A DNA stretch of 59,295 nt from Gracilibacter sp. BRH_c7a (GTDB lineage: Bacteria > Bacillota > Desulfitobacteriia > Desulfitobacteriales > Syntrophobotulaceae). The stretch lies in NCBI GenBank assembly GCA_001516055.1, contig LOEZ01000027.1, positions 1-59,295 on the forward strand, given 5' to 3'. The translations under genes were made by a program, and so were the position numbers. Each line of letters starts with the position of its first letter. Position 1 is the first letter of the stretch. The notes beneath the pieces are model-generated. The model did not search any database. It was not told where the DNA came from and saw only the letters and a list, made by a program, of their open reading frames with translations. Below, piece after piece: positions 1-59,295 of this stretch.

Positions 1-471
1 CTTCACGTGGCTCCCCTGCGCGAACGTCCTGAGGACATTATGGCCTTGAGCGATATGTTCTTAAAGGAATTAAATAAAAAGTATGGGTTCGACAAGGTGT
101 TCTCAAGCGAAACACTCAATGGATTTCTGAACTATAGCTGGCCAGGAAACGTCCGCGAACTCCGCAATTTAATTGAACGCTTGGCGATAACAACCAGGAA
201 CCGTGTTATTGACTATCAAGTTGAGGAAATGACAAATTTGCCAAGAAATCAGGAGCCGAACCTAAGTCATGGCGAAAAAGAGACTTTTCGTATTAATTTA
301 AGTTCCAAAGCACCACTCAGAAAGATCATGGGGCAGGTAGAACAGGAATATATTAAAAATATTTTACAGGAATGCAACGGATGCGTAAGTGAAGCCGCAC
401 GGATATTAGGTATTGATCGCTCGGCGATTTACAGAAAGGTTCAGGTCGTCAGTCTGAGGGATCGGGAATAA
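1..471 (+). CDS. Sigma-54-dependent transcriptional activator, C-terminal part (5'-truncated by window)
   Basis: The reading frame is open to the left edge, so only the last ~156 residues are present. What is visible is the end of an AAA+ sigma-54 activator domain: PLRERPEDI, then the sensor-2 segment SWPGNVRELRN, then a Fis-type helix-turn-helix near the C-terminus (AARILGIDRSAIYRK). This class of protein hydrolyses ATP to open promoters bound by RNA polymerase-sigma-54. The sensor domain that would reveal its signal is off the window. A -24/-12 promoter lies about 100 bp downstream of its stop, in front of the SDR-thiolase pair, so it very probably activates that operon. A degraded copy of its HTH tail is found at 8512-8602. 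Confidence 0.93.
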   Translation, partial: LHVAPLRERPEDIMALSDMFLKELNKKYGFDKVFSSETLNGFLNYSWPGNVRELRNLIERLAITTRNRVIDYQVEEMTNLPRNQEPNLSHGEKETFRINLSSKAPLRKIMGQVEQEYIKNILQECNGCVSEAARILGIDRSAIYRKVQVVSLRDRE

Positions 472-492
472 AACGTTAAACTGCAATATGAA

Positions 493-532
493 AGTAAGCC
501 TCTCCAGTAATTCTGGGGAGGCTTACTTTTTG
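493..532 (+). terminator. Rho-independent terminator after the sigma-54 activator
   Basis: AGTAAGCCTC pairs with GAGGCTTACT around a short internal CCAG/CTGG stem and is followed by a T run. It closes the activator gene. The outer stem sequence is reused in the terminator at 2664-2703. Confidence 0.85.
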
Positions 533-571
533 ACTTCGATACATCAGATAGAGGAGCACCGCTTATAACCT

Positions 572-587
572 TGGCATGATTTTTGCA
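572..587 (+). promoter_or_regulatory. Sigma-54 (-24/-12) promoter
   Basis: TGGCATGATTTTTGCA matches the consensus TGGCAYR-N4-TTGCW at every fixed position, with GG and GC at the correct spacing. It lies about 80 bp before the SDR start and directly downstream of the activator gene and its terminator, so it should drive the SDR-thiolase operon. Confidence 0.85.
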
Positions 588-665
588 TGTATTAATATAT
601 ATTGACCCCAAAGTTGTTAAGAGATATCAGAGCGAAACAATTATGAAAAGGAAGGTGTGTTGTTG

Positions 666-1409
666 ATGGCAAAATTTGACGGAAGAATTGCCGTAATTAC
701 CGGGGGAGCCAAAGGGATCGGAGAGTCGATCGTAAGGAAGTTTTATACTGAGGGAGCAAAGATTGCGGTTCTTGATGTGGATGCTGCAGGCGCCCAGCAA
801 TTGGCGCTGGAACTTGACCCCAGCGGCGATAAGGTGATAGGTCTGGGATGTAATATCGTCAATCGTGACGAGGTCAAGGCTGCTTTCACAGCGATTGTCG
901 CTAAATTCGGTACAGTGGATATTCTGGTAAATAACGCCGGAATTACGCGGGATACAATCTTTTATAAAATGACCGAGAAGCAATGGGATGACGTAATTGC
1001 CGTGAATGGCAAAGGTTTGTTTAACTGCACCCAGGAAGCTTGGCTGATTATGAAAGAGAAGAAATACGGCAAGATCTGCAATTTGTCCTCGACCAATTCC
1101 AGTGGTGAAGCCGGACAAGCCAATTATTCTTTCACCAAGGCAGGTACAATTGCTTTTACCAAGAGTCTGGCCAGAGAAGGCGGAAGATATAACATCAACG
1201 TGAACTGTGTACGACCCGGTGTGATCGATACGGAGATGATGCGCGCCGTGCCGGAGAATGTACTGGAGGACTATGTTAACAAGACTGCATTTAAGCGTAT
1301 GGGAAGTCCGTCGGAAGTAGCGGATGTCGTCGCTTATTTGTGCAGTGCAGAAGCTTCCTGGGTTACCGGCGAAGAACTTCTGGTAGCCGGCGGCTATATG
1401 TACAGATAA
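666..1409 (+). CDS. Short-chain dehydrogenase/reductase (FabG / acetoacetyl-CoA reductase-like)
   Basis: A classical SDR of 247 residues. The NAD(P)-binding TGGAKGIG is at residues 12-19, the NNAG motif near 89-92, and the catalytic Ser-Tyr-Lys set at about S141, Y154 and K158 (YSFTK). The family reduces 3-oxoacyl or oxidises 3-hydroxyacyl thioesters. Pairing with a thiolase immediately downstream favours a 3-hydroxyacyl-CoA/acetoacetyl-CoA role, which is inference. The ATG at 666 is chosen because the product then starts MAKFDGR as in relatives. In-frame GTG and TTG codons at 657-663 are closer to the AAGGAAGG ribosome site and cannot be excluded. Expression is probably sigma-54 dependent through the promoter at 572-587. 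Confidence 0.9.
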   Translation: MAKFDGRIAVITGGAKGIGESIVRKFYTEGAKIAVLDVDAAGAQQLALELDPSGDKVIGLGCNIVNRDEVKAAFTAIVAKFGTVDILVNNAGITRDTIFYKMTEKQWDDVIAVNGKGLFNCTQEAWLIMKEKKYGKICNLSSTNSSGEAGQANYSFTKAGTIAFTKSLAREGGRYNINVNCVRPGVIDTEMMRAVPENVLEDYVNKTAFKRMGSPSEVADVVAYLCSAEASWVTGEELLVAGGYMYR

Positions 1410-1462
1410 TACGGAAATCTTGAATGGCAAGCACTACAAGTTAACGGCGAGGAGGAGTAGAT

Positions 1463-2644
1463 TTGCAAGAGGTTGTAATCGTCAGCGCGGTTCGTACGCC
1501 AATGGCCTCATTCGGAGGTGCCTTGAAAGGGTATGGAGCGATAAATTTAGGGGCGCTGGTAATTCAAGAAGCAGTTCGCAGGGCAGGTATTAAAGGAGAA
1601 CAAGTGGATGAAGTCATCATGGGTAATGTCCTGCAAGCCGGGCTTGGTCAGAATCCTGCCCGCCAGGCAGCATTGAAAGCAGGGCTGCCTGTGGAAACGA
1701 CAGCGCAAACCATCAACATGGTTTGCGGTTCAGGACTGAAAACGGTTGTTTCAGCGGTCCAGACTATTATGGCCGGAGATGCCGATATTATAGTAGCGGG
1801 CGGAATGGAAAGCATGTCGGATGCTCCGTTTGTCTTAGACCAGGCGAGATGGGGCCAACGCATGGGCAATGGAACAATTGTGGACAGCATGATAAAAGAT
1901 GGGCTGTGGTGTGCCTTCAACGATTACCATATGGGGATTACCGCAGAAAACGTCGCTGAGAAATTCGGCATCAGCCGCGCGGAGCAGGATGCGTTTGCAG
2001 CTTGGAGCCAGGAAAAGGCTGCGGCGGCTATTGAAAGAGGAAGCTTTACGGAAGAGATCGTCCCGGTGGTTATTCCGCAGCGAAAAGGGGAACCGGTAAT
2101 CTTCGATACGGATGAGCATCCTCGCGCGGGAACAACGGTAGAATCTTTAGCGAAATTAAAACCGGCCTTCAAAACAGACGGCACGGTAACTGCCGGCAAT
2201 GCCTCGGGTATAAATGATGCCGCTGCGGCCTGTGTGCTGATGCGTAAAGAAAAGGCTGATTCCCTGGGGCTAGCTTATCTTGCGACAATTAAAGGATATG
2301 GAATGGCAGGCGTGGATCCGGCCATTATGGGAGTGGGGCCGGTAGATGCAGTAAAAAAAGCCTTGAAGAAGGCAGGCGTTGGGGTGGATGAGCTTGACTT
2401 GATCGAAGCTAATGAGGCATTCGCTGCCCAGGCCTTAGCCGTCGCCAAGGAATTGGGTTTCAAAAAATCGAAAGTGAACGTTAATGGAGGTGCAATTGCT
2501 CTAGGTCATCCGATTGGTGCCAGCGGTACCCGCATTCTTGTTACTTTGATGTATGAAATGAAGAAAAGGAACAATCAACTGGGGCTGGCAACCCTTTGTA
2601 TCGGGGGCGGGCAGGGTATCGCCGTTGTTGTTGAGCGAAAATAG
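1463..2644 (+). CDS. Thiolase (acetyl-CoA C-acetyltransferase)
   Basis: A full-length 393-residue thiolase that condenses two acetyl-CoA or cleaves 3-ketoacyl-CoA. The acyl-accepting Cys is at about 88 (NMVCGSG), the catalytic His at about 349 (GHPIGASGT) and the second Cys at about 379 (CIGGGQG). All three are intact. It starts with TTG at 1463, six bases after a strong GGAGGAG site. It follows the SDR by 53 bp and ends at a terminator, so the two form one operon: a thiolase/3-hydroxyacyl-CoA dehydrogenase-type step under sigma-54 control. The direction (degradation or synthesis) cannot be told from sequence. Confidence 0.95.
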
Positions 2645-2663
2645 ATAAATAAAGCAGGGATCA

Positions 2664-2703
2664 AAAAGTAAGCCTACCAGAAAATCTGGGGGCTTACTTT
2701 TTT
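2664..2703 (+). terminator. Rho-independent terminator after thiolase
   Basis: AAAAGTAAGCC pairs with GGCTTACTTTT around an inner CCAG/CTGG stem and runs into six T. Its outer stem is the same AGTAAGCC sequence as in the terminator at 493-532. Confidence 0.85.
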
Positions 2704-2836
2704 GGATTAAGTATTTCAGAAATACCAGCATCAAGCTTTGTGACTGCTTCGAGGATTGATTGGACTAATGAGTTGTTTACCTTCTGAAGTTAAGGCGAAT
2801 TTTCTTCCTGCTTCTCAAATAATGGAACCCCAATTT
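2704..2836 (-). pseudogene. Fragment of a LysR regulator gene (copy of 7662-7800)
   Basis: About 133 bp that align base for base, with scattered substitutions and a short gap, to the stretch of the LysR gene at 7013-7924 coding for roughly residues 42-88. It has no start, no HTH and no effector domain and cannot make a regulator. It is the left edge of a larger decayed duplicate that continues to 3633. Confidence 0.85.
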
Positions 2837-3246
2837 GACACAAACCAATTTCCATACTTCCGATAGTATTTGGTTTTACCATTTTACTATTGCAAAAATG
2901 ATGCCAATAAAATGCCTAGGCATGACAGGTTTTTTAATTCATCTCTCTCCTGGAGTGACTGCCCTGTCGTAAATTCGCAATTGCAAATATAATATATATC
3001 TTATTTCTGCGGCAGAGGCTGCTTAGATAATTTCAAAGCTTTCCCAGAATTGCTGATTAATATTCATTACAACACCTCATTTAATTGATAGCTATAGCTT
3101 ATCAATCATTCTTAATCGTTAATTATCACCTCAGATTAACTATAGTATAATTCTTTTAAAGATAATTTAGAATGAAAAAAGTACCTTTTTATCTATTGGG
3201 ACTTGGGACACTATATTTGTGAATGTATACTCTTACACTATATTCA
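2837..3246. repeat. Diverged, internally deleted copy of the 8009-8913 region
   Basis: Blocks of this stretch match 8009-8055, 8172-8226, 8390-8506, 8680-8770 and about 8850-8913 in the same order, with the material between them missing. The best preserved block (about 3079-3168 against 8680-8770) is almost identical over some 88 bp and contains the LysR-type dyad TTGATA-N9-TATCAA (3085-3105). The sequence TGCAAAAATGATGCCA (2891-2906) is identical in both copies. No gene is encoded here. Confidence 0.8.
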
Positions 3247-3633
3247 GACTACGATTTGGAAACACAAATTATTTCTGATTTATATTCTTACCGCGATCTC
3301 AAAACTGGTAAACGGGTTGTGGCCCTGGCAATGCGTAATCAGGATGCCGCAATTCTTGGTATGAGTGGACCGGAGTGTGGCGATATCATCTATTTCAAAG
3401 AAGAGTCTTACAATGTTGTTCACGCGGACTCTTTGACACCCAAGATGGATATGTAGATACATCTCTTTCACCAATTTTTGTTGCAGCTGGCCAGGGATTA
3501 AACAAGGTTATAAAACTGAACGGTTATTCGTCAGGTAGATATTGCACCTATTATGGCTTTTCTGAGCGGCGTTCGTTTACCGGCTCAGAATGAGGGATCT
3601 CCTGTGCATCAAATTCTTAAGGAAGAAATTTAA
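3247..3633 (+). pseudogene. 3' end fragment of the phosphodiesterase-family gene (copy of 13170-13558)
   Basis: This matches the last ~129 codons of the hydrolase gene at 11513-13558 with only scattered differences (by eye about nine in ten bases identical), down to the same TAA stop. Small deletions around 3436-3440 and 3492 shift the frame, so the reading runs out at 3456. There is no start codon of its own and the metal-binding and nucleophile region is absent. The join to the preceding regulatory copy falls at about CAGACTACG, where both parents share a few bases. It is a deletion remnant of a second LysR-to-hydrolase unit. Confidence 0.9.
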
Positions 3634-3734
3634 CCATTTTGCTGGATTCAATGAAGAGCAGAGACCGCAACATTATTCTAGAATTAATAATGTTGTGCGT
3701 CCACTTGCCGAATCTAAGTTAAAGTTGAGAAAGG

Positions 3735-4274
3735 GTGAGAACAATAAATAAGCTAAATTTGCTATTGAAGCGTGTTGAAGACTACTTAGCGTATGTTGCG
3801 TGTGCTGCCTATCTTTTTATGGTGATCTCAATGTCATTTGACGCATTAGGTCGATATCTATTTGATAATCCTATTCCGGGGGTTTATGAATTCAACATCT
3901 TTTATGCTTTCCCAATTATAGTATATTTAGGACTAAGCTATACTTACAGGGAAAAAGCCCATATTGCAATTGACATTATATTTGACCGGGTGAGTGAAAA
4001 AAAACAGGATATTATGTCGATAACCTCTTCACTCTTAGTTTCTGTTGTTTCTTTCTTGTTATTTGTGCAAACTGGAGGTCGTTTTCTTAAGTCTTATAAC
4101 ATAAACGAGGTATATGTAGGAATATATGATTTTCCCCTTTATATAGGGTATTTAGCTATTGTTATAGGATTCCTTTTCCTATTCATTCGAAGTGGATTTG
4201 ATTTATTCTTTTTGATTTATCACAAAGTTCGTAATGGCGATACTGATAAGCATTCCAATATCATCTCCGAATAA
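3735..4274 (+). CDS. dctQ: TRAP transporter small permease (DctQ family)
   Basis: A 179-residue membrane protein with four hydrophobic segments and the family's typical FDALGRYLF motif after the first helix. TRAP small subunits pair with the large permease (next gene) and a periplasmic-type binding protein (5800-6903) to import carboxylate-like solutes driven by an ion gradient. The GTG start at 3735 has GAGAAAGG directly against it, so spacing is poor and the true start is uncertain, but no better one is visible. It is the first gene of a dctQ-dctM-dctP set that begins right after the hydrolase remnant. Confidence 0.88.
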   Translation: MRTINKLNLLLKRVEDYLAYVACAAYLFMVISMSFDALGRYLFDNPIPGVYEFNIFYAFPIIVYLGLSYTYREKAHIAIDIIFDRVSEKKQDIMSITSSLLVSVVSFLLFVQTGGRFLKSYNINEVYVGIYDFPLYIGYLAIVIGFLFLFIRSGFDLFFLIYHKVRNGDTDKHSNIISE

Positions 4275-4369
4275 AAGTCAGGCACATTATATCGAACAGT
4301 AGTTTGCGTAAGGAAAGTTTTGAGAGCAAAATTGATAGTTATATTATATTTGTGGAGGTATGGAACAGC

Positions 4370-5665
4370 ATGGATATTGTCTTAATGATTATATTATTGT
4401 TTGCCTTATTAGCAATACGCACTCCTGTGGCTATTTCACTTATTTGTGTTGGAATTTTCGGGATGGCAATGGTAGGTAGGCCGGATGGTGCGATGGGATT
4501 GTTAGCTACTACGCCCTTTAGAACAGCATCAAACTATGCATTCACAGTTATTCCTATGTTTCTGTTGATGGCAGCACTAGGAAACCGAAGCGGTATTGTT
4601 TCAGAACTATTCACATTTGGGAAAAGATGGTTCGGTCATCTGCCGGGTGGCTTAGCAATTGCTACCACCATAGCAAGTGGCTTGATAGGAGCTATGTCAG
4701 GATCTAGCGTAGGGGCCGCGGGAATGTTGGGAGCAACAGCGGTTCCAGAAATGGAAAAGATGGGTTACAGTTCCCGGTTGAGTCTTGGTGTAGTGGCTTG
4801 TGCAGGTACTTTCGCTATCATGATACCGCCTAGCATTGCGTTAGTGATCTACGCCATTATAGCTGAGCAATCTATAGGCAAGTTATTGATAGCGGGTATT
4901 ATTCCAGGACTTTTAACTATTCTGGTTTACTGTGGCATCATTATTGTGTGGGCTAAATTAAGGCCCGATGAAGCTCCTGTTGTAGATGTTAAGTATAGCT
5001 GGGGGGAAAAATTTGAGACATTTTTCAAAATATGGCCTGCATTATTACTAATATTTGTAATCTTAGGGGCTATCTTTGCCGGCGTTGCAACACCGTCTGA
5101 AGCTGGGGCTATTGGTGCTTTCGCAATGATGATATTAGTAGCGTTAGACATGAGGAATTTAAGGGAGTTTGGTTCAACTTTAAAGGAATCACTTATGGAT
5201 TCTCTTAAACCTACCGCAATGATTATTTTTATAATTGTTGGAGCTCTCATATTGGGGTATGCGTTTGTGTCTACCGGCATAACGAAAGCTTTTACTTTGT
5301 TTGTGGTGTCCTTAAATGTTCCACCTGTTATAGTTCTTATTATTTTCATGTTATTGTTAACTATTCTCGGTATGGTTATGAGCCAGATAGCGGTACTATT
5401 TATTACAATGCCGTTATTGATTCCTGCAATTGTATCATTGGGATATGACCCAATATGGTTTGGGATCATCGCGGTAAAGACTGCAGAAATTGGCTTAGTT
5501 ACCCCACCAGTCGGGACGAATGTTTTCGTTGTTGCTGCGGCTTCCGGTCATAAAGCAGAGACAGTTTTTGCTGGGATATGGCCTTTTATTGTAGCCGATG
5601 TTATTGTAATCGCTTTGTTGGTAATATTTCCGCAATTACCACTGTTGTTGCTTAGGGCAATGTAA
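4370..5665 (+). CDS. dctM: TRAP transporter large permease (DctM family)
   Basis: About 431 residues, strongly hydrophobic, with the DctM signatures GAMSGSSVGAAGMLG and GVATPSEAGAIGA and the C-terminal LVTPPVGTNVFV. It forms the translocation channel of the TRAP importer. The ATG at 4370 (MDIVLMI) is chosen because a GGAGG site precedes it and a helix begins at once. The longer frame from 4304 has no good ribosome site. It lies between dctQ and dctP. Confidence 0.93.
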   Translation: MDIVLMIILLFALLAIRTPVAISLICVGIFGMAMVGRPDGAMGLLATTPFRTASNYAFTVIPMFLLMAALGNRSGIVSELFTFGKRWFGHLPGGLAIATTIASGLIGAMSGSSVGAAGMLGATAVPEMEKMGYSSRLSLGVVACAGTFAIMIPPSIALVIYAIIAEQSIGKLLIAGIIPGLLTILVYCGIIIVWAKLRPDEAPVVDVKYSWGEKFETFFKIWPALLLIFVILGAIFAGVATPSEAGAIGAFAMMILVALDMRNLREFGSTLKESLMDSLKPTAMIIFIIVGALILGYAFVSTGITKAFTLFVVSLNVPPVIVLIIFMLLLTILGMVMSQIAVLFITMPLLIPAIVSLGYDPIWFGIIAVKTAEIGLVTPPVGTNVFVVAAASGHKAETVFAGIWPFIVADVIVIALLVIFPQLPLLLLRAM

Positions 5666-5799
5666 GAGTAGGGGTGGTTATGATGTTTCCTTAGACACTG
5701 AATTTAAATAAAAGTTAGAAAGGTGGGTGGTCTTGTGCATTGCTTATAGAAGCAATTCCATTAAATATACAGTTCTATAATGAAAGGGGAGTTTAATAA

Positions 5800-6903
5800 A
5801 TGTTTAAACAGAAATGTAAGTTGGGTATTTTTATTGTTCTGTTGGTGATTATTGTTACTGCAGCGGTTGGATGTGGTACAGCAGGAGAAACAAGCGAAGC
5901 GATTAAAGATGACAATGGTAATCAAGCCAGAGAAGATATTTCCCTGACTTTAGCGAGTTTCTGGCCTGAAAATCATTTTGTTGAAGCTTCTGGCAATCTA
6001 TACTTCATGAAAAGAGTTGAAGAACTTAGCGAAGGGAAAATCACATTCGAATACCATCCGGGAAGTGTTCTTGGCTCTGCTCAAGATGCAATAGAAATGA
6101 TTAACTCTGGGGTAGCTGATATTGCTGCGGTTTGTCCTACGTATCTTTCAGGTGCTATGCCATTAAGTAATGTTTCTGCACTTCCCGGAGCTATTACTAC
6201 AGGTGAACATGGTACCTTAGTTCTTCATAGATTAGTTACTGATCGTGATTCAATATTTTTCAAAAATGACTTTGAAAGGAATGACATTATTCCGCTTGTT
6301 GCAGCAACTAACACCCCCTACGAAATAGTTACTACTGAAAAAGTTGGTGCTATTGAATCTGCTGATGATTTCAAAGGCTTAAAATTAAGATCGGGAGGAG
6401 GTCCTCAAGATGCATCTATCCTTGCATTAGGGGCCACACCAATTCAAACAGTAGCAGCAGAGCAATACGAAGCAATAGCTAGAGGTGTAGTTGATGGAGG
6501 AGTTTTTCCCATACCTAGCTTGATATCGAATAGAACGTATGAGGTTTTGAAATATTCTTCTTATGGTGTCGGTATGAGTAGTTTTGCAATTACTATATCC
6601 ATAAGTGAGAATAAATGGGAACAGTTGCCTGATTGGGCACAAGAGATATTGCTCAAAGCGGGTGACGAAACTGCTGTGTATCAAGGGAAGTTCTTTGATG
6701 AAACTACAGACAAAGACAAAATTAAACTGGAATCAGAATATGGCATAATCTTCTATGAGTTACCACAGGCAGAAATGACTAAGATATTTGAACCTGTTTG
6801 GGGTACCTGGGCAAAGTCTCATGAAGATCTAGGCTTTCCGGCGGAGGAAGCAATAGAAAAGTGGAATGAGATGAGCAATCAAGTTTTAGAAGAAATAAAG
6901 TAA
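5800..6903 (+). CDS. dctP: TRAP transporter solute-binding lipoprotein (DctP family)
   Basis: 367 residues. An N-terminal hydrophobic signal ends in the lipobox AAVGC, so the mature protein should be lipid-anchored outside the membrane. The remainder is a DctP-type extracytoplasmic binding domain (LASFWPENHF, GSVLGSAQDAIEMINSG, LKLRSGG). It captures the substrate for the DctQM permease encoded upstream. The ligand is unknown. DctP proteins usually bind organic acids through a conserved Arg, and LKLRSGG is the likely position. A long hairpin at 6932-6990 closes the operon. Confidence 0.92.
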   Translation: MFKQKCKLGIFIVLLVIIVTAAVGCGTAGETSEAIKDDNGNQAREDISLTLASFWPENHFVEASGNLYFMKRVEELSEGKITFEYHPGSVLGSAQDAIEMINSGVADIAAVCPTYLSGAMPLSNVSALPGAITTGEHGTLVLHRLVTDRDSIFFKNDFERNDIIPLVAATNTPYEIVTTEKVGAIESADDFKGLKLRSGGGPQDASILALGATPIQTVAAEQYEAIARGVVDGGVFPIPSLISNRTYEVLKYSSYGVGMSSFAITISISENKWEQLPDWAQEILLKAGDETAVYQGKFFDETTDKDKIKLESEYGIIFYELPQAEMTKIFEPVWGTWAKSHEDLGFPAEEAIEKWNEMSNQVLEEIK

Positions 6904-6931
6904 GCAAACTTAGGGTAACCATTTCAACTTA

Positions 6932-6990
6932 ACTTTTCCGTTGTTCTCTATTCTAGTAAATACGCCAGGACAACGGAAAAGTATTTTTTT
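6932..6990 (+). terminator. Terminator between dctP and the converging LysR gene
   Basis: ACTTTTCCGTTGT and ACAACGGAAAAGT pair perfectly across a 25-base loop and are followed by ATTTTTTT. It serves dctP and may also act on the converging LysR transcript. Confidence 0.8.
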
Positions 6991-7012
6991 CTATCTGGAT
7001 CAATGTCCAACA

Positions 7013-7924
7013 TTATTCATTAATATCTGTAATATCCGTAAATATCCGCATGAAATTTGTAAGATACAATGGGTAATATTTTCTCTTTTTATAAATAAAG
7101 CATATATCCAATGTAATTTGGAAATCATCCAACAAAAGTATTTTCATTTTAGGGCTTTCATTTAACCCATACGCACGAATGAAAGCTTCAGGCATTATTG
7201 CAATTCCGAGATTTAAATCTACTAATTTAATAGCGGTTTCATAGGTGTCGGTAGAATAAATTCTATCCCTTTTTATGGAATCTCCTAATAAGTTATACAT
7301 TTCTTCGCGATAAATCCCTTGACGACGCAAAATTATTCGCTCATCTGATAGCTGGTTTAGCATAATTTTATCATATTTTGCTAAAGGATGATAATATGAT
7401 GCAATCGCAACACAACTTGCATTTGATAATACTTTGTATTGAATACCTGACAATTCCATTAGTTCTTTTATTCTATTATTCGCAGCAATTAAAGCAACAT
7501 CCATGGTATCGTTAAGTAGCCGCTCAATGATTTCCAATGTTCCGTTTTCAATAAGTTCAACACTAATACCAGGATAAATTTTTACGAATTCCATTAGCTT
7601 TTTAGGAACTAACTCAAGCATTGTAATAGGAATTAAACCAAGTTTTATCAGTCCAGATCCGGGATTAAGTATTTCAGTAATACCAGCTTCAAGCTTTGTT
7701 ACTGCTTCGAGGATTACTTGAACTAATGGTAAAAGTTGTTTGCCTTCCGAAGTTAAAGTGATTTTTCTTCCTTGCTTCTCAAATAATGGTACCCCAATTT
7801 CCTTTTGCAATTCATTAATTTGCTGGCTTATTGCAGGTTCACTTATAAAAAGCTTGGCTGCTGCTTCTCTCATTGTTCCATATTTAACTATAGATTCAAA
7901 ATAGCGAAGCTGGCGCATTTCCAT
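7013..7924 (-). CDS. LysR-family transcriptional regulator (set 1)
   Basis: 303 residues. An N-terminal winged HTH (MRQLRYFESIV, AAAKLFISEPAISQQI, GVPLFEK) is followed by a LysR effector-binding domain. LysR proteins bind dyads with a T-N11-A core and respond to a small-molecule inducer, often the substrate of the neighbouring genes. It faces away from the hydrolase/MBL/MFS genes at 9022-13558 and converges on the TRAP operon. The dyad at 8687-8707 on its upstream side is a candidate site. The ATG is preceded by GAGGTGATTAG. Part of this gene exists as a decayed copy at 2704-2836. Confidence 0.93.
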   Translation of the reverse strand: MEMRQLRYFESIVKYGTMREAAAKLFISEPAISQQINELQKEIGVPLFEKQGRKITLTSEGKQLLPLVQVILEAVTKLEAGITEILNPGSGLIKLGLIPITMLELVPKKLMEFVKIYPGISVELIENGTLEIIERLLNDTMDVALIAANNRIKELMELSGIQYKVLSNASCVAIASYYHPLAKYDKIMLNQLSDERIILRRQGIYREEMYNLLGDSIKRDRIYSTDTYETAIKLVDLNLGIAIMPEAFIRAYGLNESPKMKILLLDDFQITLDICFIYKKRKYYPLYLTNFMRIFTDITDINE

Positions 7925-7957
7925 CTAATCACCTCGTTTTCAGTACTAACGGAAATC

Positions 7958-8110
7958 CTATCTGTCGAAATCACGGATCTCTCCGTTGCCGGGATAATAG
8001 GAGATTTGACACGAGCCAATTTTCATTCTTCCGATAGGGCTAGGTTTTACCAGATCGAGCTCTTGTTCTCCATCCCCACTTATATCATGAGGAAGTAATA
8101 CTGTTTCCAT
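7958..8110 (-). other. Short open frame of unknown meaning upstream of LysR (50 codons)
   Basis: An open frame from ATG 8110 to TAG 7958 encodes METVLLPHDIS...RDFDR. Its middle (VKPSPIGRMKIGSCQI) is partly preserved at the protein level in the decayed copy near 2840-2880 (VKPNTIGSMEIGLCQI). There is no convincing ribosome site. It is probably the tail of a lost gene rather than a working small protein, and I do not recognise the family. Confidence 0.3.
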
Positions 8111-8209
8111 ATTTCACTTGGATGCTGCTGCGTGCGGATTAAGTCTAACTGTCCGCCGAGGCCGCTGTTATATTACTATTGCAAAAATGATGCCAATAAA
8201 TATGCCCGA

Positions 8210-8308
8210 GGCATGACAGGTTTTTCTTGAAAAATAACTAAACAATGTTCACCGTTTTCATAGATAATCTCTTCAAAAGTATTTTGCATTCAGCAGTTGT
8301 AATGGCAT
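8210..8308 (-). pseudogene. Thioredoxin gene remnant (N-terminal ~34 codons, frameshifted)
   Basis: On the minus strand an AGGAGACGAG ribosome site precedes ATG at 8308. Allowing one extra A near codon 9 and one missing T near codon 26, the reading is MPLQLLNA-NTFEEIIYENG-EHCLVIFSRKTCHA. This lines up with the two intact thioredoxins (MSLQPLNSNSFEKIIY..., ...SRKDCHVC). The homology stops inside the CxxC motif. It is therefore a third, dead copy, on the opposite strand to the living ones. Confidence 0.85.
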
Positions 8309-8319
8309 ATTCTCGTCTC

Positions 8320-8478
8320 CTAACAGCATGTTAATATTACAAAAACAAAATCAAAAATCAAACGGGTGTAAATCCTTCCCTTTTCAGGAGTGACTACCTT
8401 GTCGTAAATTCGCAATTGCAAATTTAAAACATGTATTATTTCTGCGGCAGAGGCTTCTTGGATTATTTCAAAAGCCAT
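8320..8478 (-). other. Open frame (52 codons) directly upstream of the thioredoxin remnant
   Basis: An open frame from ATG 8478 to TAG 8320 begins MAFEIIQEASAAEII and ends in a hydrophobic FDFVFVILTCC. Its stop overlaps the ribosome site of the thioredoxin remnant, as in an operon. A strongly altered copy lies at about 2950-3060. It probably represents the remains of a gene that once preceded the thioredoxin. No family was recognised. Confidence 0.3.
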
Positions 8479-8511
8479 CCCGGAATTGCTGATTAACATT
8501 CATGTTTTTTG

Positions 8512-8602
8512 ATTCCTGATCACTCACGTTAACGACATGAATCTTTCTGTAGATTGCTGAGCGGTCAATGCCTAGTATCCGCGCGGCTTTCTTACGCATC
8601 CA
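8512..8602 (-). pseudogene. Remnant of a sigma-54 activator C-terminus (Fis-type HTH)
   Basis: On the minus strand the reading GCV-(frameshift)-AARILGIDRSAIYRK-IHVVNVSDQES matches the end of the activator at 1-471, which reads GCVSEAARILGIDRSAIYRK and VQVVSLRDRE. One base is missing relative to that gene between GTAAG and AAGCC, and nothing upstream of the HTH is preserved. It is the tail of a lost paralogous activator. Confidence 0.85.
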
Positions 8603-8679
8603 CTACAATGATTAAAAATATTATGAACATACTTACTACAGATTCAAAAAGCTAAGTGTCGTATTTCCGTATGATACTT

Positions 8680-8770
8680 CATTTAATTGATAGCTATAGC
8701 TTATCAATCATTCTTAATCGTTAATTATCACATCAGATTAACTATAGTATAATTCTTTTAAAGATAATTG
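8680..8770. promoter_or_regulatory. Conserved regulatory block with LysR-type dyad
   Basis: Outer half-sites TTGATA (8687-8692) and TATCAA (8702-8707) enclose the perfect palindrome AGCTATAGCT. A second AT-rich element, TTAACTATAGTATAATTC, follows. The block is almost unchanged in the decayed copy at 3079-3168 although its flanks have diverged. It is a candidate LysR binding site and promoter for the genes to the right. Confidence 0.5.
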
Positions 8771-9021
8771 GGAATACAAAGATAATTGCAGATAAATAGA
8801 TGAATAAGAGGAACGGATAAGTTAATCAATGATTGATTCTACTCTAAAAAGTACCATTTTGTCTTTTCGGATGCTATATATTGTGAACGTAATCTCTTGC
8901 ACTATATGCAGACTACTAATAATAAAAAAAGGTTTTCGCACTAAAAACATGATCATGTTTGCTCTGTACCATAAGCGTACTGGCGAGGATAAGGGATTTA
9001 AAAGAAAGGAGAGTGTATACG

Positions 9022-9795
9022 ATGTCGTGGAGGATAATTCCTTTGGAACTAGGCCGTCTGAGTGTGTTTACCAAGGTTTTGGCATGGGATGAAAATTTAA
9101 ACAATGAAGAGGATACAACGAGAACACAAGTGCCCCTAATCGGTTGGCTACTCATCAATGACCAAACCGGAGAGAAGATATTGGTTGATACTGGGGGAGG
9201 CGAGGATGAGGAATTTGGGACAAAATATCATAACCCGCTAACCTGTAAAACAGAAAATCATCTAGATGTAGCCTTAAAGAAGTTCAACACAACCGTAGAT
9301 GAAATAAAAACAGTGATTTTGACCCATCTGCATTGGGATCATGCCTGGGGTGTCTTCAAATTTCCTCAAGCAAAAGTAATCATACAGAAAACCGAATTAC
9401 AGTATGCTGTGGCCCCGGATGCCAAATTTGTTCGAGTATATGAGTTGGATCTTCCGCACCAGATTCCATATTTCATGAGATATTTCAATCAGATTCAAAC
9501 GGTTTCCGGTGATGTGAGTTTTGCAGATGGAATTAAGTTATTGTTTCTACCTGGACATTCAGCTGGTTCACAGGGTGTGATGGTTGATACAAGTAATGGC
9601 AAATATATAATTCCAGGTGACTTAGTTAATATAAAGAAGAATTGGGAAGAAAATCTTCCACCAGGAATTCACAATGATCTTGAGACTTGCTATGCGAGTA
9701 TGAAAAAGTTACGGGAGATAGCAGCTGAAAATAAGGCAACCGTACTGTACGATCATGATATTGCTGCGTTTGAACAATTAAAACATATGCTTTAA
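9022..9795 (+). CDS. Metallo-beta-lactamase-fold hydrolase (N-acyl-homoserine lactonase-like)
   Basis: 257 residues with the dinuclear zinc motif HLHWDHAWG, an upstream LVDTGGG strand, a further His in LPGHSAGSQG and an Asp in IPGDLV, as in the lactonase branch of the MBL superfamily. Members hydrolyse lactones, esters or thioesters. The true substrate is unknown and quorum quenching should not be assumed. The ATG at 9022 follows AAAGGAGAG. The longer upstream frame lacks a site. It sits between the LysR gene and the MFS carrier, and all three belong to the hydrolase set 1 locus. Confidence 0.88.
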   Translation: MSWRIIPLELGRLSVFTKVLAWDENLNNEEDTTRTQVPLIGWLLINDQTGEKILVDTGGGEDEEFGTKYHNPLTCKTENHLDVALKKFNTTVDEIKTVILTHLHWDHAWGVFKFPQAKVIIQKTELQYAVAPDAKFVRVYELDLPHQIPYFMRYFNQIQTVSGDVSFADGIKLLFLPGHSAGSQGVMVDTSNGKYIIPGDLVNIKKNWEENLPPGIHNDLETCYASMKKLREIAAENKATVLYDHDIAAFEQLKHML

Positions 9796-9927
9796 AAGAC
9801 AAATGAAGAGTTGTTCATGCTGAGTATCTTCGTTGATAGGAACCTAGGATTACTATTGATGAATTTATATGGATAAAACGAGTTTGTATTAATAACAGAA
9901 AGGTGGTTTTATGGTGCGATAATTTTA

Positions 9928-9962
9928 GCTCTCCTAAATGGGCGGCCGACAAATAGGAGAGC
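9928..9962. repeat. Inverted repeat between the MBL and MFS genes
   Basis: GCTCTCCTA and TAGGAGAGC pair perfectly around a 17-base GC-rich loop. There is no T run, so a terminator is unlikely. It may be an mRNA leader structure or a regulator site for the MFS gene. Confidence 0.45.
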
Positions 9963-10033
9963 GATTATCAATATTAAACTAACTACACATATAAAGGTGC
10001 GAATCTGTGATTTGAAAGTTTAAAAATAAGTAG

Positions 10034-10043
10034 TGAGCGCTCA
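10034..10043. promoter_or_regulatory. TGAGCGCTCA palindrome before the MFS gene
   Basis: A perfect 10-bp palindrome in the context AGTGAGCGCTCATT, about 26 bp before the MFS start. It resembles operators of TetR-type repressors, but no such regulator gene is in the window. Confidence 0.35.
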
Positions 10044-10069
10044 TTCTTCAAATGTAGAGGAGGTAATTT

Positions 10070-11419
10070 ATGAACACACAACTTGAAGGTAAAACCGTAT
10101 CTGGAATTTCCCAGAACCTAAAACTGACTAATACTCATTACTTTGTAATTATTTGTACGGCTCTGGGATTTCTTGTTGACTCGCTTGATTTGTATATCGT
10201 AGCTTATGCAATGCCTTTTATGGTTACTGAATGGAATATTGATGCCGTTACCAATGGTGTTTTAGCTTCAGCTGGTATCTGGGGTGCGCTTATTGGATCT
10301 TTATCATGGGGACCTATTTCAGACAAAATAGGACGAAAATGGTCGCTCGTTCTAACAATAGCTGGATTCTCAGTACTTACCGGAGCAATTTATTTCACAA
10401 CGAATACAACACAATTTATGGCCATTCGCTTTGCATCCGGCTTCTTCTTAGGTGGAGCAATACCGATCGCAGGTGTTTTTACCTCGGAAATTGCTCCTTT
10501 TGCAATTCGGGGAAAATTAACATCTGTCTTAGGTTGTTTTTTTCCAGCCGGTTTATTGTGCGCTTCGCTGATATCGCTTTTTATTGCCCCGATTTTTGGT
10601 TGGAGAGCGATGTTTATCGTTGGCGCGTTGCCCGTTATCTTAGCAGTTGTATGTATCAAATTACCTGAGTCACCACTTTGGCTGGCTGCTAAAGGGCGTC
10701 AGGAAGAGGCGATTGCAGTATTAAGGCGATTAGGCGCAAGTGAAGAAGATTTAAATCAGGTAATTCTTGAAAAAGCAAAGGATGAGCAAGAGAAAAAAAC
10801 AAAGAAAGTTTCCGCAGCAGTACTTTTTGGACCTAAATATAGAAAACGCTTTGCTTTTACGACTTCTTTCTATTTCTTTACGAATCTGGCCTACTTTGGG
10901 TTTGCTATGTGGTTACCGTCCCTTTTAAATACCGTATATGGGATACCTAAAACTGAAACATTCAAGCTTACCCTGGCAGTTGCGTGTGTGGCCATATTAG
11001 GCAGAGCCTATTTAGCCTGGGCGATTGAAAAGTTTGGACGCAAGTCGATGGTTTATGTGGGTTATGGCGTAGCCGGAGCGGCTTGCATAATGCTGATGTT
11101 CGTTCAAAATTTAACTCTCTTAATAGCTATCCTTATTATTATGCCTTTCTTTTATGAGCAAGGTGCAGGACTCACCGTATCATGGGTTCCAGAATTCTAC
11201 CCGCCAGAAATAAGGGCTACGGCCAATGCCTGGTCAAACTCGGCAGGAAGAATTAGTTCAGCCTGCGCCCCGATCATCTTTGGCTTTATTATATCAACGG
11301 GTGCAGTTTTTGGAATTTATTTAGTGATGGCGGGATGTTTCTGGTTGTTATGCCTATTGTCTAAAACCATAGGTATTGAAACAAAAGGCAAAACAATTGA
11401 AGAAATTGAAGCAGCATAG
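10070..11419 (+). CDS. MFS transporter (sugar/organic-acid porter type)
   Basis: 449 residues with 12 predicted hydrophobic segments. The MFS signature between helices 2 and 3 is GPISDKIGRKWSL. RFASGFFLGGAIPIAG follows, and a second GRK-type loop (EKFGRKSMVYV) occurs in the C-terminal half. These are traits of the metabolite:H+ symporter branch that carries sugars or aromatic and organic acids. The ATG follows a strong GAGGAGGT site. A hairpin terminator (11431-11477) separates it from the hydrolase gene, so the two may be partly uncoupled. It probably moves a substrate or product of the set 1 pathway. Confidence 0.9.
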   Translation: MNTQLEGKTVSGISQNLKLTNTHYFVIICTALGFLVDSLDLYIVAYAMPFMVTEWNIDAVTNGVLASAGIWGALIGSLSWGPISDKIGRKWSLVLTIAGFSVLTGAIYFTTNTTQFMAIRFASGFFLGGAIPIAGVFTSEIAPFAIRGKLTSVLGCFFPAGLLCASLISLFIAPIFGWRAMFIVGALPVILAVVCIKLPESPLWLAAKGRQEEAIAVLRRLGASEEDLNQVILEKAKDEQEKKTKKVSAAVLFGPKYRKRFAFTTSFYFFTNLAYFGFAMWLPSLLNTVYGIPKTETFKLTLAVACVAILGRAYLAWAIEKFGRKSMVYVGYGVAGAACIMLMFVQNLTLLIAILIIMPFFYEQGAGLTVSWVPEFYPPEIRATANAWSNSAGRISSACAPIIFGFIISTGAVFGIYLVMAGCFWLLCLLSKTIGIETKGKTIEEIEAA

Positions 11420-11430
11420 CGTTTTTTAAG

Positions 11431-11477
11431 TTCAGCTGTTTCCGGGAGCATTGTTTAATGCTCCCGGGATAAGCTGA
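11431..11477 (+). terminator. Hairpin between MFS and hydrolase genes
   Basis: A two-part stem, TTCAGCT/AGCTGAA outside and CCGGGAGCATT/AATGCTCCCGG inside. The 3' side runs into AAAAAT rather than T, so it may act as a processing or partial termination structure. Confidence 0.6.
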
Positions 11478-11512
11478 AAAATATGCATAATATTTTTTAC
11501 GAAAGGATGATT

Positions 11513-13558
11513 ATGAAAATGAAGAGGAGAGTTTTAACAGAGAAAATAGCTGTTATAGGAGTCGATGGTTTCGAGCCAAAGCTAGCAAAAAAGTTCCTGG
11601 ATCAAGGTAAAATGCCCAATTTGCAAAAGTTTATAGACAAAGGTTCGTGCCGGGAAGATCTCGTTTTATTGGGGGCGATGCCTACCGTTACACCGACGCT
11701 GTGGACAACAATATCTACCGGTGCCTATCCGGGAACCCACGGCATCACTTGCTTCTTTGGGCACAATCATGGTCAGTTGGATAGTGTGGTATATAATTTG
11801 GACTCCAGACGTTCTAAAGCTGAACCGTTGTGGAATATTTTAGCTGAAGAGGCTAACAAAAGAACACTAGTATGGCATTGGCCGGGTAGCGCATGGCCTC
11901 CTACTTCAGATAGTCCCAATCTTCATGTTGTTGAAGGTACTCAGCCCCAGACCATTAATACTGGAATTGCTGGTGTAGATATTTCTAAAATAGTAGTTGC
12001 TTCAGACAAATTTGAAGAAGCGCAATTCTTGCCAAATACTTCTACTATTACGCCTGGCGCCGGTTGTATTATTGAGAATGTGGAAGAATTACTTGAAGAT
12101 GATGGGGAGTCTAGTTATTTAAGAGCAGCCATATCAAGCGGAGCAAAAGTTATAAAAAATATTGTTACTTGTGAAGAAGAAAATGAAATACATGTATTGG
12201 CCAAAATGATTGCTGATACTGTAAAGTCCCCGATTAAGGAAGTTGTAGGTTGGGCTAAAGCACCTGACGGTGCTAAGGAATTTACGATTACCTTGGGAAA
12301 AGGCTTGGAACGCCGCCCGGCGTTGCTTTTACAAAACGAACAAGGTATTTATGATTCGGTTGAAGTCTATAAATCAAAGAAAGACTTAGAGCCTATTGTG
12401 ATCATTGAAGGAGGAAAATCGGTTTATGACGTGGTTGATACCATCAAGAATGACCAAGGGGAAAATATTGTATGTAATAGAAATTACCATGTCTTAACGA
12501 TTAAGCCTGACGGTTCTGAAGTCACCATGCTGATAGGCATGGCCTTAGATGTGAGCCGGGATGATTTATTTCATCCAAAGAATTTGTACAAGGAAGTTAT
12601 AGATAATATCGGGTATGTTCCTAACAGACCGGTAATTAATGGTGCTAACGAAATACTTGTAGACAAAGTATTTATTCCGACCTGGGACCACTATTGTGAG
12701 TGGCAGGCAGATTGTTTGACATATTTTATGAAAAACAATAAGTATGATGTCATTTATTCTCATTTGCACAATGTTGATAATGGCGGGCATCTGTTCTGGC
12801 ATTTTGCTAAGCACCAGGAGAAGTGGAATAATAATGAAGAAGCATACCAGGGATTTATAGAGAGAATGTATATTCAAACAGATAACTATCTGGGAAGATT
12901 TCTGCCTTATTTAGATGAGGGTTGGACCATAATTGTCACTTCGGATCATGGCTTGAGTTGTCAGGAAAATCTTGGCGTGGAATTAGGCGAGGCAGGCGGA
13001 ATCACTACACCGGTAATGGAAGAACTTGGTTATGTTAAAATAATTACGGATGAAAACGGCAATCACGAATTTGACTGGGCGAATACCAAAGCGGTGGCCA
13101 GCCGTGGTAATTATATTTATCTCAACTTAATTGGACGAGATGAGCACGGAATCGTTGATCCTAAAGACCAATACGATTTGGAAACACAAATTATTTCCGA
13201 TTTATATTCTTACCGCGATCCCAAAACTGGTAAACGGGTTGTGGCACTGGCAATGCGTAATAAGGATGCTGCACTTCTTGGTATGAGTGGACCAGAGTGT
13301 GGCGATATAATCTATTTCACAGAAGAGTCCTTCAATGTTATTCACGCAGACTCTTTATCAACCCAAAATGGATATGCAGACACATCTCTTTCACCTATTT
13401 TTGTTGCAGCCGGGCCAGGGATTAAACAAGGTTATAAAACTGAACGGTTAATTCGTCAAGTAGATATTGCACCTACTATGGCTTTCCTGAGCGGCGTTCG
13501 TTTACCGGCTCAGAATGAGGGATCTCCTGTGCATCAAATTCTTACGGAAGAGATTTAA
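11513..13558 (+). CDS. Alkaline phosphatase superfamily hydrolase (type I phosphodiesterase/nucleotide pyrophosphatase-like), set 1
   Basis: 681 residues, cytoplasmic, no signal peptide. Superfamily metal ligands and nucleophile are visible: D18 in VIGVDGF, a Thr nucleophile candidate at about T60 (MPTVTPTLWTT, then TGAYPGTHGI), SHLHNVDNGGH, TSDHGL and a C-terminal HADSLS. These enzymes cleave phosphate mono- or diesters, phosphonates or sulfates with two metal ions. The protein is much longer than typical phosphonoacetate hydrolases, with a large insertion in the middle. A paralogue lies at 17454-19508 and a 3' fragment at 3247-3633. It is followed by chemoreceptor, thioredoxin and thioredoxin reductase genes. 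The start at 11513 is set by GAAAGG six bases upstream and matches the paralogue's N-terminus. The substrate is unknown. Confidence 0.88.
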   Translation: MKMKRRVLTEKIAVIGVDGFEPKLAKKFLDQGKMPNLQKFIDKGSCREDLVLLGAMPTVTPTLWTTISTGAYPGTHGITCFFGHNHGQLDSVVYNLDSRRSKAEPLWNILAEEANKRTLVWHWPGSAWPPTSDSPNLHVVEGTQPQTINTGIAGVDISKIVVASDKFEEAQFLPNTSTITPGAGCIIENVEELLEDDGESSYLRAAISSGAKVIKNIVTCEEENEIHVLAKMIADTVKSPIKEVVGWAKAPDGAKEFTITLGKGLERRPALLLQNEQGIYDSVEVYKSKKDLEPIVIIEGGKSVYDVVDTIKNDQGENIVCNRNYHVLTIKPDGSEVTMLIGMALDVSRDDLFHPKNLYKEVIDNIGYVPNRPVINGANEILVDKVFIPTWDHYCEWQADCLTYFMKNNKYDVIYSHLHNVDNGGHLFWHFAKHQEKWNNNEEAYQGFIERMYIQTDNYLGRFLPYLDEGWTIIVTSDHGLSCQENLGVELGEAGGITTPVMEELGYVKIITDENGNHEFDWANTKAVASRGNYIYLNLIGRDEHGIVDPKDQYDLETQIISDLYSYRDPKTGKRVVALAMRNKDAALLGMSGPECGDIIYFTEESFNVIHADSLSTQNGYADTSLSPIFVAAGPGIKQGYKTERLIRQVDIAPTMAFLSGVRLPAQNEGSPVHQILTEEI

Positions 13559-13612
13559 TAGGTTTGAAAAAATAGGCAAAACATTGGAAGAAAATTATTA
13601 ATGCAGTCTTGT

Positions 13613-13648
13613 TGGGGGGAGATCTTATAATCCTCCCCCTATTTTTTC
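13613..13648 (+). terminator. Rho-independent terminator after hydrolase 1
   Basis: A GGGGGAG/CTCCCCC stem around a short AT loop is followed by TATTTTTT. Confidence 0.8.
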
Positions 13649-13697
13649 TAATTAAACCAGATCTCGTTTGAAGGAAAAATATGGGGAGGAAGATAGC

Positions 13698-14585
13698 ATG
13701 GAAATAAAATACCTGTCGGGCTTGATTGAAGTTTTGCCGGCTATTAAAGAAATCCTAGGAGAGGATATATCGATTGCAGTAGCGGATATTTTGGAAAAAA
13801 AGTACATTGCCTCGGTAGGATGTGAGAAATTTAGATCTGATAAATTTAGAGAATATAATATTGAAGTGGGGGGGACTTTTGATATTAAGTCCCGGCGGCT
13901 TTCCCTGGCAGTAGAAAGAGAGAAAGAACAATTGACGTCTTTGCTTCCCGCGACATATTACGGATTTTCGGTCAGGCAGACGCAGACGCCAGTTATCGAT
14001 GAAAAAGGCGAAGTAGTGGCTATTGTAACTTTCTACAAGAGCATAGATATGGAAACTAAAATAGAAGGAATATCCTCGAATGTTTTAACATCTATGGAAC
14101 AATTAAATGCCGGTATGGAGGAAATCGCCTCCAGTACACAGCAGCTTTCCTTATTTCTTAAGGAGACTATTGATTTCATTACCCAAACTGATGAGAAACT
14201 ACAGGAGATTGACGGAATAATTAAAGGAATTGATAGTATTTCTGTTCAATCCAACTTGTTGGCCTTAAATGCGGCTATCGAAGCGGCCAGAGCAGGGGAT
14301 GCCGGAAGGGGATTTGGTGTAGTAGCCAAAGAAATGGGCAACCTCTCTAATTCGAGCAAGAGTTCGGCGGTAAAGGTAGCCAAGTCTCTTTTAGAAATGA
14401 AAAAAGCCATTGAGACTATTGAGAATCAAATTAGCCAAACAAGCCTGAATTATGAAAATCAGGCTGCCGCTATTGAAGAGATTGCTGCAACAACCGATGA
14501 AGTTGTCGGAGTGACGAAACAACTGTCAGAACTGGCAAAACTTGATACGATTGAAGAGACAATCGCCTTTCACCGGTACGATTAA
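13698..14585 (+). CDS. Cytosolic methyl-accepting chemotaxis-type receptor
   Basis: About 295 residues with no membrane segment. The first ~120 residues form a small sensor-like domain ending [10 protein letters not shown]. The rest is a coiled-coil signalling domain with the MCP hairpin tip: [15 protein letters not shown] and [17 protein letters not shown]. The usual RKLAERS-like stretch is replaced by [10 protein letters not shown], and the C-terminal arm is short. It probably senses an intracellular metabolite and signals to a CheA complex or works as a stand-alone sensor. The ATG at 13698 follows GGGGAGGA. It lies between hydrolase 1 and its thioredoxin, a position that is empty in set 2. 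Confidence 0.85.
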
Positions 14586-14637
14586 ATAGGATAAAAGATA
14601 CAACCCTAAGCAAAAATCAATAGGAGGTTTGAAATAT

Positions 14638-14964
14638 ATGTCCTTACAACCATTAAATTCTAATAGTTTTGAGAAAATCATCTATGATGACGGGGAATCT
14701 TGCCTTGTAGTATTCTCAAGAAAAGATTGTCACGTGTGTAAAGAAGTTGTTCCTATCTTAGAGGAATTAGCCCCTAAGTATGATGGTAAATTCGGTTTTT
14801 ATTATGTCGATGTAGAAGAGCAGAAGCCTTTATTCCAAAGATTCTCGCTTAAAGGGGTTCCTCAGATTCTTTTCTTCAAAGATGGAGAATATCAAGGAAA
14901 ACTGGCGGGCGCTGTGGATGATGAGAAAGTAAGTGATAAGATTACGGAAGTTCTTGAATCGTAA
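14638..14964 (+). CDS. Thioredoxin-like protein with CHVC active site, set 1
   Basis: 108 residues with a thioredoxin fold: FSRKDCHVCKEVVP (CxxC at 31-34) and a cis-proline segment KGVPQILFF. The usual CGPC dipeptide is replaced by His-Val, which should change its redox potential and partner choice. It should pass electrons from the reductase encoded 29 bp downstream to an unknown disulfide- or selenide-using enzyme. The ATG at 14638 follows TAGGAGG. The paralogue at 19545-19871 has the same CHVC. A dead third copy is at 8210-8308. Confidence 0.9.
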   Translation: MSLQPLNSNSFEKIIYDDGESCLVVFSRKDCHVCKEVVPILEELAPKYDGKFGFYYVDVEEQKPLFQRFSLKGVPQILFFKDGEYQGKLAGAVDDEKVSDKITEVLES

Positions 14965-14993
14965 ATAAATCTTAAAAAAGGTTGTTGAGAATA

Positions 14994-16217
14994 ATGGCAG
15001 ACATAATGAACAACTACGATTTAATCATTATAGGTGGGGGCCCTGCAGGACTCACGGCGGCAATCTATGGAGGAAGAGCCAGGCTTAAAACGTTAGTTAT
15101 TAATAAAGGCACTTTAGGCGGACAAGTAAATACCACCCGCGAAATTGTCAACTATCCTGGATTCATACAAACGGGCGGTTCAGGACTGATGAAAATGTTT
15201 AAAACACATGCTGAAACCTTTGGAGTTGAGTTTTTAAAGGACGAAGTCAATGATGTGGATTTTTCGCAAGAGGAAAAAATGATTAGGGTAAAAAAAGGCA
15301 AAGAATTCTCTGCTAAAGCCGTTCTAATTGCTTGCGGTTGTGAGCCAAGGCTATTGAATATTCCTGGTGAAAAAAGACTAAGGGGGAGCGGAGTAGCGTA
15401 TTGCGCCACCTGTGATGCCGAATTTTTTGAAGGGGAAGATGTCGTTGTGGTGGGCAGCGGTGATCAGGCCATTGAAGAAGGAATGTATATCACCAAATTT
15501 GCCCGCAAAGTTACTGTCATTGTTCTGCACGATGAAGGAATTATGGATTGCAATAAAGTCAGTGCAGAAAAAGCATTTCAAAACGACAAGATGGAGTTTA
15601 TCTGGAACTCAACGATTGAAGAGGTTTTGGGAAAAGACAATGTTGAAGGAGTTAAAATCAAAAATTTAAAAACAGGCGAGTCCAGCGAGCTTATCTGTCA
15701 GGGTGTCTTCTTCTTTGTAGGAATGGTCCCCTCAACCCATTTCCTTAAAGAAAGCGGAGTTGAGATGGATCAAAGAGGTTACATTCCTGTCAATGATTTG
15801 ATGGAAACCAATGTTGAAGGCGTTTATGCGGTTGGAGACAACCGGATTAAATATTTAAGGCAAGTGGTTTCGGCAGCTGGGGATGGAGCAACAGCGGCTG
15901 TCGCCGCTGAGCGGTATATTGAAGAATTAAATTCCTTTAATATTAACGTTTTGGAATGTGATAAGAAAGTACTCCTACTTTTCCTCGATGCCTTAAATAA
16001 TAAGAGCTTGGAATTCAGTACTTTATTAGAAGAAGTAAATCGAGAGTTGAATGAACGTTACAAGGTTGTCAAAGTTGATATGGCCACCAAGAAAAATCAG
16101 GCTAAAAAATATTGGATTGAAAATGTGCCTTCTGTTTTGGTCTTAGATAAGGGACAAGAAATTAAAAGGCTGAAATGTTCGTTGAATAGAGAGAATTTAA
16201 AATCACAGTTAATATAG
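14994..16217 (+). CDS. Thioredoxin reductase with C-terminal thioredoxin-like domain, set 1
   Basis: About 407 residues. Residues 1-305 are a complete low-molecular-weight thioredoxin reductase: FAD motif IIIGGGPAGLTAA, redox CATC at 137-140, NAD(P)H-binding VVGSGDQAIEEG and the final FAD loop AVGDNRIKYLRQVVSAAGDG. About 100 further residues follow, where the standard enzyme would stop. They have a thioredoxin-like pattern (KVLLLFLDAL, VKVDMATKK, NVPSVLVLDKG) with the cis-Pro but without the CxxC cysteines. The tail may dock the CHVC thioredoxin or a client. It follows the thioredoxin by 29 bp. The exact start is uncertain: TTG at 14982 and 14985 are alternatives. Confidence 0.9.
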   Translation: MADIMNNYDLIIIGGGPAGLTAAIYGGRARLKTLVINKGTLGGQVNTTREIVNYPGFIQTGGSGLMKMFKTHAETFGVEFLKDEVNDVDFSQEEKMIRVKKGKEFSAKAVLIACGCEPRLLNIPGEKRLRGSGVAYCATCDAEFFEGEDVVVVGSGDQAIEEGMYITKFARKVTVIVLHDEGIMDCNKVSAEKAFQNDKMEFIWNSTIEEVLGKDNVEGVKIKNLKTGESSELICQGVFFFVGMVPSTHFLKESGVEMDQRGYIPVNDLMETNVEGVYAVGDNRIKYLRQVVSAAGDGATAAVAAERYIEELNSFNINVLECDKKVLLLFLDALNNKSLEFSTLLEEVNRELNERYKVVKVDMATKKNQAKKYWIENVPSVLVLDKGQEIKRLKCSLNRENLKSQLI

Positions 16218-16238
16218 TTGCGCTGTCATCTATAATAA

Positions 16239-16290
16239 AAATCGAGTAGGAGCTGAATACAATAACTATTTAGCTCCTACTCGATTTATT
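16239..16290 (+). terminator. Terminator between reductase 1 and converging LysR 2
   Basis: AAATCGAGTAGGAGCT pairs with AGCTCCTACTCGATTT around a 17-base loop. The 3' side has TTTATTT and the 5' side an A run, so it can work in both directions. Confidence 0.8.
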
Positions 16291-16332
16291 TGCTAGTTCA
16301 ACTACAGCACCTTAAACTAAAAATGCAACAGC

Positions 16333-17244
16333 CTACTTCGATTCATTATAAAAATTAATGAATTTCTGGATCATCGCATTGTCCTTATTGTCTTTATGAA
16401 TCAAGATACCAATCCGGCAGTTGATCTTATCCCGGATCGGGGTTGTTACCAGACCGTCCAAAATCCTGGGGAACAACTTTGCTTGTCTGGCTGCACCTAA
16501 GGTGATATGCTGGCCTTTCTGTAAGATGTCATAGAAGGTAAATAAGTTACTGACAGAAAATTTTATGTTCTCTAAACCATACTGGGCAAATATATCTTCC
16601 AAAGGTGATGGAGAATGGCTTGTAGGTTTATAGATGATCAACGGTTCCCTGCTTAATGCTTTAAGAGAGATACTCTTAAAGCATTGTTTGGCAAAACGAC
16701 TATCCTTGTGGGAATATACCACAAATTTAAATTTTCTCATCGGAAAGTAACACAGTTCATCAGTAATCAATTTATTATACAAATTATCGACCAGCATGAT
16801 AATTCCCACATATTCCTTATTTTGGCGGACTTGATTAATGATCTCCGGCATTCCCATTTCCTGATAACTGATATTGATGTTCGGATATTCACTGGTAAAT
16901 CTATTAATCACGGTAGAATTACTGTCACCGGCAATATTTGCCGGACAAAGGATGGTTAACTTTCCCTTCATGTTATGACGTGTTTTGTTATCATCAGCAA
17001 AAGCCTGGAACATCTGTTTTTGATCATGGATTACGTTCTGAGCCCATGCCAATACTTGCTTGCCATGTTCTGTCAAAGTGATTCCGCGGTTCGTCCTTTC
17101 AAAGAGCTTGGTAGCAAAATAGCGTTCCGTTGCCGCCATCATCTTGCTCAGATTGGCTTGTGTTAAATGGAGGTTTTTACTGGCTTTGTTGATGGACTGG
17201 CAGCGAGCAACCTCGATAAAATACCGTAAGTATTCAATTCTCAT
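16333..17244 (-). CDS. LysR-family transcriptional regulator (set 2)
   Basis: 303 residues. The HTH is MRIEYLRYFIEVARC with INKASKNLHLTQANLSKM, and a LysR effector domain follows. The ATG at 17244 is chosen because AGGAGG lies seven bases upstream. The longer frame to 17274 has no site. It is divergent from hydrolase 2 with a 209-bp shared control region that contains a GGTTATA-N10-TATAACC dyad, the classic LysR arrangement. It is clearly a different LysR subfamily member from the one at 7013-7924, so the two sets are probably controlled by different inducers. Confidence 0.92.
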   Translation of the reverse strand: MRIEYLRYFIEVARCQSINKASKNLHLTQANLSKMMAATERYFATKLFERTNRGITLTEHGKQVLAWAQNVIHDQKQMFQAFADDNKTRHNMKGKLTILCPANIAGDSNSTVINRFTSEYPNINISYQEMGMPEIINQVRQNKEYVGIIMLVDNLYNKLITDELCYFPMRKFKFVVYSHKDSRFAKQCFKSISLKALSREPLIIYKPTSHSPSPLEDIFAQYGLENIKFSVSNLFTFYDILQKGQHITLGAARQAKLFPRILDGLVTTPIRDKINCRIGILIHKDNKDNAMIQKFINFYNESK

Positions 17245-17320
17245 CCAAAAACCTCCTGTTCCGCCAGATACCATATTTTTAACGCATTGTATACTTATTG
17301 TATCAGAAAATGTAGGAAAA

Positions 17321-17344
17321 GGTTATAACATTTTAGATATAACC
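17321..17344. promoter_or_regulatory. LysR-type dyad in the LysR2-hydrolase2 intergenic region
   Basis: GGTTATA (17321-17327) and TATAACC (17338-17344) are perfect inverted half-sites 10 bp apart, lying between the two divergent starts. It is a likely binding site of the LysR protein at 16333-17244. Confidence 0.55.
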
Positions 17345-17453
17345 AAACCAATTTTCACAACATATTCGTGTCTACACGCCAAGTATACAGTGTTATATAG
17401 TTACATTAGAAGACGAATCAAAATACTTTATTTTAAGTCTTAGGGGGTTTATC

Positions 17454-19508
17454 ATGGAACAAAAAGCATTAACACAGAAAGTAATCGTACTCGGCGTAGA
17501 TGGGTTTGATCCAAAATTAGCCAAGAAATTCATGGACCAGGGAAAAATGCCGGCCTTAAAAGAATTTACCATCAAAGGGTCTGCCAGAGAAGACTTAGTA
17601 CTTCTGGGCGCAATGCCAACTGTTACACCTCCGCTATGGACAACCCTGGCGACAGGTGCTTACCCCGGAACACATGGTATTACCTGCTTTTTTGCGTCTG
17701 ATCCTGTGAATATTGACACAATGTATTATAACTTGGATTCCCGAAAATCCAAAGCCGAGCCTTTGTGGAACGTCTTTGCCGAGGAAACCGGCAAAAAAAC
17801 CTTAGTCTGGCACTGGCCCGGTTCTTCCTGGCCGCCGACATCTGAAAGCCCGAATCTCCATGTTGTTGACGGCACACAGCCTTCTGGGATCAATAATGGA
17901 ATTCCTTTCTTGGATCTCTTAAAAGTGGTCACTGGCTCTGAGAAAATTGCGGACAGCGAATATCTGCCGAATACCTCCCATGTTGCCCCGGGGCAAGGCT
18001 GTATTATTGACAATGCAGCAGACCTCATGGACGAAGGCGGCGAAGCAGAAACGTCCGTTTTTCGTAAAGTTATTGCCGCTGGTAATAATGCCAAAGGCTT
18101 CCAATTCAGCATCACAGAAGAAGAAGAGTGTGAAATCGAAGCTCTGGGCAGCATGGTTTGCGATACCATTAAATCCGCTATCAAATCTGCAGAGGGATGG
18201 GCCCAAGCACCAGACGGTGCCAAGGAATTTGTTTTCTTTGTATCGAATGGTCTGGAACGACGCCCTGCTCTGATTGTGAAAAACGAACAAGGCATCTATG
18301 ATTCAGTGCAGTTCTATAAATCCAAAAAAGAGATCACTCCCTATCTCACTCTGAAAAGAGGGGAAATCCGGTTTGACGTCAGCGACACTGTCAAAAATGA
18401 TGAGGGGGAAGACGTTGCCTGCAACCGTAATTATCAGCTGCTGGATCTGGCTGATGACGGATCAAAATTTAATATCATTATCAACAATGCTGCTCAGGTC
18501 GGGCGTGATGATTACTTCCATCCCAAAAGCTTATACCAAGAGGTTGTAGAAAACATTGGCAATGTTCCAGTGAACTTCCGCGTCAACGGCTCTAATGAAA
18601 TTTTAGTGCGTGAAACCATGATTCCCTCCTGGGAACATTACTGTAATTGGCAAGCAAAATGCCTAACCTATTTTATGGAGAACAATCAATACGATATTAT
18701 TTTCTCTCATCTTCATAATCTCGATGGAGTAGGGCATTATTTCTGGCATTATGCCTGCAACCAGGAGGAATGGAAGGAAAACAATGAGATTTCCTACCAA
18801 CAATTCCAGGAAGACGTATACTGCCAGACGGATCGTTATCTGAGTAAATTCCTGCCTTTCCTGGATCAAGGCTGGACCATGATCATCACTTCGGATCATG
18901 GTTTGATTACCCAAGAATATCATGGTGTCATTCTCGGCGAAATTCATGGCGTGAATGTTCCGGTTTTGGCCGAGTTAGGCTATACCGTCATGGTCAAAGA
19001 TGAGAACGGCAATGATACCAAAGAAATTGACTGGACCAAAACCAGGGCCATCGCCATCCGTGGTGACCATATCTATATCAATCTTAAAGGACGTAACCCT
19101 CACGGCATTGTGGATCCGGCAGACAAATATGAACTGGAGACACAAATTATCTCCGATTTGTATAGCTACCGCGATCCCCGCAGCGGCCGCCGGGCGATTT
19201 CTGTGGCTGTACGCAATAGAGATGCTGTCCACTTCGGGATGAGCGGTCAGGAATGCGGTGATATTATCTATTTCACCGAAGAAGGCTTCAATAAAATTCA
19301 CGCCGATTCGCTATCCACCCAATGCGGGTACGCAGATACTTCGGTTTCGCCAATCTTTGTGGCTGCCGGCCCCGGCATCAAAGAAAATTGTGTCACAGAA
19401 CGTGTCATCAGACAGGTGGATGTTGTTCCCACGATAGCAGCCATTACCGGCGTCAGAATGCCCGCCCAATGCGAAGGTGCTCCGGTATATCAAATTATTA
19501 CTGAATAA
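17454..19508 (+). CDS. Alkaline phosphatase superfamily hydrolase, set 2
   Basis: 684 residues and collinear with the set 1 protein over its full length: VLGVDGFDPKLAKKF, the nucleophile region MPTVTPPLWTT then TGAYPGTHGI, SHLHNLDGVGHYFWH, TSDHGL and HADSLS. All metal-site motifs are intact. Base composition is visibly more GC-rich than in the set 1 copy, with different synonymous codons. The two genes are therefore old paralogues or were acquired separately, unlike the recent duplicate at 3247-3633. A GGGGGT site precedes the ATG. It forms a tight operon with thioredoxin 2 (36 bp later) and reductase 2. The substrate is unknown. Confidence 0.88.
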   Translation: MEQKALTQKVIVLGVDGFDPKLAKKFMDQGKMPALKEFTIKGSAREDLVLLGAMPTVTPPLWTTLATGAYPGTHGITCFFASDPVNIDTMYYNLDSRKSKAEPLWNVFAEETGKKTLVWHWPGSSWPPTSESPNLHVVDGTQPSGINNGIPFLDLLKVVTGSEKIADSEYLPNTSHVAPGQGCIIDNAADLMDEGGEAETSVFRKVIAAGNNAKGFQFSITEEEECEIEALGSMVCDTIKSAIKSAEGWAQAPDGAKEFVFFVSNGLERRPALIVKNEQGIYDSVQFYKSKKEITPYLTLKRGEIRFDVSDTVKNDEGEDVACNRNYQLLDLADDGSKFNIIINNAAQVGRDDYFHPKSLYQEVVENIGNVPVNFRVNGSNEILVRETMIPSWEHYCNWQAKCLTYFMENNQYDIIFSHLHNLDGVGHYFWHYACNQEEWKENNEISYQQFQEDVYCQTDRYLSKFLPFLDQGWTMIITSDHGLITQEYHGVILGEIHGVNVPVLAELGYTVMVKDENGNDTKEIDWTKTRAIAIRGDHIYINLKGRNPHGIVDPADKYELETQIISDLYSYRDPRSGRRAISVAVRNRDAVHFGMSGQECGDIIYFTEEGFNKIHADSLSTQCGYADTSVSPIFVAAGPGIKENCVTERVIRQVDVVPTIAAITGVRMPAQCEGAPVYQIITE

Positions 19509-19544
19509 AACCTTACGCGTTAATTATACGAAGGAGTCGGAAGT

Positions 19545-19871
19545 ATGTCATTACGACAATTAGATGCAATTACTTTTGAAGAAAAGATCTATGGTAACGA
19601 GGAAACCTGCTTGATTATTTTTTCCAGAAAGAGCTGTCACGTTTGTAAACAAGTTGTGCCGGTTTTGGAAGAATTACAACCGAAATATGAAGGCAAATTT
19701 GGTTTCTATTATGTGGATACAGAAGAAAACATCAGTTTATTTCAACGATTCTCCTTAAAAGGGGTGCCGCAGATTCTCTACTTCGACAGCGGCGAATTCC
19801 GTGGCAAACAAGCCGGTCTCGTTGATGAGGAAAAAGTTGAAGGAAAAATTGCTACAATCCTGGAAGCGTAA
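19545..19871 (+). CDS. Thioredoxin-like protein with CHVC active site, set 2
   Basis: 108 residues and very similar to the set 1 protein, with FSRKSCHVCKQVVP and KGVPQILYF. The non-standard CHVC centre is conserved between both sets, so it is likely functional and not drift. It is preceded by GAAGGAGT and followed 15 bp later by its reductase. Confidence 0.9.
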   Translation: MSLRQLDAITFEEKIYGNEETCLIIFSRKSCHVCKQVVPVLEELQPKYEGKFGFYYVDTEENISLFQRFSLKGVPQILYFDSGEFRGKQAGLVDEEKVEGKIATILEA

Positions 19872-19886
19872 GCGAAGAGAGGTTGA

Positions 19887-21119
19887 ATGGAAATGGAAGA
19901 CGCCAAGCAATCTTATGACCTGATCGTCATTGGCGGCGGGCCTGCCGGCCTGTCTGCAGCGATTTATGGTGGCAGAGCAAAACTCAGGACGCTTCTCATT
20001 AATAAAGGAGCACTTGGGGGAATGGTGGATACCACCCGGGAGATCGTGAATTATCCGGGAACGATCAATGTCAGCGGTCCCGATCTCATGCGTGATTTTA
20101 TCAAACATGCCGAAAGCTTTGGCGTTACGTTTCTAAAAGATGAGGTTGTCAGCACAGATTTTGCCCATGATAGAAAAAAGGTGACGACGAAGAAAAAGAA
20201 AGAGTTCTCTGCCAAGGCGGTGATAATTGCTGCCGGTAATGAACCGAGACTGCTTAACATCCCTGGGGAAAAGGAACTCCAAGGCAGCGGCGTCGCCTAT
20301 TGCGCAACCTGTGATGCCGAATTTTTCGAAGGAGAAGATGTCGTTGTCATCGGCAGCGGAGACCAGGCCATCGAAGAAGGGATGTATATCGCCAAGTTTG
20401 CGCGAAAAGTTACCATTATTGTACTTCATGACGAGGGAATTCTGGATTGCAATAAAGTCAGTGCCGAACGGGCGCTAAGTCATGAAAAGATGGAATTTAT
20501 CTGGAACTCCACGATTGAAGAAGTCCTGGGCGTGGGCGAAGACAGCGTCGAAGCGGTAATAATCAGAAATATCAAAACGGGTAAGTCTACCGAACTTGCC
20601 TGCCAGGGTGTATTTTTCTTTGTAGGCATGATTCCTTCCACCCGCTTTTTGCAAGCAAGTGGATTAGAGATGGACTCAAGAGGATATATTCCTGTCAATG
20701 AACAAATGGAAACCAATCTGGAAGGCGTTTATGCTGTAGGAGACAATCGGATCAAATATCTGAGACAAGTGGTTACGGCAGCAAGTGATGGCGCAACTGC
20801 AGCAGTGGCAGCTGAAAGATACATCGAAGAACAGGATGACTTTCATATGAACGTATTGCAAAGTCAGAAAAAGGTATTACTACTCTTCTTTGATGCTTTT
20901 AATCAAGAGAGCCTGGAACTCAGTGCCTTACTGGAAGAGGTAAACCTGGACCTGCCGGAAAATTACAGAATCGTCAAGATCGATATGGCCACCAAGAAAA
21001 ATTTAGCCCGTAAATATCAGATCGAAAAGGTGCCGTCCGTCCTGTTATTGGACAAAGGACTAGAAATCAAACGCTTGGATTGTTACCTCGATAAAGATAA
21101 ACTAAAATCTCAATTGTGA
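19887..21119 (+). CDS. Thioredoxin reductase with C-terminal thioredoxin-like domain, set 2
   Basis: 410 residues with the same architecture as the set 1 enzyme: VIGGGPAGLSAA, CATC, VIGSGDQAIEEG and AVGDNRIKYLRQVV. The same ~100-residue tail follows (KVLLLFFDAF, KIDMATKKN, KVPSVLLLDKG), again without cysteines at the CxxC position. Conservation of the tail in both paralogues argues it has a job. It ends the set 2 operon of hydrolase, thioredoxin and reductase. A second ATG at 19893 is better spaced from GAGAGG and could be the start. Confidence 0.9.
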   Translation: MEMEDAKQSYDLIVIGGGPAGLSAAIYGGRAKLRTLLINKGALGGMVDTTREIVNYPGTINVSGPDLMRDFIKHAESFGVTFLKDEVVSTDFAHDRKKVTTKKKKEFSAKAVIIAAGNEPRLLNIPGEKELQGSGVAYCATCDAEFFEGEDVVVIGSGDQAIEEGMYIAKFARKVTIIVLHDEGILDCNKVSAERALSHEKMEFIWNSTIEEVLGVGEDSVEAVIIRNIKTGKSTELACQGVFFFVGMIPSTRFLQASGLEMDSRGYIPVNEQMETNLEGVYAVGDNRIKYLRQVVTAASDGATAAVAAERYIEEQDDFHMNVLQSQKKVLLLFFDAFNQESLELSALLEEVNLDLPENYRIVKIDMATKKNLARKYQIEKVPSVLLLDKGLEIKRLDCYLDKDKLKSQL

Positions 21120-21224
21120 CAAATCACTGGACAAGGGTTAATTATCTGAAAAATAGTCATAATATTTTGAAATGTGCGCGTGGTTAAGAAAACATTAATG
21201 CCTAAGGGAAAGGAGATTCCTGGA

Positions 21225-21385
21225 GTGCGGACATTGAAAGGGAAATACGCGGTAGTGACCGGAGCAGGTAAGGGGATAGGCCCGCTATCGCCAAACGCTT
21301 CATGGAAGATGAGGCTGCAGGAGTCGCTATCTTGGAATACGATTGTGGTAAGCGGTGGAATGATTTAATGTGGCAAAATAGTTAA
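21225..21385 (+). pseudogene. Truncated, frameshifted short-chain dehydrogenase
   Basis: After AAAGGAG a GTG at 21225 opens MRTLKGKYAVVTGAGKGIG, the start of an SDR. The frame then breaks right after GIG. One frame over, the text continues AIAKRFMEDEAAGVAILEYD and ends at TAA 21385 after about 50 codons. The catalytic Ser-Tyr-Lys part is absent. It is the dead 5' end of a dehydrogenase that once stood between reductase 2 and the TRAP genes. Confidence 0.8.
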
Positions 21386-21407
21386 TTTTAAGGGAGGAGG
21401 TCTAAGC

Positions 21408-23330
21408 ATGAGCAGGGATGAGAATAACATCGAATCTTTATCAGAAGAGGGTAAACGCAGACATTTAACGGGGAGAGTTGCCTTATTAGTTAGCACACTG
21501 GCAATAGTCTGGGCTCTCTACACCATTTATTCTACAGTTTTTGGCGTGCTGGATATTCTTGTTTACCGTGCGGTTCATTTGACCTTTGCGCTTGCCTTGG
21601 GCTTTATAGTGTTTCCACCGTTACAAAAGCTGAAGAACAGTAAGGTTGCTTTTTCTATAGACATCTTATTGGCGTTGGTCGGCTTGGCAGTGGGTATCTA
21701 TGTATTATCAAGCGCGGAAAATTTCGCTGATAGAATTGGAATTCCAAGTCAGACAGACTATTTTTTTGGAGCGATTGCCATCTTGCTGATTTTAGAATTG
21801 ACCAGACGGGTTGTGGGAAAATCGATGGCCATCGTAGCGTTGGTGTTTTTGGCGTATGCCTTGCTGGGTAAACATCTGCCAGCGACTATTTCCCATCCGG
21901 GCGTTAATCTCCAAATGTTGACAAGCACCTTACTCATATCCTTGGAGGGCATTTTTGGCGTAGCATTGGGTGTGTCCGCCAATTTGCTTCTGATATTTAT
22001 TGTCGTTGCCCAGTTTTTAGTGGGCACGGGCACTGGACAGTTTATTATGGATTTCGCCAGCTCATTAATTGGCTGGGCCAGGGGAGGCCCTGCGAAGATC
22101 GCTATTGTCAGCAGCGGATTATTTGGCAGCATATCCGGAAGCGCGGTAGCGAATGTCTTGGGTACAGGAGCGATTACCATACCGATGATGAAGAAGCTGG
22201 GCTATAAACCGCATTTCGCCGGTGCAGTTGAAGCAGCGGCTTCAACCGGAGGCCAGATCATGCCGCCTGTAATGGGCGCAGCTGCCTTTGTGATGGCGGA
22301 AGTATTGGGAGTACCTTATGTTCAAGTATGCATTTCCGCTGCGCTGCCTGCAATTCTTTTTTATCTTGCCTTACTGATTATGGTGGATTTGGAAGCCGCC
22401 AAGACCAATTTGACCGGAATCGCTAAAGAAAATTTAATTCCTGTTATGAAAACGCTTAAAGAGGGTTGGTTCTATAGCATTCCATTGATTATCCTGATTT
22501 ATTTAATCATGTCAGGTAATTCCCCTCAAAAAGCCGGTGTTATTACTATAGCTGCAAGTATTATCATCAATCTTCTAAATAAGAAAAATCGCTTATCTTT
22601 AAAACAACATCTGAACATGTTAAAAGAGGGAAGCCTGAACTGTATCTTAATCGCCATGGCCTGCGCCACAGCAGGGATCATTATGGGATGTGTTAACCTT
22701 ACAGGACTGGGGCCGAGTTTTTCCAGTAAGCTGGTATCCTTATCTATGGGTAACCAACTGTTTTTACTGATGTTGACGATGATATCATCTATCATCCTGG
22801 GGATGGCCTTGCCTACCCTGATCTGTTACATGATTTTAGCTGTCCTGATAGCTCCGGCTCTGGTCAGCATGGGAGTAGAGCCAATAGCCGCCCATCTGTT
22901 TGTTTTATACTTTGGGGTAGTAAGTTTTGTCACCCCTCCGGTGGCCTTAGCGGCTTATGCGGGTGCAGGCCTCGCCGGTGCCAATGCGATGCAAACCGGC
23001 TGGGCCGCAGCCAGGCTTGCTACTTGTATGTTTGTATTGCCGTTTATGTTTGTGTATAATCCGGAGCTTTTATTAATCAACGGTTTTCATTGGGGAGTTA
23101 TTCCAATTATCCTCACATCGTTAGTTGGTACAGCTGCAATATGCATGGCAATCCAAGGGTTTATATTTACGCCAATTAAAGCATGGTGGCTGCGATTGCT
23201 CTTGTTCCTCGGCGGCTTAAGTCTTATCTATCCGGAAACAGTAACAGATTTAATAGGTTTATCGTGTTTGGCGTTGATTGTGATAGCCAATTTAAAGGTT
23301 AAGAAGTCCCAGGTCGTATTCAGTGAATAA
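21408..23330 (+). CDS. TRAP transporter fused permease (4TM/12TM, TAXI-associated)
   Basis: 640 residues combining a small-permease-like N-terminal part (about 1-130) with a large DctM-like part. Large-subunit motifs include SGLFGSISGSAVANVLGTG, GGQIMPPVMGAAAF and the C-terminal FVTPPVALAAYAGAGLAG. Such fusions work with TAXI-type receptors, and one follows at 23421. The GGGAGGAGG site before the ATG is strong. The pair is placed directly behind hydrolase set 2, so it plausibly imports that set's substrate. Confidence 0.92.
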   Translation: MSRDENNIESLSEEGKRRHLTGRVALLVSTLAIVWALYTIYSTVFGVLDILVYRAVHLTFALALGFIVFPPLQKLKNSKVAFSIDILLALVGLAVGIYVLSSAENFADRIGIPSQTDYFFGAIAILLILELTRRVVGKSMAIVALVFLAYALLGKHLPATISHPGVNLQMLTSTLLISLEGIFGVALGVSANLLLIFIVVAQFLVGTGTGQFIMDFASSLIGWARGGPAKIAIVSSGLFGSISGSAVANVLGTGAITIPMMKKLGYKPHFAGAVEAAASTGGQIMPPVMGAAAFVMAEVLGVPYVQVCISAALPAILFYLALLIMVDLEAAKTNLTGIAKENLIPVMKTLKEGWFYSIPLIILIYLIMSGNSPQKAGVITIAASIIINLLNKKNRLSLKQHLNMLKEGSLNCILIAMACATAGIIMGCVNLTGLGPSFSSKLVSLSMGNQLFLLMLTMISSIILGMALPTLICYMILAVLIAPALVSMGVEPIAAHLFVLYFGVVSFVTPPVALAAYAGAGLAGANAMQTGWAAARLATCMFVLPFMFVYNPELLLINGFHWGVIPIILTSLVGTAAICMAIQGFIFTPIKAWWLRLLLFLGGLSLIYPETVTDLIGLSCLALIVIANLKVKKSQVVFSE

Positions 23331-23420
23331 ATGGAGGTGGTCATATGTTGTAAAGCAAGTCACTACTGAGGCACTTCGTTAGATCCATTTCAAGAACATA
23401 TAATATGGGGAGGGCTTAAC

Positions 23421-24431
23421 ATGAAAAAATGTTTCCGTATCTCGATTGTAATCCTGATGGTGATATCCTTAATGTTTGTTTCAGGATGCAGCGGCAGCAG
23501 TGCCAGTAACAGTAATGCTCAGAACGATAATAACCAACAACCTGCCGAAATCGCTCAATTGCGTATCATGTCTACGGCCGGCGGCGACAAGTATTTTTTG
23601 ACTACGGGCATCTGTAAGATCAGCGATGACGCGAATTTACCGGTGAAAGTAGTCCATCAAACTGTAGCCGGTGACGCTGAAGCGGTACGCAGATTAAAAG
23701 CAAAAACCGCTGACATCGGAATGGCAAACGTATTTGTGGCCTCTATGTGCTACAACGGCATTTATGCTTTTAAAGAAGATGGCGAATTCAAGGAAATGAG
23801 AGCTTTATTCGCCGGACCGACAGCTGTTGCGCAATATGCAGTCAGAGCTGACTCCAATATCAAATCATTTGATGATATCAAGAATAAAACCCGTATGGCC
23901 ACATTCATGGGAGCATCCCAAGTCTATACCAAATTAATATTAGATGCCTATGGTAAACAAGAAGATGTCGATTATGTTTTCATATCTTCCAATTATGCTG
24001 ATATGGCGGACCAAATCAAGGATAAAACTGTTGATGTGATTCAGTTCTGGTCAGGAGCACCTTGTCCGCAGGGTGAAAACATCGAGGCCGATGTGCCTAT
24101 CCGTCTGCTGCCGGTGAATGATCAAGCCATTGAGAATATCAAAAATGACATAGATCCATCCGTGCACCCGACAGTTGTTAAAGCAGGAACCTATAAAGGC
24201 CAGACTGAAGACGTTGTTGTAGCGGCAACACCGATTTATTTCATAGCACATGCGGATACGAGCGATGAGGCAATTTATAATTTCTCAAAACTTGTTCTGG
24301 AGAACTTGGGCGAATTAGAGAAAATTCATCCTTTAGCCAAGGAAATAGATATCAATAACCTTACCAAAGGATTGCCGTTTCCTCTGCACCCAGGGGCTGA
24401 AAAGTATCTTAAAGAAAAGGGATATATTTAA
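23421..24431 (+). CDS. TRAP transporter solute receptor, TAXI family (lipoprotein)
   Basis: 336 residues. The signal peptide ends in the lipobox FVSGC and is followed by a Ser/Asn/Gln-rich linker. The binding domain then shows TAXI traits: MSTAGGDKYFLTTGIC, the VVHQTVAGDAEAVRRL segment and FMGASQVYTKLILDAYG. It captures the solute outside the cell for the fused permease. The usual TAXI GGTGG-like start of the domain is varied here. The ligand is unknown. Confidence 0.9.
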   Translation: MKKCFRISIVILMVISLMFVSGCSGSSASNSNAQNDNNQQPAEIAQLRIMSTAGGDKYFLTTGICKISDDANLPVKVVHQTVAGDAEAVRRLKAKTADIGMANVFVASMCYNGIYAFKEDGEFKEMRALFAGPTAVAQYAVRADSNIKSFDDIKNKTRMATFMGASQVYTKLILDAYGKQEDVDYVFISSNYADMADQIKDKTVDVIQFWSGAPCPQGENIEADVPIRLLPVNDQAIENIKNDIDPSVHPTVVKAGTYKGQTEDVVVAATPIYFIAHADTSDEAIYNFSKLVLENLGELEKIHPLAKEIDINNLTKGLPFPLHPGAEKYLKEKGYI

Positions 24432-24553
24432 TAATCATTTTTTAATGGAATGTATGTGCAAAAAGAAACACTGAAATTGTTTTATGCATTAGTCTCAATT
24501 TTAGTTCTATCCACAAAAACATTCTCAAATTGTAATTTAAGGCTTTCAACGTG

Positions 24554-24598
24554 AATCCCGGAATCCAATGAAATATTGGTTCCGGGATTATTTTTTGA
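24554..24598 (+). terminator. Terminator after the TAXI receptor
   Basis: AATCCCGGAA and TTCCGGGATT flank an inner CCAAT/ATTGG stem and are followed by ATTTTTTG. The rest of the 265-bp gap to the next gene shows nothing else recognisable. Confidence 0.85.
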
Positions 24599-24696
24599 TA
24601 CCAAATATGACCAAAAAGTTATAAAAGAATGGACAACTTAGAGTGGTAATGAATACCTTATAAAAGATGGGAATAAATCAAATAATGGAGGAAAAC

Positions 24697-25413
24697 ATGA
24701 TAAACCTTCCATATAAAGAGAGATTTGTTATTACACAGGTTTTCTTGAACCATAATAACCATTATGCATCAGGCGTCCATCTTGGAGTCGATCTGGTTGG
24801 ACTTGAAGATAAATCTGTTTACGCTATTGAGGATGGGTTAGTAGTATTTGTTGGTTATAATTCTGCCTTTGGGAATACCGTCGTTATTGAACAGAGTGAT
24901 AACTTATATTGTAGGTACAGCCACTTACATTCAATCTCAGTAAAAAATGGCCAAAGTGTCAGTGGTGGTAAGACTATGATAGGAGTTGAAGGAAAAACTG
25001 GTAATGTGTATGGAAGTCAAGACCCCAGACATTTAGATTTGCGAATCTCCCAACTGCCATATCATTCCAATAATATTAATGTTTATAGAAACCCTTGTGA
25101 ATATCTTGGGTTTCCCAATGAACTCAATTATGTTGTTATACCAGGAGGATTAAATATGACTAAAATTACAAATTTAATCATGTATAAGTCTGAGATAGAT
25201 AAGAGAGCAGGAGACTATCTTGCAGATCACTTAAACTGTAAGATTATTGAAATTGATTTACTTCCATCAGAAGTAGTAGACGAAGTATTTGAAAATGTTT
25301 ATGTTATTGGTTCTCCAGAAAAGCCTGTTTCTAAAGCAGTGAACATCTATGGAGAGGATAGATATGAAACTTGTCAAAAGGTAATTGATTTTATTAATCG
25401 ATCTAATAAATAA
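24697..25413 (+). CDS. M23-family (LytM-like) peptidase with cell-wall-binding-like tail
   Basis: 238 residues. The N-terminal ~145 residues form a lysostaphin/LytM-type zinc endopeptidase: HLGVDLVG (HxxxD), the loop SAFGNTVVIEQ, YSHLHS and RHLDLR. The C-terminal ~95 residues end NIYGEDRYETCQKVIDFI, which resembles the RISGxDRYETA core of the CW_binding_2 repeat. There is no signal peptide, so it would stay inside or need lysis or another export route. The ATG at 24697 follows TGGAGG. It stands alone between two terminator-like elements. It may be an orphan phage-type lytic enzyme or a structural homologue. Confidence 0.75.
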   Translation: MINLPYKERFVITQVFLNHNNHYASGVHLGVDLVGLEDKSVYAIEDGLVVFVGYNSAFGNTVVIEQSDNLYCRYSHLHSISVKNGQSVSGGKTMIGVEGKTGNVYGSQDPRHLDLRISQLPYHSNNINVYRNPCEYLGFPNELNYVVIPGGLNMTKITNLIMYKSEIDKRAGDYLADHLNCKIIEIDLLPSEVVDEVFENVYVIGSPEKPVSKAVNIYGEDRYETCQKVIDFINRSNK

Positions 25414-25429
25414 TAGATTATGAAGGGCA

Positions 25430-25478
25430 AAAAAACATATTACTGCATATTGCAGTAATATGTTTTTTAATGTATAGT
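25430..25478 (+). promoter_or_regulatory. Large palindrome overlapping the promoter of PadR gene 1
   Basis: An 18-base perfect inverted repeat with a TAT spacer (25430-25468), centred on TACTGCATATTGCAGTA. The right arm contains TTGCAG (25450-25455), and exactly 17 bp later stands TATAGT (25473-25478), giving a sigma-A-like promoter with its -35 box inside the palindrome. The same layout recurs at 28409-28457. It is probably the operator of the PadR proteins. It could also terminate the upstream peptidase transcript. Confidence 0.7.
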
Positions 25479-25547
25479 GTTAATTGAAGATAGGGTTAGA
25501 TTAAAATTCTAATTCATAGAGTATTATAAGAATATTAGGAGGAAAAA

Positions 25548-25913
25548 TTGAAGAAAACTAAAAAATATTCTCCCAGACATGCACCTTCTTTTATTCTGCT
25601 TTTTCTCTCCAGGGGCTCGAATTATGGAGGAGCTATACTGAAAATGATGGAAGAAGAAATCCCTTGCTTTTTAGGTGATAGTGCTATGGTGTATAGAACA
25701 CTTCAGGATCTCGAAGAAGAAGGACTGGTTGTATCTCAATGGGAGATGCCGGATACTGGACGTCCAACCAAAAATTATAAGATGACCGAACAAGGTTGGC
25801 AGAGTCTATTCGACGCTGAAGAAGACATAAGAAAGAGAACCGATAACCACCTATTCTTCTTAAGCCAATTAGAGAAAGTTAAAAAAACAAAGACCGATAA
25901 TTCAAACTCATAA
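25548..25913 (+). CDS. PadR-family transcriptional regulator 1
   Basis: 121 residues with the PadR winged-helix pattern: ILLFLSRGSNYGGAILKMM, MVYRTLQDLEEEGLVVSQWE, then GRPTKNYKMTEQG. It begins with TTG at 25548, six bases after AGGAGG. It heads a two-gene unit with the TIM-barrel protein at 25974. About two thirds of its residues match the second PadR protein at 28508-28855. Because both promoters carry the same palindrome, the two probably recognise the same or closely related operators. PadR proteins are usually repressors released by a small ligand. Confidence 0.9.
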   Translation: MKKTKKYSPRHAPSFILLFLSRGSNYGGAILKMMEEEIPCFLGDSAMVYRTLQDLEEEGLVVSQWEMPDTGRPTKNYKMTEQGWQSLFDAEEDIRKRTDNHLFFLSQLEKVKKTKTDNSNS

Positions 25914-25973
25914 TACCTATTTACTGGTAGTTATTACAATTAAATATATACAATACATAAAGGAGGAATTCTT

Positions 25974-26891
25974 ATGCAAGGTTCAATGTACGAGTATATG
26001 AAGATAGGGATTGTCCATTTTAAAGCTTTCCCTGAATGTGTCAATGGTGTAGGCCCTTTTGAAAAAACAGTAAGCAAACTTTGTGAAGATGATTTCTTCA
26101 CCGCTATCGAGATGGGTACAGTTAAAGATGTCCAGCAACGCCAAGAAGTGAAAAAACTCCTTGACCAGTCTGGTATGGAAGTAGTCTATGCTACTCAGCC
26201 TGTAATCTTTCCTAACAAGCTTAACCTGAATCATCCAGACAAAGGTGAAAGAAACAAAGCAATTAAAGCTGTATTCAACTGCCTGAAAGAAGCCTATGAC
26301 ATCGGTGCTACCGCAGTCAGAATCCCGGCAGGTAAAGATCCTGGACCGGAGAAAAGAGAAGAAGGTAAGAAACTTCTAATTGATTCTTTCTCGCAAATTT
26401 TGGAGAGAGCAAAAGAGTTTGGCAATCCTCTTATTACCTTGAAAATTTTTGATAGATCTATTGACAAAGAATCTATAATCGGCCCTGCTCCTGATGCTTT
26501 AGATATAGCTGAAGCCCTTTCTCCATCCTATGATAGATTCGGTTTATTGACAGATCTTTCTCATTTCCCTCTGCTGGGAGAAGAGATAGAATATACTTTA
26601 ACTACATTGCAGAAATATCTAAAAGCCTTCCAGATTGGCAACTGTGTTATGAAAGATCGACTTAATCCGATGTATGGAGATCTGCAACCCAGATTCGGAG
26701 TGCCTGAAGGGGAAGTAGATATGATGATGGTCAGCAAATATTTTAGGACTTTAGCGGACCTGAAACTTATCGGTAGAGATACCAGACCTGTCATGAGTGC
26801 CGAAGTTCGCCCATTATTGGCCGGAGAAACTTCGGAGATTGTTATTGCCAATACTAAACGCGTATATAAAGAAGCTTGGGCATTAGCTTAA
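25974..26891 (+). CDS. Xylose-isomerase-like TIM-barrel protein (sugar phosphate isomerase/epimerase family)
   Basis: 305 residues with the AP2Ec/xylose-isomerase-like barrel pattern: EMGTVKDVQQRQEVKKLL, ATAVRIPAGKDPGPEKREEG, LLTDLSHFPLLGE and FQIGNCVMKD. Acidic and His residues at strand ends (DLSH, the final SAEVRP) are suitable for a divalent-metal site. Such proteins isomerise or epimerise sugars and related hydroxy-ketones. It lies 60 bp behind PadR 1 with its own AAGGAGG. Neighbouring aminotransferase, alcohol dehydrogenase and MFS genes suggest a small catabolic route. The exact reaction is unknown. Confidence 0.82.
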   Translation: MQGSMYEYMKIGIVHFKAFPECVNGVGPFEKTVSKLCEDDFFTAIEMGTVKDVQQRQEVKKLLDQSGMEVVYATQPVIFPNKLNLNHPDKGERNKAIKAVFNCLKEAYDIGATAVRIPAGKDPGPEKREEGKKLLIDSFSQILERAKEFGNPLITLKIFDRSIDKESIIGPAPDALDIAEALSPSYDRFGLLTDLSHFPLLGEEIEYTLTTLQKYLKAFQIGNCVMKDRLNPMYGDLQPRFGVPEGEVDMMMVSKYFRTLADLKLIGRDTRPVMSAEVRPLLAGETSEIVIANTKRVYKEAWALA

Positions 26892-26916
26892 ACACTAAAA
26901 AAGAAAAGAGTAATAT

Positions 26917-26953
26917 AAGACTGTCGGGCATTTACGGGCTCGACAGTCTTTTT
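26917..26953 (+). terminator. Terminator after the TIM-barrel gene
   Basis: AAGACTGTCG pairs with CGACAGTCTT and runs into TTT. The loop contains GGGC. Confidence 0.8.
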
Positions 26954-27029
26954 GCACTTTAAATTATTCTATAAGTTAGTATTGTTCAATTGATTTAGAT
27001 ATTACTCAAAATGGCAGATAGATAAATTT

Positions 27030-27045
27030 GACCAACTTAGTTGGT
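27030..27045. repeat. Short palindrome shared with 31368-31384
   Basis: GACCAACTTAGTTGGT lies at the 3' end of the aminotransferase gene. The identical 16-mer forms the tip of the hairpin after the alcohol dehydrogenase. Confidence 0.5.
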
Positions 27046-27085
27046 TTATTGTGCAATAGCCCATTGTATAAAGATTAAGCTTCGC

Positions 27086-28261
27086 TTACTTGAAATTCTC
27101 AGCTAATTTCTCGAAAGCGGGAATTGAATTAATAACTGTCTCCATAGGTACGCAGTAAGAGATTCTAAAATACCCTGGGCAGCCAAAGCCGCTACCGGGA
27201 ACAAGCAGCAAATTATAATTCAATGCTGATTTTACAAATTCTACATCATCTTTAATTAAAGCTTTGGGAAAAAGATAAAAAGCACCTTGAGGTTTGACAC
27301 ATTCGAATCCTATTCGAGTAAGGTTGTCATAGAGATAATCTCTTTTGGCTTTATAATCTTCAATATCAACTTTAGCTTCCAGAGCATCACCCACTACTTT
27401 CTGGAATAACCCGGGAGCATTGACGAAACCCAGGGTACGGTTACAAAAGCTTAAGGCGCTAATGAGCAATTCCACATCTTTGATTTTACTGCTTACAGCT
27501 ATATAACCTATCCTCGCTCCGGCAAGCCCTAAAGACTTGCTGAAAGAGTTAATTATTATGGTGTTTTCAAAGAGGGAGAGTATGCTAGGAACTTGGACAC
27601 CATCATAAACGATTTCCGCATAGGGTTGGTCGGAGATGATATAGATGGTTGTGCCAAACTCTTTTTCCTTGTTGGTTATGACTTCTTTTATCATTTTTAA
27701 GCTTTCTTCACTATAAATAACACCAGTAGGATTATTAGGGTTATTAATAATTAAAGCTTTTGTATTTTGAGAAATAAGTTTTTCTAAGGTTTCCAGATCA
27801 GGCTCAAAAGTAGAAGTGTCGGGAGATGCGGGGATAGTCTTACCTCCGTGATTATCTACATAGAAATTGTACTCCATGAAGTAGGGCGCAAAAACAATCA
27901 CCTCTTCACCGGGGTTGAGTATAGACTTAAGAACAACATTCAACCCTCCAGCAGCACCAACAGTCATAACTACGTTCTCTGCAGAAAGTTGCACACCGCT
28001 TTCCTTTTGCAAAGCTTGGGCTATCTTTTCTCTTACTTCTGAATATCCAGCATTATTCATATAACGGTAAAGACCTTTTTGATCAATATGTTTTCTCAAA
28101 GAATTCAGTACTTCTTCTGGAGGTTCAGCATAAGGGTTACCCAAGCTGAAGTCGTATACATTATCAGCACCATGTATGGCAGCTAATTTTGCACCTTCTT
28201 CAAACATTGCTCTTATCCAGGAAGATCTTTGTAAATTGTTCATTATTTTTTCGGAAATCAT
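27086..28261 (-). CDS. Class I/II pyridoxal-phosphate aminotransferase
   Basis: 391 residues, full length for fold-type I aminotransferases. Visible landmarks are VGAAGGLNVVL (cofactor phosphate loop), NNPNNPTGVIY, a DQPYAEIVYD segment, the Schiff-base lysine in NSFSKSLGLAGARIGY and the C-terminal carboxylate-binding Arg in YFRISYC. It transfers an amino group between an amino acid and a keto acid. It is divergent from PadR 2, and the palindrome at 28409-28447 lies between them, so both may be controlled together. The amino-acid specificity cannot be inferred. Confidence 0.92.
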   Translation of the reverse strand: MISEKIMNNLQRSSWIRAMFEEGAKLAAIHGADNVYDFSLGNPYAEPPEEVLNSLRKHIDQKGLYRYMNNAGYSEVREKIAQALQKESGVQLSAENVVMTVGAAGGLNVVLKSILNPGEEVIVFAPYFMEYNFYVDNHGGKTIPASPDTSTFEPDLETLEKLISQNTKALIINNPNNPTGVIYSEESLKMIKEVITNKEKEFGTTIYIISDQPYAEIVYDGVQVPSILSLFENTIIINSFSKSLGLAGARIGYIAVSSKIKDVELLISALSFCNRTLGFVNAPGLFQKVVGDALEAKVDIEDYKAKRDYLYDNLTRIGFECVKPQGAFYLFPKALIKDDVEFVKSALNYNLLLVPGSGFGCPGYFRISYCVPMETVINSIPAFEKLAENFK

Positions 28262-28408
28262 TCTAGGTACTCCTTTTTATTATACTTTCAACTTATTTTA
28301 TCTGTATTTTAACTCATTTATTACAGAGAAGGAAGTATGGTCTGAATTATACTGGAAAAAAGTTAATCAACATAATTATTTTATAATAACTTTTCATAAA
28401 TATTATGT

Positions 28409-28457
28409 AAAAAGCACTATACTGCATATTGCAGTATAGTGCTTTTTAAGTTATAGT
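28409..28457 (+). promoter_or_regulatory. Large palindrome overlapping the promoter of PadR gene 2
   Basis: An 18-base perfect inverted repeat with a TAT spacer (28409-28447), sharing the core TACTGCATATTGCAGTA with the element at 25430. TTGCAG (28429-28434) and TATAGT (28452-28457) are 17 bp apart. It lies between two divergent gene starts, where no transcript ends, so an operator is a better reading than a terminator. Confidence 0.75.
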
Positions 28458-28507
28458 AAAAGTATTAGAAATCTTAGAATAATTATTAGAGAACGGGAGG
28501 GATAAAG

Positions 28508-28855
28508 ATGAGAAAGAATAAATATTCTCCTCGCCATGCGCCCTCATTTATACTTCTGTTTCTTGCTAGAAGGCCCAATTACGGTGGGGCATTATTAAAA
28601 ATGATGGAGGAAGAGATCCCTTGTTTTTTAGGCGATAGCTCAATGATATACAGAACACTTCAGGAACTTGAAGAAGAGGGAGCGATAACATCTAGGTGGG
28701 AAATGCCAGATACCGGAAGGCCGATTAAATACTATTATTTGACAGATCAAGGTTGGAAGCTATTGTTGGAATCAGAAGATGATATGAGAAAGAGAATAGA
28801 CAATCATTTATTCTTCCTTGATGAATTAGAGAAGGCTAAGAATAGGAAAAAATGA
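28508..28855 (+). CDS. PadR-family transcriptional regulator 2
   Basis: 115 residues and closely similar to PadR 1: ILLFLARRPNYGGALLKMM, MIYRTLQELEEEGAITSRWE and GRPIKYYYLTDQG. The ATG follows GGGAGGG. It is the first gene of a likely PadR-MFS-alcohol dehydrogenase unit. The C-terminal helix (about residues 90-115) is the usual dimerisation element. It is probably autoregulated through the palindrome covering its promoter. Confidence 0.9.
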   Translation: MRKNKYSPRHAPSFILLFLARRPNYGGALLKMMEEEIPCFLGDSSMIYRTLQELEEEGAITSRWEMPDTGRPIKYYYLTDQGWKLLLESEDDMRKRIDNHLFFLDELEKAKNRKK

Positions 28856-28928
28856 CGTTTTATATAAAAATGAAAGATAAGTTGATAATCCGTAGAACGA
28901 TAATACACAAAAGAAGGTAGGAATAATT

Positions 28929-30122
28929 GTGAGCGTAGATGAACAAAACACAACACATGTTCAAACTGAAAAAAAATCAGGCGATCCCCAAAAAGCTGCA
29001 ACACTAATCACAGCTCATGTCGCTAATGACATTTACCCGCATTTATACCCCGGGCTATTACCTATTATCCTTATGCCTCAGCTTGGATTCAGTATAGCTG
29101 CCGCAGGCTTGATAAGCACAGTTATTGCTCTTACAACTCAATTGATGCAGCCTGTGCTTGGCCTTTGGGCAGATCGCTTAGGGGGAAGAGCTTTCGTCGT
29201 AGGTGGGTTACTGGTGGGTAGTATAATTGTGCCACTTACCTTAGGATGGGCACCCACTTATCTCTTATTATTACTTGGCCTCCTCCTGGGAGGTATTGGT
29301 AATGCGGCTTTTCATCCGCATGCTGCATCCTTAATGAGCGAAATGACCGGTAAATATAAAGGATCCGGCATGAGTTTCTTTATGTTAGGAGGTAACTTTG
29401 GACGCCTATTAGCCCCGATTCTTGCCAGTTCAGCTCTTTATCTGGGAGGTAGACAAGGTCTATGGATCTTAGCTGTACCCGGTCTTGTTATGGCTGTAGT
29501 CATGTTCTTTAGTATGAATCCACCTCCCGCACCTAAACATAGGGAAGGGAAAATCTTCACCATTGAGTTCTTTAAATCTATCAAACAGAGGGGAGGGTTA
29601 ACACTCCTGACGATTGTAGGACTTCGCTTTATGACGGTGATGTCGGTGGTTACTTTAGTCCCAATCATGTGGGAGCAAGCGGGGATTGAATATGGGATAT
29701 ATAACCTTCTCTTGACAGTTGTTTTTGCAGCTGGGATGGTGGGAAACTTGATTGGTGGAACGCTTTCTGATTTTATGGGACGTAAACCGATAATTATTAT
29801 ATCCGCTATTCTTTCAGCAGTAGCACTTATTCTCTTTGTCAATTCCAGCAGCGTTGTAATAGGATTCGTCTTTATTGCATTGTTAGGAGCTTCTCTGTAT
29901 TCTTCAGATCCGGTAATTATGGTGTTCAGTCATCAACTCTTCCCTGAAAATAAAGGGATGGCTTCAGGTATAACAGTTGGTTTGGGTGGTATGGTCGGTT
30001 CCTTAGGGGTTGGTCTAACAGGTTTCATTTCAGATATCTATTCTCCGGCGATAGGCTTATATGTCGCTGCCGCGGCCATGATAATGGTTATCCCTTTTGT
30101 GTATAAACTTATGAACGATTAA
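28929..30122 (+). CDS. MFS exporter (fosmidomycin-resistance-like)
   Basis: 397 residues, about 12 hydrophobic segments. The N-terminal ANDIYPHLYPGLLPII, the GLWADRLGGR loop, GIGNAAFHPHAASLMSEM and GTLSDFMGRKPIII place it in the FSR-like branch of the MFS, which mostly exports drugs or metabolites. It begins with GTG, 73 bp after PadR 2. The PadR neighbour fits a ligand-inducible efflux system, but the alcohol dehydrogenase downstream leaves a catabolic transport role open. Confidence 0.88.
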   Translation: MSVDEQNTTHVQTEKKSGDPQKAATLITAHVANDIYPHLYPGLLPIILMPQLGFSIAAAGLISTVIALTTQLMQPVLGLWADRLGGRAFVVGGLLVGSIIVPLTLGWAPTYLLLLLGLLLGGIGNAAFHPHAASLMSEMTGKYKGSGMSFFMLGGNFGRLLAPILASSALYLGGRQGLWILAVPGLVMAVVMFFSMNPPPAPKHREGKIFTIEFFKSIKQRGGLTLLTIVGLRFMTVMSVVTLVPIMWEQAGIEYGIYNLLLTVVFAAGMVGNLIGGTLSDFMGRKPIIIISAILSAVALILFVNSSSVVIGFVFIALLGASLYSSDPVIMVFSHQLFPENKGMASGITVGLGGMVGSLGVGLTGFISDIYSPAIGLYVAAAAMIMVIPFVYKLMND

Positions 30123-30249
30123 CTATCAGTTACTAGATTTATTAAAAAGACATTCCCATTATTAGTACTGTAAAATAGGGGCCTCGCATAGCATCGTAAG
30201 ATGCATGTATTACTTAAATTAACGAATATAAAATTTAGGAGGGAAAAAA

Positions 30250-31323
30250 ATGAACAACCAAATACCTGAAAAGATGAAAGCCTTGGTACTTTTTGGAAAA
30301 GATGATTTTCGTGTAGTCAATGACAAGCCTGTTCCCAAACCAGGCAGTGGAGAAGTACTTGTCAAGGTAGAAGCATGCGGCATCTGTGGTACAGATGTCA
30401 AAATTATCACTAAGGGAATGCCTAAGATGCCACCTTATGGTGAGTTTACCCAAGGGCATGAATGGGCAGGTACTGTTGTCGCCCTAGGCGAAACAGTAGA
30501 TGAATTCCAAATCGGAGACAGAGTTGCCATTGAGGCGCATAAAGGCTGTGGCCGTTGTCAGAACTGTATCGAAGGATTGTATACTAGCTGCCTGAACTAT
30601 GCCCAAAAAGGACAGATTGCATCCGGTATGACCCGGGACGGTGGTTTTGCAGAATATGCCGTTCACCACATCAATGCTATCTATAAGATTCCTGATAATG
30701 TAGATTCTGTACAAGCCACTTATGTAACTACTCTAGGCTGTGCTCTCTGGGCACTTGATACGAGTGGTGGCTATATAGCCGGAGACACAGTTCTTATCAC
30801 CGGACCTGGCCCAATAGGTTTATCGATGGTTCAAGCATGTGCTTCAGTTGGAGCCGAGAAAATTATTCTCGTAGGAACCAAGAATGACAGATTAGAAATT
30901 GGCAAGAGCGTTGGAGCTACTCATGTTATTAACGTAAATGAAGTAGAGGATCCTCTGGCGGCAGTAATGGAGATTACAGGTGGACGCGGTTGTGAAAGAA
31001 CCTATGAATGCGCGGGAAATGATTCTTCCTTTGATCTCTGTCTGAAATCCACTATGCGTGGACATACTATGACATGTGTATCTTTCTATAAGCAACCGGT
31101 TACAGCTGCGCTGGACTATGCAGTGCTTAATGCAATTAGTATTAAAACTGTACGCGGAGAGGGCGGAAACAACTGTAAGAGAGCTCTTTCTCTTATGAGT
31201 CAAGGTAAGATAGATACCAGCCGGATTATAACCCATACGTTCCCTCTTGATGAGTTTGCCAAAGGGTATGATTATTTCATCAACCGAAAAGATGGTGCAA
31301 TGAAAGTTGTAATTACACCATAG
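30250..31323 (+). CDS. Zinc-dependent medium-chain alcohol dehydrogenase (sorbitol/threonine dehydrogenase type)
   Basis: 357 residues. The catalytic zinc site is CGICGTD and GHEWAG, the structural zinc cysteines are in CGRCQNCIEGLYTSC, and the nucleotide-binding segment is VLITGPGPIGLSMVQA. The family oxidises secondary alcohols of polyols or amino acids with NAD(P). With an epimerase-like barrel and an aminotransferase in the same cluster, a polyol, amino alcohol or hydroxy-amino-acid substrate is plausible but unproven. AGGAGGG precedes the ATG. Confidence 0.92.
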   Translation: MNNQIPEKMKALVLFGKDDFRVVNDKPVPKPGSGEVLVKVEACGICGTDVKIITKGMPKMPPYGEFTQGHEWAGTVVALGETVDEFQIGDRVAIEAHKGCGRCQNCIEGLYTSCLNYAQKGQIASGMTRDGGFAEYAVHHINAIYKIPDNVDSVQATYVTTLGCALWALDTSGGYIAGDTVLITGPGPIGLSMVQACASVGAEKIILVGTKNDRLEIGKSVGATHVINVNEVEDPLAAVMEITGGRGCERTYECAGNDSSFDLCLKSTMRGHTMTCVSFYKQPVTAALDYAVLNAISIKTVRGEGGNNCKRALSLMSQGKIDTSRIITHTFPLDEFAKGYDYFINRKDGAMKVVITP

Positions 31324-31353
31324 AAGATAAACATTCTAAGAAAAAGGCAATTT

Positions 31354-31398
31354 GGGGTTGCTGCACTGACCAACTTAGTTGGTCAGTGCAGCAGCCCC
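31354..31398 (+). terminator. Long hairpin after the alcohol dehydrogenase
   Basis: Two 21-base arms with a single G-U wobble close on a TTA loop. The inner part contains GACCAACTTAGTTGGTC (31368-31384). The 3' side (CCCCTTCTTAATG) is only weakly T-rich. Confidence 0.65.
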
Positions 31399-31692
31399 TT
31401 CTTAATGTCAGATACTCATATATTTGTGCATTGCCTGACCGTGCGCCGGTAAGCGATTCTCTTTGGTTCCCGGCTTCGGCGTTTTTCTTCGCAGGAGACA
31501 AACGTACCGCCGCCGTAGTTGTTCACTTGCTCTTTACAGCACATTGTATAATGCATTGGATATAGAGGAATTAAACAGACATTCGGAGAAATAATACTTA
31601 TAGTTATAATAACCACATTATTACTAACTCTGATTTGCAGATAAACTTATTAATTTGACGTTGTGTTATATATCTTTAAGGAAAGTGACTTT
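31399..31692. other. Gene-free gap of about 290 bp
   Basis: No gene with a ribosome site is seen. The first 140 bases are more GC-rich than the rest and have an open minus-strand frame (31416-31616) with no recognisable family, possibly a gene fragment. The remainder is AT-rich leader sequence for the following gene. Confidence 0.5.
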
Positions 31693-33204
31693 ATGGACAA
31701 TTGTAGGAAACCCATTATTCTAGTCTCTGGAGCAACAGGTTACGTCGGCGGAAGGCTTGTGCCTATCTTACTTGAGCGTAACTATAAGGTTCGCTGCCTA
31801 GTACGCGACCCTTCTATTATCGAAGGTAGAGGATGGAGTAATATAGAAATAGTGGCCGGAGATGTCCTGAAATATGGAACCTTACTGCTTGCAATGAAAG
31901 ATGTTTCTGTCGCCTACTACCTAGTGCATTCCATGGCTGGGGGAGAAGGCTTTCAAAAAAGAGACTTGACCTCCGCCAGAAACTTCGGGAAAGCAGCTCG
32001 GGAAGCCGGTGTGAAAAGGATTATCTATCTTGGTGGGTTGGGAGAGAATAATGAACAATTATCTGAACACTTAAAAAGCCGCCAACAAACAGGGAACTGC
32101 TTGAGAGAATGGGGAATACCGGTTACCGAATTCAGAGCGGCTCAAATTATAGGGTCAGGGAGTGCCTCCTTTGAGTTAATTCGAAATACCGTTGAAAGAG
32201 TACCTGTTTTGGTGACTTCTAAGCTTATCGGGACCCGTGCTCAACCAATTGCTATCAGAGACGTCTTGAGTTATCTGGCAGATTGTTTAGAAATCCCCGA
32301 AACAGAATCAGCTATCATAGAAATTGGAGGTAGTGAGATCTTGACTTACCGGGAGATGATGCTCAAGTATGCAGAAATTCGTGGTATAAAAAGAAAGGTA
32401 TTAGAAGTTCCTTTCATGTCCACAAACATTTCAGCTTTCTTGGTAGATTTAGTAACACCCATCCCTGCTAATATTGCCCGGCCTTTGATAGAAGGCCTTA
32501 AGAATGAGGTAGTAGTGAAAGATGACTCGGCAAAGAGACTATTTGATATTGCCCCTATCAGTTATGAACAAGCGGTACGATTTGCTCTGGAAAGAATAGG
32601 AAAGGGTCAGGTTCTAACAACCTGGCAGGACGCGTACTCCTCTTTCGGAGGGAAAGTGTCTGAATGGGTCAAACTCACTAATATTGAAGGTATGATTAAA
32701 GAAACACGACAAATAAAAGTTTTCTCTGATATAACTACAGCATTTAAAGTCATCACATGTGGAAATGAAGGGTGGTTATTTGCTAATTATTTATGGCATG
32801 TAAGAGGCTTCATCGATAGAATTTCTGGAGGAGTTGGGTTAAAAAGGGCACGCAGATGTCCCACTAATCTAAGGGTAGGAGATACGCTGGGTTTCTGGCG
32901 TGTTGAAGATCTGAAGACCAATTGTCTCCTTAGATTACGGTCAGAAATGAGAATGGTAAGTAGAGCCTGGCTGCAATTCGAAATTAAAGAACTAGAGGAT
33001 AAAAAGTTGCTTATTACTCAAACGGCTTTTTTTGAACCTAAGGGACTAACAGGGCTGATGTATTGGTACTTTCTTTATCCTATGCATAAAGTGGTGCTTA
33101 AAGGAATGCTTAATGCCTTAGCTGAACAAATATTACAATCTAATACAGGCAAAGAAATAAAGAATCATATGTCTTGTAAACTGCCCGGAGATATGGACGA
33201 ATGA
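31693..33204 (+). CDS. NAD(P)-binding epimerase-like protein with DUF2867 tail
   Basis: 503 residues. An N-terminal atypical SDR/NmrA-like Rossmann domain (ILVSGATGYVGGRLVPIL, LVRDPS, YLVHSMAGG, RIIYLGGLGE) spans about 1-300. A DUF2867-type C-terminal domain follows (WGVxD-like: LGFWRVEDL, LRLRSEMRMVSRAWL and the final FEPKGLTGLMYWYFLYPMH). Proteins of this build are common but of undefined function, and some are linked to quinone or membrane chemistry. The ATG at 31693 follows AAGGAAAG. It overlaps the next gene by 4 bp. Confidence 0.85.
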   Translation: MDNCRKPIILVSGATGYVGGRLVPILLERNYKVRCLVRDPSIIEGRGWSNIEIVAGDVLKYGTLLLAMKDVSVAYYLVHSMAGGEGFQKRDLTSARNFGKAAREAGVKRIIYLGGLGENNEQLSEHLKSRQQTGNCLREWGIPVTEFRAAQIIGSGSASFELIRNTVERVPVLVTSKLIGTRAQPIAIRDVLSYLADCLEIPETESAIIEIGGSEILTYREMMLKYAEIRGIKRKVLEVPFMSTNISAFLVDLVTPIPANIARPLIEGLKNEVVVKDDSAKRLFDIAPISYEQAVRFALERIGKGQVLTTWQDAYSSFGGKVSEWVKLTNIEGMIKETRQIKVFSDITTAFKVITCGNEGWLFANYLWHVRGFIDRISGGVGLKRARRCPTNLRVGDTLGFWRVEDLKTNCLLRLRSEMRMVSRAWLQFEIKELEDKKLLITQTAFFEPKGLTGLMYWYFLYPMHKVVLKGMLNALAEQILQSNTGKEIKNHMSCKLPGDMDE

Positions 33205-33635
33205 AAATACTAGTTGACGCCGACGCTTGTCCAGTCAAAAATATTATCGTTAGCACTGCTAAAAAATATCATATCCCGGTAACTATGCTTACCGATACTT
33301 CACATGAATTGAATGATGGGTATAGTAAGATTATTACTGTTGATAAAGCTAGAGACAGCGTAGACTTTGCACTGATGAAGATTCTTTCCCAAGAGGATAT
33401 CGTGGTAACCCAAGACTTTGGTTTAGCGGCAATGGTTCTAGGGAAAGGAGCCAGAGCACTGAATAACAATGGTCTTATCTATACTGATTATAATATGGAC
33501 AAACTTCTTTTTGAACGTTTTTTGGGACAGAAGGTAAGGCGAAGTGGAGGGAGAACAACAAATCCTAAGAAGCGCACAAGAGAAGATAATGAGAAATTTG
33601 CAGCGTCTTTGTTGTTATTAATTAGTTCCAACTAG
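33201..33635 (+). CDS. YaiI/YqxD family protein (DUF188, PIN-like)
   Basis: 144 residues beginning MKILVDADACPVK, with VTQDFGLAAMVLGKGARALN and the C-terminal RRSGGRTTNPKKR, all hallmarks of the YaiI/UPF0178 family. The fold is PIN-domain-like, and the aspartates (DADACP, TQDFG) would fit a metal site. The cellular role is not established. Its ATG overlaps the stop of the preceding gene, so they are translated together. Confidence 0.9.
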   Translation: MKILVDADACPVKNIIVSTAKKYHIPVTMLTDTSHELNDGYSKIITVDKARDSVDFALMKILSQEDIVVTQDFGLAAMVLGKGARALNNNGLIYTDYNMDKLLFERFLGQKVRRSGGRTTNPKKRTREDNEKFAASLLLLISSN

Positions 33636-33697
33636 TCATTAGGGATACATTCTGAAAGTTAGTAAAGTTTCACTTATTTTGGAGTTGGAGAAGACTT

Positions 33698-36600
33698 ATG
33701 AGTATAAGAATAATCTATGGTCGAGCGGGAAGCGGTAAGACCCATTTTTGTCTGAATGAAATACAATTAAGGATTAGCAGTGGAATCACTCATCCGCTAG
33801 TCTTGCTTGTTCCTGAACAATTTACCTTACAGGCGGAAAGAGATCTTATTAGAGTACTAGGGACGGGAGGAATTCTAGAAACTGAAGTCCTGAGTTTCCG
33901 TCGCTTGGCGTTTAGGATCTTTAGTCAGGAAGGCGGTATCACATATCCTCATATCCACTCTGCGGGTAAATGTATGATTATTTACAGGGTCTTGGATAAG
34001 ATTAAAAATAACCTAAAAGTATTCGCCAAATCGGCAGATCGACAAGGTTTTGTGAATACATTGGCTACTCTCATAAGTGAATTCAAGAGATACAGCATTT
34101 CACCCTCACTCTTGGAAGAAGTGAGCAGAAACATAGAGGAAGACAATCAGCTTAAGGATAAGATGAAAGAGCTTAATGCTATTTATGTTGAGTTCGAGAG
34201 GATTGTCGCTCAAAGATACAGGGATAGCGACGATGATCTGACCATAGTTTCGGATAAGCTTTCTAACTGTGACTTATATGATAATGCAGAGATTTGGATA
34301 GATGGTTTTAACGGTTTTACCCCCCAAGAATTTAGGGTGATTTCCAAATTGTTAACCAAAACCCAACGGGTAAATATCAGCTTATGTACAGACAGTTTAG
34401 AGTACAAGGGTGAAGAGGAAGTATTCTCTTCGGTAAAAAATACATACCACAAAATAATTAAAATTGCCCAAGAAACAGGCAGCAAGATAGAAAAACCTAT
34501 ATTTCTAGGAGGACAACCCCTCTTTAGATTTGACAGCAGTCCTGAGCTTGCTCATCTTGAGCAGAATCTTTATGCCTATCCACATAAGACATTTGCTTTC
34601 CAAACTAAGGATATTTCTCTTTTTTCTTCGATAAATATCTTTGCGGAAATTGAAGCGACTGCCAGAGATATTCTCCGACTTTGTAGAGATAGAGGGATGC
34701 GCTACCGGGATATCGCTGTAGTAACAAGAGATTTGCCGAACTATGAGAGGCTTATAGAAGTCATCTTCACTGAGTATAATATACCGTTTTTCATGGATAG
34801 AAAAGTGGATATCACGAACCATCCTCTTGTTCGCCTTATCCTGTCTATGTTGGACATATTCAAAGAGAACTGGTCTTATGAAGCAGTTTTTCGTTATCTG
34901 AAAACAGGCCTTACAGGGCTGGAAAGAGCGAGTATCGATAAACTCGAGAACTATGTTCTGGCTTGCGGCATCAGAGGAAGCCGTTGGACTAAGGAAGAGA
35001 ACTGGGATATGAGCACCAACCTGCTTCCTGAAGAAAATGACTTTGAGAAATCTGAAGATGTTCTACAAGAGCTCAATTGTATCAGGGAGGCTGTCTCAAG
35101 TCCCCTGCTGGAATTCCGTCAAAGGACCAAAGGCAGAAGAAAAGCTTCGGAGATATGTACGGCCCTCTATGATTTTCTTTGTTATATAGAAGTACCTGCC
35201 AGGATAGAAGATCTCATTAAACAGTTCCAGCTAAGTGGCGAACTAAGTCTTGCTAATGAATACTCCCAAGTTTGGAATACTTTGATGGATGTTTTAGACC
35301 AAACCGTAGAAGTTATGGGAGATGAAACCCTTGGCCTGGAGAGGTTTGCTGATATTTTGGAGATTGGTTTAAGAGAATACAAGATAGGGCTAATACCAGC
35401 TTCCTTGGACCAGGTGTTAGTAGGGAGCGTGGAACGTTCCCGGAGCCATGAGCTCAAAGCTTTATATCTCCTCGGAGTCAATGATGGTGTGTTTCCTTCC
35501 TCTGACCTGGAAGAAGGCATCCTCTCTGATTTAGACAGGCAAACTTTGAATAGAGCTGGAATCGAGTTGGCCGGTGATACACGAGCACAAGCTTTTGATG
35601 AACAATATTTGGTCTATAGAACTTTGGCCACTGCAGGGAACTACTTGCGCTTAAGTTGGCCAATCGGGGATCACGAAGGACGAAGCATGAGGCCGTCCAT
35701 TATTATATCCAGACTTAAGAAACTATTTCCTAAGATCACTGAAAACAGCAATATTCTCAAGACCGATGAATCAGCCATAGAACTTATATCAAGCAGATCA
35801 CCTGCTTTTAGACAGATGGTTTCAGAGATTCGTTCTAAGGCTGATGGAGGAGATATGGAGTCATTGTGGCAGGAAGTATATCGATGGTTTATGTCCCAGC
35901 AGGATTGGCAGGATATTTTCCAGGCTGTCCGTTCAGCTTTTCTTTATAAAAATATAGCCCAGTCTGTTAACCAAGAAAAGATGGAACTTCTTTATGGTTC
36001 TCCTGCTTATGCAAGCGTCTCACGTTTAGAAAGATATAAAGCCTGTCCCTTCGCTTTTTATGTTCAGTATGGGCTAGGTGCTAAGGAAAGAACAATATAC
36101 TGCTTGAATCCTCCTGATATAGGCACATTCATGCATAAAGTCATCGAAAAGTTTTCTCTCTATATCTCTGAACAGAATATTTCCTGGAGGGAATTGGATA
36201 AAGATTGGTGTAAGGAAAAGGTTTCTGACATAGTGGATGAATTACTGGCAAAGATGAGAGGAGCTGGACTTGCAGGTTCCCAAAGATATACTGCCCTTAC
36301 CGTTAGACTGAAGCGGGTTGTCTCCAGAGCTGTTTGGCTTATCGCTGAGCATATTAAACGCAGTAGTTTTGAACCTTTGGGATATGAACTGGGATTTGGG
36401 GAAAGTGAACAATTTCCTCCAATTATGATTGAATTGGATTCCGGCACTAAGATAAATCTTGTTGGCAGAATCGACAGAGTGGATACTTTAGAGACAGAAG
36501 AAGGTACCTACCTTAGAATTGTCGATTATAAATCGGGTGGTAAGGACTTAAAACTCTCTGATGTCTATTACGGCCTGCAAATTCAACTATTAACCTATCT

Positions 36601-37132
36601 GGACGCTATAACTCAAAATGGTGAAATGAATTTGACTTCGCCTATCCTCCCAGGGGGTGTTCTCTACTTCCGCATCGATGACCCTATCATTAGAAGAAAC
36701 AGTAAGATTCCTGAAGAAGAGATCGAAATAGCTATTATGAAACAGTTGAAGATGAAGGGTTTACTACTTGCGGATGTAAAACTCATAAGGGAGATGGATA
36801 GATCTCTGCAGGGGCCTTCTTCAATAATTCCAGCTACCATCAATCAAGGAGATGTTCTGGGTAAAGCATCTAAAGTAGCTTCCTTGACTCAATTTAAAAT
36901 GCTGCACAATTATGTAAGAAAGCTGTTGAAAGATTTAGGAGAAGAGATTATGCAAGGGAATGTTGCTATAAAACCTTATAAGAAAAAAGGGATTACTTCC
37001 TGTACTTACTGTAATTATTCTGCAGTATGTCAGTTCGATCCTGCTTTAAAAGAGAATAATTACCAGAGTCTTCGTGATCAGAAAGATGAGGATATCTGGA
37101 AGCTGATAGCAGAGAACGGTGGTGAGCAGTAA
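33698..37132 (+). CDS. addB: ATP-dependent helicase/nuclease subunit B
   Basis: 1144 residues. The N-terminus has the UvrD-like Walker A GRAGSGKTH (8-16). The C-terminal part holds the RecB-type nuclease core (RIVDYKSGG) and the four cysteines of the AddB iron-sulfur staple: one in YKACPFAF and three in CTYCNYSAVC. With AddA it processes double-strand breaks and stops at Chi. In known AddAB enzymes the B subunit degrades the 5' strand. Its last base is the first of the addA start codon (ATGG overlap), so translation is coupled. Confidence 0.96.
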   Translation: MSIRIIYGRAGSGKTHFCLNEIQLRISSGITHPLVLLVPEQFTLQAERDLIRVLGTGGILETEVLSFRRLAFRIFSQEGGITYPHIHSAGKCMIIYRVLDKIKNNLKVFAKSADRQGFVNTLATLISEFKRYSISPSLLEEVSRNIEEDNQLKDKMKELNAIYVEFERIVAQRYRDSDDDLTIVSDKLSNCDLYDNAEIWIDGFNGFTPQEFRVISKLLTKTQRVNISLCTDSLEYKGEEEVFSSVKNTYHKIIKIAQETGSKIEKPIFLGGQPLFRFDSSPELAHLEQNLYAYPHKTFAFQTKDISLFSSINIFAEIEATARDILRLCRDRGMRYRDIAVVTRDLPNYERLIEVIFTEYNIPFFMDRKVDITNHPLVRLILSMLDIFKENWSYEAVFRYLKTGLTGLERASIDKLENYVLACGIRGSRWTKEENWDMSTNLLPEENDFEKSEDVLQELNCIREAVSSPLLEFRQRTKGRRKASEICTALYDFLCYIEVPARIEDLIKQFQLSGELSLANEYSQVWNTLMDVLDQTVEVMGDETLGLERFADILEIGLREYKIGLIPASLDQVLVGSVERSRSHELKALYLLGVNDGVFPSSDLEEGILSDLDRQTLNRAGIELAGDTRAQAFDEQYLVYRTLATAGNYLRLSWPIGDHEGRSMRPSIIISRLKKLFPKITENSNILKTDESAIELISSRSPAFRQMVSEIRSKADGGDMESLWQEVYRWFMSQQDWQDIFQAVRSAFLYKNIAQSVNQEKMELLYGSPAYASVSRLERYKACPFAFYVQYGLGAKERTIYCLNPPDIGTFMHKVIEKFSLYISEQNISWRELDKDWCKEKVSDIVDELLAKMRGAGLAGSQRYTALTVRLKRVVSRAVWLIAEHIKRSSFEPLGYELGFGESEQFPPIMIELDSGTKINLVGRIDRVDTLETEEGTYLRIVDYKSGGKDLKLSDVYYGLQIQLLTYLDAITQNGEMNLTSPILPGGVLYFRIDDPIIRRNSKIPEEEIEIAIMKQLKMKGLLLADVKLIREMDRSLQGPSSIIPATINQGDVLGKASKVASLTQFKMLHNYVRKLLKDLGEEIMQGNVAIKPYKKKGITSCTYCNYSAVCQFDPALKENNYQSLRDQKDEDIWKLIAENGGEQ

Positions 37133-40100
37133 TGGCAGATACAAAATGGACTAACGAACAATTGGAAGCTATCACTGACCAGGACTGCAACTTACTGGTA
37201 GCGGCAGCTGCAGGAGCCGGGAAAACTGCTGTTCTGGTTGAAAGAATAATTCGGAAGATAACAGATGCCCATAATCCACTAGACATCGACAGACTTCTTA
37301 TAGTTACTTTTACTAATGCTGCAGCAACTGAAATGAGGGAGAGAATAGCGAGAGCAATCTCGGCTAAACTAGAAGAGGATTCGGGGTCCCCGAAGATCCA
37401 AAGACAGTTGACACTCTTAAACAAAGCAAGTATCACAACCATTCATTCTTTCTGTCTGGAAGTGATTCGCAGTAATTTTCATCGTATCGATATCGACCCA
37501 GGCTTCCGGATAGCTGACCAAACTGAAGCCACCTTAATGAAACTGGAAGTCTTAAGTGAGCTTTTCGAGGAGCTCTATGAAAATGAAGATGGGCATAGGT
37601 GTTTCTTTGAGCTTTTAGAATGCTATGGTGGCAACAAAGATGATCAAGCATTACAAGATATGATCTTGAGTCTCTATGAGTTTATCCAGAGCAGCCCTCA
37701 CCCTGAAAGATGGCTTCAAGAGATGGCCGAATTATTTAATGCTTCCGAACAAGATGATTTCAGCCAGACGCCATGTGGGGAAGTACTACTCAAGAGCGTG
37801 AAAATCGAATTACAAGGTCTTAAGACGATAATGAATAATGCGGTAGAAATCATTCAAGGTGAACCTAGTCTGGATAGATATCTATTGGTGTACCAAGAGG
37901 ACTTAGCTAATATCGAAGCCTTATTGAAAATGTGTTCCCGAGCAAGCAAAACCAAATGGGATAATATTTATGATGAGTTACAAGCGTTAAGCTTTAACCG
38001 GTTACCTCCTGCCGGTAAAGATACGGATAAGAATAAACAGGAATATGTTAAAGATATTAGGGATAATGTCAAGAAGCGTCTTAGCGATATTAAAGAAAAA
38101 TCAATCTCCTTAGATTCTAAGGAGATATACGAGGATTTCAAGAATCTCTACCCGCTCGTTCAGTGTCTGGTTGGGCTGGTAACAGAATTCAGTGCTAAAT
38201 ATAAGGAAAAGAAAAATAAGAAATCCATTGTTGACTTCAATGATTTGGAACATTTTTGTCTACAGATTCTAATCGAACAGGATGAACAAGGAAAGGACAT
38301 ACCCTCAACGACGGCAGTCACCTATAGAGAACAATTTGCGGAAATTCTTGTTGATGAGTATCAGGACAGTAATATGGTTCAGGAACTCATCGTTAACTTG
38401 ATATCTAGGGAAAGGATTTCCAAACCGAATATATTCATGGTAGGAGATGTTAAACAGAGTATCTATAGGTTCAGACAAGCTAAACCGGAACTGTTTCTGT
38501 TCAAATACAACAAATATTCTTCTGAGAAAGGTAGTCCTTCTAGGAAGATAACACTTTATAAAAACTTTCGCAGCCGCCCGGAGGTAGTACAAGCAATCAA
38601 TTACATTTTCCACCAGATTATGTCAGAAAATGTGGGAGAACTGGATTATACAGATAAGGAAGCGCTGAATCCCGGTGCTGAATTCATAAAGAATACGAAA
38701 GAAAGGTTCTTCATCGGAGGAGCCCCAGAACTTCATTTGATTCAATCAGCTTCTAGAGAGGAGACTGTTTATACCCAAGAATTAGACAGCGATGAAGCTG
38801 AAGTTGGAGAAGACTCAGCTCTTGATGAAGAGATGCTTGATGCGATTCAATGCGAAGCCCGACTTGTAGCCAAAAGAATCCAGGCCCTTAAACAGCCAGA
38901 TAATCAAGGCAAGGTCTTAGGAATTATCGATAAGGATAGTGACGAATACAGAGAGGTAGATTATCGGGACATCGTTATCCTCTTGAGAACAACGAAGAAC
39001 TGGGCTGATGTATTCAAGGAAGAGCTGACGGCTCAGAATATACCGGTCTTTACGGATACAGGAACGGGTTTCTTCAAGACCTCTGAGATACAAGTGATTC
39101 TATCCTTACTCCAGATTATCGATAATCCTCTGCAGGATATCCCTTTACTGGCAGTGCTTAGATCACCCATCGTTTCATTTACTATTGATGAACTAACAGA
39201 ATTGCGCCTTATAAATCGTAAAGCTCCAATCTTTGAAGCATTACAGGGTCTAGCCGAAGATTCAGGACGGCTTTCCTCCAAGGCAGCTACATTCTTAGGT
39301 AACCTTCAAAGATGGCGGGATATGTCTCTTTATATGTCTGTGGATAAACTTCTCTGGCAGCTCTATATGGAAACTGGTTATTACGGAATTATAGGAGCCT
39401 TGCCTCTAGGAGAACAGCGGCAAGCCAACTTGAGGATTCTATTTGAGCGGGCTAGACAATTTGAAGAGACTAGTTATAAAGGATTATTCAATTTTATTAA
39501 TTTTGTCGATAAGCTCAAGAGTAATCGGGGTGATATGGGGAGTGCCAAGATCCTCGGTGAAAACGATAATGTCGTGCGGATAATGAGTATCCACAAAAGT
39601 AAAGGTCTAGAATTTCCTGTCGTTATTCTTGCCGGTTGTGGTAAGCGGTTTAATCTGCAGGATATGAATAAGAGCATTCTCTATCATCAAGAACTAGGTT
39701 TGGGACCTGATATGGTAGACCACTCTCTTAGACTATCGTATCCATCTATACCTAAACAAGCTATAAGGCAGAAGATAAAAGCTGAGACCTTGTCAGAAGA
39801 AATGAGAATCCTTTATGTGGCTTTGACTAGAGCCAAAGAGAAACTAATTATCACAGGAGCAGTCAGTGATGTTCAAAACTCTCTGACAAAATGGGGCAAA
39901 TGTTCTGCAACTGGAGAGGGTAAGCTTTCACCTTATGAGATTCTTAATGGCTTGAGATATCTAGACTGGTTAATACCTGCTCTGTTACGGCATCAATCCT
40001 GTAGCCTGCTTCGTCAACAGGCAGGTTTAACGGAGTTCTCTGATTTCCTGTTAAATCATCCCTCCGTCTGGGATACGAAGATATGGTATAAAAATGATAT

Positions 40101-40896
40101 TGTAAAGTCCCAATCTAATGAAGAAAAGGATGAATCCGAATTCATTGACTGGCTGGATGGATTAGGTGAATCCGAAGTGGACACGGACGCATCACTGGAA
40201 ATCAACAGGAGACTTAGTTGGGAATATTCGTTCACCAAGTTTTCTGAAGTCCCTCCTAAACTATCTGTGACAGAACTCAAAAGGCGTTTGGAAAGAGATT
40301 ATACAGAAGACATAAATATGTTCCTTGAAGATCAACCATCCTTAATCAAGAAACCACTTTTCCTAGAGGAGAGTAAAGGGCTGAGTCCAGCAGAAAGGGG
40401 GACTATTCTGCACTTTGTCATGCAGCATCTAAATTACAAAAACCAGGATCTTGAGGCTCAGATAGAGACCATGATTGCTAACGCTCTGCTGACTAAGCAA
40501 CAAGCAGAATGCGTTGAGACCGATAGGATAAGGAGATTCTTAGAATCTTCTTTAGGCAGGAGGCTTTTAGCTGCCAACAAAGTTAATAGGGAAGTACGGT
40601 TTAATATTGAAATACCTTGCAGCGAAATCTACCAAGATATTGTTGATATTGAAGGACAAGATGAGACGGTGCTGCTTCAAGGCATCATAGACTGTTACTT
40701 TGAAGAAGCAGATGGTCTTGTGTTATTAGATTATAAGACTGATTATGTAGCTGCTGGCCAAGCCCAGGTCTTGAGAGGGAAATATCGGACACAGATTGAT
40801 TATTATTCAAGAGCTTTGGAGATGCTTACCGGTAAGAAAGTCATAAAAAAGTATATTTATTTGTTTTGGAACGGGGAAATACTAGAATATCATTAA
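37132..40896 (+). CDS. addA: ATP-dependent helicase/nuclease subunit A
   Basis: 1254 residues. UvrD/Rep helicase motifs are in order: Walker A AAAGAGKTAVLVERI, LIVTFTNAAATEMRERI, the Walker B region ILVDEYQDSN, GDVKQSIYRFRQA, MSIHKSKGLEFPVVIL and LYVALTRAKEKL. The C-terminal nuclease has GTILHFVMQHL and LLDYKTDYV. It is the motor and 3'-strand nuclease of AddAB double-strand-break repair. It directly overlaps addB and is at the usual family length. Confidence 0.97.
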   Translation: MADTKWTNEQLEAITDQDCNLLVAAAAGAGKTAVLVERIIRKITDAHNPLDIDRLLIVTFTNAAATEMRERIARAISAKLEEDSGSPKIQRQLTLLNKASITTIHSFCLEVIRSNFHRIDIDPGFRIADQTEATLMKLEVLSELFEELYENEDGHRCFFELLECYGGNKDDQALQDMILSLYEFIQSSPHPERWLQEMAELFNASEQDDFSQTPCGEVLLKSVKIELQGLKTIMNNAVEIIQGEPSLDRYLLVYQEDLANIEALLKMCSRASKTKWDNIYDELQALSFNRLPPAGKDTDKNKQEYVKDIRDNVKKRLSDIKEKSISLDSKEIYEDFKNLYPLVQCLVGLVTEFSAKYKEKKNKKSIVDFNDLEHFCLQILIEQDEQGKDIPSTTAVTYREQFAEILVDEYQDSNMVQELIVNLISRERISKPNIFMVGDVKQSIYRFRQAKPELFLFKYNKYSSEKGSPSRKITLYKNFRSRPEVVQAINYIFHQIMSENVGELDYTDKEALNPGAEFIKNTKERFFIGGAPELHLIQSASREETVYTQELDSDEAEVGEDSALDEEMLDAIQCEARLVAKRIQALKQPDNQGKVLGIIDKDSDEYREVDYRDIVILLRTTKNWADVFKEELTAQNIPVFTDTGTGFFKTSEIQVILSLLQIIDNPLQDIPLLAVLRSPIVSFTIDELTELRLINRKAPIFEALQGLAEDSGRLSSKAATFLGNLQRWRDMSLYMSVDKLLWQLYMETGYYGIIGALPLGEQRQANLRILFERARQFEETSYKGLFNFINFVDKLKSNRGDMGSAKILGENDNVVRIMSIHKSKGLEFPVVILAGCGKRFNLQDMNKSILYHQELGLGPDMVDHSLRLSYPSIPKQAIRQKIKAETLSEEMRILYVALTRAKEKLIITGAVSDVQNSLTKWGKCSATGEGKLSPYEILNGLRYLDWLIPALLRHQSCSLLRQQAGLTEFSDFLLNHPSVWDTKIWYKNDIVKSQSNEEKDESEFIDWLDGLGESEVDTDASLEINRRLSWEYSFTKFSEVPPKLSVTELKRRLERDYTEDINMFLEDQPSLIKKPLFLEESKGLSPAERGTILHFVMQHLNYKNQDLEAQIETMIANALLTKQQAECVETDRIRRFLESSLGRRLLAANKVNREVRFNIEIPCSEIYQDIVDIEGQDETVLLQGIIDCYFEEADGLVLLDYKTDYVAAGQAQVLRGKYRTQIDYYSRALEMLTGKKVIKKYIYLFWNGEILEYH

Positions 40897-40991
40897 AAGT
40901 TTGCTTAATATATGCTTTACCAATAAAACCTTATATAATATACAAAGATTTAACAGTATTATGCGACGAAAGTTTAATCTGCGAAAGAGGA

Positions 40992-41480
40992 ATGAATCGA
41001 GTGTTGGCTTTAGTGAATATTCCCAAATTAGGTATGCGCAATATCAAGACTGCTATATCAGTTGTTTTGAGCATTATTGTTCTCAGGCTATTAAATATGG
41101 ACCCCTTTTTCGCTTGTATCGCAGCAGTTGTCACCATGCAGACTACAGTTGATGTTTCTTTTAAGGCCGGAGTGGAACGGATGGTTGGAACTCTTGTAGG
41201 AGCAGGAATTGGTATAATATTTGCCTCAATAGCCCCGAATAATATCTTTCTGATAGCACTTGGAATCGTCATTATTATTTATTTAAGCAATTTGATTCAC
41301 CAACAGAACGCAGCTAGTTTGGCCTGCATTGTTTTTCTAGCCATAATGATACTTGCTAACGAAACTCCTTTACAGCATGCTTATGCGAGGATAATCGAAA
41401 CTTTCATTGGTATAGTCATTGCTGTTATAATTAACTCTTTCTTTTTCCCTTATAAAGAACCTGAAGATGAAGTCATCTAA
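40992..41480 (+). CDS. Aromatic acid exporter (ArAE/FUSC)-family membrane protein
   Basis: About 162 residues with a run of hydrophobic helices and the family text PKLGMRNIKTAISVVLS, ACIAAVVTMQTTVDVSFKAG and RMVGTLVGAGIG. Proteins with only this N-terminal membrane half are frequent in Firmicutes and of unknown transport role. The start is uncertain: ATG 40992 is almost on top of AAAGAGG, and GTG 41001 is better spaced. The longer frame back to 40866 overlaps addA and is unlikely. Confidence 0.75.
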   Translation: MNRVLALVNIPKLGMRNIKTAISVVLSIIVLRLLNMDPFFACIAAVVTMQTTVDVSFKAGVERMVGTLVGAGIGIIFASIAPNNIFLIALGIVIIIYLSNLIHQQNAASLACIVFLAIMILANETPLQHAYARIIETFIGIVIAVIINSFFFPYKEPEDEVI

Positions 41481-41549
41481 ATCAAGAATATTGTTTGTAT
41501 CAAATATTGACGAATAATTGTAAAGTGTATTATGATGGGGATGATAATG

Positions 41550-41712
41550 TTATAGCTTCGTTAGGTGAGGCTCCTATATGGAGATATGCTGCTGCCCAGA
41601 AACATCGAGAGATGCCAACGGGTTAACAAGAAAGATCGGCTTAAGGTCTTATTAATGTAGCTGGTTCTGTCCTATGCCATATAGTGCTTAAACTCAACGA
41701 GTGGAGGGAAGA
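41550..41712 (+). ncRNA. M-box (ykoK leader) magnesium riboswitch
   Basis: The conserved M-box landmarks are present in order: GCTTCGTTAGGTGAGGCTCC, TATGGAGATATGCTGCTGCC, GATGCCAACGGGTTAACA, the TTAATGTAGCTGG segment and CCTATGCCATATAGTGCTTA. The RNA folds around Mg2+ and shuts off downstream expression when magnesium is plentiful. The next gene is mgtE, the usual target. Confidence 0.93.
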
Positions 41713-41766
41713 CATACGATTTAATACATGAAAACACGTTAATTTGTATTAAAGGTTTTTGCTTTG

Positions 41767-41799
41767 AACTCTTCTTTGTTGAAGAGTTTTATATTTTTT
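41767..41799 (+). terminator. Expression-platform terminator of the M-box
   Basis: AACTCTTC pairs with GAAGAGTT and is followed by TTATATTTTTT. It stands between the riboswitch and mgtE and gives the off state. Confidence 0.8.
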
Positions 41800-41906
41800 G
41801 GAAGAGTAGGACAAAATGAGCTAAATGCCATTGCAAAGTCAAAAATAATTTTATTACATAAGTTATACTATATTCTTCGCATTCTAATAAGTAGGGAGGG
41901 ATTCCG

Positions 41907-43259
41907 ATGGTCTATTTGACTGAAGATAATATTGCTCGGATTATTAAAGCAATAGATAATGAAGAAATTTTTACATGGCGTGAATTGTTCTTAGACCTTC
42001 ACCCTACAGACCAAGTTAATTTGTTCAAGATGCTTGAGCCGGACCGACGTAGGATTATCTATAGACATTTGTCGTCTGAAGAATTTGCTGATGTATTCCA
42101 AGGACTCGAATTCAGAGAGCAAAAAGAAGTTCTCTTAGAACTGGAATATCCATATGCTGTTGGTATGCTCAACAACATGTACTCTGATGATGCTGCAGAT
42201 TTCTTGGGAGAGATAGATGATCTGACAGCTAAGAAATTCCTGGAAAATATGGATGATGAAGAGGCCCAGGATATCCAAGATCTGTTGGAGTATCCAGATG
42301 AGACTGCCGGTGCTATTATGACTACGGAGTATGTAGCGGTGGAAGCGCATGAAACTGTAGCAGAAGTACTCGAGAAACTTAGGGCCGAAGCTCCTGATGC
42401 TGAGACCATTTATTACTTATATGTGATTGATAATAACGAAAAGCTAGTCGGGGTTATATCCCTTAGAGATTTGATTGTTGCTGGACTTGATCAAAGAATT
42501 AAGGAAATTATGAATACCAATGCGATTTCGGTGTCTGTCTTAAAAGACCAGGAAGAAGTAGCAAAAGTTATCAAGGATTATAACTTCCTTGCTGTTCCTG
42601 TTGTAGATAGCCACGGTATACTCATGGGCATCGTAACTGTTGACGATGTCATAGATGTCTTAGAGGAAGAAACCACCGAAGACTTTGGCGATATCTCTGC
42701 AGCGAGAGGAGCAGTGGACCTTGATATGGTTTCGATGGAAGCTGCCAAAAGGAGACTACCCTGGCTCGTGCTTTTACTGTTTATCGGTATGATCACGGCA
42801 GGTATCATCGGTTCATTTCAAGAAACATTAGGAAAATTTACAATTCTAGCGATTTTTATTCCTTTAATAGCCGGAATGGGTGGCAATATTGGTACCCAAT
42901 CATTGGCAGTAGTTGTTCGTGGGCTGGCCTTAGAAAAATTTGATCGGACTAGGGTAGTTAATTTGATTAAGAGGGAAGTTGGGACAGGGATAATAATCGG
43001 TGTAGTTTGTGGTGTTCTTGTATCGCTAATCTCTCAAGTGGTTGCCGGTGGGCACCCAATTCTAGGATTCATCGTCGGGTTTTCTTTATTCTGTGTTTTA
43101 GTTGTCTCAACCTTGATAGGTACAGTAATACCTTTAATAATTCATTATTTCAAGTTAGATCCAGCGGTTGCTTCAGGACCATTTATCACTACAGTCAACG
43201 ATGTTGTCGGCTTAACAATTTATTTTTCCATTGCGACTATGTTACTTAACTATCTATAA
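41907..43259 (+). CDS. mgtE: Magnesium transporter MgtE
   Basis: 450 residues with the complete MgtE build. The N-terminal superhelical domain comes first (about 1-130, with GRRIIYR-like LEPDRRRIIYRHL). Two CBS domains follow (about 135-255, ETAGAIMTTEYVAV, VVDSHGILMGIVTVDDV). The C-terminal five-helix channel contains the pore motif PLIAGMGGNIGTQS and the late SGPFITTVNDVVGL. It imports Mg2+ and is closed by Mg2+ bound to its cytosolic domains. The M-box upstream adds transcriptional control. GGGAGGG precedes the ATG. Confidence 0.96.
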   Translation: MVYLTEDNIARIIKAIDNEEIFTWRELFLDLHPTDQVNLFKMLEPDRRRIIYRHLSSEEFADVFQGLEFREQKEVLLELEYPYAVGMLNNMYSDDAADFLGEIDDLTAKKFLENMDDEEAQDIQDLLEYPDETAGAIMTTEYVAVEAHETVAEVLEKLRAEAPDAETIYYLYVIDNNEKLVGVISLRDLIVAGLDQRIKEIMNTNAISVSVLKDQEEVAKVIKDYNFLAVPVVDSHGILMGIVTVDDVIDVLEEETTEDFGDISAARGAVDLDMVSMEAAKRRLPWLVLLLFIGMITAGIIGSFQETLGKFTILAIFIPLIAGMGGNIGTQSLAVVVRGLALEKFDRTRVVNLIKREVGTGIIIGVVCGVLVSLISQVVAGGHPILGFIVGFSLFCVLVVSTLIGTVIPLIIHYFKLDPAVASGPFITTVNDVVGLTIYFSIATMLLNYL

Positions 43260-43268
43260 GATTAAATT

Positions 43269-43324
43269 AAAGTTAGGGACGGTTCTTCACTTGATTTTTC
43301 AAGTGAAGAACCGTCCCTAACTTT
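43269..43324. repeat. Perfect 26-bp inverted repeat between converging mgtE and rubrerythrin genes
   Basis: Two 26-base arms without mismatch close on a TTTT loop. The arm contains GGGACGGTTCTTC, a sequence I associate with dispersed palindromic units in Clostridia. It may be a bidirectional terminator, although only a short T run is present. Confidence 0.7.
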
Positions 43325-43339
43325 ACTATTTATTCGAAC

Positions 43340-43876
43340 TTAATAATTTTCAGCGAACAGTTGGAAATGAGCCTTAGGGTGATCACAGACAGGGCAAACA
43401 TCTGGGGCTTCGATACTCTCTGATAGATGTCCGCAGTTTCTGCAATGCCATAACACTGGCTGTTCTTTTTTGAATACCTTACCCTCTTTAAGGCTTTGAA
43501 GAAGTTTTTTATATCTTTCTTCATGTTCTTTTTCAACTCTAGCAACGCCATCCAAAAGCTTTGCGATATCGTCGAAGCCTTCTTCTCTGGCTTCTTTTGC
43601 CATTCTTGCATACATATCTGTCCATTCCATGTTCTCTCCGGCCGCTGCGTGAGCAAGATTTTCCATGGTATTACCTATTCCTTGAAGCTTTTTAAACCAG
43701 ATCTTTGCATGTTCCTTCTCATTATCTGCAGTTTCCTGAAATATTGCAGCTATCTGCTCATAACCTTCTTTCTTGGCCGCAGAAGCAAAATAAGTATATT
43801 TGTTTCTAGCTTGAGACTCTCCAGCGAAAGCCTCCCATAAATTCTTTTCTGTTTTCGTACCTTTTAAGTCTTTCAT
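43340..43876 (-). CDS. rbr: Rubrerythrin
   Basis: 178 residues. The ferritin-like diiron domain has the paired ligands [16 protein letters not shown] and [12 protein letters not shown], then [24 protein letters not shown]. The C-terminal rubredoxin domain has CRNCGH and [11 protein letters not shown]. It reduces hydrogen peroxide in anaerobes with electrons from rubredoxin or NAD(P)H-linked donors. It stands alone on the minus strand between mgtE and the B12 operon, with AGAGGAG before the ATG. Confidence 0.96.
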
Positions 43877-43968
43877 AATCGCAACTCCTCTTTCAAATCA
43901 TTATTAATTTAATTATAATATAATTATAACAAAATATTGTAAATGATGGAAGACTTCCGACAGTATTC

Positions 43969-44754
43969 TTAATCAACAAAAAAGGGCAAAAATTGCGGTA
44001 CTCCTGAAACAGGGTGCTTAATCATAGAAAAGCTTGCTTTGTATGTTTTAGCTATTAATTCCTCGCAGAGAACTTCATTTTTATTTCCCACTGCTACAAT
44101 GTTTCCCTGTTCAAGGACAACTAGGTGGTCACAGTATTGGCTAGAGAGGTTCAGGTCATGAATAACCATTATAATAGTAGTCTCGAAATGATTATGCCAT
44201 TTGCGCAGATATTCCATTACCATACTTTGATGTCCAATATCTAAATAAGTGGTAGGTTCATCTAAAATCAGAATTTTTGGCTCTTGAGCCATGGCTCTGG
44301 CCAAAGAAACCAGCTGCCTTTCCCCACCGCTTAAAGTCTCGACTATTTGATCCTGCTTGTTTATTAGATCGAAGCAATTCAAAGCATAATCAATGATTTC
44401 CCTATCCTTAAGGGAAAGAGGGGCTAAAGGCTTTAACCAAGGAAAACGACCCATCTCTACCACTTCCCGGACTGTAAAAGGTAAAGAAGTAGAAATATTT
44501 TGTTCTAAAAATGCAATCTGCCTGGCGATTTCCGGCCGGGAATATTGTCCTAAAGGTTTATTATTAAGCAGTACATATCCTTTGCTGGGGTTATAGATGC
44601 CACTTAAAACTTTCAGCAAAGTGGTTTTACCACTACCGTTAGGCCCCAATATTCCGGTTATCAGAGTTCGAGGTATTTGCAAGGATATTTCATGCAATAT
44701 CGAAGTCTCGTTGTACTTAAAAGATATGTTTTGTAATTCAAAAACATTGGACAT
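43969..44754 (-). CDS. btuD: Cobalamin/Fe3+-siderophore ABC transporter ATP-binding protein (BtuD-like)
   Basis: 261 residues with Walker A GPNGSGKTTLLK, signature LSGGERQLVSLARA and Walker B ILILDEP followed by TYLDIGHQ, typical of the FecE/BtuD branch. It powers the BtuC permease encoded 4 bp upstream. Placement at the end of a riboswitch-controlled B12 salvage operon makes a corrinoid the likely cargo rather than iron-siderophore. It is the last gene of the operon. Confidence 0.92.
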   Translation of the reverse strand: MSNVFELQNISFKYNETSILHEISLQIPRTLITGILGPNGSGKTTLLKVLSGIYNPSKGYVLLNNKPLGQYSRPEIARQIAFLEQNISTSLPFTVREVVEMGRFPWLKPLAPLSLKDREIIDYALNCFDLINKQDQIVETLSGGERQLVSLARAMAQEPKILILDEPTTYLDIGHQSMVMEYLRKWHNHFETTIIMVIHDLNLSSQYCDHLVVLEQGNIVAVGNKNEVLCEELIAKTYKASFSMIKHPVSGVPQFLPFFVD

Positions 44755-44758
44755 ATTC

Positions 44759-45772
44759 TCAAATCCTTTTCTTTAGAAGATAGCCGAAAAATGGTGCTCC
44801 AGCCAAAGCAGTAATCACCCCAATGGGAATCTCCATAGCCGGAATAATGGTCCTAGCCAAGGTATCCGACCAGAGAAGGAAAACCGACCCTGCAAGGCAG
44901 GCTACAGGTATAAGAATCCTGTGGTCCGGTCCGGTTATAAGCCGGATAATATGAGGAACAATTAACCCGACAAAACCTATTATACCTACTACAGAAACTG
45001 CCGCAGCGGTAAGAAGGGAGGCCGCTAATAAGACAAGGATTTTGATTCTCTCCACATTCATCCCTAAATGGTGGGCTGCTTGTTCTCCGAGGGAGAGGAT
45101 ATTCAGATTCCTATAAAAGGCATAGATAAGGATAAAACAAATAATCAGATAAGGAATCAGAAAAAAGATACTAGACCAGTTAGCACCTGTTAAACTTCCC
45201 ATCATCCAAAAAACGATGGTTCGAAGCTTGGTGCCGGAGATAGTAACGGCGAAAGAAAGCACTGCACCCAGAAAAGATTGAATCACAACTCCGGCTAAAA
45301 TAAGAGAAACTGCTTCTCGGTTTCTGCGCCAAGCCAGAGCAAAAACCATCATTAAAGATAAGATCGCTCCCAAAAAAGCAAATAGGGGTAAAGCTAGTTT
45401 CGCCAAAAATAGGTTGGCTGTGTTAACGAAGAGGATAGCCGCGGCAGCACCCACGGCTGCACCGGAGGAGATACCCAGAATATAAGGGTCAGCCAAAGGG
45501 TTACGTAAAACCCCTTGAAAAGCTACCCCTGCAGTCGCTAACATTCCCCCTACGATTACCGCCAAGAAAACTCTGGGGAGGCGCAGCCCAACAATAATAG
45601 CTTCCTGCGTAACAGTCCAATCCGGATTAATAACCACCCAAGGTATTTGATCTAATAAGATTTTAAAAGTTAAGCCGATAGGGACTTGAACAGATCCGAT
45701 GCTTAGAGTAATTAGCATTGAACCTATAAGTATAAGCCCCATAAGCGGCAGAGTATAATTGTTCTTTTTCAT
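44759..45772 (-). CDS. btuC: Corrinoid ABC transporter permease (BtuC-like)
   Basis: 337 residues and about ten membrane helices in the FecCD/BtuC family: GLRLPRVFLAVIVGGMLATAGVAFQGVLRNPLADP, here read in pieces (GLRLPRV, GVAFQG, RNPLADP), then LGISSGAAVGAAAAI, and the C-terminal GFVGLIVPHIIRL. It forms the membrane channel between BtuF and BtuD, with gaps of only 5 and 4 bp. Confidence 0.93.
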   Translation of the reverse strand: MKKNNYTLPLMGLILIGSMLITLSIGSVQVPIGLTFKILLDQIPWVVINPDWTVTQEAIIVGLRLPRVFLAVIVGGMLATAGVAFQGVLRNPLADPYILGISSGAAVGAAAAILFVNTANLFLAKLALPLFAFLGAILSLMMVFALAWRRNREAVSLILAGVVIQSFLGAVLSFAVTISGTKLRTIVFWMMGSLTGANWSSIFFLIPYLIICFILIYAFYRNLNILSLGEQAAHHLGMNVERIKILVLLAASLLTAAAVSVVGIIGFVGLIVPHIIRLITGPDHRILIPVACLAGSVFLLWSDTLARTIIPAMEIPIGVITALAGAPFFGYLLKKRI

Positions 45773-45777
45773 TAATA

Positions 45778-46746
45778 TTATTTCCCATCAAATAATTCTG
45801 GATAGATAGCATGGGCAGCAATTTCCAAACCGTCAACTATTCTTGGTCCTTGTCTACTGATAATGTTATTGTCCAGCCCTATGACCCTCTTGTTTTTTAT
45901 AGCCTCAATATTTTCCCAGCCTTTACGCTTTAGAATATTCTCGATGGCGTTCTTATCAAAATAGCTATAAGTTTCAAAAATAACGTCGGGATTACGGGCA
46001 ATAACCTGTTCACTATTGAATTTCCCCCAACCGTTAACATCCCGAGCAATATTCACACCGCCCGCCTTTGTAATGATTTCATCCAAAAACGTCCCGCTGC
46101 CAGCGGTATACAGATTACTGTCCACTTCAATCCAGACTTTGCGTCTTTCCTCTTGAGAAAGCTTATCTATTTTACTTTCAATCCCTTTTTCTTTTGCTTT
46201 CATCTGCTCGATTATTTGTGAGGCCTGTTCTGGGGTGTCCGTAATCTTGCCTGTCAGGGCTATAGTATCATATACTTCAGAAATATTCTTGTCATCGAAT
46301 ACCACCACTGGTATTCCCAAATTTCTAATTTTATCTGTATCCTCTTGGGATGTTAGCCAGAACATAATCAGATCTGGCTGCAGGTTAAGAAGCTGTTCCA
46401 GGTTCGGGTTAAGAGCATCTTCGAAAATATATTCAGCTTTCTCTTGAATGTTTGCAGGGTAGTCATCCCACTGGGTCACAGCTACCGGAGTCTGTCCAAG
46501 AGCGGCAAGTATTTCCGTAGAGCTGGGCAAGAGGGAGACTATTCTCTGAGGTTTAGCCGGGATAGTTATTTCAGTCCCTGTATCATCTACGAGAGTAAAC
46601 GGATAAACAGTTTTGTCATCATTGGAAACGTTGAGCCCCTCTGGGGGTGCTTGAGGGGTTTGATCTCCATTCTTAGTACTGCACCCAGACAATGAAGCAA
46701 ACAAAAAGATCAGGATAATTGCAATAATCACTGTGCTACGACGCAT
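45778..46746 (-). CDS. btuF: Corrinoid-binding lipoprotein (BtuF-like)
   Basis: About 322 residues. A signal peptide ends in the lipobox SLSGC. The periplasmic-binding domain has PQRIVSLLPSSTEILAALGQ, WDDYPANI and WGKFNSEQVIARNPDVI, as in BtuF-type proteins. It binds cobalamin or a precursor outside the cell for BtuCD. The start at 46746 is preferred: AAAGGAG lies nine bases before it, while the next upstream ATG sits right on the ribosome site. Confidence 0.92.
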   Translation of the reverse strand: MRRSTVIIAIILIFLFASLSGCSTKNGDQTPQAPPEGLNVSNDDKTVYPFTLVDDTGTEITIPAKPQRIVSLLPSSTEILAALGQTPVAVTQWDDYPANIQEKAEYIFEDALNPNLEQLLNLQPDLIMFWLTSQEDTDKIRNLGIPVVVFDDKNISEVYDTIALTGKITDTPEQASQIIEQMKAKEKGIESKIDKLSQEERRKVWIEVDSNLYTAGSGTFLDEIITKAGGVNIARDVNGWGKFNSEQVIARNPDVIFETYSYFDKNAIENILKRKGWENIEAIKNKRVIGLDNNIISRQGPRIVDGLEIAAHAIYPELFDGK

Positions 46747-46776
46747 AAGAATCATCTCCTTTAACACAAATTAAAA

Positions 46777-47340
46777 TTAACCGCAAGTCTTCACGACCAA
46801 CTTATAACTCCCACAATTAGGAAGCTGCCAGTCATAAAAACTTTTTTCATCTTGTCCGAATCTTTCCATTATAGCCATAATAGTACCCCCGTGAACGACT
46901 AAAGCGGTATTCGCAATACCCCATTCCCTTATTTCATCTAGGACCTGTTCAAATGCTTCACAACACCGTCGCTTATAATTCTCCATATTCTCACCTCCAG
47001 GTGCTTTATCTACCCCTTCGCTGTCGACCCAGTTTTTATAAACAGGGTTATCTTTTAACTCCTCGTATGTTTTGCCTTCGAATTCTCCAAAGTCGTATTC
47101 AGCAAAATCAGGTACAACCTTCAAAGGGAGATGAGGGTATATTAGATGGGCTGTTTGCTGACACCTTTTCATAGGACTGACATATACAAGATCGACCTTC
47201 GGATAGTAACCTGCTTTTACTTTTTCCATGAGTTGGCTAATCCCTGCTTCAGCTAAACATTCATCGCTGGAACCTGCATAGCGACCTTCAAAATTTGCTT
47301 GAGTTCTAGCGTGCCGAATCAGATAAATATTGTGGGCCAT
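46777..47340 (-). CDS. cobC: Histidine phosphatase, probable alpha-ribazole phosphatase (CobC)
   Basis: 187 residues of the phosphoglycerate-mutase-like histidine phosphatase family: IRHARTQANFEGRYAG (catalytic His, with Ala in place of the common Gly of RHG), SPMKRCQQTA, EYDFGEFEGKTYEEL and VVHGGTIMAI. In B12 operons this protein usually removes the phosphate from alpha-ribazole phosphate or cobalamin 5'-phosphate. It starts one base past the cobO stop. Confidence 0.88.
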   Translation of the reverse strand: MAHNIYLIRHARTQANFEGRYAGSSDECLAEAGISQLMEKVKAGYYPKVDLVYVSPMKRCQQTAHLIYPHLPLKVVPDFAEYDFGEFEGKTYEELKDNPVYKNWVDSEGVDKAPGGENMENYKRRCCEAFEQVLDEIREWGIANTALVVHGGTIMAIMERFGQDEKSFYDWQLPNCGSYKLVVKTCG

Positions 47341-47341
47341 G

Positions 47342-47869
47342 TTAATACTCTATTCCTTTTCTCATCTCAATCCCCTGATCATAAGGATGTTTAATCTTTA
47401 CTATCTCTGAAACATAATCAGCTAAAGCAATTAGATCCTGCGAATTACCCCTGCCGGTAAATACCAATTCCAGAGTCTGCGGGCGATTTTGAATAAATCT
47501 TTGCACTTCTTCTGTCTTAAGAATACCTAGCTCATAAGCAAGCACAGCTTCATCCAGAATAACCAGATTATATTCCCCGGTTTCAGCTTGGCTGACTACT
47601 TTGGCAAACAGATCACTTTGTTCTTGGCAGATTCTTTCCCGCTCTTCCGGCTGCATATTCCATATAAATCCTCTTACTGGCTGAGACTTAATTACTGTCA
47701 AGTTATCATTGAACAGATCGAGCCCCTTATATTCGCCAGAATCCCCTGACTTTAAAAACTGGCAATAGAGAATCTTGAAACCTTGACCATATGCCCTTAA
47801 GGCTAAACCTAATGCCGCCGTTGTCTTCCCTTTTCCCTCACCGGTATAGATATGAAATAACCCTTTCAT
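47342..47869 (-). CDS. cobO: Cob(I)yrinic acid a,c-diamide adenosyltransferase (CobO/BtuR)
   Basis: 175 residues starting MKGLFHIYTGEGKGKTTAALG, where the P-loop TGEGKGKTT is the family hallmark. Further landmarks are ILYCQFLKSGDSGE, LVILDEAVLAYELG and VFTGRG. It attaches the upper adenosyl ligand to Co(I) corrinoids. The start at 47869 is chosen because GAGGAGG lies six bases before it. The longer frame to 47938 would overlap the next gene upstream. Confidence 0.94.
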   Translation of the reverse strand: MKGLFHIYTGEGKGKTTAALGLALRAYGQGFKILYCQFLKSGDSGEYKGLDLFNDNLTVIKSQPVRGFIWNMQPEERERICQEQSDLFAKVVSQAETGEYNLVILDEAVLAYELGILKTEEVQRFIQNRPQTLELVFTGRGNSQDLIALADYVSEIVKIKHPYDQGIEMRKGIEY

Positions 47870-47886
47870 TGCTATCCTCCTCGGAT

Positions 47887-48267
47887 TTACTCCTTTATCG
47901 TCATCGAGATACCCGCCCAGATCCGCTCTACTTTGCAAGCTTTATTTGCCAACAGTTGATACACTCTGCCTGTTTCGTCCCGCCAGATTCTTTCCTTCTC
48001 TTCCAACGGTACAATACCACATCCGATCTCTGTACCTATAAGGATTTTTTGATCGAAGCAGTCGATGTTTTCGGAAAAATAATCCAGCGGGGAGATAGCT
48101 TGAGCTAATAACTGCCTAATTCCCTCTTGAACATTCTTAATAATATCTGCCGCATAGATGTTGGACATGCTCTCTTCAGCCAAATCGCAGATTTTAAATT
48201 TTTCATTATATTGTGTTAAAGCATAAGCTGTCTTGCCTTGATATTTACCACCAAAAATGAAAATCAT
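47887..48267 (-). CDS. Short CobU-like protein
   Basis: 126 residues with an N-terminal Walker A variant (GGKYQGKTAYA) and the C-terminal CobU text GTEIGCGIVPLEEKERIWRDETGR. It lacks the middle of a full CobU: the guanylylated His region after the P-loop is not recognisable. It could be a divergent kinase, a partner of the full-length CobU at 49122-49724, or a degenerate copy that remains open. It sits between cobS and cobO in the same operon. Confidence 0.8.
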   Translation of the reverse strand: MIFIFGGKYQGKTAYALTQYNEKFKICDLAEESMSNIYAADIIKNVQEGIRQLLAQAISPLDYFSENIDCFDQKILIGTEIGCGIVPLEEKERIWRDETGRVYQLLANKACKVERIWAGISMTIKE

Positions 48268-48302
48268 TCTAATTCCACCTACCTCTTCAACTACTTGGAG
48301 AA

Positions 48303-49061
48303 CTAAAGAACGAGTAACAACCCCAGCATCAAAACCTCTGCCAACTCAACATAAGTACCTACTATATCTCCGGTAATCCCGCCGAAGTTCTTCTTGACAG
48401 AGAAGTAATAATAGACTGTAAAAGTCAATAGACCCAAGGGTAATAATAAAGCCGTCATATTAAACAGTAAATAAATTATCCCACTCGTGAGTACAAAATA
48501 AATAGTTAATAGAAGCGAAGTTTTCTGTCCTGTAGCTTGGCTGTACATAACAGCTAAACCATCTTCCTTGGCAAAAGGGAAATGGCAAAGCATCAAGGCC
48601 TGAACTGTCCTGGACAATATCGGAATCATTATTAGTAGAATGCCTGTTCCTCCTCCGGCTCTAAATATCTCATAAAAAAGTGATATCTTAATTAGTAACA
48701 GACAAACAAGAGCCATAACCGCAAAAGCACCTACTCGGGAATCTTTCATAATTTCCATTTTCTTCTCTTTGGTTTGTCTGGAGAAATAGGCATCAGCGGT
48801 ATCCATCAGGCCATCCATATGGAGTCCTCCGGTAATCACCAGATAAAATAACACCATAGCTACAGCACTACTAAATTCCGAAACAGCCAGATTAATTAGC
48901 AAACTGTAAATTCCATATCCCAGCAACCCAATTCCTAGGCCCACAAAAGGCATAAGAAGAGGTAAGAATCTCATTCGCTTACTGGTCCAATTCACCATGG
49001 GCAATGGAATAATGGTGAAAAAGGAAAATGTGATTATTATAGAATACAAAAAATCTTTCAT
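48303..49061 (-). CDS. cobS: Adenosylcobinamide-GDP ribazoletransferase (cobalamin synthase)
   Basis: 252 residues, hydrophobic. It has the CobS motifs FFTIIPLP near the N-terminus, GGLHMDGLMDTADAYFS (metal-binding DGLxDTxDA), MKDSRVGAFAV and a C-terminal FGGITGDIVGTYVELAE. It joins the nucleotide loop (alpha-ribazole) to adenosylcobinamide-GDP in the membrane. It lies 60 bp behind cobU. The enzyme that activates the lower base, CobT, is broken in this operon (49718-49937). Confidence 0.94.
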   Translation of the reverse strand: MKDFLYSIIITFSFFTIIPLPMVNWTSKRMRFLPLLMPFVGLGIGLLGYGIYSLLINLAVSEFSSAVAMVLFYLVITGGLHMDGLMDTADAYFSRQTKEKKMEIMKDSRVGAFAVMALVCLLLIKISLFYEIFRAGGGTGILLIMIPILSRTVQALMLCHFPFAKEDGLAVMYSQATGQKTSLLLTIYFVLTSGIIYLLFNMTALLLPLGLLTFTVYYYFSVKKNFGGITGDIVGTYVELAEVLMLGLLLVL

Positions 49062-49121
49062 GGTTAATCCTTATCAATCCCTTATTGGTTTTATAATCTA
49101 GGTTGGTCCGGTAATACACTT

Positions 49122-49724
49122 CTATATTAAGGATAGTTTAAGAGTTGTGTTATTTCCCTTATGACATAGGTACCCGGAATACATACACTCGATAGCGGTA
49201 TCACTGGCTTCCACCAGCTTAATATGTAACTGAGCCAGAGTATGGATATATGTCTCTGTTGGGTTAGGATACTGGATTCCATCACTGAATACTTCATTGG
49301 AAACAACAATAAGATTAGAGACTCTATCATAGATCCGATAAAGATCAGCCAGTATTTTTTCAGTGCTGATTTCAAGGGTGAGCTGTTTGGAGTTATTCGG
49401 TTCAAAACTCGATTTAGAACTGGTCCGTTCTGGGCGTTCAAACATTTCATTGGCCAGAAGAGTACCTAGACAATCGACGATTACAGTATCATTAACATCT
49501 AAGGCAGTTACCACACTTCCTATATCCCAGCTTTTATCTATGGTTAGAAAGTTCTTTCCTGTCCGGTTCTGTTGGTGAACCTGAATACGTTTGGTTATTT
49601 CGTCATCATAATGCCGGGCAGTTGCCAAATAGATTTTTCTGTTTTCCCCTGCTAAGGAAACAGCGAGTTTCTCGCCTAATGAACTTTTACCGCTGCGGAC
49701 TCCACCTGAAATAAAGACTAGCAC
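49122..49724 (-). CDS. cobU: Adenosylcobinamide kinase / adenosylcobinamide-phosphate guanylyltransferase
   Basis: 200 residues. The P-loop GGVRSGKSSLGEKL is at the N-terminus, IYLATARHYDDEITKRIQVH carries the guanylylated His, and DCLGTLLANEMF and VVSNEVFSDGI follow. It phosphorylates and then guanylylates adenosylcobinamide for CobS. It begins with GTG at 49724, seven bases after GGAGG. The stop of the cobT remnant overlaps this start, as in an intact cobT-cobU junction. Residues ~95-120 form an extra Ser/Asn-rich segment compared with the usual ~180-residue protein. Confidence 0.93.
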   Translation of the reverse strand: MLVFISGGVRSGKSSLGEKLAVSLAGENRKIYLATARHYDDEITKRIQVHQQNRTGKNFLTIDKSWDIGSVVTALDVNDTVIVDCLGTLLANEMFERPERTSSKSSFEPNNSKQLTLEISTEKILADLYRIYDRVSNLIVVSNEVFSDGIQYPNPTETYIHTLAQLHIKLVEASDTAIECMYSGYLCHKGNNTTLKLSLI

Positions 49725-49937
49725 TTTTCTTCCTCCTCTCTGATATCCACTAATATTCTACCGTCAATATTCCCTTGCTCAAATGTTCCCATCTCCCGCC
49801 CGACCGCAAAGCACTATCAATTAGATTAAAAGCTAAAGGACATCCCGAACCTCACCCAGGCGCATATCAAGAGTCAGATCAGCTGCATTCCTTGATACCG
49901 GGGTTATTCCACTAATAACTTTGGTTAATAATGACAT
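49718..49937 (-). pseudogene. cobT: cobT remnant (nicotinate-nucleotide-dimethylbenzimidazole phosphoribosyltransferase)
   Basis: On the minus strand, after a GGGGGAAT site, ATG 49937 opens MSLLTKVISGITPVSRNAAD and runs into LTLDMRLGE. One G is then missing, and the text resumes one frame over as GSGCPLAFNLIDSALR. It shifts again to EMGTFEQGNIDGRILVDIRE and ends in a TAG overlapping the cobU start. The last ~60 residues are the characteristic CobT C-terminus. About 270 residues, including the active-site core, are gone. The gene is dead by an internal deletion plus two frameshifts. Confidence 0.88.
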
Positions 49938-49973
49938 AATATTCCCCCTAAATAATTTATTAATGTCAGCAGG

Positions 49974-50633
49974 TTATAAAACTGTAATATCCTGAAACCA
50001 GTAACCCGCGTTATATATCTGTTCTTTCAGAACTATTTTCAGTTCTGAAGAGAAAATAGGGCCATCAATAACAACAGTATGATATTCCCCTTCCTCGCCC
50101 GAAGGATCGATACCTATTTCCTCAAAATATTTTATTAACTCCCAGTTGAGCGGTTCCCCCAATATATTCTTATCAAAAACGCCTTCTTTTACCGCAACGA
50201 TAACAGACTTAAACCCTTCATTAATAAACTCCTGAAGCAAATCCTTTCTAGCTCTTTGCCACAGAGGCTCGCAGGCGATTAAATTGGTTTGTGCACAAAC
50301 CTTCTCTACCCATTCCTTATGCCCTTCAAGGTCTATGTCACCAAATACACCAGCTTGGATCCCCTCACTCCTAAATTCTTGTAAAACAGATAAGAACACT
50401 GCTTCATATTCTTGCCATGCAGCAGAACGAGAAATAAGTGGCACCCCCATGGCGGCAGCCTGTTTTTCCAGTAAATTAATGGGCAAATAATGAGATTTGG
50501 ATCTAGTTGCGTCTTCCATCATCGTCAATAAATAATGCGGTAGACCGCCTTCTTTAACAGCCCGGTAATAAGCTAGACATGAATCTTTCCCGCCACTCCA
50601 GGAACAGAAAAAAGGTTTTTGATTAATTGACAT
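49974..50633 (-). CDS. DUF71/COG2102 ATP-binding protein (Dph6-related, PP-loop)
   Basis: 219 residues starting MSINQKPFFCSWSGGKDSC, with the PP-loop SGGKDS of ATP-pyrophosphatases, then FGDIDLEGHKEWVEKVC, EPLWQRARKDLLQEFI and GEEGEYHTVVIDGP. This is the E-G-E-Y-H-T signature of DUF71. Eukaryotic relatives (Dph6) are amide-forming enzymes. Comparative genomics has tied a bacterial subgroup to B12 salvage, and here it is the first gene behind the cobalamin riboswitch. An amidation or ligation step on a corrinoid or its side chain is a reasonable guess. The start at 50633 is set by GGAGGG. The longer frame runs into the riboswitch. Confidence 0.87.
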   Translation of the reverse strand: MSINQKPFFCSWSGGKDSCLAYYRAVKEGGLPHYLLTMMEDATRSKSHYLPINLLEKQAAAMGVPLISRSAAWQEYEAVFLSVLQEFRSEGIQAGVFGDIDLEGHKEWVEKVCAQTNLIACEPLWQRARKDLLQEFINEGFKSVIVAVKEGVFDKNILGEPLNWELIKYFEEIGIDPSGEEGEYHTVVIDGPIFSSELKIVLKEQIYNAGYWFQDITVL

Positions 50634-50647
50634 AAAATTCCCTCCAT

Positions 50648-50680
50648 AAAAAATAACCACTTCCCTCCTGGAAATGGTTA
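50648..50680 (-). terminator. Terminator of the cobalamin riboswitch expression platform
   Basis: On the minus strand AACCATTTCC pairs with GGGAAGTGGTT and is followed by ATTTTTT, ending just before the ribosome site of the DUF71 gene. It allows ligand-dependent premature termination. Confidence 0.75.
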
Positions 50681-50768
50681 CGCTTACAACATAGCTTAAG
50701 GATCTATAAATCATTGACGAATAGAAGCCTAACACAAGTTGACCTTCCCCAAACCCAGGAGTTTTCAT

Positions 50769-50930
50769 ACAGGCAGGTCTACCGACTTAGCTTCTTCCTA
50801 CTTTGACACCTTCCCGCTTGGAACACATAATCCTTTAAAGCAGTGGTTCAACGTCATTTCGTCAGCTTTACGGTTGCTGGGACAGTTCCGGGATTCGCAC
50901 CCGCTTCCCTATTAAGCAGTTTGCACCTGT
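50769..50930 (-). ncRNA. Cobalamin riboswitch
   Basis: Read on the minus strand it shows the B12-element landmarks in order: ACAGGTGC, TTAATAGGGAAGCGGGTGCG, AATCCCGGAACTGTCCC, the B12 box AGCAACCGTAAAGCTGA and the closing GGTGTCAAAGTAGGAAGA, then GTCGGTAGACCTGCCTGT pairing with the start. It should repress the whole minus-strand B12 operon (DUF71 to btuD) when adenosylcobalamin or a related corrinoid is abundant. Confidence 0.93.
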
Positions 50931-51071
50931 ATATAGTTATTAATTTAAGCTACTGTTTCAAATATATTAAGAATATTGCCTCTTCTTAAATTATAATCCT
51001 ATTCTATCATAAAAACAAACATCCTTGTTAATTTATTTCTTCAAATTTTTACATTAAAAATATATCAAGAC

Positions 51072-51105
51072 ACCTTGACATTGACGTAACGTTAAGGTTT
51101 ATAGT
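51072..51105 (+). promoter_or_regulatory. MerR-type promoter and operator
   Basis: TTGACA (51075-51080) and TATAGT (51100-51105) are separated by 19 bp, the over-long spacer that MerR-family activators correct by DNA distortion. ACCTTGAC (51072-51079) and GTTAAGGT (51091-51098) form the dyad with one mismatch. It drives the MerR gene itself. Confidence 0.8.
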
Positions 51106-51127
51106 AATCTTGTCGGGAGGTGAGAAT

Positions 51128-51892
51128 ATGGAATACACGATACAGAGATTAAGTCGATTGGCTAGAATCAGTACCAGAACATTAAGATATTATGACGAGA
51201 TAGGAATTCTTAAGCCGGCAAGGATTAATTCGTCAGGATATCGGGTATACGGTAAAAATGAAGTAGATAGGTTACAACAGATTTTGTTCTATAGAGAACT
51301 GGGTGTGAGCTTGAAAAGCATAAAAGATATTGTTACCTCACCCTCCTTTGACGGTATCAAGGTTTTAAAGGAACACTATGAGAAGCTTCTTGAGAAAAGA
51401 GGACAATTAGACTTGCTTATTTCCAATGTGGAGAAGACGATTGCCTCGAAAGAAGGGAGGACAGTAATGATGGACAAGGAAAAATTCGAAGGGTTCAAGC
51501 AGAAACTAGTTGATGATAATGAAAAAATGTATGGCGAGGAAATTCGAGAAAAATATGGTAATGAGGCTGTTAACCGGTCAAATACTAAAGTTAAAGGTAT
51601 GTCACAAGAACAATTTGACGAGGTAACAGAGCTCGGCAATGAGGTTATGGAAACACTTCAGGCAGCATTCGAAACGGGAGATCCTGGAGGTGAGTTGGCC
51701 CAGAAAGCGGCGGATTTGCATCGTAAGTGGCTAAGTTTCTACTGGGATAACTACACCAAAGAAGCTCATGCGGGAGTTGCTCAAATGTATGTAGATGATG
51801 AACGCTTCACCGCCTATTATGATAAGAAACAGCCCGGGATGGCAGTATTTTTAAGAGATGCAGTCTTCATCTATACAGGAACAAAAAGATAA
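51128..51892 (+). CDS. MerR-family regulator with TipAS ligand-binding domain
   Basis: About 254 residues. Residues 1-70 are the MerR HTH (LARISTRTLRYYDEIGILKP, SSGYRVYGKNEVDRLQQI), a coiled coil follows (to ~115), and a TipAS-type C-terminal domain ends it (EFDEVTELGNE-like QFDEVTELGNEVMETL, HRKWLSFYWDNYTKEAHAG, YDKKQPGMAVFLRDAV). TipAS domains trap thiopeptides and other hydrophobic drugs. It is likely autoregulated through the 19-bp-spacer promoter just upstream. The ATG at 51128 follows GGAGGTGA. No efflux target lies directly downstream. Confidence 0.93.
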   Translation: MEYTIQRLSRLARISTRTLRYYDEIGILKPARINSSGYRVYGKNEVDRLQQILFYRELGVSLKSIKDIVTSPSFDGIKVLKEHYEKLLEKRGQLDLLISNVEKTIASKEGRTVMMDKEKFEGFKQKLVDDNEKMYGEEIREKYGNEAVNRSNTKVKGMSQEQFDEVTELGNEVMETLQAAFETGDPGGELAQKAADLHRKWLSFYWDNYTKEAHAGVAQMYVDDERFTAYYDKKQPGMAVFLRDAVFIYTGTKR

Positions 51893-51898
51893 CACTAG

Positions 51899-51928
51899 AA
51901 AAGGAAGTCTCTAAGAGGCTTCCTTTTC
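51899..51928 (+). terminator. Terminator after the MerR gene
   Basis: AAAAGGAAGTCTC pairs with GAGGCTTCCTTTT (one G-U) around a TAA loop. Confidence 0.85.
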
Positions 51929-52031
51929 GCTATCGAATAGTTACATAATTTGTCAGAAAAAAAGGAATTAAAAGGAACGTTATGGAATAACTAATATTGT
52001 CTACCTATATTTAAGAAAGGTGGTATGGATC

Positions 52032-52628
52032 ATGAACCGACTATTATTAAAAGATGGCTTCCTTAAAGTATTGTTTGATACCATACCTTTAATCGCTTTA
52101 GTTCTAGATCAGAACTTAATGGTATCAGTCGTTAACAAAGCAACGGCAAATTTTTTTAATCTAACTGAAGAGATAATACCTCCCACTCAAGGTGGAAAAG
52201 TACTGCACTGTATTCATAGATTTGATGATTCACAAGGTTGTGGTCATGGACCCGAGTGCAAGAACTGTATTGTCAGAAATACTGCTATGCAAGCAAGACA
52301 GGGGAATTCTATTCAACGTGCTAAAGGAAAGTTCAATATCGAATCAGAGGATGATATTAGAGAAATGAATGTACTAGTTAGTGCCGCACCTTTTATTTAT
52401 GAAGATGAGCAGATGGTAGTTGTAATCATAGAAGATGTTTCGCAAGTAACAGAATTGCAAGGCTTTATCCCTATTTGTGCCTCTTGTAAAAACATTCGTG
52501 ATGATTCTGGTTATTGGAGCAAGGTGGAAAAATACATCGAGAAAAATTCGGAGGTAGAATTCACCCATGATCTTTGTCCTGACTGTATAGAGAAGCTATA
52601 TCTCAAGAAAGAGAAAATAATAGGATAA
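52032..52628 (+). CDS. PAS-domain protein with Cys-rich C-terminal module
   Basis: 198 residues. A PAS-like domain (about 10-135: FDTIPLIALVLDQNLMVSVVN, CIHRFDDSQGCGHGPECKNC, VVIIEDVSQVTEL) contains an inserted cluster of cysteines. It is followed by a short module, FIPICASCKNIRDDSGYWSKV, ending CPDC. This module is often found after PAS domains in sensor proteins. There is no kinase or DNA-binding domain, so it may be a stand-alone redox or metal sensor. The ATG at 52032 is eight bases after AAAGGTGG. It precedes the split permease. Confidence 0.8.
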   Translation: MNRLLLKDGFLKVLFDTIPLIALVLDQNLMVSVVNKATANFFNLTEEIIPPTQGGKVLHCIHRFDDSQGCGHGPECKNCIVRNTAMQARQGNSIQRAKGKFNIESEDDIREMNVLVSAAPFIYEDEQMVVVIIEDVSQVTELQGFIPICASCKNIRDDSGYWSKVEKYIEKNSEVEFTHDLCPDCIEKLYLKKEKIIG

Positions 52629-52666
52629 GTGATTGAAACTATGATATTATTATTTTATTATAATAG

Positions 52667-52688
52667 CAAATGCCAAATTGGTATTTCG
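52667..52688. promoter_or_regulatory. Operator-like palindrome before the split permease
   Basis: AAATGCCAA and TTGGTATTT form an inverted repeat (one mismatch) directly after a TATAAT box at 52659-52664. The half-site resembles those around the mrp promoter and the 57814 promoter. Confidence 0.45.
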
Positions 52689-52717
52689 AGACAATAAAGA
52701 GAAAAGAGTTGAAACAG

Positions 52718-53197
52718 ATGCTTAACGCTATTCTTTATACTTTGGCAATAACAATGCTTGGACTATCTTACGTGAAAAATAAGTCTAAAACAAAGATGGC
52801 TTTGAGAAAAGCCTGGAAGTCTTTCGAAAACATTCTACCGCAATTTCTATCCATTTTAATAATTATAGGGATATCTCTGTCCGTACTTAGCACTGAAACC
52901 ATTTCACTCTTAATCGGAGAGAAATCGGGGTGGATAGGAATTATGACTGCAGCAGTTATTGGTTCCATAACCTTAATACCGGGCTTTATCGCCTTTCCCC
53001 TTACGGCTGCACTCCTTAAGAGCGGAGCAGGGTTAACCCAGATAGCCGTCTTCATCTCTACATTGATGATGGTGGGATTGGTCACCTTACCCTTGGAAGT
53101 AAAATATTTTGGTCGCAAGGTTGCCCTGCTGAGGAACTCTTTGGCTTTTGCCTTTTCATTCTTGGTAGCCTTTGTTATTGGGGGGGTATTGAGATGA
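52718..53197 (+). CDS. Predicted permease, first half (ArsP_1/YraQ-like)
   Basis: 159 residues with about four membrane helices. The motif GFIAFPLTAALLKSGAGL is the core of the predicted-permease family to which ArsP and YraQ belong. Full members have two such halves in one chain. Here the second half is encoded by the next gene, whose ATG overlaps this stop by 4 bp. The substrate is unknown. The start at 52718 is preferred over an upstream frame start at 52670 that would include the operator palindrome. Confidence 0.75.
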   Translation: MLNAILYTLAITMLGLSYVKNKSKTKMALRKAWKSFENILPQFLSILIIIGISLSVLSTETISLLIGEKSGWIGIMTAAVIGSITLIPGFIAFPLTAALLKSGAGLTQIAVFISTLMMVGLVTLPLEVKYFGRKVALLRNSLAFAFSFLVAFVIGGVLR

Positions 53198-53733
53198 AAG
53201 ATTTATTTATTAGATACAGATTTTTTCTTTTGTTGGTTGTGGTGAATATATTTTTGCTATTTCTAAAGCCTGACCTTGGTACCAAATCGATAAGTATTAC
53301 TTGGAGTAACCTTGTGGGGATGCTTACAATACTTCCGCCTATATTTATCTTTCTAGGACTTTTAGATGTATGGGTTGAGCGAGAAACTATGATTAAGATT
53401 ATGGGTGAAAATTCGGGAATATTGGGAGTATTTATTGCCTATTTCCTGGGCTCAGCTGCAGTTGGGCCCTTATATGCCGCCTTCCCTGTAGCGGGAGTGC
53501 TATTGAAGAAAGGTTGTAAGTTCTCTAATGTATTGATTTTTATGGGAGCTTGGTCTACGACAAAGATCCCATTACTACTTTTCGAGGCCTCATCGATGGG
53601 GACAGATTTTATGCTCCTAAGGTTTGCCTTAAACATACCAGGAATAGCTTTGATAGCTTATTTTACAGCGAAGATGCTCAGTCCAAAGGAAAGAGCAGTA
53701 ATCTATCAGAATGCAGAACAGAATGTATCATGA
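53194..53733 (+). CDS. Predicted permease, second half (ArsP_1/YraQ-like)
   Basis: 179 residues with about five membrane helices and the matching core GPLYAAFPVAGVLLKKGCKF. It has an extra N-terminal helix pair compared with the first half. The 4-bp overlap with the preceding gene suggests a two-chain transporter made in equal amounts. The sites flanking the proline-containing motif are candidate substrate contacts. Confidence 0.75.
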   Translation: MKDLFIRYRFFLLLVVVNIFLLFLKPDLGTKSISITWSNLVGMLTILPPIFIFLGLLDVWVERETMIKIMGENSGILGVFIAYFLGSAAVGPLYAAFPVAGVLLKKGCKFSNVLIFMGAWSTTKIPLLLFEASSMGTDFMLLRFALNIPGIALIAYFTAKMLSPKERAVIYQNAEQNVS

Positions 53734-53778
53734 ATAATTATTCTTGCTCATAATTGCATAATCATCAAGAATAAGAAG

Positions 53779-53811
53779 ATATCTCAAATATTAGTTTTGA
53801 GGTATTTTTTT
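53779..53811 (+). terminator. Terminator after the split permease
   Basis: ATATCTCAAA pairs with TTTTGAGGTAT and continues into seven T. Confidence 0.8.
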
Positions 53812-53843
53812 GTTTTACCCGAAAAGAAGTCCCTACTTTATGG

Positions 53844-53903
53844 TTAATGGCATTTGACAAAAACCTGTGAAATTATTATAATATAATTAGCATATGCCAT
53901 TAA
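53844..53903 (+). promoter_or_regulatory. mrp promoter with flanking operator half-sites
   Basis: TTGACA (53854-53859) and TATAAT (53877-53882) are 17 bp apart, a near-perfect sigma-A promoter. It is enclosed by the perfect inverted repeat TTAATGGCAT (53844-53853) and ATGCCATTAA (53894-53903). A dimeric repressor binding both sides would close the promoter. Confidence 0.7.
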
Positions 53904-53924
53904 GCTAAAAGGAGGAAATAAGAT

Positions 53925-54749
53925 TTGACCAGTTGCAACGCGTGTCCAACCAAAGAGGATTGTTCTTCTTCTAAAGAGGAGTGTTTGATTGAAAACAATC
54001 CTTTCAATGAAGTGAAAAAAGTCATCGGAGTTATGAGTGGAAAAGGGGGAGTGGGAAAATCAACAATCTCTGCATTGCTTGCTAAGTCATTAAGAGATCA
54101 AGGGCATAAAGTTGGAATATTAGATGCAGATATTACAGGCCCCAGTATCCCCAGACTTTTAAAAGTGAGAGATAAGAAAGTAGAAAGCAATGAATACGGG
54201 TTACTCCCTGTCCAATCAGAAGAGGGCATCTTAGTCATGTCTCTTAATCTTCTCATGAAAGATGAGGAACAGCCGGTTATTTGGAGAGGGCCTATGATAT
54301 CCAATACAGTTAAACAATTCTGGACTGAAGTGTATTGGGGAGAACTAGACTATCTGATTATCGATATGCCGCCAGGAACAGGAGACGTAGCCCTCACTGT
54401 CATGCAGACTATCCCCATCAACGGCATGATTATGGTAACTACCCCTCAAGATATGGTATCTATGATTGTGGCCAAAACAATTAATATGACGAAGACTATG
54501 AAAATTCCTATCTTGGGCATTATTGAAAATATGAGTTATATCAAGTGCCCAACCTGTGCAGATAGGATCAGTATATTCGAGAACAGCAATCAAGCTGATT
54601 ATTTGAAAAGGATGAACCTTCAGCTTTTGACAGAGTTGCCTATGTGCAGAGAGATTGCTGCTTTAGCTGGAGAGAAGGATCGAGACGATCTCGAAGCTAT
54701 CCAAATGATTTCTGAGGCGGTGTTGCGCATCAAAGAGATAGTAAAATGA
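53925..54749 (+). CDS. mrp: Mrp/NBP35-family ATP-binding iron-sulfur carrier protein
   Basis: 274 residues. An N-terminal Cys-rich stretch (CNACPTKEDC) precedes the deviant Walker A MSGKGGVGKSTIS. ILDADITGPSIPRLL, DYLIIDMPPGTGDVALT and the CPTC motif near residue 210, which holds a bridging Fe-S cluster in dimers, follow. The protein assembles or transfers Fe-S clusters using ATP. It begins with TTG at 53925 after AAAGGAGG and stands first in a run of Fe-S-related genes up to 57250. Confidence 0.93.
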   Translation: MTSCNACPTKEDCSSSKEECLIENNPFNEVKKVIGVMSGKGGVGKSTISALLAKSLRDQGHKVGILDADITGPSIPRLLKVRDKKVESNEYGLLPVQSEEGILVMSLNLLMKDEEQPVIWRGPMISNTVKQFWTEVYWGELDYLIIDMPPGTGDVALTVMQTIPINGMIMVTTPQDMVSMIVAKTINMTKTMKIPILGIIENMSYIKCPTCADRISIFENSNQADYLKRMNLQLLTELPMCREIAALAGEKDRDDLEAIQMISEAVLRIKEIVK

Positions 54750-54824
54750 TAAGTGTCCTAATGGAAGTTTGAGACTAAAGAGTATTAGCTTCTCAATAAA
54801 AAATTGATATAAGGAGGCAATAGC

Positions 54825-55196
54825 ATGAAGATAGCACTAACTTGTACGGGCAAAGAGATGAATGACAATCTTGATTTACGGTTTGGAAGGTGCAGCTACT
54901 TTATAATCTTTGATAGCGAAAAAGGAGTAAGTTACACGCTGGAAAACAAAGGCCAATCTTCAGGAGGAGGTGCCGGGATAGCTGCTGCGCAACAAATAAT
55001 AGATGAAGAGGTGGAAGTTGTGATTAGCGGCAGTATGGGTCCCAATGCATACAATTTAATGATGAGTTCGGGTATAAAAGTTTATGCCTCGAAAGAATTA
55101 CCCTGTGCACAAGTTCTGGAATCGTTTAATAAAGGAGAACTTGAGGAGATCACCCAAGCAGGCCCTTCTCATATGGGGATGGGCTCAGGAAAGTAA
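54825..55196 (+). CDS. NifX/NifB-C-like (dinitrogenase iron-molybdenum cofactor family) protein, first
   Basis: 123 residues with the NifX/NafY fold markers LDLRFGRCSYFIIFD, GGGAGIAAAQQIID and VVISGSMGPNAYNLM, ending in a Gly/Met/His-rich tail. In nitrogen fixation such domains carry cofactor precursors. Free-standing copies beside MinD-ferredoxin ATPases are common in anaerobes that may not fix nitrogen. It probably binds an Fe-S or metal cluster for the neighbouring ATPases. No nif structural gene is in the window. Confidence 0.9.
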   Translation: MKIALTCTGKEMNDNLDLRFGRCSYFIIFDSEKGVSYTLENKGQSSGGGAGIAAAQQIIDEEVEVVISGSMGPNAYNLMMSSGIKVYASKELPCAQVLESFNKGELEEITQAGPSHMGMGSGK

Positions 55197-55197
55197 G

Positions 55198-56040
55198 GTG
55201 AGGGCATTGAATATTGCAATATTAAGTGGCAAAGGGGGTACCGGTAAAACCACGGTGGCCACCAATTTGGCCGAAATTCTCCAAGCCAATTATATCGATT
55301 GTGATGTAGAAGAGCCGAACGGATACATCTTTTTAAAGCCTGAAAATATCATGAATGTAGCGGTAGAAGTGGAATGTCCTGACATCAATATGGAGAAGTG
55401 CATCTTATGCGGCGAGTGTACCAAAACATGTCAGTTTAATGCTTTATTTAATACGAAAAAAGACATACTTGTATTTGAAAAGATGTGCCATAGTTGTAAA
55501 GCCTGTTCCATCGTCTGCAAAACTAAGGCTATCACTTTCAAACCAAGAAAAGTAGGGGTAATAGAAAAAGGAGAAAAACAGGGGCTGATATGTATGCGGG
55601 GAGTACTAGATATCGGTGAAGCTATGGCGGTTCCCGTAATAAAAAAACTATTAAGACATACTCCAGTTGGATTAAATCTTCTGGATTGTTCACCGGGCAC
55701 ATCCTGTAATGCAGTTAGTACTTTACGTCATGCCCAGGGAGCCCTTCTTGTTACCGAACCCTCGGCTTTCGGTCTGCATGACTTAAGAATGGCCATCTGT
55801 TTAGTCCGTAAGTTCGACCTGCCTTTCGGAGTAATCATAAATAAATGGGATGAGAAGAACGGCGAGTTTCTGGAAAGGTATTTAGATGGAGAAGGCATCA
55901 AAATTTTGGGATATATCCCCTATAAACGAGAAGCCGCTGAAGTATATTCCAGGGGGGAAATGGTGCGGACGATACCAGCCTATCAGCAAGCTTTCGATAG
56001 GATAGCTAGCAGCTGCGGGGAGGTGTTCCAATGGAACTAA
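55198..56040 (+). CDS. MinD/ParA-type ATPase with inserted 2[4Fe-4S] ferredoxin domain, first
   Basis: About 280 residues. The Walker A deviant LSGKGGTGKTTVATN is followed by DCDVEEPNG, then an inserted bacterial-type ferredoxin (CILCGECTKTCQFNAL and CHSCKACSIVCKTKAI, eight cysteines). The ATPase half resumes with LLDCSPGTSCNAV and a VIINKWDE region. It belongs to the group of ATPases thought to help insert or move metal clusters. GTG 55198 or TTG 55207 is the start: the first is close to AGGAAAG, the second follows GGTGAGG closely. It overlaps the next gene by 10 bp. Confidence 0.9.
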   Translation: MRALNIAILSGKGGTGKTTVATNLAEILQANYIDCDVEEPNGYIFLKPENIMNVAVEVECPDINMEKCILCGECTKTCQFNALFNTKKDILVFEKMCHSCKACSIVCKTKAITFKPRKVGVIEKGEKQGLICMRGVLDIGEAMAVPVIKKLLRHTPVGLNLLDCSPGTSCNAVSTLRHAQGALLVTEPSAFGLHDLRMAICLVRKFDLPFGVIINKWDEKNGEFLERYLDGEGIKILGYIPYKREAAEVYSRGEMVRTIPAYQQAFDRIASSCGEVFQWN

Positions 56041-56882
56041 CCGTTATTAGTGGTAAAGGGGGAACAGGAAAAACCAGTATAGCTGTCGCCATAGCTGAAT
56101 TGGAACGAAACACGGTGAAAGTGGATTGCGATGTAGATGCGCCTAACTTCTATCTATACTATGACGGAAATGACGCAAGCTGTGAGGACTTTTCTGGAGG
56201 CAAGAAAGTTGTGGTAGACGAAGAATTGTGCATCAGCTGCGGTCTTTGCCAGGATGCTTGTCAATTTTCAGCTATCGAAAACGGGCTCGTGGACTTTCTG
56301 AACTGTGAAGGCTGTGGAGCCTGTGTTCTAGTTTGTCCTACCCAAGCAGCGTCCCTGAAGGAAGAGAAAACAGCTGACATCTTTGTCACGGATACGGGCA
56401 AAGGAATCCTATCCAGAGCAGAGGTAGAGATAGGAAGCGAAGGCTCAGGTAAACTAATCACTATATTACGTAAAGCAGCAAAGCCATACACAGACGGAAA
56501 GATTACGGTTAGTGATGGTTCTCCAGGGATAGGTTGCCCGGTTATATCCTCTATCACAGGCACTGACGCTGTTTTGATTGTGACTGAGCCTACCCAATCA
56601 GGGATGGAGGATTTAGGGAGAGTGGTTACCCTATGTAGACAATTTAAAATATTGATTTTTGTTTGTATTAATAAAGTAGACATTAACAAGCAGATATCAA
56701 CGGAGATTGAAGAGTATTGCCTGGAAAAAAATCTCTTGCTGGCTGGAAGAATACCTTATGATGATACAGTCTTACGTTCCATAAATGAACTAAAGCCTAT
56801 AATCTTCTATAGTGAAAGTCCAGCTAATGAAGCTATAAGGCAAATGTGGAAGACCATTAAAAAAGAAATCTTTAAAGATTAA
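56031..56882 (+). CDS. MinD/ParA-type ATPase with inserted 2[4Fe-4S] ferredoxin domain, second
   Basis: 283 residues, same architecture as its neighbour: ISGKGGTGKTSIAVA, DCDVDAPNFYLY, ferredoxin CISCGLCQDACQFSAI and CEGCGACVLVCPTQAA, then SDGSPGIGCPVISS and VCINKVDIN. The 10-bp overlap and similar build suggest the two form a heterodimer, as seen in family members encoded in pairs. Redox state of the ferredoxin parts may gate ATPase action. Confidence 0.92.
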   Translation: MELTVISGKGGTGKTSIAVAIAELERNTVKVDCDVDAPNFYLYYDGNDASCEDFSGGKKVVVDEELCISCGLCQDACQFSAIENGLVDFLNCEGCGACVLVCPTQAASLKEEKTADIFVTDTGKGILSRAEVEIGSEGSGKLITILRKAAKPYTDGKITVSDGSPGIGCPVISSITGTDAVLIVTEPTQSGMEDLGRVVTLCRQFKILIFVCINKVDINKQISTEIEEYCLEKNLLLAGRIPYDDTVLRSINELKPIIFYSESPANEAIRQMWKTIKKEIFKD

Positions 56883-56899
56883 AAAGGAGAGAGTTTATT

Positions 56900-57250
56900 A
56901 TGAAAGTTGCTATTGCTACTGATGGAAATAATGTAAGCGCTCATTTTGGGCATTGTGAAGGATTCTTCTTTTATGCATTAGATGAGAATGGAAATTCTCA
57001 GAAAAGTTTTACCCCTAATCCCGGTCATCGTCCCGGCTTCTTACCCATGTTTCTTAAAGAAAATGATATAAATGTAATAATCGCGGGTGGAATGGGAGGA
57101 GCTGCCCAAAGTATGTTTATGGATAATGACATAGAAGTATTTGTGGGAATTCAAGGGGATTGTGATGCTGCAATTCAAGAATACATGAGTGGAAGAATGA
57201 AATCATCCGGGTCTGTCTGCCAGGATCATCAACATGAGGGAAGCTGCTGA
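56900..57250 (+). CDS. NifX/NifB-C-like protein, second
   Basis: 116 residues with the NifX-family core: IATDGNNVSAHFGHCEGFFFY, GHRPGFLPMFLKE and IIAGGMGGAAQSMF, and a C-terminal C-x6-H-x2-H-like CQDHQHEGSC that could bind metal. It closes the block of NifX - ATPase - ATPase - NifX. AAAGGAG precedes the ATG. Confidence 0.92.
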   Translation: MKVAIATDGNNVSAHFGHCEGFFFYALDENGNSQKSFTPNPGHRPGFLPMFLKENDINVIIAGGMGGAAQSMFMDNDIEVFVGIQGDCDAAIQEYMSGRMKSSGSVCQDHQHEGSC

Positions 57251-57286
57251 TGATACGCTTGTATAACTAGAGAAAAAGGAGAGCGA

Positions 57287-57817
57287 ATGGAGATGGGCAA
57301 GCGTTTTTTTACAGTTTTATTGTTATTTTGCCTAGTTATTGCCTTAACGTGTAACACTGGTTGTGCTATAAACGATGATCCCTCTTTAATTGTTAGGGAA
57401 TACCTTGAATTGTTAAAAGAAGGAGATTCTCAAAAAGCAGCACTTTATACGGAAAATGGAGAAGTTTTTTCTGATAAGGTGCCTAATCCAAAACTTCTTA
57501 ATTGGGTTCTCGCTGAAAGTGTACTTAAAAGACCATTTAACTATCTGCATAAGGAAAAAGAAGCATTAGTCCGATTTCAAATAATTGTTCCAGATATTAG
57601 TAACTATAATTATCTTTATGCTTCTAAAAGTAGTAAAGATTCCCAACCAACTTGGGACAATCTAGAGTTAATAAACAAAATAGATAAAGACGATATGCCT
57701 TACAAGAAAATTTCAGCAGAAATCAGACTAGTTAAAAGTGAAGGAGTATGGAAAATATCAGAGGAAAGCCCTTTCTACAAGCAAATTCTGAGCAACATTC
57801 AAGGATTGAATATTTGA
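57287..57817 (+). CDS. Hypothetical lipoprotein
   Basis: 176 residues. A signal peptide ends in NTGC (lipobox TCNTGC), so the protein is probably anchored outside the membrane. The rest has the outline of a small alpha+beta domain (SLIVREYLELLKEGDSQKA, WDNLELINKID, VWKISEESPFY) like the NTF2/DUF4878 group of lipoproteins, but the match is weak. No function is claimed. Confidence 0.75.
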   Translation: MEMGKRFFTVLLLFCLVIALTCNTGCAINDDPSLIVREYLELLKEGDSQKAALYTENGEVFSDKVPNPKLLNWVLAESVLKRPFNYLHKEKEALVRFQIIVPDISNYNYLYASKSSKDSQPTWDNLELINKIDKDDMPYKKISAEIRLVKSEGVWKISEESPFYKQILSNIQGLNI

Positions 57818-57864
57818 CATATGCCCAAAACAAATATATAATCATAGTGTATAATGGGTATATG
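57814..57864 (+). promoter_or_regulatory. Promoter with operator half-sites before the Gly/Met-rich protein
   Basis: TTGACA (57814-57819, overlapping the preceding stop codon) and TATAAT (57837-57842) are 17 bp apart. CATATGCCCA (57818-57827) and TGGGTATATG (57855-57864) form an inverted pair with one mismatch, in half-site sequence close to that at the mrp promoter. Confidence 0.65.
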
Positions 57865-57889
57865 ACCAAAATAAAAGGAGGTGTTAATT

Positions 57890-58108
57890 ATGCCAGGTAG
57901 AGATGGTACTGGACCGATGGGGCAAGGTAGCATGAGTGGCAGAGGTATGGGTCTGTGTAATCCAAACTCAACAAGCCGGAATATTAACCGTAATGGAAGA
58001 GGTATGGGCTTAGGATGCCGAAGAGGTTCGGGAAGAGGATTTTTTAGGATGGGTTATGACTTAATCAACCAAAGACTGTCACCTATCCAAGAGAAGAAGA
58101 AAGAATAA
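57890..58108 (+). CDS. Small Gly/Met/Arg-rich protein (DUF5320-like)
   Basis: 72 residues beginning MPGRDGTGPMGQGSMSGRGMG, the standard opening of DUF5320 proteins, which are found beside NifX/MinD-ferredoxin genes. Two cysteines (GLCNP, LGCRRG) and a short C-terminal helix are present. The function is unknown. Association with cluster-handling genes suggests metal or cofactor binding. The ATG at 57890 follows AAAGGAGG. Confidence 0.85.
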   Translation: MPGRDGTGPMGQGSMSGRGMGLCNPNSTSRNINRNGRGMGLGCRRGSGRGFFRMGYDLINQRLSPIQEKKKE

Positions 58109-58141
58109 TTCTTTAGACGCAGAAAGGATTGAAGTGTTTTT

Positions 58142-58168
58142 GGAGTGAAAAAGTTTTCACTCCTTTTC
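58142..58168 (+). terminator. Terminator after the Gly/Met-rich protein
   Basis: GGAGTGAAAA pairs with TTTTCACTCC around AG and is followed by TTTTC. Confidence 0.85.
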
Positions 58169-58211
58169 TGTGATATAATTATTTGTATAATATATTTAAG
58201 CAGGTGATATT

Positions 58212-58565
58212 ATGCCTAGACCTGTTAAAAGACGTTTAGTATGTGATCTCCCCAGTCATGCAATTTATGGACCTCTAAAACACATTTCCATGAACGAAGA
58301 TATGATAGTTATGTCGATTGAAGAATTTGAAACTATCCGTTTAATTGACTTTGAAGGATTGGATCAAGAACAATGTGCAGAAAATATGGAAGTAGCTCGA
58401 TCAACAGTACAAAGGATTTATAATGATGCTAGGAAGAAGATCGCGGAAAGCCTGGTTAATGGTAAGACATTAAGGATAGAAGGCGGGAACTATAAGATTT
58501 GTTCGGGCGATTTCAGAAATGAACGGTGCGGTAAATGTCGAAGACATCAACACGGAAAAGAATGA
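58212..58565 (+). CDS. DUF134 (UPF0251) family DNA-binding protein, first
   Basis: 117 residues starting MPRPVKRR. It has EEFETIRLIDFEGLDQEQCAENM and the sigma-70-region-4-like HTH EVARSTVQRIYNDARKKIAESL, then a C-terminal CRRH-type metal-binding end (CGKCRRHQH). The family are small HTH proteins usually next to NifX-like genes and are assumed to be their regulators. It is a good candidate for binding the recurrent half-site of this region. Confidence 0.9.
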   Translation: MPRPVKRRLVCDLPSHAIYGPLKHISMNEDMIVMSIEEFETIRLIDFEGLDQEQCAENMEVARSTVQRIYNDARKKIAESLVNGKTLRIEGGNYKICSGDFRNERCGKCRRHQHGKE

Positions 58566-58663
58566 AAGCTAGAAAGAACCACACAATTAAGGATATGGAT
58601 TATATGAACAAACCAAGAAAGGTCTGACCCGATGTTGAAAATTAATTGTAAGGAGAGCGAATG

Positions 58664-59113
58664 ATGCCAAGACCGGTCAAATGGAGAAAAGTTGAGTTCA
58701 TCCCTGAAAGTAAATACTTTGTTCCCTGTCCGAAAGGAAAATGTGCAAATAATAAAGAGGTCCAGGATATTCAACTTAAAGTCGAAGAACTTGAAGCTAT
58801 GAGACTTAAGGATATTGAAGAGCTTCATCAAGAAGAATGTGCAGAAAGAATGATGGTCTCCAGACAGACTTTTCAAAACATCATTGATGAAGCAAGAAAA
58901 AAAGTTGTCACTGCCTTGATAGAAGGGAAAGCCATATCTGTAGGAGGCGGTCACTATACCAAGCATATATGTAAGTTCAGATGCCCTTCCTGTGGGGATA
59001 AGAACGAAATGAAATTTGAAGAACGGACTAAAACTTGTAGATGTTGTGGGGCAGAAGGTTTGGTGTGTAATAAAAACGAATGTTTAGATGAGTGTAAAGA
59101 TGAGTGTGAATAG
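58664..59113 (+). CDS. DUF134 (UPF0251) family DNA-binding protein, second (Cys-rich)
   Basis: About 149 residues. The N-terminal part matches its neighbour (MPRPVKWRKV, EELEAMRLKDIEELHQEECAERM, HTH MVSRQTFQNIIDEARKKV). The C-terminus is longer and carries CPSCGD, CRCCGAEG and further cysteines, enough for one or two zinc or Fe-S sites. It may be a metal- or redox-responsive version of the first regulator. ATG 58661 and ATG 58664 are both possible. The latter gives the family's usual start. Confidence 0.88.
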   Translation: MPRPVKWRKVEFIPESKYFVPCPKGKCANNKEVQDIQLKVEELEAMRLKDIEELHQEECAERMMVSRQTFQNIIDEARKKVVTALIEGKAISVGGGHYTKHICKFRCPSCGDKNEMKFEERTKTCRCCGAEGLVCNKNECLDECKDECE

Positions 59114-59116
59114 CAA

Positions 59117-59146
59117 AGAAGCTACCCTGGGGCAGCTTCTTTTTTT
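59117..59146. terminator. Terminator after the second DUF134 gene
   Basis: AGAAGCT and AGCTTCT pair around a CCCTGGGG-like inner stem and run into seven T. The next gene converges on it. Confidence 0.85.
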
Positions 59147-59168
59147 ATGAGTATGAAGATGGATCCTT

Positions 59169-59295
59169 TTATTTATGAACCGATGCAGATTGTAAAAGGT
59201 TCAATACCTCAATTACCTCGTCTGAGGTATTTTTAAGTTGTTCAAAAAACCGTTCAGCTTTTGTCATTTCCCTATTGTTATGGGCGATTACTATC
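59169..59295 (-). CDS. Partial protein of unknown function (C-terminus only)
   Basis: An open minus-strand frame enters from the right edge and ends at TAA 59169-59171. The visible 41 residues end in EQLKNTSDEVIEVLNLLQ and SASVHK and look helical. They are too few to assign a family. A convergent position with the preceding gene and a shared terminator support it being a real gene end. Confidence 0.5.
   Translation of the reverse strand, partial: IVIAHNNREMTKAERFFEQLKNTSDEVIEVLNLLQSASVHK

Follow-up and report, generated by a model that had tools for sequence, protein, structure and literature searches.

What is the role of two long inverted repeats that each precede a gene for a PadR regulator and that differ from one another in their outer arms while both stay self-complementary? 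We examined this question in a stretch of 59,295 nucleotides from Gracilibacter sp. BRH_c7a (contig LOEZ01000027.1), here called the window. A sequence check bore out the 39-bp perfect inverted repeats reported in an earlier note, together with their coordinates, their shared core and the difference between the outer arms of the two copies. Palindrome 1 (25430–25468, without assigned strand; AAAAAACATATTACTGCA-TAT-TGCAGTAATATGTTTTTT) has 18-nt arms around a TAT centre, and palindrome 2 (28409–28447, likewise without strand; AAAAAGCACTATACTGCA-TAT-TGCAGTATAGTGCTTTTT) becomes 28408–28448 with 19-nt arms if one further pair is counted. The description as perfect thus holds for the arms and not in the sense of gapless, since the TAT centre sets the two arms of each repeat 3 nt apart. 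TACTGCATATTGCAGTA is common to both, and the core TACTGC-ATATT-GCAGTA, matching the pattern TACTGY-N5-RCAGTA, is identical in the two (25441–25457 and 28420–28436, neither stranded). Twenty dinucleotide shuffles of the whole window produced perfect arms of at most 13 nt, against the 18–19 nt observed, which places these arms far beyond chance.

Both repeats stand at the head of a short run of forward-strand genes. About 80 bp beyond the 3' end of the first lies padR1 (25548–25913, 121 aa), followed by a gene for a xylose isomerase-like TIM-barrel protein (25974–26891). The second ends about 60 bp ahead of padR2 (28508–28855, 115 aa), after which come genes for an MFS transporter (28929–30122) and a zinc-binding alcohol/threonine dehydrogenase-like protein (30250–31323); a strong terminator-like palindrome with 17-nt perfect arms (31354–31398) sits just 3' of the latter. 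Divergent from padR2, on the reverse strand, is a gene for a PLP-dependent aminotransferase (27086–28261; NF005305). The two PadR proteins are 71% identical and both contain the PadR winged-helix domain PF03551 (48.6 and 49.4 bits, cut-off 27). NCBIfam PhaQ and PDB Pex are among their nearest profile matches, a likeness at the level of the protein profile alone (34 bits against the PhaQ profile, whose cut-off is 139). The viral contigs gave no PadR relative, and a phage origin is thus unsupported.

On the strength of sequence comparison, we consider it highly probable that the two palindromes are operators through which PadR controls a small regulon, its own gene included. The genome search that the earlier note had called for returned just two exact copies of TACTGCANNNTGCAGTA in 4.1 Mb, namely the palindrome pair, both before a padR gene; its remaining matches carry two mismatches each, and the two contexts inspected look unrelated. 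The half-site GCAGTATAGTG occurs 21 times in the forward sense across the genome as against 20 times for its reversed control, and the contexts inspected among its other matches yielded no regulon candidates. With one mismatch allowed, TACTGYNNNNNRCAGTA has 43 genomic sites versus 21 for the control, few of which were inspected singly. Its sole additional exact match (C16:80007, L100) has no covering open frame of at least 120 codons and no extended palindrome. An informal look at the upstream regions of the nine other PadR genes of this genome revealed different motifs.

Comparison with relatives gives the operator reading its phylogenetic footprint. Of the 25 genomes of the family, 7 encode an ortholog of this PadR, that of the window among them, and the core directly precedes padR in four of the six others (G010; G009, L011; G001, L012; G002, L013); in the remaining two (G008 and G014) the site before padR has drifted away from the exact core, with its layout still recognisable. 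Exact sites are found in six of the seven family genomes with this PadR versus one of the 18 without it (hypergeometric P = 2.6 × 10−4). Across the order and phylum, we drew 36 PadR relatives by protein similarity alone, and 23 of their upstream regions contain an exact TACTGY-N5-RCAGTA, where about 0.0025 would be expected by chance; the script total of 26/39 included three trans sites found by the pattern itself, which we dropped. Thus, the inverted repeat is conserved as an element of the gene's own upstream region. ATGT-N8-10-ACAT, the motif of the LmrR/PadR class, is not the one conserved among these orthologs. Some order relatives display tandem operator units in 17-bp phase (L089 and L096). 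In one genome lacking this PadR (G007), the same core (TACTGTATATTGCAGTA; L071, 1501–1517) lies between TTGACA and TACAAT before an apparent prophage gene, and is perhaps a similar site of another regulator.

When 73 genomes of the order were scanned for the pattern, 14 sites emerged, 11 of which adjoin genes of this regulon. Three of the sites are in trans, with no padR next to them. First, the site in G010 (C37:35503, L076) immediately precedes the MFS gene, in the very place that padR2 occupies in the window, and the aminotransferase gene is again divergent. Second, the one in G008 (C2:56321, L072) precedes TIM-barrel and dehydrogenase genes. Third, that in G009 (C83:5710, L073) precedes an MFS gene, with its core within a perfect TTGACA-18-TATAAT promoter; a site inside the promoter is the classic position for a repressor. 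These sites, together with the distribution among family genomes, indicate that the element tracks the regulator and its targets and not just the padR gene, and they make the strongest case that the operator acts in trans. In G010, a genome that is 84% complete, the MFS gene follows the operator with no padR in between, unlike in the window, and the single PadR detected there is 91% identical to PadR1; padR2 was thus gained or lost within the genus.

The earlier note had also proposed that the two PadR proteins cross-regulate the TIM-barrel, MFS/dehydrogenase and divergent aminotransferase genes. For the TIM-barrel and MFS/dehydrogenase units the G010 and G008 sites without padR argue in favour of this, and the aminotransferase part gains no such backing: both species of the genus have the gene in divergent orientation, at unequal distances from the palindrome (about 85 versus 148 bp), and it is an unproven candidate member with its conserved divergent position as the sole pointer.

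Both palindromes overlap a likely padR promoter, as judged from its sequence. The candidate −35 box TTGCAG lies inside the right arm (25450–25455 for padR1 and 28429–28434 for padR2, forward strand), and the candidate −10 box TATAGT follows it (25473–25478 and 28452–28457, also forward) at exactly the 17-bp spacing claimed earlier. At padR1, spacing and −10 box are kept in relatives, and TATAGT or TATATT is found 17 bp past TTGCAG in seven of the eight family palindromes. TTGCAG matches the sigma-70 −35 consensus at only three of six bases, so that the predicted promoter is weak or tentative, and it is absent from the list produced by our promoter scan. A second TTGCAG recurs as a direct repeat 17 bp downstream, on the −10 box, in G009, G001 and G008b, with a near copy in G014. 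Many of the wider PadR relatives have an operator, or half-sites of it, that coincides with a good promoter, for example TTGACA-18-TATACT in L036, L044 and L049, and in several distant orthologs the core or its half-sites overlap TTGACA-17/18-TATACT. Among distant orthologs, both the spacing and the placement with respect to the promoter are variable. This variable geometry, the poor −35 match and the decayed padR sites of G008 and G014 are the points that weigh against the operator reading.

From these patterns we infer a scheme of binding, repression, ligand response and cross-talk. A PadR dimer would bind the inverted half-sites TACTGC...GCAGTA spanning the −35 region and, once bound, would block RNA polymerase at the padR1–TIM-barrel and padR2–MFS–dehydrogenase units, for which palindromes 1 and 2, respectively, are the proposed operators. 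A ligand, probably the substrate of the MFS transporter, would relieve repression. Given the shared core and the 71% identity of the two proteins, PadR1 and PadR2 would probably each bind both palindromes.

Comparable arrangements are known from other PadR proteins. In Clostridioides difficile, EMSA showed cdPadR1 (CDR20291_0991) to bind TACT(N11-12)AGTA repeats in the promoter of its own gene; there are two such repeats there, one of them over the −35/−10 region (PMC5050560). The window resembles this system in pairing a PadR protein with a TACT/AGTA inverted repeat in its own promoter, but the core here (TACTGY-N5-RCAGTA, i.e., TACT-N9-AGTA) has extra specific positions, its genomic sites are fewer, and its arms are lengthened into a 39-bp perfect inverted repeat. 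The operators of LmrR and PadR-s1/s2 follow ATGT-N8-10-ACAT (PMC3506622). With these, our case shares wHTH PadR regulators and an inverted repeat at their own and transporter gene promoters, whereas the half-site letters differ, ATGT/ACAT not being the core here. This exact operator is undescribed in the open-access papers that we found.

In what would otherwise be ordinary bacterial gene regulation, the unusual feature of these sites, and the one of wider interest, is that from one species to the next their outer arms differ by paired substitutions. Among the eight family sites, which comprise only seven distinct sequences, the core is invariant but for one C/T position, and four outer pairs vary. 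Watson–Crick pairing is kept in 31 of the 32 variable cells, a value that none of 100,000 shuffles equalled; two-sided compensatory changes occur at all four pairs, with none in slid controls, and in pairwise comparisons 66 changed positions were altered in both arms and 15 in a single arm. Taken together, these figures indicate that arm complementarity has been maintained. The earlier note had credited this to selection on the pairing itself; the covariation is real, but selection is one of several options for its cause, since template switching during replication yields the same pattern. The matched arms have three possible causes: protein contacts that are themselves symmetric, a hairpin formed in RNA or as a cruciform, and template switching.

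Template switching between operator arms during replication, by which one arm is rewritten from its partner with no selection on pairing, is a serious if tentative candidate for the origin of the outer arms. An operator core would in this way grow into a perfect palindrome and remain one; the proposal bears on the arms alone and leaves the operator reading of the core intact. The process is described as creating and maintaining perfect stems (Monttinen and Loytynoja, PMC8794818), and a second study reports that it mutates quasipalindromes in E. coli (PMC7202029). The predominance of two-arm over one-arm changes points the same way, as do the long perfect arms of different outer sequence at PadR operators of other lineages (16, 19, 20 and 24 nt in L049, L083, L087 and L091), a recurrence that a mutational process spreading from the core would yield. 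Against it, the set comprises just those seven distinct sequences, and the arms retain both the A5-6/T5-6 tract and a fixed TG, so that sequence selection acts on some of the arm. Most simply, the palindrome would be a long symmetric site kept perfect by template switching, symmetric protein contacts or both; an RNA role is not needed to explain the matched outer arms. The longest arms of the set, those upstream of the L091 padR, are perfect over 24 nt and flank a 12-nt centre over several PadR half-sites.

The earlier note had envisaged a dual element, a DNA operator that also forms an RNA hairpin ending readthrough transcripts, with the pairing under selection. Its operator half agrees with the footprinting and the trans sites of sister genomes, and the terminator half fares poorly, so that we regard the combination as unlikely. 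The shape is that of an intrinsic terminator, a stem-loop with a T-tract: either strand reads A5-6, stem and T5-6, the repeats fold strongly as RNA (−18 to −29 kcal/mol, z −5.1 to −6.8), and the compensated pairs described above would suit a stem. Copy 25430 lies 17 bp past a co-directional M23 peptidase gene, and a co-directional gene just upstream is otherwise seen only at G010a and G001. The hairpin, however, is upstream of the transcript start under the predicted promoter, and five of the eight family sites (the 28409 copy, G010b, G009, G002 and G008b) are behind divergent genes or genes hundreds of bases away, and not at the end of a transcription unit, with arms and A/T tracts conserved equally well. 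G014 and G031 already possess separate terminator-like repeats upstream, and the G009 operator before the MFS gene is without long arms. Neither palindrome matched any family in an Rfam search. A terminator role is conceivable at the 25430 copy and misfits the sites behind divergent or distant genes. That such operators double as nucleic-acid hairpins at all, as DNA cruciforms or RNA terminators whose arm complementarity is selected beyond protein contacts, is doubtful; if true, one site would have two regulatory modes.

Plain intrinsic terminators or dispersed repeats with no link to PadR would account for the hairpin with its T-tract, and one pattern match elsewhere (L068) does resemble a terminator after an unrelated gene, but this very improbable reading is contradicted by the genome-wide distribution, with just two exact copies, both before padR, and by conservation ahead of padR, MFS and TIM-barrel genes across genera. 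The L068 match itself (1501–1517, in G039) has the core inside an apparent intrinsic terminator after an NrfD-like gene, a natural combination of core and terminator that is probably due to chance.

The PadR operator reading defines a testable operator, TACTGY-N5-RCAGTA, and a regulon for a group of PadR proteins that spans several anaerobic Firmicutes genera. The family sites are also a clean natural collection for comparing explanations of covarying palindromes, since constraint on a protein site, pairing in RNA and repair by template switching each predict something different, and they carry a lesson for scans, namely that a covarying inverted repeat alone is insufficient proof of RNA structure.

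Other elements of the window were recorded alongside. A perfect inverted repeat with 27-nt arms (TAAAGTTAGGGACGGTTCTTCACTTGA) occupies 43268–43325, and sequences close to its arm recur at six further genomic locations; it thus looks like a dispersed repeat that forms a palindrome here. Two riboswitch matches are above the Rfam cut-off: an M-box magnesium riboswitch at 41550–41712 on the forward strand and a cobalamin riboswitch at 50755–50945 on the reverse strand.
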